Positions 1 to 64,000 of a stretch of 64,000 nucleotides of DNA are shown piece by piece (the first letter of the stretch is position 1; every line of letters starts with the position of its first letter). Origin of the DNA: Firmicutes bacterium HGW-Firmicutes-7. GTDB lineage: Bacteria; Bacillota; Clostridia; Lachnospirales; Vallitaleaceae. The position numbers and the translations under genes were made by a program. The notes beneath the pieces are model-generated. The model was not told the origin of the DNA, made no database searches, and saw nothing but the letters and a program-made list of their open reading frames with translations. Location: the NCBI GenBank assembly GCA_002841375.1, contig PGZO01000018.1, positions 1 through 64,000 on the forward strand. The letters run 5' to 3'.

Positions 1-47
1 GAAAATGAAACATGAAAGTTTCGACGTCACATATCAAGTTTATTTTC

Positions 48-140
48 GTAGGAAAGTTCTACTTTCCTACGAAGCCATAAAAAGAGCGTTGAAAAATTAT
101 AATCTATCATAACGCGCTGACAAGTGCTCTTTTTATTATG
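48..140 (+). repeat. 93-bp intergenic repeat, copy 1
   Basis: This is the left copy of a 93-bp sequence that recurs at 2334-2426 with three substitutions. It begins with a perfect hairpin, GTAGGAAAG-TTCTA-CTTTCCTAC. A second, longer hairpin follows, with outer arms AAAAAGAGCG and GTGCTCTTTTT, and it ends in a T-rich tract like an intrinsic terminator. Inside, GCGCT-gaca-AGTGC can form a smaller hairpin that competes with AGCGTT/AACGCGCT. The T/C difference between copies keeps this pairing through a G-U pair. It lies about 100 bp upstream of the radical SAM gene. Confidence 0.9.
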
Positions 141-247
141 GTGGCGATTAAATGATCCGAAGCCTTGTTACATGTATAAATGACATAAAAAATGGAAATA
201 GTATAGGAAGCATTCGCTATAAAAGATATTATAAGAAAGGTTATTAA

Positions 248-1231
248 ATGAATCATATATCATGGAGTACAACAAAAAGATGCAATTTATATTGTAAGCA
301 TTGTTATAGAGATTCAGGACCGGATGAATTAAGTAAGGATGAGCTATCTACTGAAGAAGGAAAAAAGCTTCTGGATGAAATATATAAAGCTGGATTTCGG
401 GTAATCGTATTTAGTGGTGGTGAACCTATGTTGAGAGAAGATATATTTGAGTTAATAGAATATGCAAGTTTGCTTGGAATGACCACGCTTATGGGTAGTA
501 ATGGCACACTTATAACAAAAGCGTGCGCTATAAAATTAAAAGACCACTACTTAAATTCTATCGCGATTAGTATAGACAGTTTAGATGCGAGTAAGCACAA
601 TGAATTCAGGGGATCCAGTTCAGGCTTTGAAAAAGCAATCGCTGGTGCTAGAAATTGTATAGATGTAGGAATCAATGTCCAAATTAACTGTACTATTACA
701 AAAGAGAATTTAAAGGAAATGGACAGTATAATGGAGTTTGCTTCTGAGTTTGGTGCCACCTCTTGCCATATGCTTTTTCTGGTTGAAGTCGGAAGAGGTA
801 GAAATCTAAGTGTGACATCATTAAGTAAAGAAGAATATAAGCGTGCAATTAATAGCATATTAGATAAAAATTTAGACATACGTACAAAGCCTACTTGTGC
901 ACCACAGTATAAAGTAGAGGCACTTCTTAAAGGCATTAACTCGCAGGGAGGTATGAGAGGTTGCATAGCTGGAACAAGTTATTGTTCTATTCTTCCAAAT
1001 GGAGATGTGCATATATGTCCTTATGCTCCCGTCAAAGTAGCTAGTGTTAAAGAAGAAGCTTTTGATAGAATATGGGCAAATAATGAAACGTTCAAAAAGC
1101 TTAGAGATTTCAAGAGTTATAAAGGGAAATGTGGAAAATGTAAATATATTAATATTTGTGGGGGATGCAGAGCAAGAGCTTTTAATTATTCAGGTGATTG
1201 GCTAGATGAAGATCCATATTGTTTATTATAA
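248..1231 (+). CDS. Radical SAM/SPASM protein, AhbD/NirJ2-like
   Basis: This 327-residue protein is a radical SAM enzyme with a C-terminal SPASM-type cluster domain. The N-terminal CxxxCxxC motif is C12, C16 and C19, and SGGEP (residues 56-60) is the usual SAM-binding strand. Further cysteines at 239, 246, 257, 295, 298, 304, 307 and 325 would hold auxiliary Fe-S clusters. The order of motifs (SWSTTKRCN start, EFRG, CAPQY, GRGR, GCxAG, GGCRARA, DPYC end) matches the AhbC/AhbD/NirJ group, which acts on heme or heme d1 precursors. The exact reaction is inferred only from resemblance, and no other heme gene is visible here. AAGAAAGG precedes the ATG. The next gene's ribosome binding site starts on its last stop base, so the genes are cotranscribed. 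Confidence 0.8.
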   Translation: MNHISWSTTKRCNLYCKHCYRDSGPDELSKDELSTEEGKKLLDEIYKAGFRVIVFSGGEPMLREDIFELIEYASLLGMTTLMGSNGTLITKACAIKLKDHYLNSIAISIDSLDASKHNEFRGSSSGFEKAIAGARNCIDVGINVQINCTITKENLKEMDSIMEFASEFGATSCHMLFLVEVGRGRNLSVTSLSKEEYKRAINSILDKNLDIRTKPTCAPQYKVEALLKGINSQGGMRGCIAGTSYCSILPNGDVHICPYAPVKVASVKEEAFDRIWANNETFKKLRDFKSYKGKCGKCKYINICGGCRARAFNYSGDWLDEDPYCLL

Positions 1232-1245
1232 GGAGGTTAGCAGAA

Positions 1246-1779
1246 ATGAAGTCTAATATGACTACAAAAGATTTAACAACAATAGGTGTATGTATTGCAA
1301 TAGCAGTTGTTCTGGGTAAGGTGTTAGGGATATTGCATAGCGTAATACCTTTTACAAGAGGAATTATTAATGCGCCATTTTATAGCTTCCTTATAGCAGT
1401 TATGCTATATAGAATTAGAAAGCCTGGTACAATGATTATGTTTGCATTGGGTTATGGACTTACAATGTCATATATTTCAATATTTATGAGTATGGCTGTA
1501 ATAATTGGGGGTATTATTGGAGAACTTATTATGCTTGTAGTAACAAGGAAATATCATTCGAATTTTATCATAGCATTATGTGCTCCAATATACTCTGTGG
1601 GTGGGATTATAGGTACATTTTTTGTAGTAACCTTTGTAGTAAATAGTCCTAGGTACATCTTTGAAGGTTATTTTGCCCTATTAATTAGTGTTATTTCTGT
1701 TTATATAGCTGGATTATTTGGTTCATTCACTGCAATGAAAATAATGCCTATTAAACTTAGGAACATTAGTAATGCATAA
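1246..1779 (+). CDS. ECF-type transporter S-component-like membrane protein
   Basis: This 177-residue hydrophobic protein has five or six predicted membrane segments and almost no soluble domain. Its size and its N-terminal MTTKDLTTIG look like substrate-binding S components of energy-coupling-factor importers of the MptD/Trep_Strep type. I am moderately sure of this. The ATM at 1246 is chosen as start because AGGAGG (1231-1236) sits just upstream; an earlier in-frame start would overlap the preceding gene. No ECF ATPase or T subunit is in the window, so it would have to share a module encoded elsewhere. Its position directly after a tetrapyrrole-type radical SAM enzyme suggests a substrate or cofactor related to that enzyme, which is inference. 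Confidence 0.6.
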   Translation: MKSNMTTKDLTTIGVCIAIAVVLGKVLGILHSVIPFTRGIINAPFYSFLIAVMLYRIRKPGTMIMFALGYGLTMSYISIFMSMAVIIGGIIGELIMLVVTRKYHSNFIIALCAPIYSVGGIIGTFFVVTFVVNSPRYIFEGYFALLISVISVYIAGLFGSFTAMKIMPIKLRNISNA

Positions 1780-2194
1780 GTTAGAGATTAATATAATAAA
1801 TAACGTTCAAGACGCATTAAATAGAAAATATACCCTTACCCATTCTGACGAGACTGGAATGAGGTTTTTATTTATAGACAGCACATATGCGGAAGAAGAA
1901 TATGATGAATTAAATGATCAAGTTACTTCTGAGTGGTGCCTAGTAAACAATAAAATTATTTTTAGTGTTTCTTGTCCTATTTTTTGTCAAGCCAGTAAAT
2001 ATAGTATGAATGAAAGGTATGAGATCTTCAAACGTCACATGCCAAGAGCAATTAGAGCAATCCTATTTGGAGATCAGGAATATATTTTAGCGAATAACTA
2101 CTTGCTTGAATCAAAAATACACGTGTTTTATATATACAGTCTAGAGTATTATAGAGTAGAACAATTAGGTTTAGTAGGTGATTTTATAAAATAG
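1772..2194 (+). CDS. Hypothetical protein, third gene of radical SAM cassette
   Basis: I do not recognise this 140-residue protein. It looks soluble, with no signal peptide or membrane segment. It has a Tyr- and Glu-rich middle, a short cysteine pair region (residues about 70-72: SCPIFC) and a His/Arg-containing stretch (FKRHMPRAIRAI). Its ATG lies eight bases inside the end of the preceding gene, so translation is probably coupled. A terminator follows at 2236. The tight three-gene arrangement suggests that it works with the radical SAM enzyme or the membrane protein, perhaps as a binding or accessory protein. Confidence 0.7.
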   Translation: MHKLEINIINNVQDALNRKYTLTHSDETGMRFLFIDSTYAEEEYDELNDQVTSEWCLVNNKIIFSVSCPIFCQASKYSMNERYEIFKRHMPRAIRAILFGDQEYILANNYLLESKIHVFYIYSLEYYRVEQLGLVGDFIK

Positions 2195-2235
2195 TAAGAT
2201 CAAAACGATTGATATTATAGCCTAAGATTCAAAAC

Positions 2236-2262
2236 AAAGTATCCCATGCGGTACTTTTTTTT
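2236..2262 (+). terminator. Intrinsic terminator after the radical SAM cassette
   Basis: Arms AAAGTA and TACTTT, extended by a G-T and a C-G pair around a CCATGC loop, are followed by a run of T. It closes the 248-2194 operon. Confidence 0.65.
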
Positions 2263-2333
2263 ACTAGGAAACCTTTCATGAAATATATTCACCAACTAGA
2301 ATGAATATGTCGGCGCAGCGATTTTCTTGTCCT

Positions 2334-2426
2334 GTAGGAAAGTTCTACTTTCCTACGAAGCCATAAAAAGAGCGTTGAAAAATTATAATCTTTCATAACG
2401 CGCTGACAAGCGCTCTTTTTATTTTG
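2334..2426 (+). repeat. 93-bp intergenic repeat, copy 2
   Basis: This is the right copy of the element at 48-140, in the same orientation and of identical length. It carries the same GTAGGAAAG/CTTTCCTAC hairpin and the same terminator-like second hairpin (AAAAAGAGCG / CGCTCTTTTT). The 2195-2590 gap holds, in order, the cassette terminator, about 70 bp with no recognised feature, this repeat, and the promoter of the next gene. Confidence 0.9.
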
Positions 2427-2479
2427 ATGAATTATTTGTTTTTAAGCAGAGTTTTTAATAAAAGAAATAATTGCATTTA

Positions 2480-2508
2480 TTGCCTGTATTTCAGGAGTTT
2501 GATATAAT
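2480..2508 (+). promoter_or_regulatory. Sigma-A promoter of the Cys-rich gene
   Basis: TTGCCT (2480-2485), a 17-bp spacer and TATAAT (2503-2508). Transcription would start about 75 bp before the 2591 ATG. Confidence 0.55.
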
Positions 2509-2590
2509 ACAATTGTATGGTTTGGAGGTCATAAGAAAAAAGTGTTGGTGACACTAAAACCAATGTATGGAATGGTTTTGAGGAGGTGAT

Positions 2591-2890
2591 ATGATGAGTG
2601 AATGTATTTGTTGTAGCTGTAAGAATCTTAAAAGCATTATTGACCAAAACGAAATCGACAAAAACGGTATTGCTGAAGAATATGATTGTAAATATGGGTT
2701 CCCATCTGAGTGTTGTTCTGAATGTGAAGAGGATGGGTGTGAACTAACTTGCGATAATTATATTAGTGATTATGAAGAAGAAAAAATTGTGATTTCAAAA
2801 TGTAAAAAGTGTGGTAAAGAACTGAAATTAGTGAATAGCAACGATGAAGATGGAGAAGTATATTGTGTTACTTGTTACTTGAATAAATAA
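2591..2890 (+). CDS. Cysteine-rich small protein
   Basis: This 99-residue acidic protein has 14 cysteines and I cannot assign a family. The N-terminal half holds clustered cysteines (positions 5, 7, 8, 10, 33, 41, 42, 45, 50, 54). The C-terminal part is a zinc-ribbon-like pair, CKKCG at 71-75 and CVTC at 92-95. No signal peptide or membrane segment is seen, so it is probably a cytosolic metal-binding protein. AGGAGG (2581-2586) serves ATG 2591 or the next codon's ATG at 2594. It has its own promoter and appears monocistronic. Confidence 0.75.
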   Translation: MMSECICCSCKNLKSIIDQNEIDKNGIAEEYDCKYGFPSECCSECEEDGCELTCDNYISDYEEEKIVISKCKKCGKELKLVNSNDEDGEVYCVTCYLNK

Positions 2891-3045
2891 CAAACAATAG
2901 ATGTAGGGTCTATTTCAATATTTCAGATAGGGTACTGCAGTTTAATATTATGACGAGTATGTAGGAAATCAATCCTTAGAATTTCTTATTGCTTATATTA
3001 TGTTATTGTAGGATAACAGCAGAAAAGTAATGGGGGTTGGGTATT

Positions 3046-3879
3046 ATGATTACAAACGAATTGGTAAATAAAAGTATAGATTATATCATGAGACATTTAG
3101 ATGAGGAGATTTCCATTGAAGATGTTGCAAATTACTGCCATTTTTCAAAGTATTATTTTAGCAGAGTTTTTAAGGCTGAAACAGGAGAAAGTATCTATGG
3201 CTTTATCAAACGGTTAAAAATGGATCAAAGTGCTTTGAGACTTAAGATTGAAAAATGCAAGTCAATAACGGATATTGGATTTGATTATGGATATAGCCCA
3301 TCAAATTACAGCTCTGCATTTAAGAAGCACCATAGTATTTCTCCTGCGGAATTTCGAAAGGGTGTAAATGGTATATGTGTATCCCATCCCTTTTATCCTG
3401 ATAAGCTTGTTAGGTTTCAATCATTTGAAGAATACGATCAACAGATTGTAATTCAGAAATTGAATGACTTTGTGGTTATCTATGAAAGACATATTGGTAA
3501 CTATATTGAGCTGGGGAAAAACTGGTGCGACTTCACTGAAAAATATAAAGATTATTTTAAAGAGGATACGCTTTTGATTGAAAGGTCTTATGATGATCCT
3601 TCTATTTCAAGTGTAGAGCAATGTTTATACGATATCTGTATGACGGTTGATAAAAAATGTTTGCTTGATAATGTTACCACTATTCAAGGTGGCAAGTTTG
3701 CGGTTTATCGTTTTGAGGGATTGATACAAGAGATTTTTGTCGCTTTTCAAGGCATCTTTAATATTTGGTTGCCAAATAGTGACTATGAAATGGATGAAAG
3801 ATATGGTTTGGATATTTATCGGGCTGTTGATAGAGAAAATATGCATGTTGTAATGGATTTATGTATACCTATTAAATAG
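3046..3879 (+). CDS. AraC-family regulator with GyrI-like effector domain
   Basis: This 277-residue regulator has two N-terminal helix-turn-helix units (residues about 1-100; the ISIEDVA...FSKYYFSRVFK and DIGFDYGYSPSNYSSAFKKH parts are typical of AraC/XylS). The C-terminal domain (about 115-277) resembles the GyrI/BmrR effector-binding fold that senses bulky or cationic compounds. ATG 3046 is preferred because a G-rich ribosome binding site lies at 3032-3041; a TTG at 3037 is in frame but would sit inside it. It is followed 90 bp later by a MATE efflux gene, so it is probably that pump's activator. Confidence 0.85.
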   Translation: MITNELVNKSIDYIMRHLDEEISIEDVANYCHFSKYYFSRVFKAETGESIYGFIKRLKMDQSALRLKIEKCKSITDIGFDYGYSPSNYSSAFKKHHSISPAEFRKGVNGICVSHPFYPDKLVRFQSFEEYDQQIVIQKLNDFVVIYERHIGNYIELGKNWCDFTEKYKDYFKEDTLLIERSYDDPSISSVEQCLYDICMTVDKKCLLDNVTTIQGGKFAVYRFEGLIQEIFVAFQGIFNIWLPNSDYEMDERYGLDIYRAVDRENMHVVMDLCIPIK

Positions 3880-3933
3880 AGCAAGAATTCAGAAGTATAA
3901 AAATAGGCTTCTTACTATAATTAGAACTATCAC

Positions 3934-3947
3934 TGAACTTTAGTTCA
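3934..3947. promoter_or_regulatory. Candidate operator before the MATE gene
   Basis: A perfect inverted repeat TGAACT-TT-AGTTCA lies in the 90-bp gap between the AraC-type regulator and the pump, 22 bp before the pump's ATG. Its role as a regulator site is inferred from position. Confidence 0.35.
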
Positions 3948-3969
3948 ATTTGAAAGGAGTTTATTTATT

Positions 3970-5292
3970 ATGAATTTAGAAAGTATTAAAAAGAAAACGG
4001 TGCAGACGATTTTGCAGTTTTCTATCCCTTCTATTATTGCAATGGTGTTAACTTCACTCATTACCATAGTTGATGGGTTTTTTATTGGAAATTATGTTGG
4101 GAAGGAAGGTATCGTGGCTGTTAATCTTGGTCTTCCTATCTTGTATGTCTATTTGGCAATTGGTATTATGGTTGGTGTGGGTGGAATTGTAATTGCGGGA
4201 ATAGCACTAGGAGCACAGGACATAAAGAAAAGTAATGATGTTTTTAACCAAACTATTATTTCCGCCATAATTGTATCGATAATAATAAGTTTGCTTGTAG
4301 GTGCTTTTTTCAGACCTATAATGGGTGCAATCAATATGGATGTACATGTTGCCGGCTATTTTGATAAGTATTATTCTATTATGATAATAGCGTACCCTAT
4401 TATGATTGTAAATTCTACGCTTGGCATGTTTATTCGAGGAGAATGTAAACCCCAGCTTTTAATGATGATTAATATTTTAACTGTAATATGTAATATATTC
4501 TTGGATTATTTATTCATACGCTGGTTCCATTTTGGAACAGAGGGGATTGCTTCAGCCTCGTTGATTTCACTCATAATCGGGTTATTTTGTATGGTTATGT
4601 TTTTCTTGAAAAAATCAAGTGTTTATAAGTTCCAGAAATTTCAATTCTCCAAAACTGTCTTACGGGATACTGTATTAAATGGCAGTTCAGAATTCATCGG
4701 ACAGATGTCAATGAGTATCTCTATGTTTGCATATAATTGGGTAATTTTGAGAACAGAAGGTGTTCTTGGTGTGGCTGCATTTACCATAGTAGGTTATGTG
4801 GCATATATATTTAGTATGGTTATTATTGGTTTTGGACAAGGTGCAAGTCCCCTAATCAGTTTCTCCTATGGTGCACAAGAAATTGAACTAAGCAAAACGA
4901 TTCGAAAGAAGACAAATCTGTTTGTATTCTTATCAGGTGCAGTAGTCATGGTCGTTATGTTAATTGCTTCTGACTGGTATAGTAGTGTTTTTGTCAGCAG
5001 TGAAAGTGTTGAAACTTTGATTCGTTCTGGTATCCATATTTTTATCTTTTCCTTTTTATTTTCAGGCATCAATACCATTACTGCCTTCTATTTTACATCT
5101 ATTGGAAAAGCAAAAGAGTCAGCGCTCATTTCTTCATCCAGAGGATTGGTGGTATTATTAATATGTATCTTTACGCTACCGTCATTGTTTGGTATGACCG
5201 GTGTATGGCTGGTGGCACCTGTAACAGAAGCAGTTACTATTGTTATAAGCTTTATTCTAATTCGCCAAAATGAAAATTATTTACTAGAGTAA
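3970..5292 (+). CDS. MATE-family multidrug efflux transporter
   Basis: This 440-residue integral membrane protein has about 12 hydrophobic segments in two similar halves, as in MATE cation-coupled antiporters. Typical features are the N-terminal FSIPSIIAMVLTSL region and the IDGFFIGNYVG-type stretch (here VDGFFIGNYVGKEG), with the related GFGQGASPLISFSYGA motif in the second half. It would expel drugs or toxic metabolites across the cytoplasmic membrane. GAAAGGAG precedes ATG 3970. The regulator immediately upstream suggests inducible expression. Confidence 0.88.
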   Translation: MNLESIKKKTVQTILQFSIPSIIAMVLTSLITIVDGFFIGNYVGKEGIVAVNLGLPILYVYLAIGIMVGVGGIVIAGIALGAQDIKKSNDVFNQTIISAIIVSIIISLLVGAFFRPIMGAINMDVHVAGYFDKYYSIMIIAYPIMIVNSTLGMFIRGECKPQLLMMINILTVICNIFLDYLFIRWFHFGTEGIASASLISLIIGLFCMVMFFLKKSSVYKFQKFQFSKTVLRDTVLNGSSEFIGQMSMSISMFAYNWVILRTEGVLGVAAFTIVGYVAYIFSMVIIGFGQGASPLISFSYGAQEIELSKTIRKKTNLFVFLSGAVVMVVMLIASDWYSSVFVSSESVETLIRSGIHIFIFSFLFSGINTITAFYFTSIGKAKESALISSSRGLVVLLICIFTLPSLFGMTGVWLVAPVTEAVTIVISFILIRQNENYLLE

Positions 5293-5552
5293 TATACTTC
5301 AAAAAAGTCGTTTACACCGCTACGGATGTCGTTCGCTCTAAAGGCAATACAATCCTCAAAGAGATCCTGAAAATTTAAAAAAAGGTGTCGTTGTAAATAG
5401 TATGCATATATTTTCAGCACAAGAATGTACAATTATATTTTTGTGCTTTTTTTGTATCCTGAATAAAAAATCACAATAATAGGTAGAAATAAGACAGGTA
5501 CCCATGATAAGTAGTATTTAATTGGTTGGTATAAAATAGGGGTAATTGGTGG
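5293..5552. other. Gene-free gap with unexplained segment
   Basis: The first 110 bases have higher GC than the surrounding spacers and look like decayed coding or element DNA, but no family is recognisable. The segment has TTTACACC near its start and GGTGTCGTTGTAAA near its end, an imperfect inverted pair. A terminator lies at 5415 and a promoter at 5553. Confidence 0.35.
5415..5453 (+). terminator. Intrinsic terminator downstream of the MATE gene
   Basis: Arms AGCACAA (5416-5422) and TTGTGCT (5441-5447) are followed by seven T residues. The loop is AT-rich. It lies about 125 bp after the MATE stop codon. Confidence 0.7.
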
Positions 5553-5581
5553 TTGACTAAGAGGAAAATATTAAATATACT
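5553..5581 (+). promoter_or_regulatory. Sigma-A promoter of the MocR gene
   Basis: TTGACT (5553-5558), a 17-bp spacer and TATACT (5576-5581), 65 bp before the start codon. Confidence 0.6.
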
Positions 5582-5645
5582 AATATAAACACTGATTGGA
5601 TGAATCCAATAACGAAATTGGTTGAGTGATTTTGAGGAGATTTAT

Positions 5646-7157
5646 ATGAAAATTACTATTGATAAAAATAATAAGGCCCCGATTTATATGCAGATTAAAG
5701 TGGAAATAAAAAAGAGGATATATTCGGGAGAGCTTATGCCTTATGAGCTGCTTCCTTCAGAAAGAAAGCTGGCTGATGAACTTGGGGTAAATAGAAGTAC
5801 AGTTCTTAATGCATATAGAGAGTTAAAAGCAGAAGGCTTGATCGATTCACATATAGGGCAAGGAACGCAAATTATGCCACTTGAAAATAATGAAGAAAAA
5901 AGTGTTAAACAACCAGTGTTTCCAATTTCCTGGCACCATATGTTAAGTCAAGAGGCTTTACGCGCACAAGATACTTCATTGATCAACATGATGAAGGTGA
6001 GCTCAAAAGATAAGTTGATTTCATTTGCTGCGGGCATTGCTGATCCAGCACTTTACCCTATTAAGAGTTTTGAAGCAGTCTCGAGTATAGTCAATGCGTA
6101 TTCCTACGAACCATTTTTACATACTCCAGTGAAAGGGTTATATTTATTAAGAGAAGGCATATGTAAGCTAATGGAAAGTAAGGGAATTAGCCCAGTTCCA
6201 GAAGAAGTTATCGTACTATCAGGCTCACAGCAAGCACTTGATTTGATAGCTAGAAATTATCTAGATATGGGTGATACCGTTATTGTTGAAGAACCAACAT
6301 ATCTTGGCGCTCTTCAGATTTTTAAAGCAGCAGGTGTGAAGGTTATCGGCGTTCCAGTGCATAGTAAAGGTATACGAATGGATATATTAGAGGCGTTAAT
6401 AACTAAGCATAAGCCGAAATTCATTTATACGATGCCAACCTTTCAAAACCCTTCAGGAAGCGTGATGGATATGGCGCATCGCCTTAAACTTTTAGAATTG
6501 TCATATACTTATCAAGTACCAATAATAGAAGATGATGCATATTCAGCGCTTCGATATAATGGTAATGAAATACCAACGCTTAAAGCATTAGATAAAAGGG
6601 GTAATGTGCTTTACTTAAATACATTTTCAAAGTTTCTATTACCAGGTCTTAGAATTGGATGGCTATGTGGACCTGTTACAGTTATTAAGCAATTAGCAAT
6701 TAGAAAGCAAATGATGGATCTTCATGCGAATAGCTTGGGACAATGGTTAATCACAGAATACTTAAAGAATAATCAATTAGATGAACATATAACAAAAATT
6801 ATTAAAGTATATAGGATTAAAAGGGATACAATGGTAAATGCGCTACAACAGTACGCTCCAGAAGGTGTAAAGTGGTCCATTCCAGAAGGAGGTTTTTATA
6901 TTTGGTGCGAGCTTCCAGAGAGAATTGATTCGAAAAACCTTTTGATGAAGGCGATTGAGGCAGGGGTTGCTTACGTACCTGGAGAAACCTTTTATAGTGG
7001 TAAGCAAGGACAAAACTTTATTAGATTGAATTTTTCCTTTCCATCCTGTGACGATATAAAAAAAGGGATTAAAATTTTAATGAAGGTAATTTTAGATACG
7101 CTTGAAATGACAAAGGATACTGCTAGTGAAAAGGTTGAAGTAAATCCAATGTTTTAA
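5646..7157 (+). CDS. MocR-type GntR/aminotransferase regulator
   Basis: This 503-residue protein fuses a GntR winged helix (residues about 1-75; LPSERKLADELGVNRSTV is diagnostic) to a class I PLP aminotransferase fold (about 110-490). The PLP-binding lysine is K329 in NTFSKFLLPGLRIGW. MocR proteins use the aminotransferase domain as a sensor for PLP, amines or amino acids. ATG 5646 is chosen because GAGGAG lies six bases upstream; an in-frame TTG at 5622 precedes that site. The next gene is a stand-alone enzyme of the same fold, the likely regulated target. Confidence 0.9.
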   Translation: MKITIDKNNKAPIYMQIKVEIKKRIYSGELMPYELLPSERKLADELGVNRSTVLNAYRELKAEGLIDSHIGQGTQIMPLENNEEKSVKQPVFPISWHHMLSQEALRAQDTSLINMMKVSSKDKLISFAAGIADPALYPIKSFEAVSSIVNAYSYEPFLHTPVKGLYLLREGICKLMESKGISPVPEEVIVLSGSQQALDLIARNYLDMGDTVIVEEPTYLGALQIFKAAGVKVIGVPVHSKGIRMDILEALITKHKPKFIYTMPTFQNPSGSVMDMAHRLKLLELSYTYQVPIIEDDAYSALRYNGNEIPTLKALDKRGNVLYLNTFSKFLLPGLRIGWLCGPVTVIKQLAIRKQMMDLHANSLGQWLITEYLKNNQLDEHITKIIKVYRIKRDTMVNALQQYAPEGVKWSIPEGGFYIWCELPERIDSKNLLMKAIEAGVAYVPGETFYSGKQGQNFIRLNFSFPSCDDIKKGIKILMKVILDTLEMTKDTASEKVEVNPMF

Positions 7158-7160
7158 CCT

Positions 7161-7207
7161 AGCAAAGGAAGTCTCCCACTTCTTTAAGCTGGGATAACTT
7201 ACTTCGA
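7161..7207 (+). repeat. Degenerate copy of the dispersed palindrome
   Basis: Immediately after the MocR stop, AACCTA is followed by AAGGAAGTCTCCCACTTCTTTAAG-like sequence and an imperfect complementary arm, TGGGATAACTTACTT. The same layout is found on the opposite strand at 32692-32762 and partly at 47259-47295. Confidence 0.6.
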
Positions 7208-7262
7208 AATCAATGGGTGTTGAGGCTTTGTGCCATTTATTGGTACATTAAGGAGGGCTATT

Positions 7263-8450
7263 ATGGAACGAAATTATGCAAGTCGTATGGAAAACATGAG
7301 GACATCAGAGATCCGGGAAATACTTAAGGTCACGCAAAGGAAAGAACTTATTTCTTTTGCAGGGGGACTTCCTGCACCAGAGTTATTTCCAGTTGAGGAA
7401 ATGAAGATCGTATCAAAAAAGGTACTTGAGGAAAGTGGAAGCCAAGCACTTCAATATACAACGACTGAGGGATTTGAACCATTAAGACTACAAATTGCAA
7501 ATAGAATGAATGAAAAATCAGGAACAAAATTGGGCCTAGAAGAAATACAAATAGTTAGTGGCTCACAGCAAGCGCTTGATATGACTGGAAAATTATTTTT
7601 AGATGAGGATGATGTTGTCGTTTGTGAAAAGCCAACTTATCTAGGAGCTATTAATGCGTTTAAAGCCTATTGCTGTAAATTTATAGAGGTTGAATCAGAC
7701 GAAGAAGGTATGGATATTATAGCCCTTGAAAAGATACTAAAGTCTAATGGAAAAATTAAATTAATATATGTAATTCCGGACTTTCAAAATCCTACGGGTA
7801 AGAGCTGGAGTATAGAACGTAGAAAAGATTTTATTGAAATTGTTAATAAATATGAAGTTCCTGTAATAGAGGATAATCCTTATGGTGAAGTAACCTTTAG
7901 AAATGAAATTATGCCTTTGCTTAAAGCTTTTGATACGAAAGAACTTGTCATTACCTTAGGAACTTTTTCAAAAATATTATGTCCAGGAATGAGAATAGGT
8001 TGGATCGCAGCAGCAAAGGACATTATTCAGAAATATATTTTAATTAAGCAAAGTAGCGATTTGCATACTTCTAATATAAGTCAGCGTGAAATAAGTAAAT
8101 ATATGGAGCTTTATGATTTAGATGAACATATAGAAATTATTAAAAAGGTTTATAAGAGAAGAAGAGATTTGGCTGTAGAGACTATGAAGACAGAGTTTCC
8201 AGATTTTATGCGCTATACAATTCCAGAGGGTGGTTTATTTACTTGGGTAGAGGGACCTGAGACGATGGATTCTGGGAAGGTATTAAAAAAATGTTTAGAA
8301 AATGGGGTAGCTTTTGTTCCAGGTCACTCATTTTTTCCTAATGGTGGAGGGCATAACACTTTTAGATTAAATTATTCAAATGCAACAGATTGTCAGTTAG
8401 TGGAAGGTTTTAAAAGATTGGCAAAAGTATTAAAGGAATACGATGATTAA
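7263..8450 (+). CDS. PLP-dependent aminotransferase, class I/II (LysN/MocR-like fold)
   Basis: This 395-residue cytosolic enzyme is close in sequence to the aminotransferase half of the preceding regulator but lacks the DNA-binding domain. The Schiff-base lysine is K237 in GTFSKILCPGMRIGW, and NPTGKSW and SGSQQALD are typical PLP-site segments. Relatives include 2-aminoadipate, aromatic and branched-chain amino acid aminotransferases; the substrate cannot be fixed here. ATG 7263 follows AAGGAGGG (7249-7256). The branched-chain amino acid exporter AzlCD downstream hints at amino acid homeostasis. Confidence 0.85.
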   Translation: MERNYASRMENMRTSEIREILKVTQRKELISFAGGLPAPELFPVEEMKIVSKKVLEESGSQALQYTTTEGFEPLRLQIANRMNEKSGTKLGLEEIQIVSGSQQALDMTGKLFLDEDDVVVCEKPTYLGAINAFKAYCCKFIEVESDEEGMDIIALEKILKSNGKIKLIYVIPDFQNPTGKSWSIERRKDFIEIVNKYEVPVIEDNPYGEVTFRNEIMPLLKAFDTKELVITLGTFSKILCPGMRIGWIAAAKDIIQKYILIKQSSDLHTSNISQREISKYMELYDLDEHIEIIKKVYKRRRDLAVETMKTEFPDFMRYTIPEGGLFTWVEGPETMDSGKVLKKCLENGVAFVPGHSFFPNGGGHNTFRLNYSNATDCQLVEGFKRLAKVLKEYDD

Positions 8451-8453
8451 AGC

Positions 8454-8555
8454 GTCAAAAGCAAGTTGTTCTAATTTTTCTACAACACATTGTAGATGGC
8501 AAAAGCATCCATATACAATATGTTGTAGAAAAAAGAACAGCTATATGCTTTTGAC
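8454..8555. repeat. 102-bp long imperfect hairpin
   Basis: Nested complementary arms are GTCAAAAGCA/TGCTTTTGAC (8454-8463, 8546-8555), TGTTCT/AGAACA, TTTTTCTACAACA/TGTTGTAGAAAAA and ATTGTA/TACAAT, around a 19-base loop (8495-8513). One AA bulge and one mismatch interrupt the stem. It fills most of the gap between the aminotransferase and azlC. It could terminate transcription or be a miniature palindromic element. Confidence 0.75.
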
Positions 8556-8624
8556 ACCTTAATCATATGATCATTAAAATATTAACTGTTTATGTAAATA
8601 TTAGGCAACAGGAGGAAGAAGAAA

Positions 8625-9335
8625 TTGGAAGAAATTGAGCAACGAAATAATAATGGTTTAAAGGAAGGTGTAATATCAGCAATACCTGTTATTATCGGTT
8701 ATTTTCCTGTAGCAATGGCTTTTGGACTACTTGCTAAGACGGTTAATGTATCTCTATTAGATAGCTTTTTGTTTTCATTGCTAGTATTTGCAGGAGCGAG
8801 TCAATTCATGGCATTAGATCTTATAAAAGCAGGCATCGCTACGGGTGATATTATAATTGCAACGCTCTTACTAAATCTTCGGCACATAATGATGAGTGCT
8901 TCTTTGTCAGTAAGATTAAAGGAAAGCAAGAAAAAATGGTTGCTTTTTATTGCCTTTGGTATTACGGATGAAACCTTTGCGGTAGCATCATTGAAGAAAG
9001 GCCCCCTTACAAGAGCATTTTTATTAGCACTACAAGGACTTTCTTACATAGCGTGGGTTAGTGGATCGGTTGTTGGATATTTAGTAGGCGCAGTATTGCC
9101 AATGACGTTACAAAGCAGCTTGGGAATAGGGTTGTATGCAATGTTTGCTGCAATACTTACGCCTGAAATAAGAAAATCACTCAACGTACTTATATTATCC
9201 ATTATTTCTGGATTAATATATTTTATAATTTACTATTTTCATTTACTACCATCGGGATGGGATTTAATTGGTACGATTATCTTATCATCAGGAATTGGGT
9301 TAATGGTATTAAAGGACGAGGAGGAAGTTATATGA
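8625..9335 (+). CDS. azlC: AzlC-family branched-chain amino acid exporter, large subunit
   Basis: This 236-residue membrane protein is the larger subunit of the AzlCD exporter, which expels branched-chain amino acids and their analogues. The family features are the N-terminal GYFPVAMAFGLLA segment, the FAGASQFMA motif and LRHIMMSASL. The start is TTG 8625, supported by GGAGG (8611-8615) nine bases upstream; there is no nearby in-frame ATG. Its stop codon overlaps the ATG of azlD (ATGA), so the two subunits are coupled in translation. Confidence 0.88.
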   Translation: MEEIEQRNNNGLKEGVISAIPVIIGYFPVAMAFGLLAKTVNVSLLDSFLFSLLVFAGASQFMALDLIKAGIATGDIIIATLLLNLRHIMMSASLSVRLKESKKKWLLFIAFGITDETFAVASLKKGPLTRAFLLALQGLSYIAWVSGSVVGYLVGAVLPMTLQSSLGIGLYAMFAAILTPEIRKSLNVLILSIISGLIYFIIYYFHLLPSGWDLIGTIILSSGIGLMVLKDEEEVI

Positions 9336-9637
9336 AAAGTTATTTACCACTGATTATTGGCATGATGGCTGTTACTTATATACCAAGATTGCTACCGCTT
9401 ATTACGTTATCAGATAGACCTATACATCCTCGTATAAAGAGATTTTTGTTATATATTCCTTATACAGCTTTAAGTGCTTTAATTGTAAGAGGTATTATGC
9501 AATCAGGAAATATTGGAATACCTATTACTTTATTAGGTATCGGTGTGGCGGGAATGGTTGCTTGGTTTAAGGGCGGAATGGTTTTATCAGTTCTAACAGC
9601 AATTGGTACGACTTTTGTGCTATTCGTTATACTTTAA
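9332..9637 (+). CDS. azlD: AzlD-family branched-chain amino acid exporter, small subunit
   Basis: This 101-residue protein has three or four hydrophobic segments and the family pattern VTYIPRLLPL near the N terminus. It pairs with AzlC in the membrane. ATG 9332 overlaps the AzlC stop and is preceded by GAGGAGG (9318-9324), which rules out the longer in-frame start at 9257. Confidence 0.88.
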   Translation: MKSYLPLIIGMMAVTYIPRLLPLITLSDRPIHPRIKRFLLYIPYTALSALIVRGIMQSGNIGIPITLLGIGVAGMVAWFKGGMVLSVLTAIGTTFVLFVIL

Positions 9638-9786
9638 CCTAATCACTTACTTTCTATCGCATTTTTTTTAATTATGATATATAATAATACCATATGAAGG
9701 CTTCTATAATTGTTTATGAATTGTAAATAAGACTTCGTCATTTTATGCTTTTAACAAAAATCATGAACGAACGAGGAGGTAATATT

Positions 9787-11235
9787 ATGAAAAAAAATGA
9801 TTTCATCATTATAGGTGCAGGTGTAATTGGTACAATGATCGCGCGAGAATTATCTAGGTATCAGGTTAAAGTATTGCTCATTGAAAAGGAAAATGATGTA
9901 AGCTGCGGAGCAACGAAAGGAAATAGTGCTATTGTTCATGGTGGCTTTGATGACAAGTTTGGCACTTTGAAAAGTAAGCTGTGTCGTGCGGGCAATTTAA
10001 TGTATCCAAAGCTTAATGAAGAGCTAAACTTTGGATACGAAAAAAGAGGAAGTCTAGTTCTTGCTTTTTCTCAAGAAGAGATAGACGTACTGGGTGAACT
10101 ATATGAAAATGGTGTTAAAAATGGCGTAGATGATTTAGAAATTATCGATGCAGATAGAATTATGGAAATGGAACCATATGTGAGTAAGAAGGTAATGAAA
10201 GCACTATATTGTCCTTCATCAGGATTAACATCACCTTATGAAATGGCAATTGCATTGGCTGAAAATGCTATCTCAAATGGTGTGGAGTTAAGGCTAAAGT
10301 CAGAGGTTCAAGCCATTGAGCAGGCAGAAGGTGGTTTTAAGGTAATTACAAACAAAGGTGAATTTAGTAGTAAATATGTTATAAATTGTGCTGGTGTTTA
10401 TAGTGATAAGATTGCAGGAATGGTCGGTGTTGACCACTTCAAAATTACGCCAAGAAGAGGCGAGTATGTACTACTTAATAAAGGCCAAGGTTATCTTGCA
10501 AATAATGTTCTTTTTCAAACCCCAACAAAAAATGGTAAAGGTATTTTGGTTACAAGGACCTATCATGGAAACTTGATGCTTGGACCAAATGCACAAGAGG
10601 TAGGAAGCAAGGAAGATATTGGAACGACGCTTGAAGCACTTGATTATATTGTAGATACTGCAAGACTTTCAGTGCCCGACTTTGAATTGAAATCAACACT
10701 TACATCTTTTTCTGGCATTAGAGCAACCTCAGATAAAAAAGATTTTATTATTGAAGAAAGTAAAGTGAAGGGTTTTATAAATGTTGCAGGTATTGAGTCT
10801 CCAGGTCTAACCTCATCACCAGCAATTGGAAAATACGTTATTGAAATAATTAAAACCATGGGTGTAGATCTACAGGAAAACCCTGATTTTAATCCTTATA
10901 GAAAAGCAATAATCGTTCATAAAGATAAAGATTTTGATGGATTTATTGATGCGCCTTCTCCTGATAAAAATATAATTTGTAGATGCGAAAAGGTAACAGA
11001 AGCAGAAATAATTGATGCAATTCATAGAGGAATTGATATAGACTCCTTAGATGCAATTAAAAGAAGAACGCGTGCAGGAATGGGTTTGTGTCAAGGTCAA
11101 TTTTGCGGACCTAGAGTTGCTAATATTATTGCTAAAGAACAAGATATGAAAGTTGAGGATGTTACACCAAGAGGAAAAGGATCATCTATTTTGCCACATA
11201 GAGAAGATAGAACCTTCTGGAAAAAGCTAGATTAA
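9787..11235 (+). CDS. GlpA-like NAD(P)/FAD oxidoreductase with BFD-type [2Fe-2S] domain
   Basis: This 482-residue protein starts with a Rossmann GAGVIG motif for FAD, followed by a DAO/GlpA-type oxidoreductase domain to about residue 370. The C terminus carries a bacterioferritin-associated-ferredoxin-like cluster site, C398-x-C400 and C435-x4-C440. This architecture is usual for anaerobic glycerol-3-phosphate dehydrogenase A-type subunits and relatives. Those normally sit beside a second FAD subunit and a DUF1667 protein, which are absent here. ATG 9787 follows GAGGAGGT; the upstream in-frame ATG at 9745 has no such site. The substrate is uncertain. Confidence 0.8.
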   Translation: MKKNDFIIIGAGVIGTMIARELSRYQVKVLLIEKENDVSCGATKGNSAIVHGGFDDKFGTLKSKLCRAGNLMYPKLNEELNFGYEKRGSLVLAFSQEEIDVLGELYENGVKNGVDDLEIIDADRIMEMEPYVSKKVMKALYCPSSGLTSPYEMAIALAENAISNGVELRLKSEVQAIEQAEGGFKVITNKGEFSSKYVINCAGVYSDKIAGMVGVDHFKITPRRGEYVLLNKGQGYLANNVLFQTPTKNGKGILVTRTYHGNLMLGPNAQEVGSKEDIGTTLEALDYIVDTARLSVPDFELKSTLTSFSGIRATSDKKDFIIEESKVKGFINVAGIESPGLTSSPAIGKYVIEIIKTMGVDLQENPDFNPYRKAIIVHKDKDFDGFIDAPSPDKNIICRCEKVTEAEIIDAIHRGIDIDSLDAIKRRTRAGMGLCQGQFCGPRVANIIAKEQDMKVEDVTPRGKGSSILPHREDRTFWKKLD

Positions 11236-11265
11236 TTGAGGGATAGGAATTCCTTGTAATTATAT

Positions 11266-11353
11266 GAAGAGGCTATACTTTGTGTTTTATCGCGCTAGAA
11301 GTCCCTAGGGACCCAGCTAGCAGCGTAATCAAGCACATCGTATAGCCTCTTTC
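11266..11353. terminator. Bidirectional hairpin between convergent genes
   Basis: Outer arms AAGAGGCTATAC (11267-11278) and GTATAGCCTCTT (11340-11351) enclose about 60 bases. The centre holds the 12-bp palindrome GTCCCTAGGGAC flanked by CTAG/GCTAG copies. It lies between the ends of the FAD oxidoreductase and metH and probably stops transcription from both sides. Confidence 0.65.
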
Positions 11354-11378
11354 ACGTTAGTATTTAAGTTGACTTATT

Positions 11379-14300
11379 TTATTCTTTAATTCTTGTACTA
11401 ATTAATTTCTCCACATATTCAATAGGTACACCTTTCCTTTTTGCATAATCAATAATTTGATCTTTGCCGATATGATACAAATCAAAATACTTAGAATGTT
11501 CATTAGCAAAGTATAAGCCACTTACACTGGAGGCTGGTTGCATCATAAAGGATTCAGTAAGGGTTATTTCTGCATTTATTTCAGCATTTAATAAGTCGAA
11601 AATTTTCGTTTTTTCTGAATGATCGATTAGGGAAGGATAGCCATAGGCAGGTCGTATTCCTTGATATTTGGCTTTTAGTAAGTCCGGTTTAGAGAGGTTT
11701 TCATTTTTTGAATAGCCCCAAATGTCTTTTCTAACCATTTCATGTAGCTTTTCTGCAAATGCTTCTGCTAAACGATCAGATAAGGTCTTAACTAATAAGG
11801 CGTTATAATCATCACCGTCTTTCTTGTAGTTTGAAGCTATTTCATCAACACCTATACCAGCTGTTACTGCAAAACATCCGATGTAATCGGTGATTCCAGA
11901 ATCTAGGGGGGCAATGTAGTCGGCTAGAGAAATATATTCACTGCCCACTTTTTGCTGTCTAAAGGTAGGAATTATAGTGATTTGATGATCATGAATTAAG
12001 TGAATATCTTCATTTATTGAATAAGCAGGATATATACCTAATACGCCTTTACATTTAAGTATATTTGACTCTTGTAATTGTGTTAACATATTTAACGCAT
12101 CATGATGCAGCTTAGAAGCTTCTTTACCTAGTCTAGCATCTTCTAATATTGCAGGATAAGCTTTTCGAAATTCCCATGCACTAAAGAAAAAGCTCCAATC
12201 AATATAAGGTGTTAAATCACGAACTGAAATGTTGTCTATTATTTTTGTGCCAATAAAAGTTGGCGTTGGAATGTTGATATCGTTCCAATTTATTTGTTGT
12301 CTATTTTTGCGTGCTTCAACAAGGTCAATTAACTTGCCTTTATAGGTTTGTGACATATGTGCTACCTTATTATACTCGGCATAGATGTCTTTAATATAAG
12401 CGTCCTTTTTTTGTTCATCCAATAACGATTTGGCTCCTTCAACTGCTTTAGTAGCATCGGTTGTATGAATGACAGGACCTGAATAATGAGAAGTAATTTT
12501 AAGTCCTGTATGAAGCTTGGAAGTTGTTGCACCACCAATCATAAGCGGAATATTAAAATTGTTTTCTTCCAACATTTGAGCAACTGTCACCATTTCATCT
12601 AAGGACGGGGTAATGAGACCACTAAGGCCAATAATATCAACGTTCTCTTCTTTGGCAGTTTGAATAATTAGTTCAGGATCAACCATTATTCCGAGGTCTA
12701 CAACTTCAAAGTTATTACATTGAAGAACAACACTCACGATGTTTTTACCAATATCATGAACGTCACCTTTTACGGTTGCAATTAATATTTTACCAGCACT
12801 ATTATTCTTTGTATTTTTGTTTTCTTCTTCGATATAAGGAAGTAGAAATGCTACAGCTTTTTTCATGACCCTTGCACTTTTTACAACTTGGGGTAAGAAC
12901 ATTTTCCCTTCTCCGAAAAGAATGCCTACAGCTTTCATACCATTCATTAGAGGGCCTTCAATTATTTCCATAACGGAAGGAAGAGAATTTCTAGCTTCAG
13001 TAAGATCTTCTTCAAGAAATTCGGTAATACCTCTTACAACGGAGGTCTTTAGACGTTCTACATTACTTGTTAAACGCCATTCATTGTTGATGGATTTTCT
13101 CTCAGTAGTATTAGCGGATACAGTGCTAGCATACTCAAGTAATAAGTCTGTTGCATCTTCGCTTTTATTTAAAACAACTGCTTCTACTAAGGAAAGCAAT
13201 TCTGAATTAATATCATCGTATATTTGAATCATACCAGGATTTAATATTGCCATATCGAGGCCATCTTTAATTGCATGATATAAGAAAACGGAGTGGATCG
13301 CTTCTCTTATTACATTATTTCCTCTAAAAGAAAAAGAAAGGTTACTAAGACCGCCGCTTGTTTTGGCATACGGAAGGTTTTCCTTAATCCATTTTACTGC
13401 ACGTATAAAATCAACACCATAGTTATTGTGTTCTTTTATGCCGGTTGCAATGGCCAATACGTTAACATCAAATATGATATCTTCGGGTGGAAATTGTATT
13501 TCATTAATAAGCAGGTTGTAGGCTCTATGGGCTACCTCGACTTTTCTTTCATAGCTATCAGCTTGCCCTTGTTCATCAAAAGCCATTACAACAACAGCGG
13601 CGCCAAAGCTTTTAATATACATTGCTTGTTTTAAAAATTCTTCTTCACCATTTTTCATACTAATTGAGTTTACAATTGCTTTTCCTTGGATCGCTTTTAG
13701 ACCCGTCACAATAACGTCCCACTTTGAGGAGTCTATCATAACGGGTACTTTTGATATTTCAGGTTCTGAGCCAATTAATTTTAAAAAGATATCCATCTCT
13801 TCATTGCCATCTAATAAGCCGTCATCAAAATTTAAATCAATAATTTGAGCACCATTTTCAACTTGGTTTTTTGCTATACTAAGTGCTTCTTCATATTTTT
13901 TTTCGCGTATTAACCTAGCGAATTTTATTGAGCCTGCGACATTTGTACGCTCACCGATATTAATAAAATTAGAAGCTTTACTAATTTTTAACGTTTCTAA
14001 ACCGGCTAAAAGAGTTTCCTTGTGAAAAGAGGGTAAACTTCTAGGCGTTTTTCCTTTTGTTTGGTTATATATAGAATTTATATGAGCTGGTGTAGTACCA
14101 CAGCAACCACCTACAACGTTGATTAATTCATTGTCGATAAGGGAAGATAATAACTCAGCAGTTTCTTCTGGCAGTTCATCATATTCACCCATTTGATTTG
14201 GAAGTCCAGCATTCGGGTATACACTAACAAATTTATTGGTTATTTTTGATAGTTCTTTAATATATGGAATTAAATCCTTTGCACCAAAGGAGCAGTTAAG

Positions 14301-15026
14301 GCCAAAACTTATGACATTTTCGTTCTTCATGGAAGTAACAAAAGCTGAAAGGGTTTGACCAGATAAAGTGCGCCCACTTTTATCTGTAAGTGTTCCAGAA
14401 ATCATAATGGGTAGTTTTTTATTAACGAGCGTAAATACTTTTTCTGCAGCAACAAGCGCAGCTCTAGCATTTAAACTATCAATAATTGTTTCTATTAACA
14501 GTAAATCTACACCACCATCTATTAGCCCTTTAATTTGTTCTTCATAAGCGAATTGAAGTTCATCAAAAGAAATATTTCTAAATCCTGGGTTTTCTACATC
14601 AGGGGAAATCGAAGCTGTTTTACTAGTAGGACCAATGGAACCTGCAACAAATCTTGGTTTGCTTGGTTCAAGGGTAGTGTATTGATCAGCACATTTTTTA
14701 GCAAGCTTTGCCGCAGAATTATTAATCTCATATATTAAATGCTCGGTGCCATAATCGCTTTGTGAAATGCTTGTTGCATTAAAAGTATTCGTTTCAATAA
14801 TATCAGAACCAGCTTCTAAAAAGGTTAAATGTATTTGTTCAATGACTTCAGGCATAGTTAAGACAAGAATGTCATTATTACCTTTTAATTTACGAGAATG
14901 GTTAATGAGAAGCTGACCTCTATAGTGGTCTTCTGTTAGTTTATAGTTTTGTATTTCCGTTCCCATTGCACCATCTAAAATCATAATTTTTTCATGGAGC
15001 AAAGCTTTAAAGTGTTCAGAATTCAT
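11379..15026 (-). CDS. metH: Cobalamin-dependent methionine synthase
   Basis: This 1215-residue enzyme methylates homocysteine to methionine with methyltetrahydrofolate via cobalamin, and has the full four-module layout. The homocysteine domain (about 1-320) holds the zinc cysteines in GLNCSFG and GGCCGTTP. The pterin-binding domain follows (about 350-610, [13 protein letters not shown]). The cobalamin domain (about 650-880) contains DVHDIGKN with the axial His, then LSGLIT and GGATTS. The C-terminal reactivation domain (about 890-1215) includes [16 protein letters not shown] precedes the ATG. LuxS, encoded at 61525, regenerates its homocysteine substrate. No S-box or cobalamin riboswitch is seen upstream. 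Confidence 0.97.
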
Positions 15027-15062
15027 AGGCTCACCTTCTTGTTTAATAAGTTAATATGTTAT

Positions 15063-15091
15063 AGTATACACTGAATACAATGTTGACACAA
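15063..15091 (-). promoter_or_regulatory. Sigma-A promoter of metH
   Basis: Read on the minus strand: TTGTGT (15086-15091), a 17-bp spacer and TATACT (15063-15068), about 40 bp before the metH start codon. Confidence 0.6.
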
Positions 15092-15112
15092 CCCTGTAAA
15101 TTTAGTTGTATA
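15083..15112 (+). promoter_or_regulatory. Possible promoter of the 15171 gene
   Basis: TTGACA (15083-15088), an 18-bp spacer and TGTATA (15107-15112). It overlaps the metH -35 region on the other strand, so the two promoters may compete for polymerase. Confidence 0.4.
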
Positions 15113-15170
15113 GATGAATAAAGAACTAAACAACTGACGTATAATAGGAATATAATAATAAGCTGGTTAG

Positions 15171-15731
15171 ATGAGGAGGGGGGCGCAAAAACTGAAATCA
15201 AATGTAAAACATAGGAGAGCAACTACTATATCTACACCTTACATTTCAGGTGAAAAAGACAAATTTGTTATTAATATAGGTAGTGATGAGGTGCTGTGTA
15301 ATTATATAGCTGGGATATGGAAATATGATAGTGACGCTAACGCATATGAAATACTTGGGTCAGGAAAGAATAAGGCGCCAGAAAATTCTTTGTTGATTAC
15401 GAATAAGAATATATATGCCATTACTGTTCCATTAGAGGAAATTGGTATTGAGTCTTCAGGAATGAATCTTAGTAAATGGCAATGGCTAAATATGCAAAAG
15501 GAAATAGAAGGTATTCTTAAAAAAATGCTTAATACAATGATGCTTGAGGAGCTTATTAATAGCTGTATTAATTATATCCAAATATCAAAAGATAATATAA
15601 AAAGCATTAAAACAAATGATCTGTCAAATGGCCTAGCCATCGTAACGAAAGATAAAAGAAAATATCACTATTCTATTAGGCATAATGAAGATTATGAGCG
15701 AGCACAAAAAATTTTTGCAAAGATGATATAG
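15171..15731 (+). CDS. Hypothetical protein, possible bacterial PH-like domain
   Basis: This is a roughly 186-residue soluble protein without signal peptide. Its alternating strands (LCNYIAGIW, SLLITNKNIYAI, GLAIVTKDKRKYHYSI) and a closing helix suggest a bacterial pleckstrin-homology-like fold, but I do not recognise a named family. The start is uncertain: ATG 15171 lies directly on the strong AGGAGGGG (15174-15181), which would better serve a start near CTG 15192. It shares an intergenic region with metH and precedes a surface protease gene by about 100 bp. Confidence 0.6.
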   Translation: MRRGAQKLKSNVKHRRATTISTPYISGEKDKFVINIGSDEVLCNYIAGIWKYDSDANAYEILGSGKNKAPENSLLITNKNIYAITVPLEEIGIESSGMNLSKWQWLNMQKEIEGILKKMLNTMMLEELINSCINYIQISKDNIKSIKTNDLSNGLAIVTKDKRKYHYSIRHNEDYERAQKIFAKMI

Positions 15732-15765
15732 CAATATAAATATTAGTAGTATGATAACAGTCGTG

Positions 15766-15794
15766 TTGACAAATTTGATAATATAAAATAATAT
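15766..15794 (+). promoter_or_regulatory. Sigma-A promoter of the SLH-protease gene
   Basis: TTGACA (15766-15771), a 17-bp spacer and TAATAT (15789-15794), about 40 bp before the ATG at 15834. Confidence 0.6.
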
Positions 15795-15833
15795 AGAATT
15801 TGTAGAGACACTTTATTATAATATGGGGGACTT

Positions 15834-18287
15834 ATGAAAAGAATAAAAATATTGTCAATAGTAATGGCACTATCATTAATATGTGGTAGTTTTTTAAGTA
15901 CAGTATGGGGTGAACCAAAGATTGTAAATGCAAAAACGACTCAACCAAATGATATATCTAATCATTGGGCAAAAGAAGACATTAATAAACTAGTCAATAT
16001 GGGTGCCATTAATGGATATCCTGATGGCTCCTTTAAACCTAATAATACAATGACAAGAGCGGCCTTTATTAAAGTAATCGTTCTTGCGTTGAATATTGAT
16101 TTAGTAGGACAAACATATTTTAAGGATACAGAAAATCATTGGGCAAATGATTACATAAGTGCAGCGGTTGATTACGGTATTCTTGACGTGGAGGATTATG
16201 GTACGGGATATGCGAGTTTTAATCCTGATCAAAATATTACAAGATTAGAGATTGCCACGATGGTAACAAAAGCGCTTGGGGAAGAATATGCAGCTGTAAA
16301 TGATCATGGGAGCACATTGAATTTCTCAGATAGCGAAACAATACCTACTGATTTAAAAGGTTTTGTGAAAATAGCAGATAGAGAGAAAATTATCGCTGGT
16401 TACCCAGATAATAGATTTATACCTAACAATATTGCTACGCGTGCAGAAGCCTCGGTTATGGTAATTAGAATGTTAGACTCATTAAAGACGAAGCCAACTT
16501 CTGAAATATTAGATGGAGAACAAATTTACAAAAAGTTTGAAAAATCAGTTGTTACAGTGTTAACCTATGATAAAAATGGCGATCCTTATGGACTCGGAAC
16601 TGGAGTTGTCATAAAAAATAACGGACAAATACTGACAAATTATCATGTCATTGAATCAGCAGACAAATTAGAAGTGAAATTTTCGGATGGAGTTATTAAA
16701 AAGGTTGTAGATATTTATAATTATGACCGTAGCAAAGATATTGCAATATTAAACATTGAAGGCTCGGGTTATCAAGCAGCGCCAATCGGTAATTCTAGAA
16801 AAATTAATACAGGTGAAACGATTTTTACAATAGGCTCCCCTTTTGGATTAGAAATGACTATGAGTGATGGAATAATTAGTACGAATAATAGGAAGGTAGA
16901 CGATAACTACTACATTCAAATTTCTGCACCTATTTCATCGGGGAATAGCGGAGGACCTTTGATTAATAAGTATGGGCAGGTAATTGGCATTAATAGTGAT
17001 ACCTTTGGTTATTTTTCTCAGAATCTAAATCTTTCTATACCAGTAGCAAATATTGCGAGTATCATACATACAAAAAATCAACATATTCCTATTACAGAGG
17101 CAACGATAGAGGAAATTGATTTTTATAATTCATTAGAAATTGACGGATATAGAGAATCGTCTTTGGAAGTTTTTGCACAGGACTCACAAACCAACTTTGA
17201 TAAAAAGACTTCATTCCCAAATAATGTTTTTACCCTTGGTGATTATAAATATTTAAGCTGGGAAATAAACTTACAACATAATCCTCAATTAAGAGACAAT
17301 ATGTTCTGGGGAACCATAATTATTAGAAATAGTTATTTGGATACAGTTGTATATTATGATTATTATCAGCAGTCCATATCAAAAGGTCAATCTACAACAA
17401 TTGAAAGAGCTGTAGATTATTATTCACTTGAAAAAATTGGCGTAGGAGAATATGATGTTGAATTCTATTTAAACGATGTACTAATTGACGCCAATACACT
17501 TATTATAAAAGACGATACGAAGTTTAAAGATTTTGGTGTTAAGAAGCATGAACTGGTAATGATGGATGCAGATTATTATATTGAAACAGGTAACATCAAC
17601 AATAAAAAAATGTATAAACAAAATAGTGATCATTATTTTGGCTATAACCTTACTTTTTATACTTCAAAGACCTTTGAAGCGGATAAGGGGATTTTCTTTA
17701 AAAGTATAATTAAAGGACCAGATATGGTATTAACATATTATCACTGTTATCCAATAGAAGCAGGGATTAATGAAAGTGGTGCTAATTTTTGGATAGATAT
17801 GTCAGATCCAATTAGTTGGAAAGAAGGTAAGTATACACTGGAGATTTACGCAGATGATAAGCTTTACACCCAAACGGATTTTGTTATTCAAAAAAGCAAC
17901 TTTACGGAAATAAAACCTCAAAATATTACATTAGATACTTATTTGTTCGATGAAGTTAAACAGGTTACAAATAAGTTTGAATACTATGATTTTTCGTTTT
18001 TTGATTTTAGTTATAAATTAGGTGATGTAGATAAGGAAATGAAATATGGTATAAGAGTTGTACTTAAGAATGGTGAAGAAGTTATTGAAGAAAAGGAAAG
18101 GCTTGTTCTACTTACAAATGAAAACTCTAACGAAGTGATCACCTACACCGATTTCTTTGTTCTACACCCGACGTTATTCCATAATGTAGAGGTTACAGAT
18201 GATGTAAAAATTGAGGTTTATGTTAATGACGATCTTATTATTACAAAGCCCATAGAGGTATTTTTGGGAGATAATTCGACGATATAA
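15834..18287 (+). CDS. Secreted S-layer-homology protein with HtrA/trypsin-like protease domain
   Basis: This 817-residue protein begins with a signal peptide (KRIKI, hydrophobic core, to about residue 35). Three S-layer-homology repeats follow (about 40-90, 100-165 and 170-220), which bind secondary cell-wall polymer. A chymotrypsin-fold serine protease domain (about 230-425) has H271 in NYHV, D302 in KDIAIL and S372 in SGNSGGP, so the catalytic triad is intact. No PDZ domain is evident. The remaining 390 residues look like three related beta-sandwich segments, each with an EVY/EIY-NDxL-type ending. It is probably a cell-surface quality-control or processing protease. GGGGGA precedes the ATG, and the gene appears monocistronic. 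Confidence 0.88.
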   Translation: MKRIKILSIVMALSLICGSFLSTVWGEPKIVNAKTTQPNDISNHWAKEDINKLVNMGAINGYPDGSFKPNNTMTRAAFIKVIVLALNIDLVGQTYFKDTENHWANDYISAAVDYGILDVEDYGTGYASFNPDQNITRLEIATMVTKALGEEYAAVNDHGSTLNFSDSETIPTDLKGFVKIADREKIIAGYPDNRFIPNNIATRAEASVMVIRMLDSLKTKPTSEILDGEQIYKKFEKSVVTVLTYDKNGDPYGLGTGVVIKNNGQILTNYHVIESADKLEVKFSDGVIKKVVDIYNYDRSKDIAILNIEGSGYQAAPIGNSRKINTGETIFTIGSPFGLEMTMSDGIISTNNRKVDDNYYIQISAPISSGNSGGPLINKYGQVIGINSDTFGYFSQNLNLSIPVANIASIIHTKNQHIPITEATIEEIDFYNSLEIDGYRESSLEVFAQDSQTNFDKKTSFPNNVFTLGDYKYLSWEINLQHNPQLRDNMFWGTIIIRNSYLDTVVYYDYYQQSISKGQSTTIERAVDYYSLEKIGVGEYDVEFYLNDVLIDANTLIIKDDTKFKDFGVKKHELVMMDADYYIETGNINNKKMYKQNSDHYFGYNLTFYTSKTFEADKGIFFKSIIKGPDMVLTYYHCYPIEAGINESGANFWIDMSDPISWKEGKYTLEIYADDKLYTQTDFVIQKSNFTEIKPQNITLDTYLFDEVKQVTNKFEYYDFSFFDFSYKLGDVDKEMKYGIRVVLKNGEEVIEEKERLVLLTNENSNEVITYTDFFVLHPTLFHNVEVTDDVKIEVYVNDDLIITKPIEVFLGDNSTI

Positions 18288-18306
18288 TGCTTCGTGTTTG
18301 AAAATG

Positions 18307-18335
18307 TTGACTTAGAATACTTTTTGGTATATAGT
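18307..18335 (+). promoter_or_regulatory. Promoter of the cysE T-box operon
   Basis: TTGACT (18307-18312), a 17-bp spacer and TATAGT (18330-18335), just upstream of the T-box leader. Confidence 0.6.
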
Positions 18336-18341
18336 GTATGT

Positions 18342-18586
18342 AAATCATATTAAAAGCAATGATCAGAAGAGTAATTTATTGAGGTTTTATAGAGAGAAAC
18401 TGTCAGCGGCTGAAAGCAGTTTTATTACTGATATAAACGAAGTGCCTCTGTGAGCTAGTTAGGTGAAAAAGAGTAGCTTAACTCGGAAGCTAAACGTTAA
18501 TTAGCTTTAAGTGAGAACAATTTGTTCTAATTAGAGTGGAACCACGGATTAATTCGCCTCTTATCATATGATGAGAGGCTTTTTTG
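18342..18586 (+). ncRNA. T-box riboswitch leader, probably tRNA-Cys responsive
   Basis: The leader has the T-box consensus at 18533-18547 (AGAGTGGAACCACGG) for pairing with the acceptor end of uncharged tRNA, and a terminator at 18556-18585 (GCCTCT...AGAGGC and a T run). Stem I appears to be closed by AGAG near 18391 and CTCT at 18446-18449, placing TGC (18443-18445), a Cys codon, at the specifier position. The cysE and cysS genes downstream agree with a cysteine specifier. The specifier assignment is by eye and less certain than the T-box itself. Confidence 0.9.
18556..18585 (+). terminator. T-box regulated terminator
   Basis: A hairpin of GCCTCT and AGAGGC extended by TATCAT/ATGATG with one wobble pair, then six T residues. 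It overlaps the antiterminator formed with the T-box sequence. Confidence 0.85.
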
Positions 18587-18635
18587 TTTCGTTCATTATA
18601 TTGGATTCATATACTACAGTAAGGAGGTGCATTTT

Positions 18636-19346
18636 ATGGGGATAATAAAATATATTAAAGAAGAAATAGATGTAATTAAATTACGTGATCCTGCCATAAA
18701 AACAACATCAGAAGTGTTTTTGTATGCAAGCTTTCATGCTATACTAAGACATAGAATTGCACATTGGCTATTTATAAGAAAGCATTATTTTTTATCCAGG
18801 TGGATTTCTCAAAGATCTGCAAGAAAGACAGGTATAGAGATTCATCCTGGGGCAACGATTGGGAAAGGATTATTTATTGACCATGGACATGGTGTAGTTA
18901 TTGGTGAGACTTGTGAGATCGGTGATAATGTTACTTTATATCAAGGTGTAACCTTAGGTGGAACTGGAAAAGAAACTGGAAAGAGACATCCAACGATAGG
19001 AAGCAATGTTATGATTAGTGCAGGAGCAAAAATACTAGGTTCAATTTCCATAGGAGATGACTCGAAAATTGGAGCAGGTTCAGTAGTTTTGAGAGATATT
19101 CCACCTTATGCGACAGTTGTTGGTATACCAGGGAGAATAGTAAGGCTAAATAATGCGAAGATTCATCCAAATGATGACTTGGATCAAGTTCATTTGCCTG
19201 ACCCTGTTAAAATGGAAATGTGTAGACTTACCCACAGAATAGAGTATATAGAGAAAAAGCTAGGTGGGTTAACCCAAGAAGAACAGGAATGTATTAATAA
19301 AGAAAGATGCAATGGTTGTGATTGTATGGTTAATGAAGCAGAATAA
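18636..19346 (+). CDS. cysE: Serine O-acetyltransferase
   Basis: This 236-residue enzyme acetylates serine for cysteine synthesis. The N-terminal helical part is followed by a left-handed beta-helix of hexapeptide repeats. Typical segments are [25 protein letters not shown] and [19 protein letters not shown] 18636 follows AAGGAGG (18621-18627); an in-frame GTG at 18627 lies within that site. The tail after about residue 195 contains a C-x2-C-x-C cluster near the C terminus (ERCNGCDCM), unusual beside the compact classic CysE. It heads the T-box operon and is 26 bp from cysS. Confidence 0.95.
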
Positions 19347-19372
19347 TTGATAATATTAAGAGAGGTTAACGA

Positions 19373-20779
19373 ATGAAGCTATATAATACGCTATCTAGAC
19401 AAATTGAATTGTTTACACCACTAGAAGAAGGAAAAGTACGTATGTATACATGTGGTCCAACTGTATACCACTTTGCTCATATTGGTAATTTAAAGACGTA
19501 TATTTTAGAAGATATTTTGCAAAAAACATTAGAGTATGTTGGGTATGATGTGAATAGAGTAATGAACGTTACAGATGTTGGACATCTTGAATCGGATGCC
19601 GATGATGGTGAAGATAAAATGTTAAAAGGTGCGCAAAGAGAAAATAAAACAGTATGGGAAATTGCGGAATTCTATACACAAGCTTTTTTTGAAGACTGTG
19701 ACAAGCTTAATATTAAAGCACCTAATATTATTGCAAAGGCAACAGATTCTATCAAGGACTATATTGATATGATTCTTGTATTAGAAGAAAAAGGGTTCAC
19801 TTATTTCACCAATGGTAATGTATATTTTGATATATCAAAGTTTCCAAACTATACACGACTTTCTAAAATGAACTTAGAAGATTTACAAGTTGGTGCTAGA
19901 GATGATGTGGCTCAAGATGATAACAAGAAGAACCCACAAGATTTTGTACTATGGTTTACCAAATCAAAATTTGAAAACCAAGCTATGAAATGGGATTCTC
20001 CGTGGGGGATAGGTTATCCAGGCTGGCATATGGAATGCTCTGCGATAGCGCTTAAATATCTGGGTACGTCATTAGATATTCATTGCGGTGGAGTAGACCA
20101 TATCCCCGTGCATCATACGAATGAAATTGCGCAAACAGAGAGCTTTACAGGGGAACCATGGGTAAATTACTGGTGGCATGGTGAATTTTTACTTGATCAA
20201 ACAGGAAAAATGAGCAAGTCAAAAGGTGAATTTTTAACGTTAAGTCTACTTGGCGAGAAAGGCTATGAACCTATTATTTATAGATTCTTCGTGTTAAACT
20301 CACACTATCGTAAACAATTGGTGTTTTCTTTTGAATCCTTAACTATGGCAAAGGCAGCCTATGACAAGCTAAAAGCTAAAGTTATTGCATTGAAAAATAG
20401 TAACAATAGTATAGAACAGATAACAGGAAAGATAGAAACTTTTAAGTTAAGGTTTAAAGAGCAATTAGAGGATGATTTAAATATTTCAAATGCAATAACT
20501 GTACTACATGAAGTAATCAAATCTTCAATATTAAATAACAATGAAAAGCTTCATTTAATTCAAGATTTTGATCAAGTATTATGTTTAGATTTACTAAAAG
20601 ATGTAGAAGTAGACTTTACTGATGAACAAATCAAATATATTGAAGATAAAATTTCATTAAGAAAAGAAGCGAAGAAAAACAAGGATTTTGCAGAAGCAGA
20701 TCGAATTAGAACTGAGCTTGAAGCAGAAGGAATTATGTTAGAAGATACAAGAGAAGGCGTTAAATATAAAAGAGTGTAA
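19373..20779 (+). CDS. cysS: Cysteinyl-tRNA synthetase
   Basis: This 468-residue class I synthetase charges tRNA-Cys. The HIGH-equivalent is FAHIGN near residue 36, and KMSKSKG is near residue 280. Zinc ligands are expected at the early Cys in YTCGPTVY, the Cys in HMECSA and the His in HHTNE. The C-terminal anticodon domain includes the usual ending RTELEAEGI and KYKR. Coupling to cysE under a T-box ties cysteine supply to charging. AGAGAGG precedes ATG. Confidence 0.97.
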   Translation: MKLYNTLSRQIELFTPLEEGKVRMYTCGPTVYHFAHIGNLKTYILEDILQKTLEYVGYDVNRVMNVTDVGHLESDADDGEDKMLKGAQRENKTVWEIAEFYTQAFFEDCDKLNIKAPNIIAKATDSIKDYIDMILVLEEKGFTYFTNGNVYFDISKFPNYTRLSKMNLEDLQVGARDDVAQDDNKKNPQDFVLWFTKSKFENQAMKWDSPWGIGYPGWHMECSAIALKYLGTSLDIHCGGVDHIPVHHTNEIAQTESFTGEPWVNYWWHGEFLLDQTGKMSKSKGEFLTLSLLGEKGYEPIIYRFFVLNSHYRKQLVFSFESLTMAKAAYDKLKAKVIALKNSNNSIEQITGKIETFKLRFKEQLEDDLNISNAITVLHEVIKSSILNNNEKLHLIQDFDQVLCLDLLKDVEVDFTDEQIKYIEDKISLRKEAKKNKDFAEADRIRTELEAEGIMLEDTREGVKYKRV

Positions 20780-20792
20780 CTTGAGGTGAAGT

Positions 20793-21233
20793 GTGGATAA
20801 TATACTAGCTTATTTTGAAGAAAAATTTGATATGCAAGAAATTAAACTGAATCAATATTCTCCCCTTGTGCTTGCTTATATTGGAGATGCTGTTTATGAA
20901 ATGATGATTAGAACAGTTATCGTCAATGAAGGCAATATGCAAGTTAACAAGATGCATAAAATGTCTAAGGATTTAGTAAAGGCTTCTGCTCAGGCAGAAA
21001 TCTACTTTATAATAGAAAAACTGTTGAATGAAGAGGAGTCTAACGTATTCAAACGGGGAAGAAATGCTAAGTCAGGGACTAAAGCGAAGAATGCTTCTCT
21101 TAATGATTATCGTATTGCAACGGGGTTTGAGGCTTTAATAGGGTATTTATACTTAAAAAAAGACTTTAAGCGTATGACAGATCTAGTTTCAGAAGGAGTA
21201 AAAGGATGTCAAAGCAAACAGAAAGATTTGTAA
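20793..21233 (+). CDS. mrnC: Mini-ribonuclease III
   Basis: This 146-residue protein is an RNase III catalytic domain without the double-stranded RNA-binding domain; in Bacillus the enzyme trims 23S rRNA ends. LAYIGDAVYE near the N terminus and TGFEALIGYLYL near the C terminus carry the acidic catalytic residues. The start is GTG 20793, 13 bp after cysS. Its end overlaps the next gene by 28 bp. Confidence 0.93.
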   Translation: MDNILAYFEEKFDMQEIKLNQYSPLVLAYIGDAVYEMMIRTVIVNEGNMQVNKMHKMSKDLVKASAQAEIYFIIEKLLNEEESNVFKRGRNAKSGTKAKNASLNDYRIATGFEALIGYLYLKKDFKRMTDLVSEGVKGCQSKQKDL

Positions 21234-22837
21234 AAGGTGCCATCATCTTATCTTTGGCAGGAATTATTGCGAAATTCGTTAGTGTTTTTTATAGAATTCC
21301 TTTAGTATACTTGGTAGGAGATGAAGGGATCGGATATTTTCAATTGGTGCTACCGTTCTTTTCAATTATGATTTCTGCAGGGTTAATTGGTATACCAAAC
21401 GCACTATCAAAGTTAATCGCTGAAGATGTGGCATTAGGAAATATTCAAGGAGCTAGGAAAACCTTTAAGAGTACGTTAGTGATAAGTATTGTTTTTGGCT
21501 TAATTATTAGTATAGTAATGATTATTAGTACAAATCGTGTGATCCAAATTACTGGATGGCCAGAAGGTACCAAGTATGTGATTTGGGGTTTTGCAATTTC
21601 ACCGGTATTTGTATCTATAGCAGGTGCAATTAAAGGGTACTTTCAAGGCTTTCAAATTATGCATCCCACAGCAATTTCTCAAATTATTGAAAATTTTGCG
21701 AAAGTATTAGTGGGTATTTCACTTGCATTTATTTTGTTGAATAACGGTGCATTGTTGTCAAAGGCAGTTGGAGGTGCAGCAATTGGTACCTCTGTAGGTT
21801 TTATTATGTCTGCATTATTTATGGTATATATGTTCAAGTCAAAGCATAGAAAGTATGAAAGCTTCGTTCAAGAGAAGACTTCAGAAATAAGTGACCGAAG
21901 TTATGCAATTCAGTTAAAACGAATATTTATTTTAGCAATTCCTGTTTCTATTGCTGCTGCCATATTTTCAATTATGAGTGCAATCGATAATTTAACCTTA
22001 TTTCGTCAACTTGCTAAAATTGGTTTTGATAATATATATGCAACAGAAGTTACTGGCCAAATGGGAAAGGCTTATAGTATCATTAATTTTCCTTTAACAA
22101 TTAGTTTAGCGCTTTCAACAAGTATCATTCCTGCCATATCTCAATCTATTGCCACGAATAATGTAGAAGAGTTAAATAGCAAAATTCAACAAGGTATAAA
22201 GCTAGCAATAATGTTAGCGCTTCCTGCTGCGGTAGGTTTGTTTGTGTTAGCAGAGCCAATATTGACGTTATTATACCCAACAAGTCCAGATGGGTTTATA
22301 TATTTGAAAGTGTATAGTATTTGTTTAGTTTTTATGATTGTTGGACAAACTTTAATTGGTATACTGCAAGGAATATCTAAACAAAATACACCGCTTATTG
22401 CATTGGGCGTAGCAATTATAGTGAAGATTATCCTGAATAACCTGTTGATTGCTACTTCGTTAAAGGGCGTAGGCGCTGCAATCGCTTCAACTGTATATTA
22501 TTTAGTGATTTTGTTAATATGCTATTTTGTACTTAAGAAAAATACCTCCTTCAAACTTGACAAACTATCTGTTTTTGTAAAGCCTTTAATTGCAACGGCT
22601 GTAATGCTCGTTACTGTATTTTTTGCTTATTCAGGAATAGAGCGATTACTAATTAGTGTTAGTGGAAAAGCAAGTGGACTTAACAATGCTGTAGCAACAT
22701 TATTAACGGTAGTGATTGGTATAATTTTATATTTTACGGTACTATTGTTTACCAAAACCTTTACGAGAGAAGAACTAAGCATACTTCCAAAACATAAGAA
22801 AATCATTGATTTTCTTGATAGAAAAAAGCTCCTATAA
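21206..22837 (+). CDS. MOP-family polysaccharide/lipid flippase (SpoVB/MurJ-like)
   Basis: This 543-residue integral membrane protein has about 14 hydrophobic segments. The start FVKGAIILSLAGIIAKFVSVFYRIPL is typical of the SpoVB/putative polysaccharide biosynthesis group in the MOP superfamily, which flips lipid-linked precursors across the membrane. Whether the substrate is lipid II, spore cortex precursor or another lipid-linked glycan cannot be told from sequence. It begins inside the end of mrnC with AGAAGGAG upstream, so it is part of the same transcript. Confidence 0.85.
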   Translation: MSKQTERFVKGAIILSLAGIIAKFVSVFYRIPLVYLVGDEGIGYFQLVLPFFSIMISAGLIGIPNALSKLIAEDVALGNIQGARKTFKSTLVISIVFGLIISIVMIISTNRVIQITGWPEGTKYVIWGFAISPVFVSIAGAIKGYFQGFQIMHPTAISQIIENFAKVLVGISLAFILLNNGALLSKAVGGAAIGTSVGFIMSALFMVYMFKSKHRKYESFVQEKTSEISDRSYAIQLKRIFILAIPVSIAAAIFSIMSAIDNLTLFRQLAKIGFDNIYATEVTGQMGKAYSIINFPLTISLALSTSIIPAISQSIATNNVEELNSKIQQGIKLAIMLALPAAVGLFVLAEPILTLLYPTSPDGFIYLKVYSICLVFMIVGQTLIGILQGISKQNTPLIALGVAIIVKIILNNLLIATSLKGVGAAIASTVYYLVILLICYFVLKKNTSFKLDKLSVFVKPLIATAVMLVTVFFAYSGIERLLISVSGKASGLNNAVATLLTVVIGIILYFTVLLFTKTFTREELSILPKHKKIIDFLDRKKLL

Positions 22838-22867
22838 ATTAAAATTTTATGAAAGAGAAGGATAGAG

Positions 22868-23617
22868 ATGGAAAATAATGAACTGATTATTGAAGGTAGA
22901 AATGCAGTGGTAGAAGCGTTGAAAGCAGAACGCAGTGTTGATAAGTTATTTATAATTGATTCTGAACAACAAAGTGGTCCAATTAAAGCCATTATTGCAG
23001 AGGCAAGAAAAAGAGGTATCGTAGTCAGATTTGAAACAAAAGAAATGATGGATAAAATATCTACGGCAAACAAGCATCAAGGGGTAATTGCATATGTTGC
23101 AGCATATGATTATGTAGAGGTAGAAGATATTCTCCAAAGAGCTAAGGATAAAGGGGAGCCACCTTTTGTAATTATCCTTGACAGTATTGAAGACCCTCAC
23201 AATTTAGGTGCTATTATTAGAACTGCAAATATTGCAGGAGTCCATGGTATAATTATTCCTAAAAGAAGGGCTGTTGGTCTAACTGCAACAGTTTCAAAAA
23301 CTTCAGCAGGAGCGATTGAATATACGCCTGTTGCAAGGGTTACAAATATTGTAAGAACAATTGAAGACCTTAAAAAACAGGGATTATGGATTGCTTGTGC
23401 TGATATGGATGGTGAGGTCATGTATAAGGTGGATTTAAAAGGTCCTTTGGCCATTGTAGTTGGTGGAGAAGGTGCAGGTGTTGGTAAACTTGTAAAAGAA
23501 AAATGCGATTTAATTGCGAAGGTACCAATGAAGGGCGATATTGACTCTCTTAATGCATCCGTTGCAACAGCAATTTTGGTGTATGAAGCGCTAAGACAAA
23601 GAGATTTTATTGTTTAG
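22868..23617 (+). CDS. rlmB: 23S rRNA (guanosine-2'-O-)-methyltransferase RlmB
   Basis: This 249-residue SpoU/TrmH-family enzyme methylates the ribose of a 23S rRNA guanosine (G2251 in E. coli). An N-terminal substrate-binding domain (about 1-80, IIEGRNAVVEAL) precedes the knotted SPOUT domain. The three family motifs are visible: DSIEDPHNLGAIIRTA, VVGGEGAGV, and the C-terminal DSLNASVATAILVYE. GAAGGATAGAG precedes the ATG. Confidence 0.95.
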   Translation: MENNELIIEGRNAVVEALKAERSVDKLFIIDSEQQSGPIKAIIAEARKRGIVVRFETKEMMDKISTANKHQGVIAYVAAYDYVEVEDILQRAKDKGEPPFVIILDSIEDPHNLGAIIRTANIAGVHGIIIPKRRAVGLTATVSKTSAGAIEYTPVARVTNIVRTIEDLKKQGLWIACADMDGEVMYKVDLKGPLAIVVGGEGAGVGKLVKEKCDLIAKVPMKGDIDSLNASVATAILVYEALRQRDFIV

Positions 23618-23666
23618 CAAAAGGTTTATATAAGTACTTAATAAAACAACTTATTCTAGATAGGAC

Positions 23667-23695
23667 TTAACAAAAAGCGTACTATGTAGTATACT
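23667..23695 (+). promoter_or_regulatory. Promoter of the yacP-sigH pair
   Basis: TTAACA (23667-23672), a 17-bp spacer and TATACT (23690-23695). TACTA-TG-TAGTA forms an inverted repeat over the -10 element. Confidence 0.5.
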
Positions 23696-23732
23696 AGATA
23701 TTATCTATATTACTTTTGAAAGGCGGTTGATT

Positions 23733-24248
23733 TTGGCAAAAGAACTATTACTCGTTGATGGATATAATATCATACATGCGTGGGACAGCCTAAGAGTCAT
23801 TGCCGAGGCAGATTGTTTGGAAAATGCTAGAATTAAACTCATTGAAGAGATGTCGAACCTTCAAGGTACAAATCAAAATGAAATAATAATTGTGTTTGAT
23901 GCGCATAAAGTTAAACGCGGGCAAAGAAAAAGCAATAAGCATTATAATGTTGAGGTTGTATACACCAAGGATACTGAAACAGCGGATCATTATATTGAAA
24001 GAATTGCCGCTATTAGAGCCAAGGAAATGAATGTTCGAGTGGCAACATCAGATGGGCTGGAGCAGATTATTATATTGGCGCAAGGAGCAATTCGAGTATC
24101 GGCTAAAGAACTTGAAGCAGAAGTTCGGTTCAATAAGGAAAATATTAGAAAGAAATACATAGAAACAGTTAAATTAAACAATAATAGATTAGAAGGCCAC
24201 CTAGATGATGCGGTACTAGCGTGGATGGAAAAGAAAAGAAGAGAATAA
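23733..24248 (+). CDS. NYN-domain ribonuclease, YacP/Rae1 family
   Basis: This 171-residue protein is a PIN-like NYN nuclease. LLVDGYNIIHAW at the N terminus and VFDAHKVKRG and TKDTETADHYIE inside carry the conserved acidic residues. In Bacillus, Rae1 cleaves mRNA in the ribosomal A site. The preferred start is TTG 23733, six bases after AAGGCGG; a TTG two codons earlier is also in frame. It ends 13 bp before sigH, as in many Bacillota. Confidence 0.88.
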   Translation: MAKELLLVDGYNIIHAWDSLRVIAEADCLENARIKLIEEMSNLQGTNQNEIIIVFDAHKVKRGQRKSNKHYNVEVVYTKDTETADHYIERIAAIRAKEMNVRVATSDGLEQIIILAQGAIRVSAKELEAEVRFNKENIRKKYIETVKLNNNRLEGHLDDAVLAWMEKKRRE

Positions 24249-24261
24249 TGGAGGTGGTTTT

Positions 24262-24903
24262 TTGGGAGAAGCTATTGCATTTGAAGAGTTACCGTTGTAT
24301 AATGATCAAGAGCTTGTTGGACTTATAAGAAGTGGGCACGATTTCGCTCTGGATTTTTTGATGAATAAGTACAAGATTCTTGTTGAAAGAAAGGCTAAAT
24401 CTTATTATTTAATAGGTGCTAGTAAAGATGATATAATTCAAGAAGGCATGATTGGTTTGTTTAAAGCTATTAGGGACTACAATCCTAACCGAGAAGCGTC
24501 TTTTTATTCTTTTGCTGATTTATGTGTAACAAGACAAATGATTTCTGCTGTAAAAGCTTCAACAAGGCAAAAACATATGCCCCTTAATACGTATATTTCA
24601 CTTAATAAACCAATTTTTGAAGAAGATAATGATAAGACAGATATGCTTGAAGTGATGCCTTCTAGTAAAATCGTAGATCCCGAAGAAGTTTTTATTGGAG
24701 AAGAAACCAAACACATTATTGAAGATGAGCTTGCAAAGAGATTAAGCAAGATGGAAAATGAAATTTTGCAATTGTATGTTGATGGCATTAGTTATGTTGA
24801 AATTGCAGAGATGACAGATAGACCCATCAAATCAATTGATAATGCATTGCAACGTATTAAGAAGAAAGTTGAGCAAATTATTAAAGATAAACAAGAATTA
24901 TAA
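24262..24903 (+). CDS. sigH: RNA polymerase sporulation sigma factor SigH
   Basis: This 213-residue sigma-70-family factor directs early sporulation and stationary-phase transcription. Region 2 (about 20-95) includes DDIIQEGMIGLFKAIRDY, and region 4 (about 145-200) includes the helix-turn-helix around GISYVEIAEMTDRPIKSIDN. The start is TTG 24262, supported by GGAGGTGG (24250-24257). Its location after cysS-mrnC-rlmB-yacP is the usual one. It is strong evidence of an endospore-forming lineage. Confidence 0.94.
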   Translation: MGEAIAFEELPLYNDQELVGLIRSGHDFALDFLMNKYKILVERKAKSYYLIGASKDDIIQEGMIGLFKAIRDYNPNREASFYSFADLCVTRQMISAVKASTRQKHMPLNTYISLNKPIFEEDNDKTDMLEVMPSSKIVDPEEVFIGEETKHIIEDELAKRLSKMENEILQLYVDGISYVEIAEMTDRPIKSIDNALQRIKKKVEQIIKDKQEL

Positions 24904-24927
24904 GGAAACTTATATTTAAATAAACAT

Positions 24928-24999
24928 GCTGGTATAACTCAGTGGTAGAGTACTACATTGGTAATGTAGAAGTCATGGGTTCAAATCCCATTATCAGCT
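24928..24999 (+). tRNA. tRNA-Thr (anticodon GGT)
   Basis: A complete cloverleaf of 72 nt can be drawn. The acceptor arms are GCTGGTA and TATCAGC (one wobble), the D arm ACTC/GAGT, the anticodon stem CTACA/TGTAG with loop TTGGTAA, and the T arm ATGGG-TTCAAAT-CCCAT. The anticodon is GGT, reading ACC/ACT. CCA is not encoded in register. Confidence 0.95.
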
Positions 25000-25008
25000 T
25001 CCAAGGGA

Positions 25009-25043
25009 TATGTATGCACAAATGTGTATTACATATTTTTTTT
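25009..25043 (+). terminator. Intrinsic terminator after sigH and tRNA-Thr
   Basis: Arms TATGTATGCACA and TGTGTA-T-TACATA form a 12-bp stem with one bulge, followed by eight T residues. Confidence 0.75.
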
Positions 25044-25110
25044 GTTAAAAATAGGAAAGTTCGCTATTCAACAACTTGGCTTAGCCGATTTTCTTGACTT
25101 GGGAATCTTC

Positions 25111-25139
25111 TTGACCATTCTAATATTATGGAATATAAT
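25111..25139 (+). promoter_or_regulatory. Sigma-A promoter of the ABC-F leader
   Basis: TTGACC (25111-25116), a 17-bp spacer and TATAAT (25134-25139), giving a leader of about 300 nt before the ABC-F start codon. Confidence 0.75.
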
Positions 25140-25173
25140 AGTAACAGTAAAATATTTTTTGAAAGGGTAAACC

Positions 25174-25305
25174 ATGAACAAAACACTTAGATGGATTAAA
25201 TTTGAATCAATTATGACCTGGATTTTTCAATTTTACGCTATGGGTCTGTCCAAATTTAATAGAATTATTAACAACCATATGAGTATTTTGGTCAATTCAT
25301 TTTAA
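25174..25305 (+). CDS. 43-codon leader peptide ORF upstream of ABC-F gene
   Basis: This short ORF starts with ATG 25174 after GAAAGGG (25161-25167) and ends at TAA 25303. The peptide is basic and aromatic, beginning MNKTLRWIKFESIM and ending with NHMSILVNSF. It is the first ORF downstream of a strong promoter and is followed by an intrinsic terminator and then the ABC-F gene. That layout is typical of ribosome-mediated attenuators of ABC-F, erm and cfr-type resistance genes, where drug-stalled ribosomes allow read-through. Translation and stalling are inferred. Confidence 0.6.
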   Translation: MNKTLRWIKFESIMTWIFQFYAMGLSKFNRIINNHMSILVNSF

Positions 25306-25347
25306 AATAAAGAAGGTTACTGATTTGATTTTATAAATTGAAATGAT

Positions 25348-25378
25348 ATCCCAAGGCTTATAGGCTTTGGGATTTTTT
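25348..25378 (+). terminator. Intrinsic terminator inside the ABC-F leader (attenuator)
   Basis: Arms ATCCCAA (25348-25354) and TTGGGAT (25367-25373), extended inward by G-T, G-C and C-G pairs, are followed by six T residues. It lies 43 bp after the leader ORF and 66 bp before the ABC-F start. Its placement upstream of the gene it shares a transcript with suggests conditional termination. An alternative antiterminator pairing was not identified by eye. Confidence 0.75.
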
Positions 25379-25443
25379 GTGGAGTTTTTTAACCTAACAA
25401 GGGCGAGTAGCCATGATTAACTGAAAAAGTGAGGATTATTAAA

Positions 25444-27351
25444 ATGATTGAATGCAGTATAAAAGATTTAACTAAATATTACGGTGCCAATAAAATATTT
25501 CAAAATATCTCCTTCGATGTCAAAACAAATGAAAGAATTGGCTTAATCGGACAGAATGGTTGTGGCAAGACGACGATCATGAAAATTATTATGGGACTAG
25601 AAGAATATCAAGAAGGAGACATTGCTATTCGCAAAGATACCAAGGTAGGGTATCTAAATCAAATTCCAGTCTATGATGAAGGCGCAACAACGAGGGAAGT
25701 AATTAATCTTGCCTTTGAGAATGCTTATAAGATTAAGAAGAAGATGAAGTTCTATGAAGAAAAGTTCAGTCAACTTCAAGGAGATGCCTTAGAAAAAGCA
25801 ATTAGTAGTTATGGCGGTTTGGTAGTGCAATTTGAAGCCTTAAGTGGTTATGAAATCGAAACTAAAATCAGCAAGATTACTGAAGGCCTTCAAATAACTG
25901 AAACATTAAAAGAAATGCCCTTTGAACACCTAAGCGGTGGGGAGAAAACAAGAGTCATTCTAGCAAAAATTTTACTTGAGCAGCCTGATATATTGTTGCT
26001 TGATGAACCCTCAAACCACTTAGATTTAGTAGCTATCGAATGGCTGGAAGGTTTCTTAAAGGAATATAAAGGTTCTGTTCTTGTAGTGTCCCATGATCGC
26101 TATTTTTTAGACAGTGTTGTTAGTAAAATAGTAGAACTGGAATTTGATAAGGCTGTTCTTTACCTTGGTAATTACAGCTACTATTTAGTAGAAAAAGAAC
26201 GAAGATTCCTACTGGAGTATAAAAAATATCAAAATCAGCAAAAGAAAATTGAAAATATGGAAAGACAAATTGAGCGTTATCGTATTTGGGGCGTTATGAG
26301 AGATAGTGATAAAATGTTTCGACGTGCTAAGGAACTTGAAAAGCGTCTTGAGAAAATAGATGTATTTGATCGTCCAGTATTTGAAAAAAGAAAGGTTCGT
26401 TTAGATGCTAACATGGTTAGCAGAACTGGTAAGATTGTTCTTAAAACAGAAGGCCTAAGAAAAAGTTTTGGTGAAAAAAAGCTTCTTCATAGTGTTGATT
26501 TAGAAATATTTTATCAAGACAGTGTATGTATTGCTGGGATAAATGGTAGTGGTAAAACAACGCTTTTAAAGATGATACTTGGGGAGCTTGAACCTGATAG
26601 TGGTACTGTTAAAATTGGTTCAAGAGTTAAAATAGGATACTTATCTCAAAATGTTACTTATGAGGATGAAGAACAAACAGTGCTTGAGTATTTTTCACAT
26701 CTACACGACTTAACATTGGGAGAAGCAAGATCCCAGTTGGCAAAAGTCTTATTTATTAAAGATGATGTTAATAAGAAAATTAAGTCCTTATCTGGTGGAG
26801 AAAAAAGCAAGTTAAAGCTCTGTTCCTTAACCTTTGATGGTGTAAATTTTATGATTCTTGATGAGCCAACCAATCATCTAGACATTGATTCGAGAGAAGT
26901 ACTTGAGGAAACCCTATTAGAATTTGATGGGACGATATTATTTGTTTCACATGACCGCTATTTTATTAATAAGGTTGCTGATAGGATGATGACTATTGAA
27001 AATAATAGTATCAAAATCTATAACGGAGATTATACCTATTACTTAGAGGAAATTCAAAAGTCTCTAGAAAATGAATTAAACCAAAGTGATATAAATACAC
27101 CAGAAGCAAGAAAAATACCAATACAAAAGCCTTTAAAAAAACATATAAGTTCAACTTTTATAACCAAGAAACTAGAGTGTATCGAAAAAGAAATTGAAGA
27201 AAAGGAAGAAAAAATAAAAGAGCTAAATGAAGCGATGCATCTGCATAGTTCAAATGCCAACCATCTCAAGGAGCTTTTTGAAGAGAAAGAAAAAATTGAA
27301 ATAGAACTCCAAATTGATTACGAGCAATGGGAAACATATCAATTGAATTAG
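25444..27351 (+). CDS. ABC-F family ATPase, possible ribosome-protection factor
   Basis: This 635-residue soluble protein has two ABC ATPase domains and no membrane segment. Walker A motifs are GQNGCGKTT (about 37-45) and GINGSGKTT (about 365). Signatures are LSGGEKTR and LSGGEKSK, and Walker B ends are DEPSNHLD and DEPTNHLD. A charged interdomain linker and a C-terminal coiled-coil tail (about 575-635, KEIEEKEEKIKELNE) follow the ABC-F plan of ribosome-binding translation or antibiotic-protection factors. ATG 25444 follows GTGAGG. The leader ORF and terminator suggest drug-inducible expression. Whether it confers resistance, and to what, is not knowable here. Confidence 0.88.
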   Translation: MIECSIKDLTKYYGANKIFQNISFDVKTNERIGLIGQNGCGKTTIMKIIMGLEEYQEGDIAIRKDTKVGYLNQIPVYDEGATTREVINLAFENAYKIKKKMKFYEEKFSQLQGDALEKAISSYGGLVVQFEALSGYEIETKISKITEGLQITETLKEMPFEHLSGGEKTRVILAKILLEQPDILLLDEPSNHLDLVAIEWLEGFLKEYKGSVLVVSHDRYFLDSVVSKIVELEFDKAVLYLGNYSYYLVEKERRFLLEYKKYQNQQKKIENMERQIERYRIWGVMRDSDKMFRRAKELEKRLEKIDVFDRPVFEKRKVRLDANMVSRTGKIVLKTEGLRKSFGEKKLLHSVDLEIFYQDSVCIAGINGSGKTTLLKMILGELEPDSGTVKIGSRVKIGYLSQNVTYEDEEQTVLEYFSHLHDLTLGEARSQLAKVLFIKDDVNKKIKSLSGGEKSKLKLCSLTFDGVNFMILDEPTNHLDIDSREVLEETLLEFDGTILFVSHDRYFINKVADRMMTIENNSIKIYNGDYTYYLEEIQKSLENELNQSDINTPEARKIPIQKPLKKHISSTFITKKLECIEKEIEEKEEKIKELNEAMHLHSSNANHLKELFEEKEKIEIELQIDYEQWETYQLN

Positions 27352-27373
27352 AGAGAATTATGAAAAATAATAG

Positions 27374-27402
27374 TTGTATTTCATCTTGACTGGGTATATA
27401 AT
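27374..27402 (+). promoter_or_regulatory. Promoter of the tetR-efflux operon
   Basis: TTGTAT (27374-27379), a 17-bp spacer and TATAAT (27397-27402). Confidence 0.6.
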
Positions 27403-27408
27403 AAAAAT

Positions 27409-27431
27409 GTACTATCGAACTTAAATAGTAC
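27409..27431. promoter_or_regulatory. Candidate TetR operator
   Basis: A 7-bp inverted repeat GTACTAT-N9-ATAGTAC covers about +1 to +25 of the predicted transcript and lies 30 bp before the regulator's start, fitting autoregulation. Confidence 0.55.
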
Positions 27432-27460
27432 AAAGTTGACAAAGGATAGAGGTGTTGAAA

Positions 27461-28084
27461 TTGTCTTCTAATAGTATAAGAAAGTACAAAAGATTAATGG
27501 AAACATCAGAAGAGTTGTTTTCTACAATGGGTTATAAAGCAGTTTCAATGGATCAAATTGCTGAAGCAGCAGGTATTAGTAAAATGACCATCTATAAACA
27601 TTTTAAGTCAAAAGAGGAGCTATTTATATCAGTCATTCTTGACCTTATGAATAGACATTATGAAGTAATTGAAAATAAATTGTTTAAGATTACAGGTACG
27701 ATGGAGAAAATTAATTATCTTATGTTTTATTCTTTAGAAGGAGCGAAGGAGTTTAGTCTTGATTTTTATAAAGATATAATGACGATACCACAAATCATGA
27801 ATACTGTATTGATAGAAAAAAACAAAAAAAACAAAGTGCTTTTTAAAAGAATTATTGTTGATGGGATGGAAAAGAGGGAGATAAGAAAACTAGATCCAGA
27901 TTTTGTTGCAGAAGCGTTAATTACAATGGTTGAATTAATTGGGAAAAAATATTTTAATTCTATTGAAACGAAGGACGATTTACAAGATATGACAAAAAAT
28001 ATATTTGATATTTTGAAATATGGCCTATTAGGTGGTATGGAGGTGAATAAAAATGGACAGCAAAGAAGTGTTAATGAAAGTTGA
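27461..28084 (+). CDS. TetR-family transcriptional regulator
   Basis: This 207-residue regulator has the TetR DNA-binding domain at the N terminus (MDQIAEAAGISKMTIYKHFKSKEEL, about 25-50) and a variable all-helical ligand domain. TTG 27461 is preferred because GAGGTG lies six bases upstream; GTG 27452 and TTG 27455 are in frame. It overlaps the ABC ATPase gene by 32 bp and therefore heads the efflux operon. It probably represses its own promoter through the inverted repeat at 27409. Confidence 0.88.
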   Translation: MSSNSIRKYKRLMETSEELFSTMGYKAVSMDQIAEAAGISKMTIYKHFKSKEELFISVILDLMNRHYEVIENKLFKITGTMEKINYLMFYSLEGAKEFSLDFYKDIMTIPQIMNTVLIEKNKKNKVLFKRIIVDGMEKREIRKLDPDFVAEALITMVELIGKKYFNSIETKDDLQDMTKNIFDILKYGLLGGMEVNKNGQQRSVNES

Positions 28085-28766
28085 GGGTGTTAGTAAATTC
28101 TATCAGATGGGAGAAGTTACGGTTGCAGCTTTAAAAGATGTATCCTTAAATATATATCAAGGAGAGTTTGTAGTAATTTTAGGGCCTAGTGGTTCTGGTA
28201 AAAGTACATTGTTAAACATACTGGGAGGTATGGATTTACCTTCAGAAGGTAAGGTTGTAATGGAAGGCGAAGAAATTACTAATTATAGTGATAGAAAGTT
28301 AACGATTTATCGTAGAGAGAAGATTGGCTTTGTTTTTCAATTTTACAATCTTATGTCAAATTTAACGGCTATTGAAAATGTTGAATTGGCAACAGAAATA
28401 TGTTCAGATGCACTGAATGTTAATGAAGTTTTAGAGGCAGTTGGATTAGGAGAAAGAAAAGATCATTTTCCGGCTCAGATGAGTGGTGGAGAACAACAAA
28501 GGGTATCAATTGCAAGAGCAGTTGCAAAAAATCCATCATTACTGTTGTGTGATGAACCAACAGGTGCATTAGATTTTAATACAGGAATAAAAATATTATC
28601 GCAACTTAAGAGGATTAATAAAGAATATAATAAAACTGTCATAATTATTACGCATAATATGCCAATAGGAGCTATGGCAGATCGAGTTATTAAGATGCGA
28701 AGTGGAGAAATTATCGAAACAAAGGTAAATGATAATCCAATACCTCCAGAAGGGATTGAATGGTGA
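28053..28766 (+). CDS. ABC transporter ATP-binding protein, MacB/LolD type
   Basis: This 237-residue ATPase has Walker A GPSGSGKS, signature MSGGEQQR and Walker B LLLCDEPTGALD. The TGALDF ending and the length are typical of the MacB/LolD/FtsE group of export and mechanotransmission systems. ATG 28053 follows GGAGGTG within the end of tetR. It energises the permease encoded next. Confidence 0.92.
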   Translation: MDSKEVLMKVEGVSKFYQMGEVTVAALKDVSLNIYQGEFVVILGPSGSGKSTLLNILGGMDLPSEGKVVMEGEEITNYSDRKLTIYRREKIGFVFQFYNLMSNLTAIENVELATEICSDALNVNEVLEAVGLGERKDHFPAQMSGGEQQRVSIARAVAKNPSLLLCDEPTGALDFNTGIKILSQLKRINKEYNKTVIIITHNMPIGAMADRVIKMRSGEIIETKVNDNPIPPEGIEW

Positions 28767-31123
28767 TGAAAAGACTAGATGTAAGATTACTACGGCTAAT
28801 CAAGCACTCCAAAGGACAGTTTTTTTCGATATCCATTATGGTGATCATAGCTTTAACAATTTACATATCTTTTAATATGGTGGCGGATAACTTATATAAC
28901 TCTATTTATCACTATTATGAAGAGACAAATTTTAGTGATGTCTTTATAGAGGTAGTTCGCGTACCGAAGACGGCAATTGATAAGCTTTACACCATTGAAG
29001 GTATTGAATCGGCTCAAGGAAGAATAAGTGCAGATGTTCCTTTAAGGGTGGAAGATCCAGAAGAGAAAGTAAGGGTTCGTATTGTATCAGTTCCAAATGA
29101 AGACAAAATAATAAACAATTTATATAAAATTGAAGGTAAAGATCTTCAGGTTGATTCTAAGAAAACAGCTGTTTTACAGCAGTTTTCTGATGCAAGAGGT
29201 ATCGTGTTAGAGGATAGGGTAAGGCCTTATATTGCAGGACGAGAGTATCCATTAGAAGTCATTAGCATAGTAGGTAGTCCTGAATATATCTATTTGATGG
29301 AAAATGAACAAAGTTTAATACCTGCACCAGAAAAGTTCGGCATCCTTTATGTTACGGAAGATTTTGCTCAATCTGCATTAGGCTACCAGGGAAGTTATAA
29401 TGAAATAATGGTTAAAATTAACCCCGAATATTATAATAGTGTAGACAACATTGTGGATGATATTGAAGATCAATTGGACCGATACGGTGTAAAAAGTATC
29501 GTTAAGAGAGAAGATCAATTAAGCCACAGTATGATGATGCAAGAAGTTGAACAATTAGAAGCTATGGCTACATCAATTACATTGCTATTTTTGATTGTTG
29601 CTGCAATAATTATTAACATCATGCTTTCTAGAATTGTAAAAAATGACAGAATGTCTATAGGTGTAATGAAAGCACTTGGCTATAACAATATTAGTATTCT
29701 CATGCATTATACTAAATTTTCTCTTGCTATCGGGCTGCTAGGATCAATTATTGGAATAGTTTTAAGTATACCCTTGTCAGCTGCCTTTACAAATTTATAT
29801 ATATTCTATATGAATATTCCTATGTTTGAAATGACGTTATATGAAAAGTACTTTATATATGGAATAGTATTAACGAGTGTGTTTTGTATCATTTCAGGCT
29901 TAATTGGTGCTAGAAGTGTTTTGAAAATACTGCCTGCAAGTGCGATGCAACCTGAAATACCTAAGGCAGGACATAGAATATGGTTAGAACAAATAAAGTT
30001 TATTTGGAATAGGATTTCTTTTAGTTGGAAAATGGTCATTAGAAATATTTTCAGGAAAAAAAAGCGAGCAATATTCTTAATACTAGGCATTGCACTAACT
30101 TATTCAATAACCATGGTTCCTATATTCATGTCATCTGTTTGGGGAAATGTTTTTATGATTCAGTATGGTAAGTATCAGACAATGGGGTATAATATTGACT
30201 TTACAATTCCAATGAATGACTCAGTAATAAGAGAGATTTCACAGCTTATTGACGTAGATTCCATTGAGCCTAAGACAGAAATTCCTTTTGAACTAAGAAA
30301 TGGGTGGAAAAAGAAAGCAGTGAGTGTCATTGCACTACCAGAAAATACAAGTTTTTATTATTTTGAAAGTATGTCTGGTCAGGAGTTAAAATTGCCAACA
30401 AATGGGATTTTACTATCAGATAGACTTGCTAAAGCAATTGGGGCAAGTGTTGGTGATGATATTCTTATGAAAAGTTTCTTGCCAGATGGAGATGATACAT
30501 ATATAAATGTAAAAGGTGTCGTCGAGCAGTACCTAGGTACGAATGCCTATATGACCATTGATACAATGAATGAACTGATTGGTGAAAAAGGTTTGATAAC
30601 AGGCGTTTTATTAAACTCAAAGGATGACGTAGTTACTAAGCTAAAAGATGTTAAGAATGTTAAGCAAGTGCAATCAGTAGAAGATATGAAAAATAGCTTT
30701 TTAGAATTTATGGATATGATGATCTATTCAGTAGGTGTAATGATGATCTTTGGTGGAATTCTTGGATTTGCTATTGTGTACAATGTTAATGTTATAAGTA
30801 TTAGTGAAAGAGTGATGGAGTTTTCTTCATTAAGAGTTTTGGGGTTTGATAAAAGAGAGATTTATAAAATGGTCAGTAGAGAAAATGGTATAATGGCTTT
30901 CTTTGGTATTTTAATTGGTATGCCGCTAGGCTATAGTATGTGTAAGGGGATGATAGCATCTTTGGCTATGGATATGGTAACTATTCCACTTATAATAGAA
31001 AATAGTAGTTATGTTATAACCGCAATTGCAACCTTATCTTTTGTAATAATTGCACAACTTGCTACAGTTAGAAAGATTTATAGGTTGAACTTTTTAGATG
31101 CTTTAAAAAACAGAATATCTTAG
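28766..31123 (+). CDS. ABC transporter permease with two FtsX domains
   Basis: This 785-residue membrane protein has an N-terminal membrane segment, a large extracytoplasmic MacB-type domain (about 45-250), and a three-segment FtsX unit (about 265-395). A second repeat of the same plan (periplasmic domain about 455-640, FtsX about 650-780) follows. With the ATPase and adaptor it forms a MacB-like exporter. The start is taken as ATG 28766, which overlaps the preceding TGA; ATG 28760 and GTG 28763 are alternatives. Confidence 0.88.
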   Translation: MKRLDVRLLRLIKHSKGQFFSISIMVIIALTIYISFNMVADNLYNSIYHYYEETNFSDVFIEVVRVPKTAIDKLYTIEGIESAQGRISADVPLRVEDPEEKVRVRIVSVPNEDKIINNLYKIEGKDLQVDSKKTAVLQQFSDARGIVLEDRVRPYIAGREYPLEVISIVGSPEYIYLMENEQSLIPAPEKFGILYVTEDFAQSALGYQGSYNEIMVKINPEYYNSVDNIVDDIEDQLDRYGVKSIVKREDQLSHSMMMQEVEQLEAMATSITLLFLIVAAIIINIMLSRIVKNDRMSIGVMKALGYNNISILMHYTKFSLAIGLLGSIIGIVLSIPLSAAFTNLYIFYMNIPMFEMTLYEKYFIYGIVLTSVFCIISGLIGARSVLKILPASAMQPEIPKAGHRIWLEQIKFIWNRISFSWKMVIRNIFRKKKRAIFLILGIALTYSITMVPIFMSSVWGNVFMIQYGKYQTMGYNIDFTIPMNDSVIREISQLIDVDSIEPKTEIPFELRNGWKKKAVSVIALPENTSFYYFESMSGQELKLPTNGILLSDRLAKAIGASVGDDILMKSFLPDGDDTYINVKGVVEQYLGTNAYMTIDTMNELIGEKGLITGVLLNSKDDVVTKLKDVKNVKQVQSVEDMKNSFLEFMDMMIYSVGVMMIFGGILGFAIVYNVNVISISERVMEFSSLRVLGFDKREIYKMVSRENGIMAFFGILIGMPLGYSMCKGMIASLAMDMVTIPLIIENSSYVITAIATLSFVIIAQLATVRKIYRLNFLDALKNRIS

Positions 31124-31142
31124 TTGAAGGATGTGACGAATT

Positions 31143-32411
31143 ATGAAAAAACTTAAAAACAAGAAAAAGTTAAAGAAGGTAATTATTATAATCGGCATAG
31201 TAGCTTTCATAGCTATTATTGGTTATTTAGTTAAGGGAAAAGGTACTTCTATCGAGGTAGAAGCTTATGAGGTTAATGAAGGTACAATAGAAAAATATGT
31301 TGAAGAATTAGGTACAGTAATGGTTAATCAACAAGCAACAGTATACGCGAATCTTTCTGGCAAGGTAATAGAGGTTTTGATTGATGTTGGAGATGAAGTG
31401 AAAAAAGGCGACATATTAGTTAGGATAGATAGTGAAGATCAAGAAAGAGATGTTAGAATTTTAGAAGCGCAGAAAATTGAGACTAAGGCTAAATACAATG
31501 ATGTACAAAAACCAGTTGATGGAACACAAATTAAAAAGTTAGAATTAGTACTCTCAGGCCTTGAAAAGGACATTGAAGCGTCGAAAATAAATTTGAATAA
31601 CCAAAAGGAATTGTTAGATCAAGGAATAATTAGCGATCAAGAGTACAAAGATTTACAATTAAATTACGAAGCTGAACAAAGAGAGGTTGAAAAAGCTAGA
31701 TTAGACTTAGAGTTATTAAGAAAACCAACTTCATCTAACATTTTAAAACAAATCGAAGCACAGCTTTTACAGCTTGATCTTCAAATTGAAGCTTTAAAAA
31801 GTAATGCAGGTGACTTTGTTTTTACTGCCCCTTTTGATGGAACAATATTTATGAAAAATATTGATGCAGGAAGCTATATACAGCAAGGAACAGCTATTAT
31901 CGAAATGGGTTATTTAGGAGAACTATACATTGAAAGTGACATCTTAGTAGAAGATATTGGCGATATTAATGTAGGTTCAACAGTAAAAATTGAAAATAGT
32001 AATTTAGGCATCAAGGATGTTAAAGGAATTGTAACAAAAATATATCCTTTAGCAGTTAGTAAGATATCCGATTTAGGTGTTGAACAAAAAAGAATTAAAA
32101 CAGAGATTAAAATTGAAGATAGCTTACAAAGTTTACGACCAGGCTATGATTTAGATGTGAAGATAATTGTTGATCGAAAAGAAAAAGTATTATTAATACC
32201 TGAAAATGCTATATTTGAAATTGCAGGGAAAGATTATGTTTTTGTAATTGAAGAAGGCGTAGCAAACTTAAGAGAAATTGAAAAGGGATTGGAAAGTGAG
32301 AGACAGGTAGAAGTTATCAGTGGTTTAATCGCATTAGAAAAAATCATCTTATCCCCTGTAGAACAATTGGAAGAGGGTATAATGGTTAAGGAAAGAAATT
32401 TTGACAAATAA
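31143..32411 (+). CDS. Efflux membrane-fusion/adaptor protein (HlyD/MacA type)
   Basis: This 422-residue protein has one N-terminal membrane anchor (about 12-30). The lipoyl half-motif (VYANLSGKVIEVLIDVGDEVKKGD), a coiled-coil hairpin (about 95-215), a second lipoyl half (FTAPFDGTIF) and beta-barrel domains follow. It is the adaptor of the MacB-like exporter and would work in the Gram-positive cell envelope without an outer-membrane channel. AAGGATGTG precedes the ATG. It ends the tetR operon. Confidence 0.9.
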   Translation: MKKLKNKKKLKKVIIIIGIVAFIAIIGYLVKGKGTSIEVEAYEVNEGTIEKYVEELGTVMVNQQATVYANLSGKVIEVLIDVGDEVKKGDILVRIDSEDQERDVRILEAQKIETKAKYNDVQKPVDGTQIKKLELVLSGLEKDIEASKINLNNQKELLDQGIISDQEYKDLQLNYEAEQREVEKARLDLELLRKPTSSNILKQIEAQLLQLDLQIEALKSNAGDFVFTAPFDGTIFMKNIDAGSYIQQGTAIIEMGYLGELYIESDILVEDIGDINVGSTVKIENSNLGIKDVKGIVTKIYPLAVSKISDLGVEQKRIKTEIKIEDSLQSLRPGYDLDVKIIVDRKEKVLLIPENAIFEIAGKDYVFVIEEGVANLREIEKGLESERQVEVISGLIALEKIILSPVEQLEEGIMVKERNFDK

Positions 32412-32434
32412 ATATGTAGATGATAAAATAAACC

Positions 32435-32456
32435 TTATCATTATCATTATCATTAT
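32435..32456. repeat. TTATCA hexamer run upstream of the zinc-ribbon gene
   Basis: Three TTATCA units and a TTAT, which read as GATAAT-type hexamers on the other strand. It resembles a tandem half-site array of a Fur-box-like motif, but without the inverted arm. It is 20 bp before the small zinc-ribbon gene. Confidence 0.45.
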
Positions 32457-32477
32457 TTAACTGTGTAGGGGGATTTT

Positions 32478-32690
32478 ATGAAAAAAATAGTTGTAAATAA
32501 ATGTCTATTTTGTGGAGGAAATCGTATAGAAAAAGGAATGCCTACAAAAAATGTAGTTTTACTTGTAAAAGAGCTCGAGTTAAAAAAACCGACGGACTTT
32601 TATACATCAAATTATATTTGTCTAGATTGTGGATTTATTCATAAGTTTGCAGATATAAAAGCATATGAGCATTTTAAAACTGACATTTAA
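32478..32690 (+). CDS. Small zinc-ribbon-like protein
   Basis: This 70-residue protein has CLFCGG near the N terminus and CLDCG near residue 50, the four cysteines of a zinc ribbon. No membrane segment is seen. GGGGG precedes the ATG. The function is unknown. Its TAA is followed at once by a long palindrome. Confidence 0.75.
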   Translation: MKKIVVNKCLFCGGNRIEKGMPTKNVVLLVKELELKKPTDFYTSNYICLDCGFIHKFADIKAYEHFKTDI

Positions 32691-32691
32691 T

Positions 32692-32748
32692 CTAATGAAT
32701 GAAGGAAGTCCCCCATATAAGAAGTGGGGGACTTCTTTCATTCATTAG
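32692..32748. repeat. Long palindrome, best-preserved member of the dispersed family
   Basis: Arms of 24 bp (32692-32715 and 32725-32748) pair with a single G-T and enclose a 9-base loop. On the minus strand it reads AACCTAATGAATGAAAG, then AAGTCCCCCACTTCTTATA and the return arm. This matches the order seen at 7161 and 47259. It has no T tract, so it is better described as a repeat than a standard terminator. Confidence 0.8.
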
Positions 32749-32813
32749 GTTGAATGGGTTTAAAAGGCGTTTTCTATAAAAAGAATAGATAGGATGAGGA
32801 TGTATAAAAACCT

Positions 32814-32842
32814 TTGAAACATAACGAAAAATGTGATATCAT
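32814..32842 (+). promoter_or_regulatory. Promoter of glnS
   Basis: TTGAAA (32814-32819), a 17-bp spacer and TATCAT (32837-32842). About 130 bp of leader follow, with a TAACTAAC/GTTGGTTA hairpin near 32855 and no other recognised feature. Confidence 0.5.
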
Positions 32843-32971
32843 AATATGACAAAGTAACTAACTGGTCTTTTTGTTGGTTATTAAATATGAATAAGTTGGA
32901 AATGTAATCGCCTATTTAACATATAATTAGTAGATTTTGTTATTGAACTTCAATATAAGGAGCAAATTAGA

Positions 32972-34633
32972 ATGTCAATTGAGCTATCGGAAGAAAAGGT
33001 TTCAAAGAATTTTATTGAAAATTTAATTGATCAGGATTTAAGGGATGGAGTGTATACAAAGGTTCATACAAGATTCCCTCCTGAACCAAACGGTTATATG
33101 CATATTGGACATGCAAAGGCCATATGCATAGATTTTGGAACTGCAAAAAAATATAATGGTTTATGCAACTTAAGATTTGATGATACAAACCCAACAAAAG
33201 AAGATATTGAATATGTTGAGTCTATTATGGAAGATGTAAAATGGCTAGGATTTGATTGGCAAGATAGATTGTATTATGCTTCTAGTTATTTTGGAAAGCT
33301 TTATGAATGTGCTATCCAGTTGATTAATAATGGTAAAGCTTTTATCTGTGATTTGTCTGCAGAGGATATTAGAAAATATAGAGGTACTTTAACTGAACCT
33401 GGCGTAGAAAGTCCTTTTAGAAATCGTTCTATTGAAGAAAACTTAGATCTATTTGAGAGAATGAAGAAAGGCGAATTTGAAGACGGTACGAGAGTATTAA
33501 GACTTAAAATTGATATGTCCTCTCCAAATATTAATATGAGAGATCCAGTTATTTATAGAATTGCCCATACAACCCATCATACTACAGGTGATGAATGGTG
33601 TATTTATCCGATGTATGATTATGCACATCCAATAGAGGATGCAATAGAAAACATTACACATTCACTATGCTCTTTAGAGTTTGAAGACCATAGGCCCCTG
33701 TATAATTGGATATTAGAACAATTAGAGTGGCCAACGCCCCCAAGACAAATAGAATTTGCAAGATTAGAGCTAACAAATACGGTAACAAGCAAGAGAAAGC
33801 TTAGAGCTTTAGTTGAAGAAGGAATCGTGGATGGTTGGGATGACCCCAGAATGCCAACGATATGTGGGCTTAGAAGAAAAGGATATACGCCTGAAGCTAT
33901 CACAAATTTTTGTGATTTAATTGGGGTTGCAAAAAGTAAAAGTACAGTTGATGTAGCAATGTTAGAACATTGTGTGAGGGAAGATTTAAAACCTAAAGCA
34001 AAACGTATGATGGTTGTATTAGACCCACTTAAGGTCGTAATCACCAATTACCCAGAAGGGGAAATAGAGTGGTTAAATGTTGAAAATAATCAAGACAATG
34101 AAGCGCTAGGCCATCACAACGTACCATTTACTAGAGAAATATACATTGAGCGTGATGACTTTATGGAAAACCCACCTAAGAAATATTTTAGATTGTTTCC
34201 AGGTAATGAGGTTAGATTAAAACATGCTTATTTTATCAAATGCGAAGAGGTTATTAAAGATGATCAAGGTGAAGTAATAGAGCTAAGGTGTACCTATGAT
34301 GCAAAGACAAAAAGTGGTACTGGTTTTTCAGAAAGAAAAGTAAAAGGAACGCTCCATTGGGTAAGTGCGACAGAATCTAAACAAGTTGAGGTAAGACTTT
34401 ATGACCATTTATTTGTTGAATCTGAAACACAATCAGAAGACTTCGTTATTAATGGAAAATCATTGCAAATCATAAATAACTGTTTTGCAGAAGCAGCATT
34501 AAAGGAAGTGGAAATGGGTGAGCGTTTTCAATTTTTAAGACATGGTTATTTTGCAGTTGATTTTAAAGAAACCAATGAAGAGCGTATTGTTTTTAATAGA
34601 ATAGTATCTCTAAAGAGCTCATATAAGGCATAA
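32972..34633 (+). CDS. glnS: Glutaminyl-tRNA synthetase
   Basis: This 553-residue class I synthetase has [17 protein letters not shown] (HIGH motif) and TSKRKL in place of KMSKS. It also has the GlnRS-specific segments [14 protein letters not shown] and [17 protein letters not shown]. The all-beta anticodon-binding domain (about 340-553) and the length match E. coli GlnRS (554) rather than GluRS. It charges tRNA-Gln directly. Many Bacillota lack GlnRS and use GatCAB instead. ATATAAGGAG precedes the ATG. Confidence 0.93.
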
Positions 34634-34661
34634 TAAAAAGTAATCAAAAGAGGTGATGGTT

Positions 34662-35492
34662 TTGGCAGGTATATTTTCTGATTTAGAAAGTCTAGGACTA
34701 GACGAGGCACAGAACTTTCAGGTTTTTAACGACGTGAAAGTTGATGAGCAAGAAATGATTGAAAAAGCAAAGCTTGAATTGATTGAAAGCATTCTCTATA
34801 CAGCGAAGCTTAAATGTCCAGTATGTCATAGAGAAATATTGTTCAGAACACTTAAGTCCGGAAAAATTAGGTTAGTGAAAACGGATTTAGACTTGCGACC
34901 AATATATGATATAATTGATCCATCAATATATGAAGTTGCTGTATGTAATGTTTGTGGATATGCAGCACTTAAGAAAATGTTTTTATCAATTACGTCTAAA
35001 AAAATAGACTCAATTAAGAATAATATATCTGCAAAATTCGTTGGTAGAACCTATCCGGATATTTACGATTATGAAATTGCAATAGAAAGATATAAGCTAG
35101 CATTGTTAGATGCTATTGTAATGGAGGTTAAGGATAGTGAAAAAGCTTATCTTTGCCTTAAGATAGCATGGTTATATAGAGGATATCTAGAACAGGAAAA
35201 AAATTGCGATGATAAAAAAAGAGAAGAGTATGAAATAAATGAAAATACCTTTTTAGAGCATGCGTTGGACGGCTTTAAAATTGCTCATTTTAAAGAAAAA
35301 TTCCCGTCAATGGGACTTGATGATCTTACAGTTACATTTTTAATTGGGGAATTGTCAAGAAGAATTGGAAAAAATGAAGATGCTCTGAAATGGCTTTCAG
35401 AAGTTATTATTTCAAAAGTAGCCAGCAGAAGATTGAAAGATAGAGCGTTGGAGTCAAAAGAATTAATCAAGCAAGTGAAAGGTGCCAATTAA
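34662..35492 (+). CDS. DUF2225 family protein
   Basis: This roughly 276-residue soluble protein has the DUF2225 layout. An N-terminal CPVCH...CNVCG zinc site (about residues 45-105) with the intervening DLRP and IYEVAVCNVCGY is followed by a TPR-like helical half (about 130-275). The function is unknown. TTG 34662 is favoured because AGAGGTG lies six bases upstream; ATG 34656 and GTG 34653 overlap that site. It may share the glnS transcript (28-bp gap). Confidence 0.8.
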   Translation: MAGIFSDLESLGLDEAQNFQVFNDVKVDEQEMIEKAKLELIESILYTAKLKCPVCHREILFRTLKSGKIRLVKTDLDLRPIYDIIDPSIYEVAVCNVCGYAALKKMFLSITSKKIDSIKNNISAKFVGRTYPDIYDYEIAIERYKLALLDAIVMEVKDSEKAYLCLKIAWLYRGYLEQEKNCDDKKREEYEINENTFLEHALDGFKIAHFKEKFPSMGLDDLTVTFLIGELSRRIGKNEDALKWLSEVIISKVASRRLKDRALESKELIKQVKGAN

Positions 35493-35532
35493 GGCGCTTT
35501 TTCTTGTCCAGTGCGTGACAAGCGGCCTTTTC
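35491..35532 (+). terminator. Hairpin terminator after the DUF2225 gene
   Basis: Inner arms CTTGTC/GACAAG and outer AAGGC/GCCTT start at the stop codon and are followed by TTTTCC. A second inverted repeat, TTCCTAGTA/TACTAGGAA, lies at 35550-35579. Confidence 0.6.
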
Positions 35533-35661
35533 CTTTACTAAGTAGATTTTTCCTAGTAATTGGAAGAGACTACTAGGAATGTGAAAAATTCTAGGCAACC
35601 TTTATGAAAATAGGAATGTTAGTGTAACAATTAGCTTACAATAGAGAGAGGTGATGATTAG

Positions 35662-36531
35662 ATGAACGATTCTAATCTAAATCAAAACGTACAGTTAATA
35701 CTAAAAGATTTTTGTATTGAACAAATACTTGAATGTGGTCAATGTTTTAGATTTTATAAGCTTGGAGAAAAAGATTACATTATAATAGCAAAAAATCGAC
35801 TACTGAATGTAAAACAAGTGGAGGATCAACTTAACTTTTATTGTTCAGAAGAAGAATTTAATAACGTATGGAAAGACTACTTTGACCTAGACAGAGACTA
35901 TAGTGAAATTAAAAAAAAATTAGCTGATAAGGATCTCTTTCTAAGGGAAGCGGTCACGCAAAAACATGGAATAAGACTCTTGAAACAAGATCCTTGGGAA
36001 ATGCTTATTTCCTTTATATTATCTCAAACAAAACAAATTCCCCATATTAAAAAATTAATTGAGGCATTATCCATTCAATATGGAGACTTTCTGGCTGAAT
36101 ATTTAGGCGTAAAGTATTATACATTTCCAACACCTAATCAGCTAATGGTAGCAACAGAAGAAGATCTTCGAGCACTTAAAACTGGATTTCGAGCAACATA
36201 TATTGTTGATGCGGTAAAACAAATTATAGATGGTGCTATTGTACTTCAAGAGCTTGAAGCCTTACAGTATGATGAAGCAAAAATAATTCTCAAATCAATT
36301 AAAGGTGTAGGCGATAAAATTGCTGATTGTGTACTGTTATTTGCATACAGTAAATATGAAGTTTTTCCAACGGATGTATGGGTAAAGAGAATAGTGGAAT
36401 ACTATTACTTCCAACAAACAATTAGTATGGATAAAATTCAAGAATTTGCTAAAAACTATTTTGGTGAGTATGCTGGGTTTGCTCAGCAATATTTATTTTA
36501 TCATGCAAGAGATAATAAATTAGGAAAATGA
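35662..36531 (+). CDS. OGG1-type 8-oxoguanine DNA glycosylase/lyase
   Basis: This 289-residue base-excision repair enzyme has an N-terminal TBP-like domain (about 1-105, FRFY) and a helix-hairpin-helix domain. The catalytic lysine is K219 in GVGDKIADC and the catalytic Asp is D238 in PTDVWV, as in OGG1. It would remove oxidised guanine and nick the strand. Its own promoter was not clearly identified. AGAGAGGTGAT precedes the ATG. Confidence 0.88.
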   Translation: MNDSNLNQNVQLILKDFCIEQILECGQCFRFYKLGEKDYIIIAKNRLLNVKQVEDQLNFYCSEEEFNNVWKDYFDLDRDYSEIKKKLADKDLFLREAVTQKHGIRLLKQDPWEMLISFILSQTKQIPHIKKLIEALSIQYGDFLAEYLGVKYYTFPTPNQLMVATEEDLRALKTGFRATYIVDAVKQIIDGAIVLQELEALQYDEAKIILKSIKGVGDKIADCVLLFAYSKYEVFPTDVWVKRIVEYYYFQQTISMDKIQEFAKNYFGEYAGFAQQYLFYHARDNKLGK

Positions 36532-36603
36532 AGAGATATGGAGAATGAGCTTGTTAATTGGATATAAATGGATATAATCATGTCTAATAGCTATTGAATA
36601 GGT

Positions 36604-36632
36604 TTGCATATTGCAAACGAATTTAATAATAT
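36604..36632 (+). promoter_or_regulatory. groESL promoter
   Basis: TTGCAT (36604-36609), a 17-bp spacer and TAATAT (36627-36632), immediately followed by the CIRCE operator. Confidence 0.6.
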
Positions 36633-36642
36633 ATACCTTGAG

Positions 36643-36669
36643 TTAGCACTCGTCATAAGAGAGTGCTAA
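36643..36669. promoter_or_regulatory. CIRCE operator (HrcA binding site)
   Basis: Perfect consensus TTAGCACTC-N9-GAGTGCTAA, 38 bp before groES. HrcA repression of the chaperonin operon is expected; hrcA itself is not in the window. Confidence 0.98.
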
Positions 36670-36707
36670 CAAATAGGAAAACATAACCAATATAAGGAGG
36701 TTGACTT

Positions 36708-36992
36708 ATGAAATTAGTACCATTATTAGACAGAGTTGTAGTTAAACAACTTGAAGCAGAAGAAACAACAAAATCAGGTATCGTAATACCCAACCAAGCG
36801 AAAGAAAAACCTCAACAAGCAGAAGTAGTAGCTGTAGGTCCAGGTGGCATGGTTGATGGTAAAGAAGTTATTATGCAAGTGAAGACTGGTGATAAAGTTA
36901 TTTATTCCAAATACGCAGGAACAGAAGTTAAACTAGAAAGTGAAGACTTTATAATTGTTAAGCAAAGTGACATACTTGCAATTGTTGAATAA
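36708..36992 (+). CDS. groES: Co-chaperonin GroES
   Basis: This 94-residue subunit of the seven-fold lid of the GroEL folding chamber has the characteristic [15 protein letters not shown] start and the mobile-loop segment [19 protein letters not shown] precedes the ATG. It sits 27 bp before groEL under a CIRCE-controlled promoter. Confidence 0.98.
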
Positions 36993-37013
36993 TAAAGATT
37001 TGTATGGAGGTAA

Positions 37014-38648
<1,635 letters not shown>

Positions 38649-38696
38649 ATATATCTTTTGATATAAATAAAATATCCATTATTTAACTTATAACGT

Positions 38697-38734
38697 AATG
38701 AGGCGTTGCAAATTATTGGCAGCGTCTCATTTTA
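38697..38734 (+). terminator. Intrinsic terminator of groESL
   Basis: Arms AATGAGGCGTTGC and GCAGCGTCTCATT pair with two wobble pairs and end in TTTTATTT. Confidence 0.8.
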
Positions 38735-38749
38735 TTTATGTTTATTCAC

Positions 38750-38778
38750 TTGTAACGACATAACCTTTCAGATATAAT
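38750..38778 (+). promoter_or_regulatory. Promoter of the HD-GYP gene
   Basis: TTGTAA (38750-38755), a 17-bp spacer and TATAAT (38773-38778). Confidence 0.6.
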
Positions 38779-38848
38779 ATAATAATAAACTTAAGTGTAA
38801 TGCCAAAAGCAAGGTGTTATAATCAATTATATGAAAGGATGGGCTGTT

Positions 38849-39910
38849 ATGAGGAGAATCCATGTAGATAAGCTAAAAGAAGGAATGATTATTTCTAAAC
38901 CAATTTATTCAAGTAATGGAATTATCCTACTGAGTGAAGGGGTACAGCTATCTGATCGGTATATAGAAAAAATTATTGGTACTGGCCTTCAACACATATA
39001 TATTAAGGATGAATTATCAAGTGGCATTAATGATGATGAAATTATTAAAGAAGAAACAAAAATCGCTACGAAAAAGGTACTTCAAGATAGTTTGTTGAAG
39101 ATTAAATCAGGATGCTTTGCCTCAAGTGATGGAATCATTAAGCAAGTTGAAGGTATGATTAGAGAAATCGTTGCCAATCCAAGGGTTATGGTTAGTGTTC
39201 AGGAGATTCGAAATAGAAGTGACTATTCATTAATGCATGCAATAAACGTATCTGTAATTTCATGTTTACTAGGAAAGAAAATGAAGTACAATGAAACGCA
39301 ACTTAAGCATCTTGCAATAGGTGCGCTTTTTCACGACTTAGGAAAAGTTAACATTAAAATGGACTGCACTCGTTATAGAGAGGATTACATAGAACAAGAA
39401 CTCAATCTTTATAAGCAACATACAGACGAAGGCTTTGAAATGATTCAATTGATACCAGACGCCTCCTTATTATCTGCTAATGTTGCAAGAATGCATCACG
39501 AGAACTTTGATGGTACAGGCTTTCCTTTAGGGCTGAAAGGTGATGCGATACATGAATTTGCGCGTATTGTAGCAGTTGCAAACGAATATGATAACTTAAT
39601 ATATAACCTGCCATTTGGTACAAGTCTGAAGCATTACGAAATTATTGAAGTAATTATTGCTAAATCATTTACTAGCTTTGATCCAAAGGTTGTAAGAATC
39701 TTTGCGAATTCCATATCACCATATCCACTTGGTAGTGGTGTTATACTTAGCAATAATCAGATTGGCATCGTTTCTAAGATCAATCAAAACTTTCCAACTA
39801 GACCATTTATAAGGATGGTAGATCCTGATAGTTTGAAGTTAATTGAAGAAATTGATTTATCTACGAACCCTTCTATTCTTATTTTAGATGAAAAAGATAT
39901 TGACAAATAA
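38849..39910 (+). CDS. HD-GYP domain phosphodiesterase
   Basis: This 353-residue protein has an N-terminal DUF3391-like part (about 1-60, LKEGMIISKPIYSSNGIILL) and a C-terminal HD-GYP domain (about 125-315). The HD pair is H162-D163 in LFHDLGKVN, and the GYP loop is HHENFDGTGFP, so the metal ligands are kept. These enzymes hydrolyse c-di-GMP. ATG 38849 follows AAAGGATG; an in-frame ATG six codons earlier lies on that site. A second c-di-GMP enzyme is encoded at 52470. Confidence 0.87.
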   Translation: MRRIHVDKLKEGMIISKPIYSSNGIILLSEGVQLSDRYIEKIIGTGLQHIYIKDELSSGINDDEIIKEETKIATKKVLQDSLLKIKSGCFASSDGIIKQVEGMIREIVANPRVMVSVQEIRNRSDYSLMHAINVSVISCLLGKKMKYNETQLKHLAIGALFHDLGKVNIKMDCTRYREDYIEQELNLYKQHTDEGFEMIQLIPDASLLSANVARMHHENFDGTGFPLGLKGDAIHEFARIVAVANEYDNLIYNLPFGTSLKHYEIIEVIIAKSFTSFDPKVVRIFANSISPYPLGSGVILSNNQIGIVSKINQNFPTRPFIRMVDPDSLKLIEEIDLSTNPSILILDEKDIDK

Positions 39911-41443
<1,533 letters not shown>

Positions 41444-41459
41444 TAAACAGATATACTTG

Positions 41460-41486
41460 TACCCTCGCCTATTTGCGAGGGTATTT
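41460..41486 (+). terminator. Intrinsic terminator after guaB
   Basis: Arms TACCCTCGC and GCGAGGGTA pair perfectly around CTATTT, then TTTAACC. Confidence 0.8.
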
Positions 41487-41505
41487 AACCTAAAGAAGGA
41501 AGTGC

Positions 41506-42210
41506 ATGACGACAAAGATGAATCTAAGTGTATTATTCGAGGATCAACACATTATTGTAGTAAATAAACCCCCGGGTGTCCCATCACAAAAGGATAGAAG
41601 TGGGGATGAAAATATGGCATCATTAGTTGATGAGCATCTACAAAAAAGGAATATGAATGGTAAGAAAGTATATGTAGGATTGATTCATAGACTAGATCGG
41701 CCTGTTGGAGGTATCATGGTGTTTGCAAAAACGCAATTTGCTAATGCTAGGTTATCTGAGCAAATCAGACTTAATAAAATGAACAAAGAATATTTGGTGG
41801 TAGTCTGTGGTAACCCAATAAAAGAAACGGAACGATTAACTCATTTTCTATTAAAACAAACCAATAACTTATCTCGAGTTGTTTCAGAAAATACACCGTT
41901 AGCGAAGAAAGCCATCCTTGAATATTCACTTATTGAATCAAAGACGGTTGAAAGATGGGGAGATATTTCTCTCTTAAAAGTAAAATTGATAACAGGTAGG
42001 CATCATCAAATACGGGTACAAATGTCTTTTGTTGGAAATCCGATATGGGGTGATACAAAATATAACGAATTATTTAACCTGATGGAATCCAAGGAGTGGT
42101 TTCCTATTGCACTGTTTGCCCACCTACTATCCTTTGAACATCCGAAAACTGGGAAATTAATGACTTTTACATTGGATACAAATGAGTATCCCTTTAACCA
42201 ATTTAATTAA
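41506..42210 (+). CDS. RluA-family pseudouridine synthase
   Basis: This 234-residue enzyme isomerises uridine in RNA. The catalytic Asp is in LIHRLDRPVGG (about 64-74), and the N-terminal NKPPGVPSQ and C-terminal TGRHHQIRVQM segments are typical of RluA. No S4 domain is present. Which RNA site it acts on cannot be told. The ATG lies four bases after AGGAAGTG, sequence that resembles the start of the dispersed palindrome. Confidence 0.9.
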   Translation: MTTKMNLSVLFEDQHIIVVNKPPGVPSQKDRSGDENMASLVDEHLQKRNMNGKKVYVGLIHRLDRPVGGIMVFAKTQFANARLSEQIRLNKMNKEYLVVVCGNPIKETERLTHFLLKQTNNLSRVVSENTPLAKKAILEYSLIESKTVERWGDISLLKVKLITGRHHQIRVQMSFVGNPIWGDTKYNELFNLMESKEWFPIALFAHLLSFEHPKTGKLMTFTLDTNEYPFNQFN

Positions 42211-42252
42211 ACGATTGTGCTATTTAAATAACCTATAGAAAGAGTGGTTATT

Positions 42253-43350
42253 ATGAAAAACAAAAAAATTATTGTGCTCTTGATATTGAGTTTATCCTTA
42301 CTATTTATAAAAACGCTTGTCATCAAATTTGCGAGTGAAAATACCGAATTTATCGAAAAAAATTATTCTCGAGGTATTTATCCAATTATATCAAAAGCAT
42401 TGACAAGTATATCAAACAAGGTACCATTTTCTATTGGGGAGGTCCTTGTTATTGTTTTTGTAATTGGAATATGTGTTGTGACTTTCAAGTTAATAACTTA
42501 TATCATCAAAAAAAAGTACCATAAACTAATTCTCGGTATATCCTATATGGTTTTTTGTAGTAGTTTATTATTTTGTATATTTGATGGGGTATGGTTACTT
42601 AATAATTACAGAACAAATATTGAGGATTTAATGTCACTTTCAATAGAAAATAATGACAAGCAGGCATTGGTGGATACTTTTGAAGCTTTGATCATCAAGA
42701 CCAATAGTTTAAGGCAGGAGCTTTCAGAAGATGATAATAACCTTGCTTGGGGTCTAAGTAAGCAAGAAATATTACATAATGCATATAAGGGTTATGATGG
42801 GGTAAATCAACAATATGACTTTATTGGTAAGGATATTGTTTTGGTGAAGGGTTTATTATCTTCTCCAATTCAAACTATGAGTGGATACACTGGTATATAT
42901 TTATTCTTTGTAGGTGAACCGAGTGTAAATATACAAGCGCCTATTTTTACTATTCCACATACTGCATGTCATGAAATAGCTCATCAAAAAGGTTTTGCCC
43001 AAGAAGAAGCAGCAAATTACATAGGATTTTTGGCATGTAAGAATAATGAAGATTTGATATTTCAATATTCAGGTTATTTTTCTGCAATGACATATGTTGG
43101 AAATGCGATTTTTACCGTCGATCCACAAATATACTATGAGTTAACTGCAAGTTATGATGAGCAGGTACAAAATGATATTATGTATGTTCGTGAATTTTGG
43201 CAAAGAGCACAAAAAAAAGCAACATCAAAGGTAGCAAACCATTTAAATGACGCTTATCTTAAAGCATACAATCAACCAGAAGGCATTAAAAGCTATGGAC
43301 GGTTTGTAGATTTATTAGTAGCAGATTTTATTGAAGATGGAGATGTATAA
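42253..43350 (+). CDS. DUF3810 membrane protein with HExxH metalloprotease-like motif
   Basis: This 365-residue protein has three N-terminal membrane segments (about 5-25, 55-80 and 90-115) and a large soluble domain. The soluble domain contains CHEIAHQKG, an HExxH zinc motif, with a nearby EEAANYIGF that could supply a third ligand. This is the DUF3810 plan; the function is unknown and protease activity is inferred. ATG 42253 is favoured over GTG 42244 because GAGTGG lies before it. Confidence 0.75.
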   Translation: MKNKKIIVLLILSLSLLFIKTLVIKFASENTEFIEKNYSRGIYPIISKALTSISNKVPFSIGEVLVIVFVIGICVVTFKLITYIIKKKYHKLILGISYMVFCSSLLFCIFDGVWLLNNYRTNIEDLMSLSIENNDKQALVDTFEALIIKTNSLRQELSEDDNNLAWGLSKQEILHNAYKGYDGVNQQYDFIGKDIVLVKGLLSSPIQTMSGYTGIYLFFVGEPSVNIQAPIFTIPHTACHEIAHQKGFAQEEAANYIGFLACKNNEDLIFQYSGYFSAMTYVGNAIFTVDPQIYYELTASYDEQVQNDIMYVREFWQRAQKKATSKVANHLNDAYLKAYNQPEGIKSYGRFVDLLVADFIEDGDV

Positions 43351-43374
43351 AAATAGAAGGATCAGAGGTGTAAT

Positions 43375-44088
43375 ATGTTAGGAAATTTTGTGAATACAGC
43401 AGCAATAATATTTGGCTGTATATTAGGTTTGTTAATTAAAAATGGACTTAAAGACAAATATAAGAATACCGTCATGCAAGGTATTGGATTATCTGTTTTG
43501 TTCATTGGAACATCATCAGCGATTAGCGGATTATTAAATCCTGAAAGCGAATCGATCCTATTTATTTTAAGCCTTGTTATTGGTGGATTAATTGGAGAAT
43601 GGATTGACATTGAAAAAAGGCTTGAAGGACTCGGCACTTTTTTGCAGAAAAAAATCAAAAATGGTGAACATAATATTTCCCAAGGCTTTGTTACCGCGAG
43701 TTTAATTTTTTGCGTTGGGACTATGGCAATCATTGGGGCGTTAGAAAGTGGCCTAAGAAATGACCATAATATGTTATTTGCTAAGGCAGTTCTTGATGGG
43801 ATTACATCAATTATACTAACGACTACGTTAGGTGTTGGTGTTATTTTTTCAGCAGTTGCTGTATTTATGTATCAAGGATTGATCGTTGTATTTGCAAGTA
43901 CTATTGAACCATACCTCTCAGCGGACATAATTAGAGAGATGTCCATAGTAGGGGGCATTCTAATTGTAGGTATTGGGCTATCTATGCTGGATATTGTTCG
44001 AATAAAGACAGCTAATATGCTACCGGCAATACTCGTACCAGCATTATGGTATCTTGTAGGCAAACCGTTAATTGCTTTGTTTTTATAA
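43375..44088 (+). CDS. DUF554 family membrane protein
   Basis: This 237-residue protein has six or seven hydrophobic segments. It opens with GNFVNTAAIIFGCILGLL and contains SLVIGGLIGEWIDIE and GTMAIIGALESGL, all diagnostic of DUF554 (YdfK-like). A transport role is suspected but not shown. AGAGGTG precedes ATG 43375. It converges on the rubredoxin gene, with three bases between the stop codons. Confidence 0.85.
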   Translation: MLGNFVNTAAIIFGCILGLLIKNGLKDKYKNTVMQGIGLSVLFIGTSSAISGLLNPESESILFILSLVIGGLIGEWIDIEKRLEGLGTFLQKKIKNGEHNISQGFVTASLIFCVGTMAIIGALESGLRNDHNMLFAKAVLDGITSIILTTTLGVGVIFSAVAVFMYQGLIVVFASTIEPYLSADIIREMSIVGGILIVGIGLSMLDIVRIKTANMLPAILVPALWYLVGKPLIALFL

Positions 44089-44091
44089 AAC

Positions 44092-44259
44092 TTATTGCTT
44101 TGTATTTAGTATAAATGCCATCTTTGTTTCATTGCAGGTAGGGCACCTAAAATAATCGGGCAAGTCTTCATAAGCTGTATTAGGTGGTACATCACACCGT
44201 GATTCTCCTTTTTCTTCTCGATAAACATAACCACATACCGTACATTTATAAGTTTTCAT
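44092..44259 (-). CDS. Rubredoxin
   Basis: This 55-residue protein carries one Fe(Cys)4 centre for electron transfer. CTVCGY (residues 6-11) and CPTC (39-42) are the iron ligands, and PPNTAYEDLP matches the conserved PGTAFEDLP segment. GGGAGG lies eight bases before the ATG. An extra Cys at 22 sits in the segment between the pairs. Rubredoxin serves oxygen and peroxide detoxification in anaerobes, but no such partner is adjacent. It is divergent from the DAHP synthase gene. Confidence 0.9.
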   Translation of the reverse strand: MKTYKCTVCGYVYREEKGESRCDVPPNTAYEDLPDYFRCPTCNETKMAFILNTKQ

Positions 44260-44321
44260 TTCTTTAACCTCCCATTTTCATATAAGCCTATTATCTTATA
44301 AATTGGATTGGTTATCAAGGA

Positions 44322-44345
44322 AAACATGCATAATCGTTCATGTTT
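44322..44345. promoter_or_regulatory. Inverted repeat between the rubredoxin and DAHP synthase genes
   Basis: AAACATG-N10-CATGTTT lies just upstream of the DAHP synthase -35 element and about 65 bp from the rubredoxin start, so it could be a shared operator. Confidence 0.35.
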
Positions 44346-44357
44346 CAGAAAACGTGG

Positions 44358-44387
44358 TTGACAGTGCTAGTACAATACATATATAAT
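44358..44387 (+). promoter_or_regulatory. Promoter of the DAHP synthase gene
   Basis: TTGACA (44358-44363), an 18-bp spacer and TATAAT (44382-44387), about 60 bp before the start. Confidence 0.7.
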
Positions 44388-44449
44388 ACACTTTAACATA
44401 TTGATATACAGATGAAATGTTAATGATAAACAACCAAGGAGGAATTAAA

Positions 44450-45478
44450 ATGCCATTCTCTTATATACAGGAAATGCCATCTCCAAAAGAGATATTTATG
44501 GATATACCGGTACCAAAAGATTTAGTTGAGGTTAAGAAACAAAGAGATGCTGAAATAAAGCGAATTTTTGAAGGGAATAGTGACAAATTTTTACTTATTA
44601 TAGGTCCTTGTTCGGCAGATAATGAGGATGCAGTGTGTAATTACGTTGAGAGGCTTGCTAAAATTCAGGAAACAGTTAAGGATCAGATTGTTATTATTCC
44701 AAGGATTTACACAAACAAGCCAAGGACTACGGGTGAAGGGTATAAAGGAATGCTTCATCAACCAAATCCAAGCGAAGCGTCAAACTTATTTGAAGGTATA
44801 AAAGCTATTAGAAATATGCATATTCGCGTAATGAAAGAATCACACCTTACTTGTGCAGATGAAATGTTGTATCCAGAAAACTATGCATATTTAGATGATA
44901 TTTTGAGCTATGTTGCAATTGGTGCTAGGTCTGTTGAAAATCAACAGCATCGTTTAACTGTTAGTGGTATTGATGTACCAGTAGGAATGAAAAATGCAAC
45001 AAGTGGTGATATTTCCATTATGCTAAATGCGATTAAGGCCGCTCAAATTGAACATACCTTTATTTTTCGTGGTTGGGAAGTGGGTACTGACGGAAACCCT
45101 CTTGCACATGCGATTTTAAGAGGTGCGGTAAACCAATATGGTACGAATATTCCTAATTATCACTATGAAGATTTAGTAGCAGTGATTGAACATTATGAAA
45201 AACGACAATTGATGAATCCTGCGATTATTATCGATACAAATCATGCAAATTCTAATAAGAAATATAAGGAACAACCTAGAATTGCGCGTGAAATCCTTGA
45301 CAATCGAACCTATGATAAAAAACTTAAAAAATATATTAAAGGTTTGATGGTTGAAAGTTATATTGTTGGAGGTGCTCAACAAATAGGGGACAATGTATAC
45401 GGAAAATCTATTACAGATCCATGTATTGGTTGGGAAGCAACACATAAAATGATTTATGAAATTGCAGCAAGAGTATAA
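44450..45478 (+). CDS. DAHP synthase, type I (AroFGH family)
   Basis: This 342-residue enzyme condenses PEP and erythrose 4-phosphate in the first step of the shikimate pathway. IGPCSADNEDAV, PRTTGEGYKG and DTNHANSNKKY are typical of the E. coli-like metal-dependent type I family with an N-terminal extension. ATG 44450 follows AAGGAGG; an in-frame ATG at 44417 has no such site. Feedback specificity (Phe, Tyr or Trp) cannot be read. Confidence 0.94.
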   Translation: MPFSYIQEMPSPKEIFMDIPVPKDLVEVKKQRDAEIKRIFEGNSDKFLLIIGPCSADNEDAVCNYVERLAKIQETVKDQIVIIPRIYTNKPRTTGEGYKGMLHQPNPSEASNLFEGIKAIRNMHIRVMKESHLTCADEMLYPENYAYLDDILSYVAIGARSVENQQHRLTVSGIDVPVGMKNATSGDISIMLNAIKAAQIEHTFIFRGWEVGTDGNPLAHAILRGAVNQYGTNIPNYHYEDLVAVIEHYEKRQLMNPAIIIDTNHANSNKKYKEQPRIAREILDNRTYDKKLKKYIKGLMVESYIVGGAQQIGDNVYGKSITDPCIGWEATHKMIYEIAARV

Positions 45479-45546
45479 TGCTTAATATTATTAATTTAAA
45501 CTAACGTAAGCCAAATTTTTTTAACATTGACTCAAGGAGGACATGT

Positions 45547-47259
45547 ATGAGAAAAAAGAAAAGGTTATCTTTAACTATAAAAGTAATGATAGGATTCTCA
45601 TTAATTACCACAATTGTTTTACTAAGTAATATATTCAATTTTATTGTTGCAAATGGAATTGAAAGAGCTGCTATCGATAATAATAAAAGAGTTATTGATC
45701 TTGAATACGCTTATGATTTAAGAACATATATTGAGATATTGTATGGTTTTCAGAGTGATATGACGATTAATTTTGATTTAGATCACCATAAAGCATATAA
45801 AGAAAATGTGCAAGAAATGGAGAAAGTACTTGTTGAAATTGAGGTAGCAGCCGATACAGATGAAGAAAACATGATTGTTTCTGAACTGAAAGTTGTTATG
45901 GATAAATATATAACTGCGGTAGATGATATCGTTGCTATCCATGATGATAATTCCTTAACGGATGTTGAACGAAAATATAAATATATGACCGTTAATAAAA
46001 GAACACAACAAGAGAAAAATAAAATGCTTAATATGTTGGAGCAAGTTTTAATTTCTTTTGAAGCTGAAAGAAACAGTGCAAATGATACCATGATGGACGC
46101 GCTTAGATTTACTGCTGGCGTACAGGTTATAACGATGATTCTTATAGCTATATGTAGTATTATTATTGGTCTATTATTTTCACGAATGTTAGTAGGTAAT
46201 ATTAAGAAGTTGGTTCAAGGTGCAAATATTTACGCTAGTGGCGATCTTACATATTCACTCAGTATTGAATCAAATGATGAAGTAGGGGACCTTGCTAATG
46301 CTTTTGATAAGATGGGAGAGAATTTGAGGAAGCTAATAACCGAAGTGGTGGATATTTCTCAACACTTGCTTTCTTCAAGTGAAGAACTTTCAGCAACCTC
46401 ACAAGAAACAAGTGCAGGTAGTAGAGAGGTAACGGAAACAGTTACCCAGATAGCAGAGGGTACAGGACAACAAGCGGATGCCATTGAAAAGACCGCTAGT
46501 CTAATTAATGATGTTAACCTAAAGGTTATGAAAGTATCAGAAAACACAGACCAAGTGAATCAAAGCACCAAAAAAACAACGGAAGTCGCTGAAAATGGTG
46601 TGCAGCTCTCTAAGACTGCCGGAGATAAAATTAATCAAGTAATGGAAGTGTTTGAAAAAATTACTTGTGCAATCACTTCATTAGAAGGTTTATCTAATCG
46701 TATTGGAAGTATTGCAGATGTTATAAATAGCATCTCAGATCAAACGAACTTATTAGCGCTAAATGCAGCAATTGAAGCTGCAAGAGCAGGTGAACAAGGT
46801 CGGGGCTTTGCAGTGGTGGCAGAAGAAATTAGGAAGCTTGCTGAGCAAAGTACTGAATCAGTAAAGCAGGTAAGTCAACTTACGAATGAAATTGCAGAAG
46901 AAACGAGCAAGGCGGTAATAATAATAGAACATGGAAATAAAGATGTGAAGGATGGTGTAGTTGCAGTATCTAATTCGGGAGAGGCATTTGTTGCAATTAT
47001 GAATGAATTTGAAAATGTTACGGATCAAGTTCAGGAGGTTGTAGCAGCTATAAAAGATATTAATGTATCTTCTAATAAGGCCACAGATGAAATAGACAGC
47101 ATTGCAGCTATTATAGAGGAATCAGCTGCTAGCAGTCAAGAGGTTGCTGCTATTAGTGAACAGCAAAGTCTTGCAATTGATGATGTTGCTAAGCTTGCAC
47201 AAAACTTAGCGACTATTGGAGAACAGTTGAGTAAAGAGGTAAATAGGTTTAAAATTTAA
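45547..47259 (+). CDS. Methyl-accepting chemotaxis protein
   Basis: This 570-residue receptor has membrane segments at about 10-33 and 192-217, with a helical extracellular sensor domain between them. A HAMP domain (about 218-270) and a long cytoplasmic coiled-coil signalling domain follow. The hairpin tip is [26 protein letters not shown]-like and intact. The four-helix sensor domain is unspecific in sequence, so the ligand is unknown. No other chemotaxis gene is in the window. CAAGGAGG precedes the ATG. Confidence 0.93.
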
Positions 47260-47559
47260 CCTATCGAAGAAAACCCCTCACTTCTTTAAGTGTTCAAGTA
47301 TCCAAAAGGCAACGTTTATATATAAAAAGCGACTTAGGTTGCTTTTTTTATATCCTTAAGGAAATGCTGAAACATAGATATTACGTTATAATAATCGAGT
47401 CCTTTAGCAGCTGCATTATTAGACTAAAATAATATAGTGTGATATAATTAATTGGTCCTAAAATGGAAGATAATGACTGTTGATTAGGTAGTAGACTAGC
47501 GTGATTCAGATAAATGAAGTTACTAAAACATAAATTAAAGAATAAATGGAGGTATTATA
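47260..47559 (+). other. 300-bp gap with a repeat remnant, terminator and promoter
   Basis: Directly after the chemoreceptor stop codon, AACCTATCGAAGAAAACCCC-TCACTTCTTTAAG is a half copy of the dispersed palindrome (47259-47293). A terminator follows (AAGCGAC-TTAG-GTTGCTT plus T run, 47327-47349). A weak promoter candidate, TTAGAC-18-TATAAT, lies at 47419-47448. Nothing else is recognised. Confidence 0.6.
47327..47349 (+). terminator. Intrinsic terminator after the chemoreceptor gene
   Basis: AAGCGAC and GTTGCTT pair with one G-T around a TTAG loop, followed by seven T residues. Confidence 0.75.
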
Positions 47560-48279
47560 ATGAGTTATGAAAATAAAGAAATTAATGGAGAAGAAATAGA
47601 GATACTTACGCCAAGTAGTAGAGTACTGAGTATTTTTTATTCTCCCAAAAAGGTATTTAAGGCAATAAATGATAAACCAAATTTTTGGTTACCAATGATC
47701 ATTACGATGTTATTTACTATGTTATTTTATTTAACTTTCTTCGGTGAATTTAAAGAAATGTTGATGGAAGTAATCAAATTAAGTGGACAGTCTATTTCAG
47801 TAGAGTATATTGAGAAAATGACAACCATTATATCTGGTGTTGCTATTGGATTTGCTCCAGTAATAATTGCAATAGGAACATTTTTAACGGCACTTTTTTA
47901 CTGGTTGGGTGTTATGCTCTTTAAAGGAAAAGGCGTATATATGAAGTATGTATCTCTAATGGCCCACGTTGGACTAATATCATTACTATCTTTGGTAATT
48001 ACGGGAATTATGACGATATTAACAGGGGAATTTTTAATCAGTGAGCCAGTAACCAGCTTAGCTAGTTGGTTGCCGGATAGCATGAATATGACTTTTTTAT
48101 ATGGAATACTGCTAGATGTTGAGGTATTTAATATATGGAAATTAACGTTGGTTGCTTATGGAATTCATGAGATCGGCGGATTAAAGTTAAGCAAGGCATT
48201 TATAATTGTTGGTATTATATTTGTTATAGGAATACTATTTTCAGGGGGTTCACTTTTACTTAATGCGCGTAGCTTTTAA
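47560..48279 (+). CDS. Yip1-family membrane protein
   Basis: This 239-residue protein has a short soluble N terminus followed by five membrane segments. The SIFYSPKKVFKAINDKPNFWLPMI opening and the later GIHEIGGLKLSKA segment fit the bacterial YIP1 family, whose role is unclear. GGAGG precedes the ATG. Confidence 0.82.
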   Translation: MSYENKEINGEEIEILTPSSRVLSIFYSPKKVFKAINDKPNFWLPMIITMLFTMLFYLTFFGEFKEMLMEVIKLSGQSISVEYIEKMTTIISGVAIGFAPVIIAIGTFLTALFYWLGVMLFKGKGVYMKYVSLMAHVGLISLLSLVITGIMTILTGEFLISEPVTSLASWLPDSMNMTFLYGILLDVEVFNIWKLTLVAYGIHEIGGLKLSKAFIIVGIIFVIGILFSGGSLLLNARSF

Positions 48280-48385
48280 CATACTAATTAAAATTCCTTT
48301 AAAATATGAATAAATCAAGAATCAAGTTGTTAAAATACAAAACCTTTGTTGACAACCTGCTTCTTTTATCAACTCGGAGAACATT

Positions 48386-49345
48386 ATGGACAACTTATTA
48401 TTTTCTTTTAACGCTGTATTCCCACTAATTTTGATAGTGGCATTAGGTACATTTTTAAAATGGATACAAATTCTTGATGATAGTTTTATTGATAAGTGTA
48501 ATAAATTTTGCTTTTTAGTCGCATTTCCAATACAGTTATTTTACAACATATATCATATAGATTTTAGTAGAGAAACAGATTGGCGTTTATTGATTTTTAT
48601 CGTATGTAGTATTGTAGTTATGGTCACATTGTTAGTGTGGTTAGTACCAAAATTCATTAAGGATCAAGACAAACATGGGGCCTTCATTCAAGGAGCGTAT
48701 AGAAGCAACTTTTTGTTAATTGGGTTACCACTTGCCAGAAACCTTTTTGGGGAAACAGGTGTAGCGGTAGCTTCTGTAGCACTCCCAATTGTTGTGCCGG
48801 TATATAATTTCTTAGCAGTTTTTGTTTTAACTGTATTTGCTAATAATGAGGATTATAAGGAAAAACCCAAGGTGTCTTATGTTCAGCTAATAGTAGCGAT
48901 TTTGAAGAACCCCTTAATCATTGCTTCAGTTTTAGGTTTGATTTTTTCAATAATAAACATACCAATACCTACATTTTTAAATCGTGCAATGGGGGATGTT
49001 GGTGGAATTGCAACGCCCTTAGCATTAATTCTACTTGGAGGGCAATTTAGTTTTTCAGCATTGCATGGAAGACTTAAACTTGCTTTTATAGCTACATTAT
49101 TTAGGTTAATATTTTTACCAATCATTATAATTGGTGTTGCAGTATTGTTAGGATTTAAGGGGGTTGAATTAAGTACCATTTTAATAATCTTTGCATCACC
49201 TAGTGCAATCTCAGGTTTTATTATGGCGAAAAATATGGGGAATGATTCTGAACTAGCAGGTCAAATTATTATTTTGACGACGCTATTATCAAGTATATCC
49301 TTGTTCTTTTGGGTATTATTTTTGAAATTATTTAAGCTTTTTTAA
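48386..49345 (+). CDS. AEC (auxin efflux carrier) family transporter
   Basis: This 319-residue membrane protein has about ten hydrophobic segments in two halves. The conserved features are GAFIQGAYRSNFLLIGLPLA with the RSN core, and ASPSAISGFIMAKNMG in the second half. Bacterial members export malate or other organic acids. GGAGA precedes ATG 48386. It appears to be an independent gene. Confidence 0.87.
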   Translation: MDNLLFSFNAVFPLILIVALGTFLKWIQILDDSFIDKCNKFCFLVAFPIQLFYNIYHIDFSRETDWRLLIFIVCSIVVMVTLLVWLVPKFIKDQDKHGAFIQGAYRSNFLLIGLPLARNLFGETGVAVASVALPIVVPVYNFLAVFVLTVFANNEDYKEKPKVSYVQLIVAILKNPLIIASVLGLIFSIINIPIPTFLNRAMGDVGGIATPLALILLGGQFSFSALHGRLKLAFIATLFRLIFLPIIIIGVAVLLGFKGVELSTILIIFASPSAISGFIMAKNMGNDSELAGQIIILTTLLSSISLFFWVLFLKLFKLF

Positions 49346-49429
49346 TGATTTTCTAATCTTACACTAAAGATGAAGTAATGATTAAGGTTTATAATAAGGA
49401 AAAGAACATATTGTAAAGGAGGTATACTT

Positions 49430-50188
49430 ATGATTATTTCGGAAGAATTAATACGAGAATTGCAAAGAAGGATTGACGTAACTTATGAAGAAGCCGAATA
49501 TTATTTAAAAAAAACAAAAGGCGATATTAATATGGCTGTTTTTTTAATAATGAAAAAACGCGATTCATCATGGCAAAGATTTAAAGTATCTCTTAACGAT
49601 TTGTTGAAATATAAGTTTATTATGACGAGAAGAGGGGAGACATTAATAAATTTACCCCTTTTAATATTAGCTATATTTATTTTTATAAATGGAATTCAAC
49701 AGCATATATTCCCTATTATTCTTGTTGTAATTGTTGCGTTGCTAACAGAATGTGAGGTGAAAATTCAAAAGAACCATTATCAAGAGCAAAAAGAGGATCA
49801 AACGCAAACAGGAAAACAAACATATACGAGAAATCAAACACATACAGGAAAAGAAACATATACGAGAAATCAATCACAAACAGGAAAACAAACATATACG
49901 AGAAATCAAACGCAAACAGAAAATCAAACGCAAACAGGAAATCAAACACAAACAGGAAATCAAACACAAGATAGAAATCAAGCTCAAGCAAGAAAGCAAA
50001 CACAACCTGAATGCCAGGTAGAATCAGGAGAACAAACCCAAGATGATAGAACAATTAAACCAACAAAGATTGATCCAACAGTAAAACAAACATCAAATAA
50101 ACCTAATTTGGAAACAGAAAAACAACAATCTTTAAATAATACTGATGAGGCAGATAATGACTATTATGAAATTGTCATTGAAGAATAG
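49430..50188 (+). CDS. DUF4342-like UBA/membrane protein with hexapeptide-repeat tail
   Basis: This 252-residue protein has three parts. Residues 1-45 resemble a UBA/TS-N three-helix domain. Residues about 70-112 resemble the DUF4342 segment (GETLINLPL, membrane stretch, LLTECEVKIQ). The rest is a low-complexity hydrophilic tail. Residues 124-195 are twelve tandem hexapeptides of QTxTxN/K type, encoded by 18-bp repeats (49799-50014); the first six pair into 36-bp units. Such a tail is not usual for DUF4342. The gene ends eight bp before a response regulator and is probably cotranscribed with the two-component pair. AAAGGAGG precedes the ATG. Confidence 0.8.
   Translation: MIISEELIRELQRRIDVTYEEAEYYLKKTKGDINMAVFLIMKKRDSSWQRFKVSLNDLLKYKFIMTRRGETLINLPLLILAIFIFINGIQQHIFPIILVVIVALLTECEVKIQKNHYQEQKEDQTQTGKQTYTRNQTHTGKETYTRNQSQTGKQTYTRNQTQTENQTQTGNQTQTGNQTQDRNQAQARKQTQPECQVESGEQTQDDRTIKPTKIDPTVKQTSNKPNLETEKQQSLNNTDEADNDYYEIVIEE
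49799..50014 (+). repeat. Coding tandem repeat, 12 x 18 bp
   Basis: The first 108 bases are three 36-bp units (QTQTGK-QTYTRN-like pairs) and the rest six 18-bp units. All units are in frame, so copy-number change would not shift the reading frame. Confidence 0.9.
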
Positions 50189-50196
50189 GTGAAAGT

Positions 50197-50892
50197 ATGA
50201 AAAATAAAATTCTCGTAATTGAAGATGAAGTTAAAATTGCACGATTTATTGAATTAGAGTTAAAATACGAAGGCTATGAGGTTGTACTAGTAAATGACGG
50301 ACGTAGTGGTCTAGAAATGGCCCAGGAAGGTCAATATGATTTGATTCTTCTTGATTTAATGCTACCCAGAATGAGTGGCATCGAGGTATGCAGGAGGCTA
50401 AGGCAAGGTGGTAATGAAACGCATATTATTATGCTTACAGCAAAGGATGATGTTTCTGATAAGGTAATGGGCCTTGATATGGGTGCAGATGATTATATGA
50501 CCAAACCATTTGCTATCGAAGAATTACTAGCAAGAATTCGCGTTGCATTAAAAAGGAAAGAAAAAACAGAGAAAGAAGTTGACGGCAATGGGAAAATTTA
50601 TAAACTTAAAGGTCTTGAAGTTGACGACATAAAAAGACAAGTTACTTATAATAGTGACCTTATTGAGCTTACCAAAAAAGAATATGAATTACTTAAATAT
50701 CTATTAGAAAACAAAAATATTGCGCTAGATCGAGAAAGAATTCTCGAAAAGGTATGGGGCTATGATTATTATGGAGATACAAATGTAATTGATGTATATG
50801 TTAGGTATTTAAGGTCAAAGATTGACCAACAATATTCAGTTGAACTTATAAAAACTGTAAGAGGGGTAGGTTATGCAATTTATGAGGATTAA
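50197..50892 (+). CDS. OmpR/PhoB-family response regulator
   Basis: This 231-residue regulator has a receiver domain (about 1-115) with phosphoacceptor D53 in LLDLMLP, the acidic pair E8/D9 and the switch lysine in TKPFA. A winged-helix DNA-binding domain follows (about 130-230, ending VRGVGYAI). The histidine kinase gene starts 20 bp inside its 3' end, so the two are a pair. AGGTGAAAG precedes the ATG. Confidence 0.95.
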   Translation: MKNKILVIEDEVKIARFIELELKYEGYEVVLVNDGRSGLEMAQEGQYDLILLDLMLPRMSGIEVCRRLRQGGNETHIIMLTAKDDVSDKVMGLDMGADDYMTKPFAIEELLARIRVALKRKEKTEKEVDGNGKIYKLKGLEVDDIKRQVTYNSDLIELTKKEYELLKYLLENKNIALDRERILEKVWGYDYYGDTNVIDVYVRYLRSKIDQQYSVELIKTVRGVGYAIYED

Positions 50893-52366
50893 TAAAAAGT
50901 TCTTATTGAAGTTACCATTACACATTATTTTATTGCCATTTTATATTATAAAGGGTATTAGAAATGTGCTTCAATATATTTTCAAGAGCTTAAAATTCTC
51001 AATTAGAAGAAAAATCACCCTTAATTACCTATCGTTGTATTTCATTACTGGGATGGTTACTTTTATATTTATGGTAGGCGGATATATGAATTATGAACTT
51101 AATCTGAAAAGTAATAAGGTTTATATTTACGTTGATAATATCTTTGATAAATACGAGGCAGACATTTATAATTATCAAGAAATAAACAATCGTATTAATG
51201 CAATCGCAGAAGTTGAAAACTGCGGTATTGAGGTTACTTTTCTAACTGAACAAGAAAATGTGATTTCAAGCGAACGATACAACAATTTTAACTATCCTGA
51301 TTCTATTCTGGATCGTATCGGGACATTAGTTTCTAATAAGATGTATTCAAGTAAGATGATTATATACTATATTAATCCTACAACTGATATTATGGATACA
51401 GCAACTTTGAAAATTATTCATCCAATAACACTTTACTATACAAAGCTGACCACATTATCTATTATGCTGCTTACCTGTATTATGTTTGGGTTTTTCTTTA
51501 TTTGGTTTTTTGGTGGTGTAAACAATAAAAGAATATTAAAGCCAATATATGCAATGACTAAAACTGCGGAGAAGATATCTATTACAAATATGAATGAAAG
51601 ACTGGACGTTAGCCAAGCAAAATATGAATTAAGAGATTTAGCAATTACCTTAAATGATATGCTCAATCGGTTAAATGTAGATTATGAAAAACAAAAAAGA
51701 TTTGTTTCTGACGTTTCACATGAGCTTCGTACACCCATATCTATAGTAAACGGATATGCAAATATGCTTAAAAGATGGGGGAAAGAAGATGAAGCTATTT
51801 TAGACGAATCCATTGAAGCGATTATTGATGAAGCAAGAAATATGCAAGTATTAGTTGAAAATCTATTAACCCTAGTGCGTGCAGACAATCAATCTTTAAA
51901 GTTTAACAAAGAAGAGTTTTATATGAATGAACTTATTGAAGAAGTAACAATAGAGAGTCAGATGATTAATGCTAAAAAACAAGAAATAATATGCGACCAA
52001 TGTGAGCAGTGCGAGAAAATAAAAGTGTTTTTAGATATACAAATGATGAAACAAATACTAAGGATTTTTGTTGATAATGCAGTTAAATATACGCCTCCTG
52101 CTGGACGAATTTATATAAAATGTTTCATTGAAGATAATAGCTGTATTATTCATATCAAAGACAGCGGTATTGGGATTTCAAAGGAAGACTTACCTTATAT
52201 TTTTGATCGTTTCTATCGCTCAGATGAATCAAGGACAAGAGATACAGGAGGTCATGGACTGGGATTATCAATAGCTAAGGCAATTATTTTGGGGCATGGG
52301 GGTAGAATAAAGGTGAAAAGTAAGAAGAATGAAGGAACTGAATTTACGATTATTTTACCTATGTAA
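50873..52366 (+). CDS. Sensor histidine kinase
   Basis: This 497-residue membrane kinase has an N-terminal amphipathic lead, membrane segments at about 55-80 and 195-220, and an extracellular sensor of about 110 residues between them. A HAMP domain, the phospho-acceptor H283 in VSHELRTP, and an ATPase domain with N (DNAVKYTPP), G1 and G2 boxes (DSGIGI, GGHGLGLSIAKAI) follow. It phosphorylates the regulator encoded upstream. The signal is unknown. Confidence 0.94.
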   Translation: MQFMRINKKFLLKLPLHIILLPFYIIKGIRNVLQYIFKSLKFSIRRKITLNYLSLYFITGMVTFIFMVGGYMNYELNLKSNKVYIYVDNIFDKYEADIYNYQEINNRINAIAEVENCGIEVTFLTEQENVISSERYNNFNYPDSILDRIGTLVSNKMYSSKMIIYYINPTTDIMDTATLKIIHPITLYYTKLTTLSIMLLTCIMFGFFFIWFFGGVNNKRILKPIYAMTKTAEKISITNMNERLDVSQAKYELRDLAITLNDMLNRLNVDYEKQKRFVSDVSHELRTPISIVNGYANMLKRWGKEDEAILDESIEAIIDEARNMQVLVENLLTLVRADNQSLKFNKEEFYMNELIEEVTIESQMINAKKQEIICDQCEQCEKIKVFLDIQMMKQILRIFVDNAVKYTPPAGRIYIKCFIEDNSCIIHIKDSGIGISKEDLPYIFDRFYRSDESRTRDTGGHGLGLSIAKAIILGHGGRIKVKSKKNEGTEFTIILPM

Positions 52367-52382
52367 GATAGTGAGTATAGTC

Positions 52383-52434
52383 AAAAAGATCGGCAGGTAG
52401 GTATTCGTACACCTAAAACTGTCGATCTTTTTTT
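52383..52434. terminator. Bidirectional terminator between kinase and FIST-EAL genes
   Basis: AAAAAGATCGGCAG and CTGTCGATCTTTTT pair with one G-T, with an inner AGGT/ACCT. T runs (or A runs on the other strand) flank both sides, so it can serve both convergent genes. Confidence 0.75.
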
Positions 52435-52437
52435 CCT

Positions 52438-52466
52438 TTCAGAAGGAAGTTCCTCACTTTTTTAAT
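52438..52466 (+). repeat. Possible half copy of the dispersed palindrome
   Basis: TTCAGAAGGAAGTTCCTCAC-TTTTTTAATG resembles the left arm and loop at 7161 and 47259, but the right arm is lost. Confidence 0.4.
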
Positions 52467-52469
52467 GAT

Positions 52470-54947
52470 CTACATTCCATCTGTTGATTCCTTAGGATGA
52501 GATACATAATAACCTTGAGAATAATTAATTCCGAGTTCATTTGTCTTAGTGAAAATCGCCTCATCAGATACAAATTCGGCAACTGTTGCTATGCCCATTT
52601 TTCTTGAAAAATCAACAATCGTTTCGGCTACAAGAGCTGCAGCTTTTTCACCATTTATTTGCTGAATGATTGAACCGTCAATTTTGATTAAATCAACATT
52701 TAACTTGAATAGATAGTGGAAATTAGAAAACCCTGTCCCAAAATCATCAATTGCAATTTGCGCACCGTACGATTTGGTTATATTAATAAATTCTTTTACA
52801 TCATCATAGTTTTCTATACCTTCTGATTCCACAATTTCAAAAATAACATGATGAGATTTCGGGAATTCTTCAAGCTTTTGATAGATATATTGTCGCATAT
52901 TTTTATCAAGAATATCTTCAGAGGATAAGTTAATTGAGAATCTAAATTCAGAATTAATAAAGTTATTAAATGCCTTTTCAACAATAATTTTTGTTAAGGA
53001 TTTGTATAGATTTGCCTTTTTTGCAATTCCAAGGAAGTTATGAGGTGTCACAACCGTACCATCCTCATCAATGAGGCGCATGAGCACTTCAAAGTGATCA
53101 GTTTCCTTCGTATCATTATTATAAATGGCCTGATAATAAGGAACAATTTTATCTTTTTCTATTGCATTTCTTATTTTAGAAGTCCATGTAAGGTTGCTTT
53201 TAATTGATTCTTCAATATTTAAGGACTGATCGTATATTAAAAAGGGCAATTTTTGACCTTTTGCATATTCTAAAGTCATACTTGTGTTTTCATATATATG
53301 TGTTTTGTGATGGGAAACTGCAATTACCGTTGCAATATATATTTCTAGGCTTAACTCCATAAAGCAGTGTTTATGAATATGCTGTTGTAAAACTACCATT
53401 GCCTTATTAAAAGTATCATTGTCATGATGGTCATTTGTTATTGAAAAAATATCTGCATGAATTCTATATGTATTATATTCATGCTTGTAACAGAAGACCG
53501 CAATTACCTTTGAAAGTTCAGATAGTAGCTTATTTCCTATATAATTGCCATAAAAATTATTGATATTAACAAAAGAGCTAATGTCAATAAAAGCTAAGGA
53601 TTTCGTTTCATTTCTTGATAAATCTTCGTTTAATTTGTTGTTATTCGGCAGTTTAGTTAATTCATCGATGTAATAATGGTCAAGAAGTTCATTTGTTTTT
53701 TGTGTAACCATGTTTTCTAGTGTTTGATTAATTACATTCAGTTCTTTTGAAGTGTTTTCAACTAGATTTAGTAAGGTTACTTGCTCATCATCATAATTGC
53801 ATTCAGTATGATAATATATATAATCTTCTTTAAGAAAACAATCACTGCGTTCGGAAAGTGCTGTGGCACTAAAAGTACCAGTTGAAATGAAACATTTATC
53901 TCCTTCAGTAATAAATTCAGCATGGGTAAACATGCCGCAGGTTGGTAGTGTTAAATCGTTTGCATAATACTTAATATATTTTTCAGTAGTATTTAGTCGT
54001 ACAAGTCCATTGAAAACAATCAAATTTTCGAGTGGTACTTTTTTTAATTGTAATAAGGTTTCATTAATGTTTGAAATAGAATTTTGAATGTTTCCATATC
54101 CAAGGGTGATTTCATCACCACTTTTAATGGAAGTATTTGTAACAATGTAACCTTGTTTAGTGATTGAAATCATTGGTTTGGGTCTTAACTTTGAGCCATC
54201 ATGTAATAGTAGAGGGAAAATATAACCAATTCCAATATCTGATTTTTTATCTGAATCAGCCATGATCATACCTAAATATTTCTCATAAAAGGTTTTAGCA
54301 GGCGTATGATCAATGGATTTGATAATATTATCTTTTGCTGTTGTAATAACATGTGAGCGCCCGATAGGCATGAAATTCGTATTGCTAAAAGTATTTACTT
54401 GTAAGTATGTACTATCTACAACAAAACCGACAATACCGTTATCATAGAATCTATCATTGGCAAATAGTCTTTCTTTTTCATAATCTGGTATAATCCCCCC
54501 TGTAATAACAAGTTTAGGAGCCTCTGATTTAATGCTTGAAAGCAGTAACTCACAATCATAAGGATTAATATTAGAAATCATAATAACAACCTTTGAAAGA
54601 CATGTAAGTTCATTATGTACAAAACTTTTGCCTAAGGAATGCGGATCAGCGCAGTCCAGGTTGTATGCAAAAACTCTAAATGAAGATTTAGAAAAAGTTG
54701 TGAAAGTAATCATTGTTCTAGATGTAGATAGATCTGACGTTGCTATATTTCGATTGGTTATCGCACCAATAATAAGCGAATTAGGTAGAGAAGAGGTGAT
54801 AGTTCTATGAATGTTTTTGAGGTCACAAAAGTCATCTCTGTTGGCATATATTTGTACCAAAAGATCTGTCTCGTAATCTATCTTCAGTTTTTCGATGTAA
54901 TCTTCAAGCAAGTTAATGTTTGAAAATAAGTGAATATAAGTGTTCAT
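52470..54947 (-). CDS. FIST-GGDEF-EAL protein, probable c-di-GMP phosphodiesterase
   Basis: This 825-residue soluble protein has a FIST sensory domain (about 1-375, FIST_N and FIST_C parts), a GGDEF-like domain (about 430-560) and an EAL domain (about 590-820). The GGDEF signature is replaced by IHADIF, so cyclase activity is very unlikely. The EAL domain has EVLMR in place of EAL, but NLS, EIVESE, DDFGTG, the lysine of IKIDG, AEFV and QGYY are present, so hydrolysis of c-di-GMP is plausible. FIST domains are thought to bind amino acids or similar small ligands. Confidence 0.88.
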   Translation of the reverse strand: MNTYIHLFSNINLLEDYIEKLKIDYETDLLVQIYANRDDFCDLKNIHRTITSSLPNSLIIGAITNRNIATSDLSTSRTMITFTTFSKSSFRVFAYNLDCADPHSLGKSFVHNELTCLSKVVIMISNINPYDCELLLSSIKSEAPKLVITGGIIPDYEKERLFANDRFYDNGIVGFVVDSTYLQVNTFSNTNFMPIGRSHVITTAKDNIIKSIDHTPAKTFYEKYLGMIMADSDKKSDIGIGYIFPLLLHDGSKLRPKPMISITKQGYIVTNTSIKSGDEITLGYGNIQNSISNINETLLQLKKVPLENLIVFNGLVRLNTTEKYIKYYANDLTLPTCGMFTHAEFITEGDKCFISTGTFSATALSERSDCFLKEDYIYYHTECNYDDEQVTLLNLVENTSKELNVINQTLENMVTQKTNELLDHYYIDELTKLPNNNKLNEDLSRNETKSLAFIDISSFVNINNFYGNYIGNKLLSELSKVIAVFCYKHEYNTYRIHADIFSITNDHHDNDTFNKAMVVLQQHIHKHCFMELSLEIYIATVIAVSHHKTHIYENTSMTLEYAKGQKLPFLIYDQSLNIEESIKSNLTWTSKIRNAIEKDKIVPYYQAIYNNDTKETDHFEVLMRLIDEDGTVVTPHNFLGIAKKANLYKSLTKIIVEKAFNNFINSEFRFSINLSSEDILDKNMRQYIYQKLEEFPKSHHVIFEIVESEGIENYDDVKEFINITKSYGAQIAIDDFGTGFSNFHYLFKLNVDLIKIDGSIIQQINGEKAAALVAETIVDFSRKMGIATVAEFVSDEAIFTKTNELGINYSQGYYVSHPKESTDGM

Positions 54948-55189
54948 GAAAATATACGCCCTTCCGATTATTAGTTACTTCAAGACCTATAAAAACACTC
55001 TTAACAATGTTTTAAAATATAAATATTGCGAAATTAAAATAATTGTTTATAATTATAAATAAGCAAATCTTTAATTTTGTACACAAAAAAATATTTTTAT
55101 ACAACAAATCCCCACGAACATATTATAATATTTTTTGTCACAAATTACAATTAGTATTTAAATTATTTTTAAATTGGAGGAAGAACAAT

Positions 55190-55996
55190 ATGCCTTGGTG
55201 TCCAAAGTGTAAAAGCGAATATGAGAAAGGTGTTTTATCATGCGTAGAGTGTAAGGTAGAATTAGTTGATGATTTAGCGAAACATGTAAACTACGTATCC
55301 TTAGTGAAGCTAGATGCTTCAATTGTTAAAGGCGTGGTAGAGTATTTGGCGTATTCAGGTGTTAATGATTATCAGTTAAATCAAGAGGAGCAAACTTGCG
55401 AAGTATTAGTAAATGAAAAAGATGTGAAGAAAGCTTCTAAACATCTTAATGTTTATTTGTATAATTTGCAGAAAGAGGCTATGGAACAAGAAGATTTAAA
55501 TGAAAGTGAAGAATTAATTCCTAAGGTGCAAGATGAGAGATTAGATGATGTATATAGTAACGAATCAAAATTAAAAGAAATGCGTTCAAGTGCAACAACT
55601 TTTTTTGTTTTTGGTGGAGCAATACTATTATTTGATCTTTTAAATATAGTCAACATTCTGAAAGTAGTATCAGGGTTATCAGAAGGTATTATGCTAATAA
55701 TTGGGGTGGGCTTTATTGTACTTGGAATAATAACTTTGAAAAAAATTCCAAGTATTGAAGAGAAGGTCAATGCAATTTCAGATAATGTGGGAGAAATGGT
55801 TAGTTGGTATGAAAATACAAATAATATGGATCAATTTTATGAGAACAAAAAAATTGATATTACTGAACATGACGAAGGTGCATTATACTTTGTTGCATTA
55901 GAAGAAATCAAAGAAGGGTTAATTAAGCAATTTCCAGAACAGAAAGAAGCATTTATTAATCTTGCGGCAGATGAGATTTATTCCAAAATTAAGTAG
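55190..55996 (+). CDS. Zinc-ribbon/DUF2007-like membrane protein
   Basis: This 268-residue protein begins with a zinc ribbon (CPKC at 4-7, CVEC at 18-21). A small alpha-beta domain follows (about 30-90, LDASIVKGVVEYLAYSGVNDY), similar to DUF2007 signal-transducing domains, and two adjacent membrane segments (about 140-195). ATG 55190 follows GGAGG; the longer in-frame ORF upstream lacks a site and coding character. It ends eight bp past the stop of the convergent LysR gene. Confidence 0.75.
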   Translation: MPWCPKCKSEYEKGVLSCVECKVELVDDLAKHVNYVSLVKLDASIVKGVVEYLAYSGVNDYQLNQEEQTCEVLVNEKDVKKASKHLNVYLYNLQKEAMEQEDLNESEELIPKVQDERLDDVYSNESKLKEMRSSATTFFVFGGAILLFDLLNIVNILKVVSGLSEGIMLIIGVGFIVLGIITLKKIPSIEEKVNAISDNVGEMVSWYENTNNMDQFYENKKIDITEHDEGALYFVALEEIKEGLIKQFPEQKEAFINLAADEIYSKIK

Positions 55997-56876
55997 CCTG
56001 TGCTACTATTTCAATGAATTTCTGACTAGCTAATGATAAAGGCGTTTTTCGATTTGTCACAATAGCTAATTGTCTAGAAGGTAGCGTCTCTGACAAGTTT
56101 ATTTTAAATAGCTCACTTTCATTTTCAGATAAACAATATTCAGGCACGAAGGATATACCTAATCCAATTTTAGCGAGATCTACAAGAAGATCAATACTAC
56201 CAAGCTCAACAGAAGGGGTTAAGTGAACACCTCTTTCTTCAAAAAGTTGATTTAGATAATCAGTGGTAGACGTATTTTTTTCTAGCATTAAAATAGGCTG
56301 TTGGGCAAGGTCTAAATAGGATAGTTTATATTCTTTTAGCTGTGAGAAGGCTTTTCCTGCTATAAAAACATCATTAAAGTTAATGGTTGGAATAATCTGT
56401 AAATCGTTATCTATTGCCTTATTAGGTAAGTTGGTAACAATAAAATCAACACTTCCTTGTTTTAGAAGCTTAACACATGCAATTGACGTTCTATTCGTTA
56501 CCTGTAGGTGTATGTTGGGATAACTTTGGTGGAATTCCTTGAGATAAGGAATTAGATAGTATTTACAAATCGTATCACTTGCACCAATATGAAGCTTTCC
56601 CTTAGATAAAGAAGGGCTTTCTAATAAACTTAATTGTCCATTTCTTATTAAGTTAATGGCAGGTTCAATGTGATCTAGCAATAACTTACCTTTTGGTGTG
56701 AGGTATACCTTTTTGGTTGAGCGAATAAAGAGTGTCGTATCTAGTTTTTCCTCTAGTGTTTTAATAGCTTGACTAACCGCAGATTGAGAAATAAACAATG
56801 ATTTTGATGCTTTAGAAAAGCTAAGTTGTGTGGCTACTTGATAAAATACTTTGTATAATTCGAGATTAATTTCCAT
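55989..56876 (-). CDS. LysR-family transcriptional regulator
   Basis: This 295-residue regulator has the N-terminal winged helix (LSFSKASKSLFISQSAVSQAIKTLEEKL, about 17-45) and a periplasmic-binding-protein-like effector domain (about 90-290). The domain plan resembles CysL/YwfK-type LysR proteins. It is transcribed away from purL across a 177-bp gap, a usual layout for a LysR protein and its target, though purL is not a common LysR target. Its end overlaps the zinc-ribbon gene tail to tail. Confidence 0.9.
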   Translation of the reverse strand: MEINLELYKVFYQVATQLSFSKASKSLFISQSAVSQAIKTLEEKLDTTLFIRSTKKVYLTPKGKLLLDHIEPAINLIRNGQLSLLESPSLSKGKLHIGASDTICKYYLIPYLKEFHQSYPNIHLQVTNRTSIACVKLLKQGSVDFIVTNLPNKAIDNDLQIIPTINFNDVFIAGKAFSQLKEYKLSYLDLAQQPILMLEKNTSTTDYLNQLFEERGVHLTPSVELGSIDLLVDLAKIGLGISFVPEYCLSENESELFKINLSETLPSRQLAIVTNRKTPLSLASQKFIEIVAQAT

Positions 56877-57053
56877 TTTTTTTTATTCACCCCATTCATT
56901 TGATAAATTCATCATAACATAATAAATAAAATAGAAAAAGAGATTTTTATAAGCACAGCTAATCAAAGTGATAAGCAGTATTAATTTTACTTCTAAATAA
57001 TGGTGTGCTATGATTCAATTAACAACTACGATAACCAATGATGGAGGTATTTT

Positions 57054-60000
57054 ATGAATTCAATTAAAAGAGTATTTGTTGAAAAAAAGAAGGGATGTAG
57101 AGTAGAAGCATCGCATTTGTTAGAGGATCTACAACACAACCTATCTATTAAACCATTAAAAAAAGTTCGTATTTTGCAAAGATACGATGTTGATAATATA
57201 TCGGAAGAGGCATATAAGCAAGCGTTATATACTATTTTTTCGGAAAAGACTGTAGACAAGCTATACGAAGAACAGTTTGAAATTTCAGAGGATGAAGTAA
57301 TATTTGGTATTGAATATTTGCCAGGGCAGTATGATCAAAGAGCGGATTCCTGTGAACAATGTATTAAATTACTTAATGCGAATGAAGCACCAATTGTTAG
57401 AACAGCAAAAATAATCGTTTTACAAGGTAACTTAAACGATCAACAGATCGATAAGATAAAGAAATATTGCATAAACCCAGTAGATTCAAGAGAAACAGAA
57501 CTCGCAAAGCCAACAACACTAGAACTTAAGTATACAACACCAGAGGATGTAGAAATATTAGATGGATTTATTGATTTAAATGAAGAAGGAATATTGAATT
57601 TATGGCAAGAGCTAGGATTGGCCATGACAAATAGGGATTTAAAGTTTACACAAGACTATTTTAAGAATGAAGAAGGTAGAAACCCAAGTCTGACAGAAAT
57701 TAGAGTATTAGACACCTATTGGTCAGACCATTGTAGACACACAACCTTTTTAACTAAAATAAATAAAGTCGATTTTGCGAATGGATATTACAATGAACCA
57801 GTTAAAGCGACTTATGAAAAATATTTAAAGGATCGTGCTATTGTGCTTGGTGATAAGGCAAATGAAAAGGATATTTGTTTTATGGATATTGCACTACTAG
57901 CCATGAAAAAACTAAGGAAAGAGGGAAAACTTGAAGATCTAGAGGTTTCAGATGAAATCAATGCATGTAGCATTATTGTTAATGTAGATGTGGACAGTGT
58001 TAATGAAGAATGGCTAATAATGTTTAAAAATGAAACTCATAACCATCCAACGGAGATTGAACCTTTTGGTGGCGCAGCAACTTGCTTGGGTGGTGCTATT
58101 CGAGATCCACTATCTGGTCGTTCATATGTTTATCAAGCGATGAGAGTAACGGGTGCATCTGATCCAACGGTTTCACTTGAAGAGACATTACAAGGAAAGT
58201 TATCTCAAAGAAAAATAGTAACGGAGTCGGCACATGGATATAGTTCCTATGGCAATCAAATTGGTATAGCAACAGGACAGGTTAGAGAAATCTATCACCC
58301 AAATTATGTTGCAAAAAGGATGGAAATTGGTGCAGTAATCGCAGCTACAAGAAGAGAAAATGTTGTTAGAGAATCTTCTGATCCTGGTGATTATATTGTA
58401 TTATTAGGTGGAAGAACAGGAAGAGATGGATGTGGTGGCGCAACAGGATCATCAAAGGAACATACAGAGAATTCTATTCATACTTGTGGTGCAGAGGTGC
58501 AAAAGGGAAATCCTCCCACAGAAAGAAAAATTCAACGTTTATTTAGGCAAGATAAAGTGAGCAAACTGATTAAAAAGTGTAATGATTTTGGTGCAGGTGG
58601 TGTGTCTGTAGCTATTGGTGAACTAGCAGATGGTTTAATCATTGATCTTGATGTTGTGCCAAAAAAATATGCGGGACTAGATGGTACAGAGCTTGCTATA
58701 TCAGAATCTCAAGAACGTATGGCAGTTGTAATTGATGAAAAAGATATTGAGAAATTTATTAAATATGTTGATGATGAAAATTTAGAAGCTACGGTAGTAG
58801 CGAAGGTAACACAAGAAAAGCGATTAGTAATGAAATGGAAGGATAAAACCATTGTTGATATCAGTAGGGCTTTTTTAGATACAAATGGTGCAACTGATGA
58901 AACAGAAGCTTTAGTAAAGTCCCCTCATGAGAAGAGTTATTTTAGAGCTGCTTTTGATGAAGCCTCAACAGATAAATCAATAAAAGAAAAATGGTTGTTA
59001 AATATAGCAGACTTGAATGTATGCTCACAAAAAGGTCTAATAGAAAGATTTGATAGCTCAATTGGTGCTTCAACAGTATTTATGCCCTTTGGAGGTAAGT
59101 ATCAGTTAACACCAACAGAAACTATGGTAGCTAAGATTCCACTTGAAAAAGGGGAAACAACAACAGGGACAGCAATGAGCTATGGTTACAATCCATATTT
59201 ATCATCATGGAGTCCTTTTCATGGTGCGGTATATGCTATCGTTGAATCTGTAGCAAAAATTGTTGCTACAGGAGGCGATTATACAAAAATACGATTTACC
59301 TTTCAAGAATACTTTAAGCGCTTGAATAAGGATGCAATTAGATGGGGAGAGCCTCTTAGTGCTATGCTTGGTGCATATTATGCGCAAGATCAACTTGAGT
59401 TACCTTCCATTGGTGGTAAAGATAGCATGTCTGGTACCTTTCATGAAATAGATGTTCCACCTACGTTGGTATCTTTTGCAGTAAATATCGTTGATGTTAC
59501 GAAGGTGATCTCTCCAGAATTTAAGAAAATTCAAAGCCAAGTGGTTTGCGTACCATTAGGTCGAGATCATTATGAACTTCCTAATTTTAGTATGTTGCGA
59601 AAAAATTATACGCGTATTCATCAATTGATTCATGAAGGGAAAATTTTGTCTGCACATACGATAGGAATTGGTGGTTTAAGCGAAGCAATTTCAAAAATGT
59701 CATTTGGAAACATGATTGGAATTGATATTAATCATATCATTTTTGAACAGAATTTTTTTGCACCAGATTATGGTTCAATTGTATTAGAGTTTGAGCAGGG
59801 AACAGATATTGATCAACTACTAGTTGATATTGAATACTTTGACGTGGGTGTTACTAAAAAAGATTCAATTATTTCTTATGGAGATACAATTATTGAGATA
59901 GATGATGTATTAATTAAATGGCAAGATAAACTCGAGTCTGTGTTTCCAACACAAACTAAAGTACTTACGAAAGATATTTTAGATCTACCGTATAAAGCAA

Positions 60001-60830
60001 AAGAAATATATATATGTAAAAATAAAATTGCAAAACCAAAGGTATTTATTCCTGTTTTTCCAGGAACCAACTGTGAGTATGACAGCAAAAAGGCTTTTGA
60101 GGAAGCAGGTGCAGACGTTTCTACTTTCGTATTTAAAAACTTAAAAGCAGAACATATAGAAGAATCTGTACTTTATATGACAAAGCTAATTAACGAAGCC
60201 AATATTGTTATGCTGCCAGGTGGCTTTAGCGCTGGTGATGAGCCGGACGGATCAGGCAAGTTTATTGCAACTGCATTTAGAAATGCTAGAATAAAAGAAG
60301 CCATTTCTGGCCTATTGCATAATAGGGATGGCCTGATGCTAGGAATTTGTAATGGGTTTCAAGCGCTAATTAAGCTAGGATTAGTACCGTATGGTGATAT
60401 AGTCGATATTCAGGAGGAAGCACCAACGTTAACCTATAATACGATTGGTCGACATATTTCATCTATTGCTAGAACTAAAGTAATGTCTAACAAATCGCCC
60501 TGGTTATCTAATGTACAGGTATCGGACATATTTTCCATTCCTGTTTCTCATGGGGAAGGAAGATTTTTGGCTTCACAGGAAGTAGTTGAAAAACTGTATG
60601 ATAATGGTCAAGTTGCTACGACTTATGTAGATATGAAAGGCAAACCATCAATGAAGGTTGCGTATAATCCTAATGGATCTGTTTATGCTATAGAAGGCAT
60701 TACAAGCCCAGATGGACGTATTTTAGGCAAAATGGGTCATTCAGAGAGAATAGGAAGGTTTGTATATAAAAATATTCTTGGTGAAAAGGATCAAAAGATA
60801 TTTGAATCAGGGGTTGAATATTTTAGATAA
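57054..60830 (+). CDS. purL: Phosphoribosylformylglycinamidine synthase, single-chain
   Basis: This 1258-residue enzyme converts FGAR to FGAM in purine synthesis and carries both the synthetase and its own glutaminase. Synthetase motifs include VLDTYWSDHCRHTTF, HNHPTEIEPFGGAATC and GIGGLSEAISKM. The glutaminase (from about 1000) has FPGTNCEYD, GGFSAGDE, the nucleophile in LGICNGFQAL and His in SHGEGRF. In Bacillus this activity is split into PurS, PurQ and PurL. The gene is alone, apart from a pur operon, with no purine riboswitch seen upstream. GATGGAGGT precedes the ATG. Confidence 0.97.
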   Translation: MNSIKRVFVEKKKGCRVEASHLLEDLQHNLSIKPLKKVRILQRYDVDNISEEAYKQALYTIFSEKTVDKLYEEQFEISEDEVIFGIEYLPGQYDQRADSCEQCIKLLNANEAPIVRTAKIIVLQGNLNDQQIDKIKKYCINPVDSRETELAKPTTLELKYTTPEDVEILDGFIDLNEEGILNLWQELGLAMTNRDLKFTQDYFKNEEGRNPSLTEIRVLDTYWSDHCRHTTFLTKINKVDFANGYYNEPVKATYEKYLKDRAIVLGDKANEKDICFMDIALLAMKKLRKEGKLEDLEVSDEINACSIIVNVDVDSVNEEWLIMFKNETHNHPTEIEPFGGAATCLGGAIRDPLSGRSYVYQAMRVTGASDPTVSLEETLQGKLSQRKIVTESAHGYSSYGNQIGIATGQVREIYHPNYVAKRMEIGAVIAATRRENVVRESSDPGDYIVLLGGRTGRDGCGGATGSSKEHTENSIHTCGAEVQKGNPPTERKIQRLFRQDKVSKLIKKCNDFGAGGVSVAIGELADGLIIDLDVVPKKYAGLDGTELAISESQERMAVVIDEKDIEKFIKYVDDENLEATVVAKVTQEKRLVMKWKDKTIVDISRAFLDTNGATDETEALVKSPHEKSYFRAAFDEASTDKSIKEKWLLNIADLNVCSQKGLIERFDSSIGASTVFMPFGGKYQLTPTETMVAKIPLEKGETTTGTAMSYGYNPYLSSWSPFHGAVYAIVESVAKIVATGGDYTKIRFTFQEYFKRLNKDAIRWGEPLSAMLGAYYAQDQLELPSIGGKDSMSGTFHEIDVPPTLVSFAVNIVDVTKVISPEFKKIQSQVVCVPLGRDHYELPNFSMLRKNYTRIHQLIHEGKILSAHTIGIGGLSEAISKMSFGNMIGIDINHIIFEQNFFAPDYGSIVLEFEQGTDIDQLLVDIEYFDVGVTKKDSIISYGDTIIEIDDVLIKWQDKLESVFPTQTKVLTKDILDLPYKAKEIYICKNKIAKPKVFIPVFPGTNCEYDSKKAFEEAGADVSTFVFKNLKAEHIEESVLYMTKLINEANIVMLPGGFSAGDEPDGSGKFIATAFRNARIKEAISGLLHNRDGLMLGICNGFQALIKLGLVPYGDIVDIQEEAPTLTYNTIGRHISSIARTKVMSNKSPWLSNVQVSDIFSIPVSHGEGRFLASQEVVEKLYDNGQVATTYVDMKGKPSMKVAYNPNGSVYAIEGITSPDGRILGKMGHSERIGRFVYKNILGEKDQKIFESGVEYFR

Positions 60831-60851
60831 TGATTAAAAGGAGGGCGTCAG

Positions 60852-61535
60852 ATGACTTCTTCAAACTTAAAAATTACAGCGTGTTTAATTATGTTAATAG
60901 ACCATATAGGTGCCTTATTATATCCACAAGTATTTTTGTTAAGGATAATTGGGAGACTTGCATTTCCCATGTTTGCGTTTCTAATTGTAGAAGGTTATTT
61001 TCATACTAAGAATTTAAAAAAATATATCATAAGGTTAGCGCTTTTTGCCATTGTTTCAGAAATACCCTTTGATAGAGCTTTTAATGGTGCATGGCTAGAA
61101 TTCAGTTATCAAAATGTATTTTTCACCCTTTTAATTGGTCTTCTAGCAATTGCTATATATGATAAATATTTTGCTTCAAATCTACCGCTAGCTGTAGTTG
61201 GTACAATGATGTGTGTATTATTAAATGTTGTTATTAGAGGTGACTACAACATCTTTGGAATATTAATAATACTTGGGTTTTATCATTATAGAAATCAAAG
61301 GATGAAGATATTATTATGGTTACTGATCATTAATGGGATTTCCGTATCCATTCAAATAGCGTATGCGAATGAATTTACCCTCAGAAGTGGCGCACAACTT
61401 TTTCAAATTCTTGCATTGCCCATTATCTTTAGCTATAATGGAAAAAAAGGGTTAAGACTAAAATATCTATTTTATATATTTTATCCAACACATTTGCTTA
61501 TACTTTACAATATTACCCTAATGCTTAAGCATTAG
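60852..61535 (+). CDS. TraX-family membrane protein
   Basis: This 227-residue protein has eight or so hydrophobic segments. The LIDHIGALLYP opening and the GRLAFPMFAFLIVEGY segment are diagnostic of TraX, first known as the F-pilin acetylase, with mostly unknown chromosomal relatives. AGGAGGGC precedes the ATG. Its last codons lie inside the palindrome at 61512 and overlap the end of luxS. Confidence 0.88.
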   Translation: MTSSNLKITACLIMLIDHIGALLYPQVFLLRIIGRLAFPMFAFLIVEGYFHTKNLKKYIIRLALFAIVSEIPFDRAFNGAWLEFSYQNVFFTLLIGLLAIAIYDKYFASNLPLAVVGTMMCVLLNVVIRGDYNIFGILIILGFYHYRNQRMKILLWLLIINGISVSIQIAYANEFTLRSGAQLFQILALPIIFSYNGKKGLRLKYLFYIFYPTHLLILYNITLMLKH

Positions 61536-61541
61536 GGTAAT
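61512..61541. terminator. 30-bp perfect palindrome at overlapping TraX and luxS ends
   Basis: The half-site ATTACCCTAATGCTT is followed directly by its exact complement. It encodes the C-terminal residues of both convergent genes, whose stop codons overlap by 11 bp (TraX stop at 61533-61535; luxS stop at 61525-61527). A hairpin would form in both transcripts and probably acts as a bidirectional terminator. Confidence 0.75.
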
Positions 61542-62007
61542 TTAGATTGACATCTGAAATATGATATAAAATATTTTCTAAAAACTTCTTTGATTCATAG
61601 ATTGCCATTGGCAAATTCATATCTAAGTAATTTCCACAATCTTTTGGAGCTGCGCCAGGAACGTCACCATGAAAACTGGATACAAATTCAAAGGTCTTAA
61701 TAATTAAATCAACGACATCTCTTGATTCGTAATCCCCACTAAGTAGAAGATAAAAACCTGTTCTACATCCCATCGGACCAAAGTATATTACTTTACTTCC
61801 ATATTCTTTATCATTTCTTAAAAAAGTTGCCACTAAATGTTCAATAGCATGCATTTCAGCTGTATTCATAACCGGTTCGAAGTTAGGTCTCTTCATACGA
61901 ATATCAAAAGTTGTTATCGTATTTTTGTGCACATGGTCTTTACGAGAAACATAAATCCCAGGTATCAAATTAAGGTGATCTATTGTAAAGCTTGGTATTT
62001 TTTCCAT
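61525..62007 (-). CDS. luxS: S-ribosylhomocysteine lyase (AI-2 synthesis)
   Basis: This 160-residue enzyme splits S-ribosylhomocysteine into homocysteine and DPD, the precursor of autoinducer 2. The zinc ligands are in MHAIEHL (two His) and MGCRTGFY (the second Cys region, PMGC). Its length is normal. GGAGGGTTAAAA precedes the ATG. Together with metH it closes the activated methyl cycle. Confidence 0.97.
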   Translation of the reverse strand: MEKIPSFTIDHLNLIPGIYVSRKDHVHKNTITTFDIRMKRPNFEPVMNTAEMHAIEHLVATFLRNDKEYGSKVIYFGPMGCRTGFYLLLSGDYESRDVVDLIIKTFEFVSSFHGDVPGAAPKDCGNYLDMNLPMAIYESKKFLENILYHISDVNLNYPNA

Positions 62008-62147
62008 TTTTAACCCTCCGTTGTATTTAAAGATATTAAAAGTATACCATTGATTATATCCATTGGGAATAGGTTAAAGAATGGGTAGTGCCATTTTATA
62101 ATGTACCAGCAATTCTAAATGAAATAAGTTCAAATTAATTGTATACA

Positions 62148-62177
62148 TTGACATTTTTGGTGAAATATGAGTATAAT
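62148..62177 (+). promoter_or_regulatory. Promoter of the 2-oxoacid oxidoreductase operon
   Basis: TTGACA (62148-62153), an 18-bp spacer and TATAAT (62172-62177), followed by a Fur-box-like site. Confidence 0.75.
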
Positions 62178-62186
62178 GTTATTAGT

Positions 62187-62201
62187 TGATAATCATTATC
62201 G
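62187..62201. promoter_or_regulatory. Fur box-like operator
   Basis: TGATAATCATTATCG matches the 15-base Fur 7-1-7 consensus TGATAATNATTATCA at 14 positions, and its core GATAATCATTATC is a perfect palindrome. It covers about +3 to +17 of the predicted transcript, where a repressor would block initiation. Confidence 0.75.
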
Positions 62202-62267
62202 ATTAATAATAATACGATAAAATGCTTTGTATTCTTGCAAAGTTAAATATATGAAGGAGGTCTTATT

Positions 62268-63962
62268 ATGAAAAATTCATTGACAATTGTCTTGTCAGGA
62301 GAAGCGGGTCAAGGTCTACAAACGACTGAAGAATTTCTAGTTGAGGCAATAGCACAATCTTATTACGTATTTTCGACAAAGGATGTAATGAGTAGAGTTA
62401 GAGGAGGCAATAACACGGTCCAAATTAGATTGTCTGATCAATTCGTTTATGCATATCAACATACAATTGATATGCTTTTTCTGCTGAATGACCACTCATT
62501 TAGTAGATTAACCAATCGTATCACAGATAAAACAATTATTTTTGGTGAAGAGGGTTTTGCTGATCCATTGGTAATTAATGAAAAGAGAGCTACTTTTAAG
62601 TCTTTTAACTTGAAAGAGTTATCAAAAGAAGCAGGAGGGGCATTATTAGCTAATACGATTTTATTTGGATTTATTGCTGGAATGCTTGAACTTGATGAAG
62701 ATAGTTGCAAAAAACAAATTATGAAACGATTTTTAAAACGAGGAGAAAAAGTAATCAACGATAACCAAACCGCCTTTGATATGGGATACAAAAGAGGGGT
62801 CAAATATCCGTTGCAAAAAGAATTTATGAAGTCCTCAGACACAAGTACATATAAAATCAGTGATGGGACAACAGCAGTAGGATTAGGTGCTATAGCCGGG
62901 GGATGTAATTTTGTTGCTTCCTATCCAATGTCGCCAGGAACGGGTGTATTGACATATTTAGCAAGAAAATCTAACGCTTTTGAAATATTGGTTGAGCAAG
63001 CTGAGGACGAGATTGCTGCATTGAATATGGTAATTGGTGCTTGGTATGCTGGAGCTAGAGGACTTGCTACTACTTCAGGTGGAGGGTTTGCTTTAATGGA
63101 AGAAGCTGTAAGTCTTTCGGGAATTACTGAGACACCTTGTGTTGTCCATGTTGCTCAGAGACCTGGGCCAGGAACCGGTCTGCCAACTAGAACAGAACAG
63201 GCTGATTTAAATCTCGTTGTATATGCTGGACATGGAGAATTTCCAAGAATTGTATTTGCACCTGGTAAGCTGGAAGATGCAGTTAAATTAAGTCAAAAAG
63301 CTTTTTACTTAGCTGATAAATATCAAGTTCCAGTTTTTATATTAACAGATCAATTCTTTCTAGAATCTTTAGGGCAAATGGAACGTTTTGAACTTGATGA
63401 TCAATATTTAGAATCCTTTATTACGAAGACAGAGGAAGAATATAAACGGTATTTATTAACAAAGGAAATTCTTTCTCCAAGGGGGATTCCAGGATATGGC
63501 AATGGGCTAGTGAAGGTAGACAGTGATGAACATGATGAATCAGGTGGAATTACTGAAGACTTTAATGTAAGAGTACAAATGAACGAAAAACGTTTAATGA
63601 AACGAGAACTATTATTAGAAGAATATTCAGATGCAGAACTAATTGGACCTTCTGATTACCGGTATCTAATCGTTGGTTGGGGATCTACTTATGGCGTCTT
63701 AAAAGAATTTGTTGAAACCAATGAGAACAATGATGTCGCATTTTTATATGTTAAGCAGGTGTTTCCACTACATAAGAACTTGACAACTTATTTTGATCAA
63801 GCACAAAAAGTAATTGCTATTGAGAATAATGCTACAGGTCAATTTGCTAACTTGCTTAAATTAGAGTTAGATATAAAAGTAGATGATAAAATCTTGAAAT
63901 ATAACGGAGAACCTTTTTCAATTGAAGAAGTGGAGAAAAGATTAAAGGAGGTGCTGTCATGA
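62268..63962 (+). CDS. 2-oxoacid:acceptor oxidoreductase, fused gamma-alpha subunit
   Basis: This 564-residue protein joins a gamma domain (about 1-185, GEAGQGLQTTEEFL) to an alpha domain (about 195-560, TTAVGLGAIAGGCNFVASYPMSPGTGV and EQAEDEIAALNMVIGA). This is the layout of KorA-type subunits of 2-oxoglutarate or related 2-oxoacid:ferredoxin oxidoreductases. The beta (TPP) subunit gene begins in its stop codon. A Fur box lies just upstream, so expression should depend on iron. The substrate cannot be assigned. Confidence 0.88.
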   Translation: MKNSLTIVLSGEAGQGLQTTEEFLVEAIAQSYYVFSTKDVMSRVRGGNNTVQIRLSDQFVYAYQHTIDMLFLLNDHSFSRLTNRITDKTIIFGEEGFADPLVINEKRATFKSFNLKELSKEAGGALLANTILFGFIAGMLELDEDSCKKQIMKRFLKRGEKVINDNQTAFDMGYKRGVKYPLQKEFMKSSDTSTYKISDGTTAVGLGAIAGGCNFVASYPMSPGTGVLTYLARKSNAFEILVEQAEDEIAALNMVIGAWYAGARGLATTSGGGFALMEEAVSLSGITETPCVVHVAQRPGPGTGLPTRTEQADLNLVVYAGHGEFPRIVFAPGKLEDAVKLSQKAFYLADKYQVPVFILTDQFFLESLGQMERFELDDQYLESFITKTEEEYKRYLLTKEILSPRGIPGYGNGLVKVDSDEHDESGGITEDFNVRVQMNEKRLMKRELLLEEYSDAELIGPSDYRYLIVGWGSTYGVLKEFVETNENNDVAFLYVKQVFPLHKNLTTYFDQAQKVIAIENNATGQFANLLKLELDIKVDDKILKYNGEPFSIEEVEKRLKEVLS

Positions 63963-64000
63963 AAAAATTTGAACTAGACGCTAAAACGGATATTGCTTGG
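63959..64000 (+). CDS. 2-oxoacid:ferredoxin oxidoreductase beta subunit, partial
   Basis: Only the first 14 codons are inside the window. The start ATG overlaps the alpha stop (ATGA), with AAAGGAGG at 63944-63951. The visible peptide (MKKFELDAKTDIAW) fits the opening of KorB/TPP-binding beta subunits, which continue to a CPGCG motif. Identity therefore rests on position and the last few residues. Confidence 0.65.
   Translation, partial: MKKFELDAKTDIAW

Follow-up and report, generated by a model that had tools for sequence, protein, structure and literature searches.

The region in front of an ABC-F ATPase gene of Firmicutes bacterium HGW-Firmicutes-7 is very probably a ribosome-mediated transcription attenuator of that gene. 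It lies in the window analysed here, the 64,000 nucleotides at positions 1 to 64,000 of contig PGZO01000018.1. A first-pass annotation had read the locus as a leader-peptide attenuator, and this reading is supported by the order of the parts, the conservation of the leader ORF, an antiterminator, and membership of a leader class that includes the lincomycin-inducible lmo0919/vgaL leader. The parts, three competing pairings, their conservation and the class membership were established by computation. The locus is a genuine attenuator of a type already known, and its antiterminator has now been located.

Layout of the leader and the ABC-F gene

All parts of the leader, and the ABC-F gene, are on the forward strand. 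The top promoter-like site of the region, TTGACC-N17-TATAAT (25111..25139), scores 11/12. It is followed by the Shine-Dalgarno sequence GAAAGGG (25161..25167) and by a leader ORF of 43 codons, MNKTLRWIKFESIMTWIFQFYAMGLSKFNRIINNHMSILVNSF, which the ORF scan placed exactly at 25174..25305. The intrinsic terminator (25348..25378) consists of an 11-bp stem at 25348-25373 and a T tract reaching to 25378, with a folding energy of −15.9 kcal/mol for the segment. The ABC-F ATPase gene occupies 25444..27351 (635 aa plus stop) and its start codon is most likely the ATG at 25444. An SD-like GTGAGG lies just 5′ of the gene at about 25429-25434, some 50 nt 3′ of the T tract and outside the terminator. Promoter, ORF with ribosome binding site, terminator and downstream gene had all been proposed in the first-pass annotation, and each was recovered. 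Two terminator-like sites were found against 1.0 expected from shuffled sequence. Folding of the whole leader was not better than that of shuffles (z −0.63), and the attenuator is therefore invisible to folding energy alone.

The encoded protein matches the NCBIfam model NF000355, 'ribosomal protection-like ABC-F', with 473 bits (cut-off 380). It scores below the thresholds of the individual ARE subfamilies in the NCBIfam comparison, including CplR (284 bits, cut-off 780). By sequence, EttA and VmlR/ExpZ are its nearest structures in the PDB, with similar scores. Judged by its sequence, a role of the protein in resistance is plausible.

Conservation of the leader in relatives

The congener L002 has an ABC-F protein that is 79% identical and an intact 43-codon leader ORF without indels. 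By eye we counted 31/43 identical residues in the two leader peptides; conservation of the peptide in relatives was one of the checks proposed in the first-pass annotation. Both promoter hexamers and their 17-nt spacing are identical while the spacer sequence has diverged, and the terminator stem is nearly identical. Within the ORF conservation is greatest in the first 15 codons, an LSKFN stretch and the last ten codons. Base pairing of the Shine-Dalgarno region, start codon and codons 1-10 with 25251-25304 explains why the ends of the ORF are conserved. Of the codons separating the putative stall site from the conserved element described below, L002 has replaced most, and it retains only the 3′ half of that element.

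In relatives of the same family (ABC-F 54-56% identical) the ORF is 45-50 codons long and the parts, terminator included, come in the same order, which recurs in most of the more distant relatives inspected; positional counterparts of the leader ORF are present in other relatives as well. Upstream of the ABC-F genes of L009 (52% identical) and L012 (45%) no leader ORF of the window type, element or terminator was found, and in L009 the space available for such a leader is small. A leader broken in a close relative that retains the gene had been named beforehand as evidence against an attenuator: the congener keeps both. L009 and L012, which are more distant, have the gene alone.

Competing pairings in the leader RNA

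Strand 1 (25160..25204), the 5′ arm of a helix P1, covers the Shine-Dalgarno region, the start codon and codons 1-10, and its computed partner is strand 2 (25251..25304). The window P1 has an energy of −19.8 kcal/mol, and its own partner ranks 1 of 65. Instead of closing P1, the segment TATGAGTATTTTGG within strand 2 (25278-25291) is able to capture strand 3, CCAAGGCTTATA (25351..25362), which overlaps the 5′ arm and loop of the terminator. This computed pairing is incompatible with the leader hairpin and with the terminator alike, and it supplies the antiterminator that the first-pass annotation had marked as something to look for. Its energy is −9.1 kcal/mol compared to −15.9 for the terminator segment, and when the segment is folded in isolation with the full terminator available, the minimum free energy structure has the terminator in preference to the antiterminator; the switch must therefore act during transcription.

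In 63 non-redundant leaders each strand was paired with its own partner and with the partners of other leaders. P1 gave −35.0 kcal/mol with own and −21.0 with mismatched partners (p 1e-24). For the antiterminator pairing of strands 2 and 3 the values were −10.9 and −9.2 (p 1e-5), a signal that is modest per sequence (mean quantile 0.34). The negative control, strand 1 against strand 3, gave no own-partner preference in these leaders (−9.81 and −9.81, p 0.49). Pairs in P1 covary between leaders, for example CCGTTC/GAACGG and CTGTTC/GAACAG. Relatives also rebuild the pairing of strands 2 and 3 from different bases. In the window TATGAGT..TTTTGG faces CCAAGGCTTATA, with TATGAGT pairing to GCTTATA; in L031 ATAAG..TTTTGG faces CCAAAGCTTAT, with ATAAG pairing to CTTAT; in L003-L005 and L008 TTAGTTG.AGGAT faces ATCCTAGACTAA, with TTAGT pairing to ACTAA; and in L032 ATTAGT pairs with GCTAAT. 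The arrangement follows the 1:2, 2:3, 3:4 logic of classical attenuators.

A conserved element in leaders of resistance genes

The leaders share an element of 23 nt with the consensus ANGGGANNAGTCTGYCCWTTTTT, present in the window as ACGCTATGGGTCTGTCCAAATTT (25235..25257). Leader comparison places its core, GGTCTGTCC, at 25243-25251; in other leaders the core reads GGGANNAGTCTGTCC, with an A or T and then a T tract after it. Since the element was recognised by eye and with a regular expression, counts are biased at the matched positions; the A at −8, the C at +8 and the T tract are independent of the expression. As a separate test, both strands of the window were scanned with a matrix derived exclusively from 44 Bacilli leaders. 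Among 127,956 positions the site in the window leader came first, with 12.8 bits against 4.3 for the next best.

With Listeria VgaL as query against about 300 Bacilli genomes, 134 showed a strong ABC-F match; nearly all of some 90 upstream regions from these carry the element. The exact pattern CGGGANNAGTCTGYCCWTTTT had 43 matches in 298 Bacilli genomes and its reverse had 0. At 30 Bacilli loci the downstream genes were read, seven of their proteins being identified by NCBIfam and the rest by reading, and 29 are recognisable ribosome-drug resistance or ABC-F genes; the exception, L244, is a fragment that could not be named. The genes encode ABC-F, Cfr, Erm, a Mef-like MFS transporter, Mph and a TlrB/RlmA-like methylase. 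ABC-F genes follow the element in both Bacilli and Clostridia; in Bacilli it is also found ahead of cfr, erm, mef-like, mph and tlrB-like genes (L242, L243, L245, L264, L265 and L269 for the types other than ABC-F, among them mef-like L243, mph L245, erm L264 and tlrB-like L265). In several leaders of the erm/mef/mph/tlrB type the T-rich tail of the element is complementary to the Shine-Dalgarno region of an ErmD-like leader peptide. A strong terminator follows the element in 101/111 leaders. The Staphylococcus-type leaders L181, L185, L192, L211, L219 and L133 carry the element with no strong terminator after it and may use translational attenuation.

Two other ABC-F paralogues each in the window genome and the congener are without the element. 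The exact pattern GGGAGNAGTCTGTCC had 9 matches in 391 genomes of the window's class, of which only L126 is a leader before an ABC-F gene. Scanning genome contigs with a profile of the ABC-F alignment mostly returned distant ABC-F proteins, through generic nucleotide-binding patterns. Searches of plasmid DNA gave no near match and searches of viral contigs no match. In Rfam (cmscan, gathering score) the window leader matched no family, and among the relatives only lmo0919 matched, to rliI. Among the freely readable papers searched none describes the element; the class-wide element and the peptide stretch that accompanies it appear undescribed.

This stretch, R-A-I-T/F-H, is found at a fixed distance upstream of the element, at codons −12 to −8 counted back from it. 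Among the aligned leaders His occupies −8 in 35/73 and Ile −10 in 43/73. In ungapped register the stretch corresponds to S-I-M-T-W of the window peptide, codons 12-16 (25207..25221), which we regard as the candidate stall site. The GGG of the element begins about 18-20 nt past the first base of codon −8, and would thus lie just ahead of a ribosome stalled at that codon, as we infer it to be.

Action of the element as nucleic acid

Within the leader ORFs the element is in frame 0 in 79 leaders, frame 1 in 15 and frame 2 in 3, assignments that were automatic, with a few ORF choices possibly wrong; in 11 leaders it lies at or after the stop codon, the ORF ending before or inside it. The distance from uORF start to element is nearly fixed although the frame varies, and in the erm/mef/mph type a short peptide ends well upstream. 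Being independent of the reading frame, and in some leaders located past the stop codon, the element acts as nucleic acid; the same counts rule out that it is part of a stalling peptide. A general function as antiterminator arm against the terminator was also rejected, the shuffle test giving a mean p of 0.50 with 4/73 leaders below 0.05. Pairing between element and terminator was strong only in L016/L017/L019 (p 0.02-0.03). The leader stop codon of these three lies inside the element.

Two roles are suggested by its sequence. The element may possibly pause RNA polymerase: it resembles the elemental pause signal, which has G at −10, a pyrimidine at −1 and G at +1 (PMC12288461). TTNTTT, the NusG pause motif, directly follows the element in 44/111 leaders against a background of 1.1%, and NusG pausing synchronises polymerase and ribosome in tlrB (PMC6851288) and acts in vmlR (PMC9226507). 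In the window no such motif follows the element or occurs between uORF start and terminator; TTNTTT occurs just three times between promoter and gene: upstream of the uORF (25155), in the terminator tract (25373) and after that tract (25385). The sequence would also fit a small hairpin in which GGG pairs with YCC, and one pair of this hairpin switches from G-C to A-T in five leaders.

Comparison with known attenuators

A close known counterpart is the leader of Listeria monocytogenes lmo0919 (vgaL; Rfam rliI, RF01487), which like the window has an ABC-F gene, a terminator and a P1 helix. Its SD-led ORF of 36 codons, MFLLNARTSIAKFLYIVRAIFSVIAVTLAKSAQKTV, and its element, GGCGAAGTCTGCCC, show the leader length, spacing and element of the class, whereas the sequence is otherwise unrelated to the window and the element is in another reading frame. 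The lmo0919 product is reported to be made only with lincomycin, under attenuation control (PMC6310831, PMC10201436), and published work aligns the lmo0919 leader with the short uORF of cplR (PMC10201436). Bacillus subtilis vmlR resembles the window in having a uORF inside an anti-antiterminator hairpin, an antiterminator, a terminator and an ABC-F gene (PMC9226507), but its uORF has 3 codons (MIN) and a NusG pause has been demonstrated. The clostridial ABC-F gene cplR of Clostridioides difficile likewise has a uORF and competing hairpins (PMC10201436); unlike the window it has a 3-codon uORF, MR[I/M], and a terminator that sequesters the Shine-Dalgarno sequence. In B. subtilis, control of tlrB combines ribosome stalling with NusG pausing (PMC6851288). 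Leaders of the tlrB/ErmD type (L264, L265, L245, L243) share the element with the window, but their short RLR/RXR-type peptides end well before it and their downstream genes are methylases, efflux or drug-modifying enzymes instead of ABC-F.

Proposed mechanism and alternative explanations

Drug-induced stalling, readthrough, the drug class and the role of the element enter the following scheme as inferences. Without drug, ribosomes would complete the leader ORF and strands 1 and 2 would close as P1, leaving strand 3 free for strand 4, and RNA polymerase would stop at about 25374-25378. A drug in the peptidyl transferase centre or exit tunnel would arrest the ribosome soon after the start of the ORF, probably around codons 12-16, and strand 1 would be covered. 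Strand 2 could then capture strand 3 (25278-25291 with 25351-25362), the terminator would be unable to form and the ABC-F gene would be transcribed. The element at 25235-25257 would lie just ahead of the stalled ribosome, at the start of strand 2, and its most likely job would be to hold RNA polymerase, or to form a small hairpin, keeping ribosome and polymerase in step. Several observations count against the scheme: the preference of the isolated segment for the terminator, the modest antiterminator signal in single sequences, a flat shuffle test against the terminator arm (mean p 0.50), the half-retained element and replaced codons of the congener, and the missing TTNTTT after the element in the window.

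Control could instead be mainly translational, with helices masking the ABC-F ribosome binding site and the terminator secondary. Both levels are combined in cplR and vmlR (PMC10201436, PMC9226507), and the Staphylococcus-type leaders do without a strong terminator. The position of the ABC-F Shine-Dalgarno sequence in the window, outside the terminator, argues against such control, as does the strong terminator in most leaders of the class, and we consider it quite improbable. Slightly less credit still is due to a constitutive terminator that merely lowers expression behind a chance reading frame. In its favour, short ORFs rich in A+T are frequent, and shuffles fold as well as the whole leader, but chance would not account for the conserved ORF length, start-to-element distance and peptide register, for P1 and antiterminator pairings that exceed the cross-partner controls, or for an element that ranks first in the window and is missing from the other ABC-F paralogues.

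A drug-independent attenuator sensing an amino acid or tRNA would suit a leader of 43 codons, longer than the 3-codon uORFs of vmlR and cplR. The window leader has no run of a single amino acid, the only T-box of the window is found elsewhere (18350-18564), and the leader class precedes ribosome-drug resistance genes; we judge such sensing extremely unlikely. Ribosome-mediated transcription attenuation remains the preferred reading.

Tentatively, and with somewhat less than even confidence, we propose that one ancient leader architecture, spread over Bacilli and Clostridia, controls many ribosome-drug resistance genes of the ABC-F, Cfr, Erm, Mef-like, Mph and TlrB-like types. It would consist of an R-A-I-T/F-H or ErmD-like peptide, ANGGGANNAGTCTGYCCWTTTTT at a fixed distance and a long-range P1, the element being a dedicated, frame-independent signal that synchronises ribosome and polymerase. 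If the element and the peptide stretch sense or time stalling, many Gram-positive bacteria would owe their inducible resistance to lincosamides, pleuromutilins, streptogramins, macrolides and phenicols to one recognisable signature, and silent inducible resistance genes could be spotted from sequence. The comparison also raises a testable question, namely why a nucleotide sequence is kept fixed while the reading frame through it varies.

Neighbouring genes

Directly upstream of the attenuator are a sigH-like gene (24262-24903) and a tRNA-Thr (GGT) gene (24928-24999), and a tRNA is also found near the congener's copy. The T-box leader at 18350-18564 belongs to Rfam RF00230. Downstream of the ABC-F gene, at 27452-31123, a gene for a TetR-like regulator is followed by genes for an ABC ATPase and a large FtsX/MacB-type permease.
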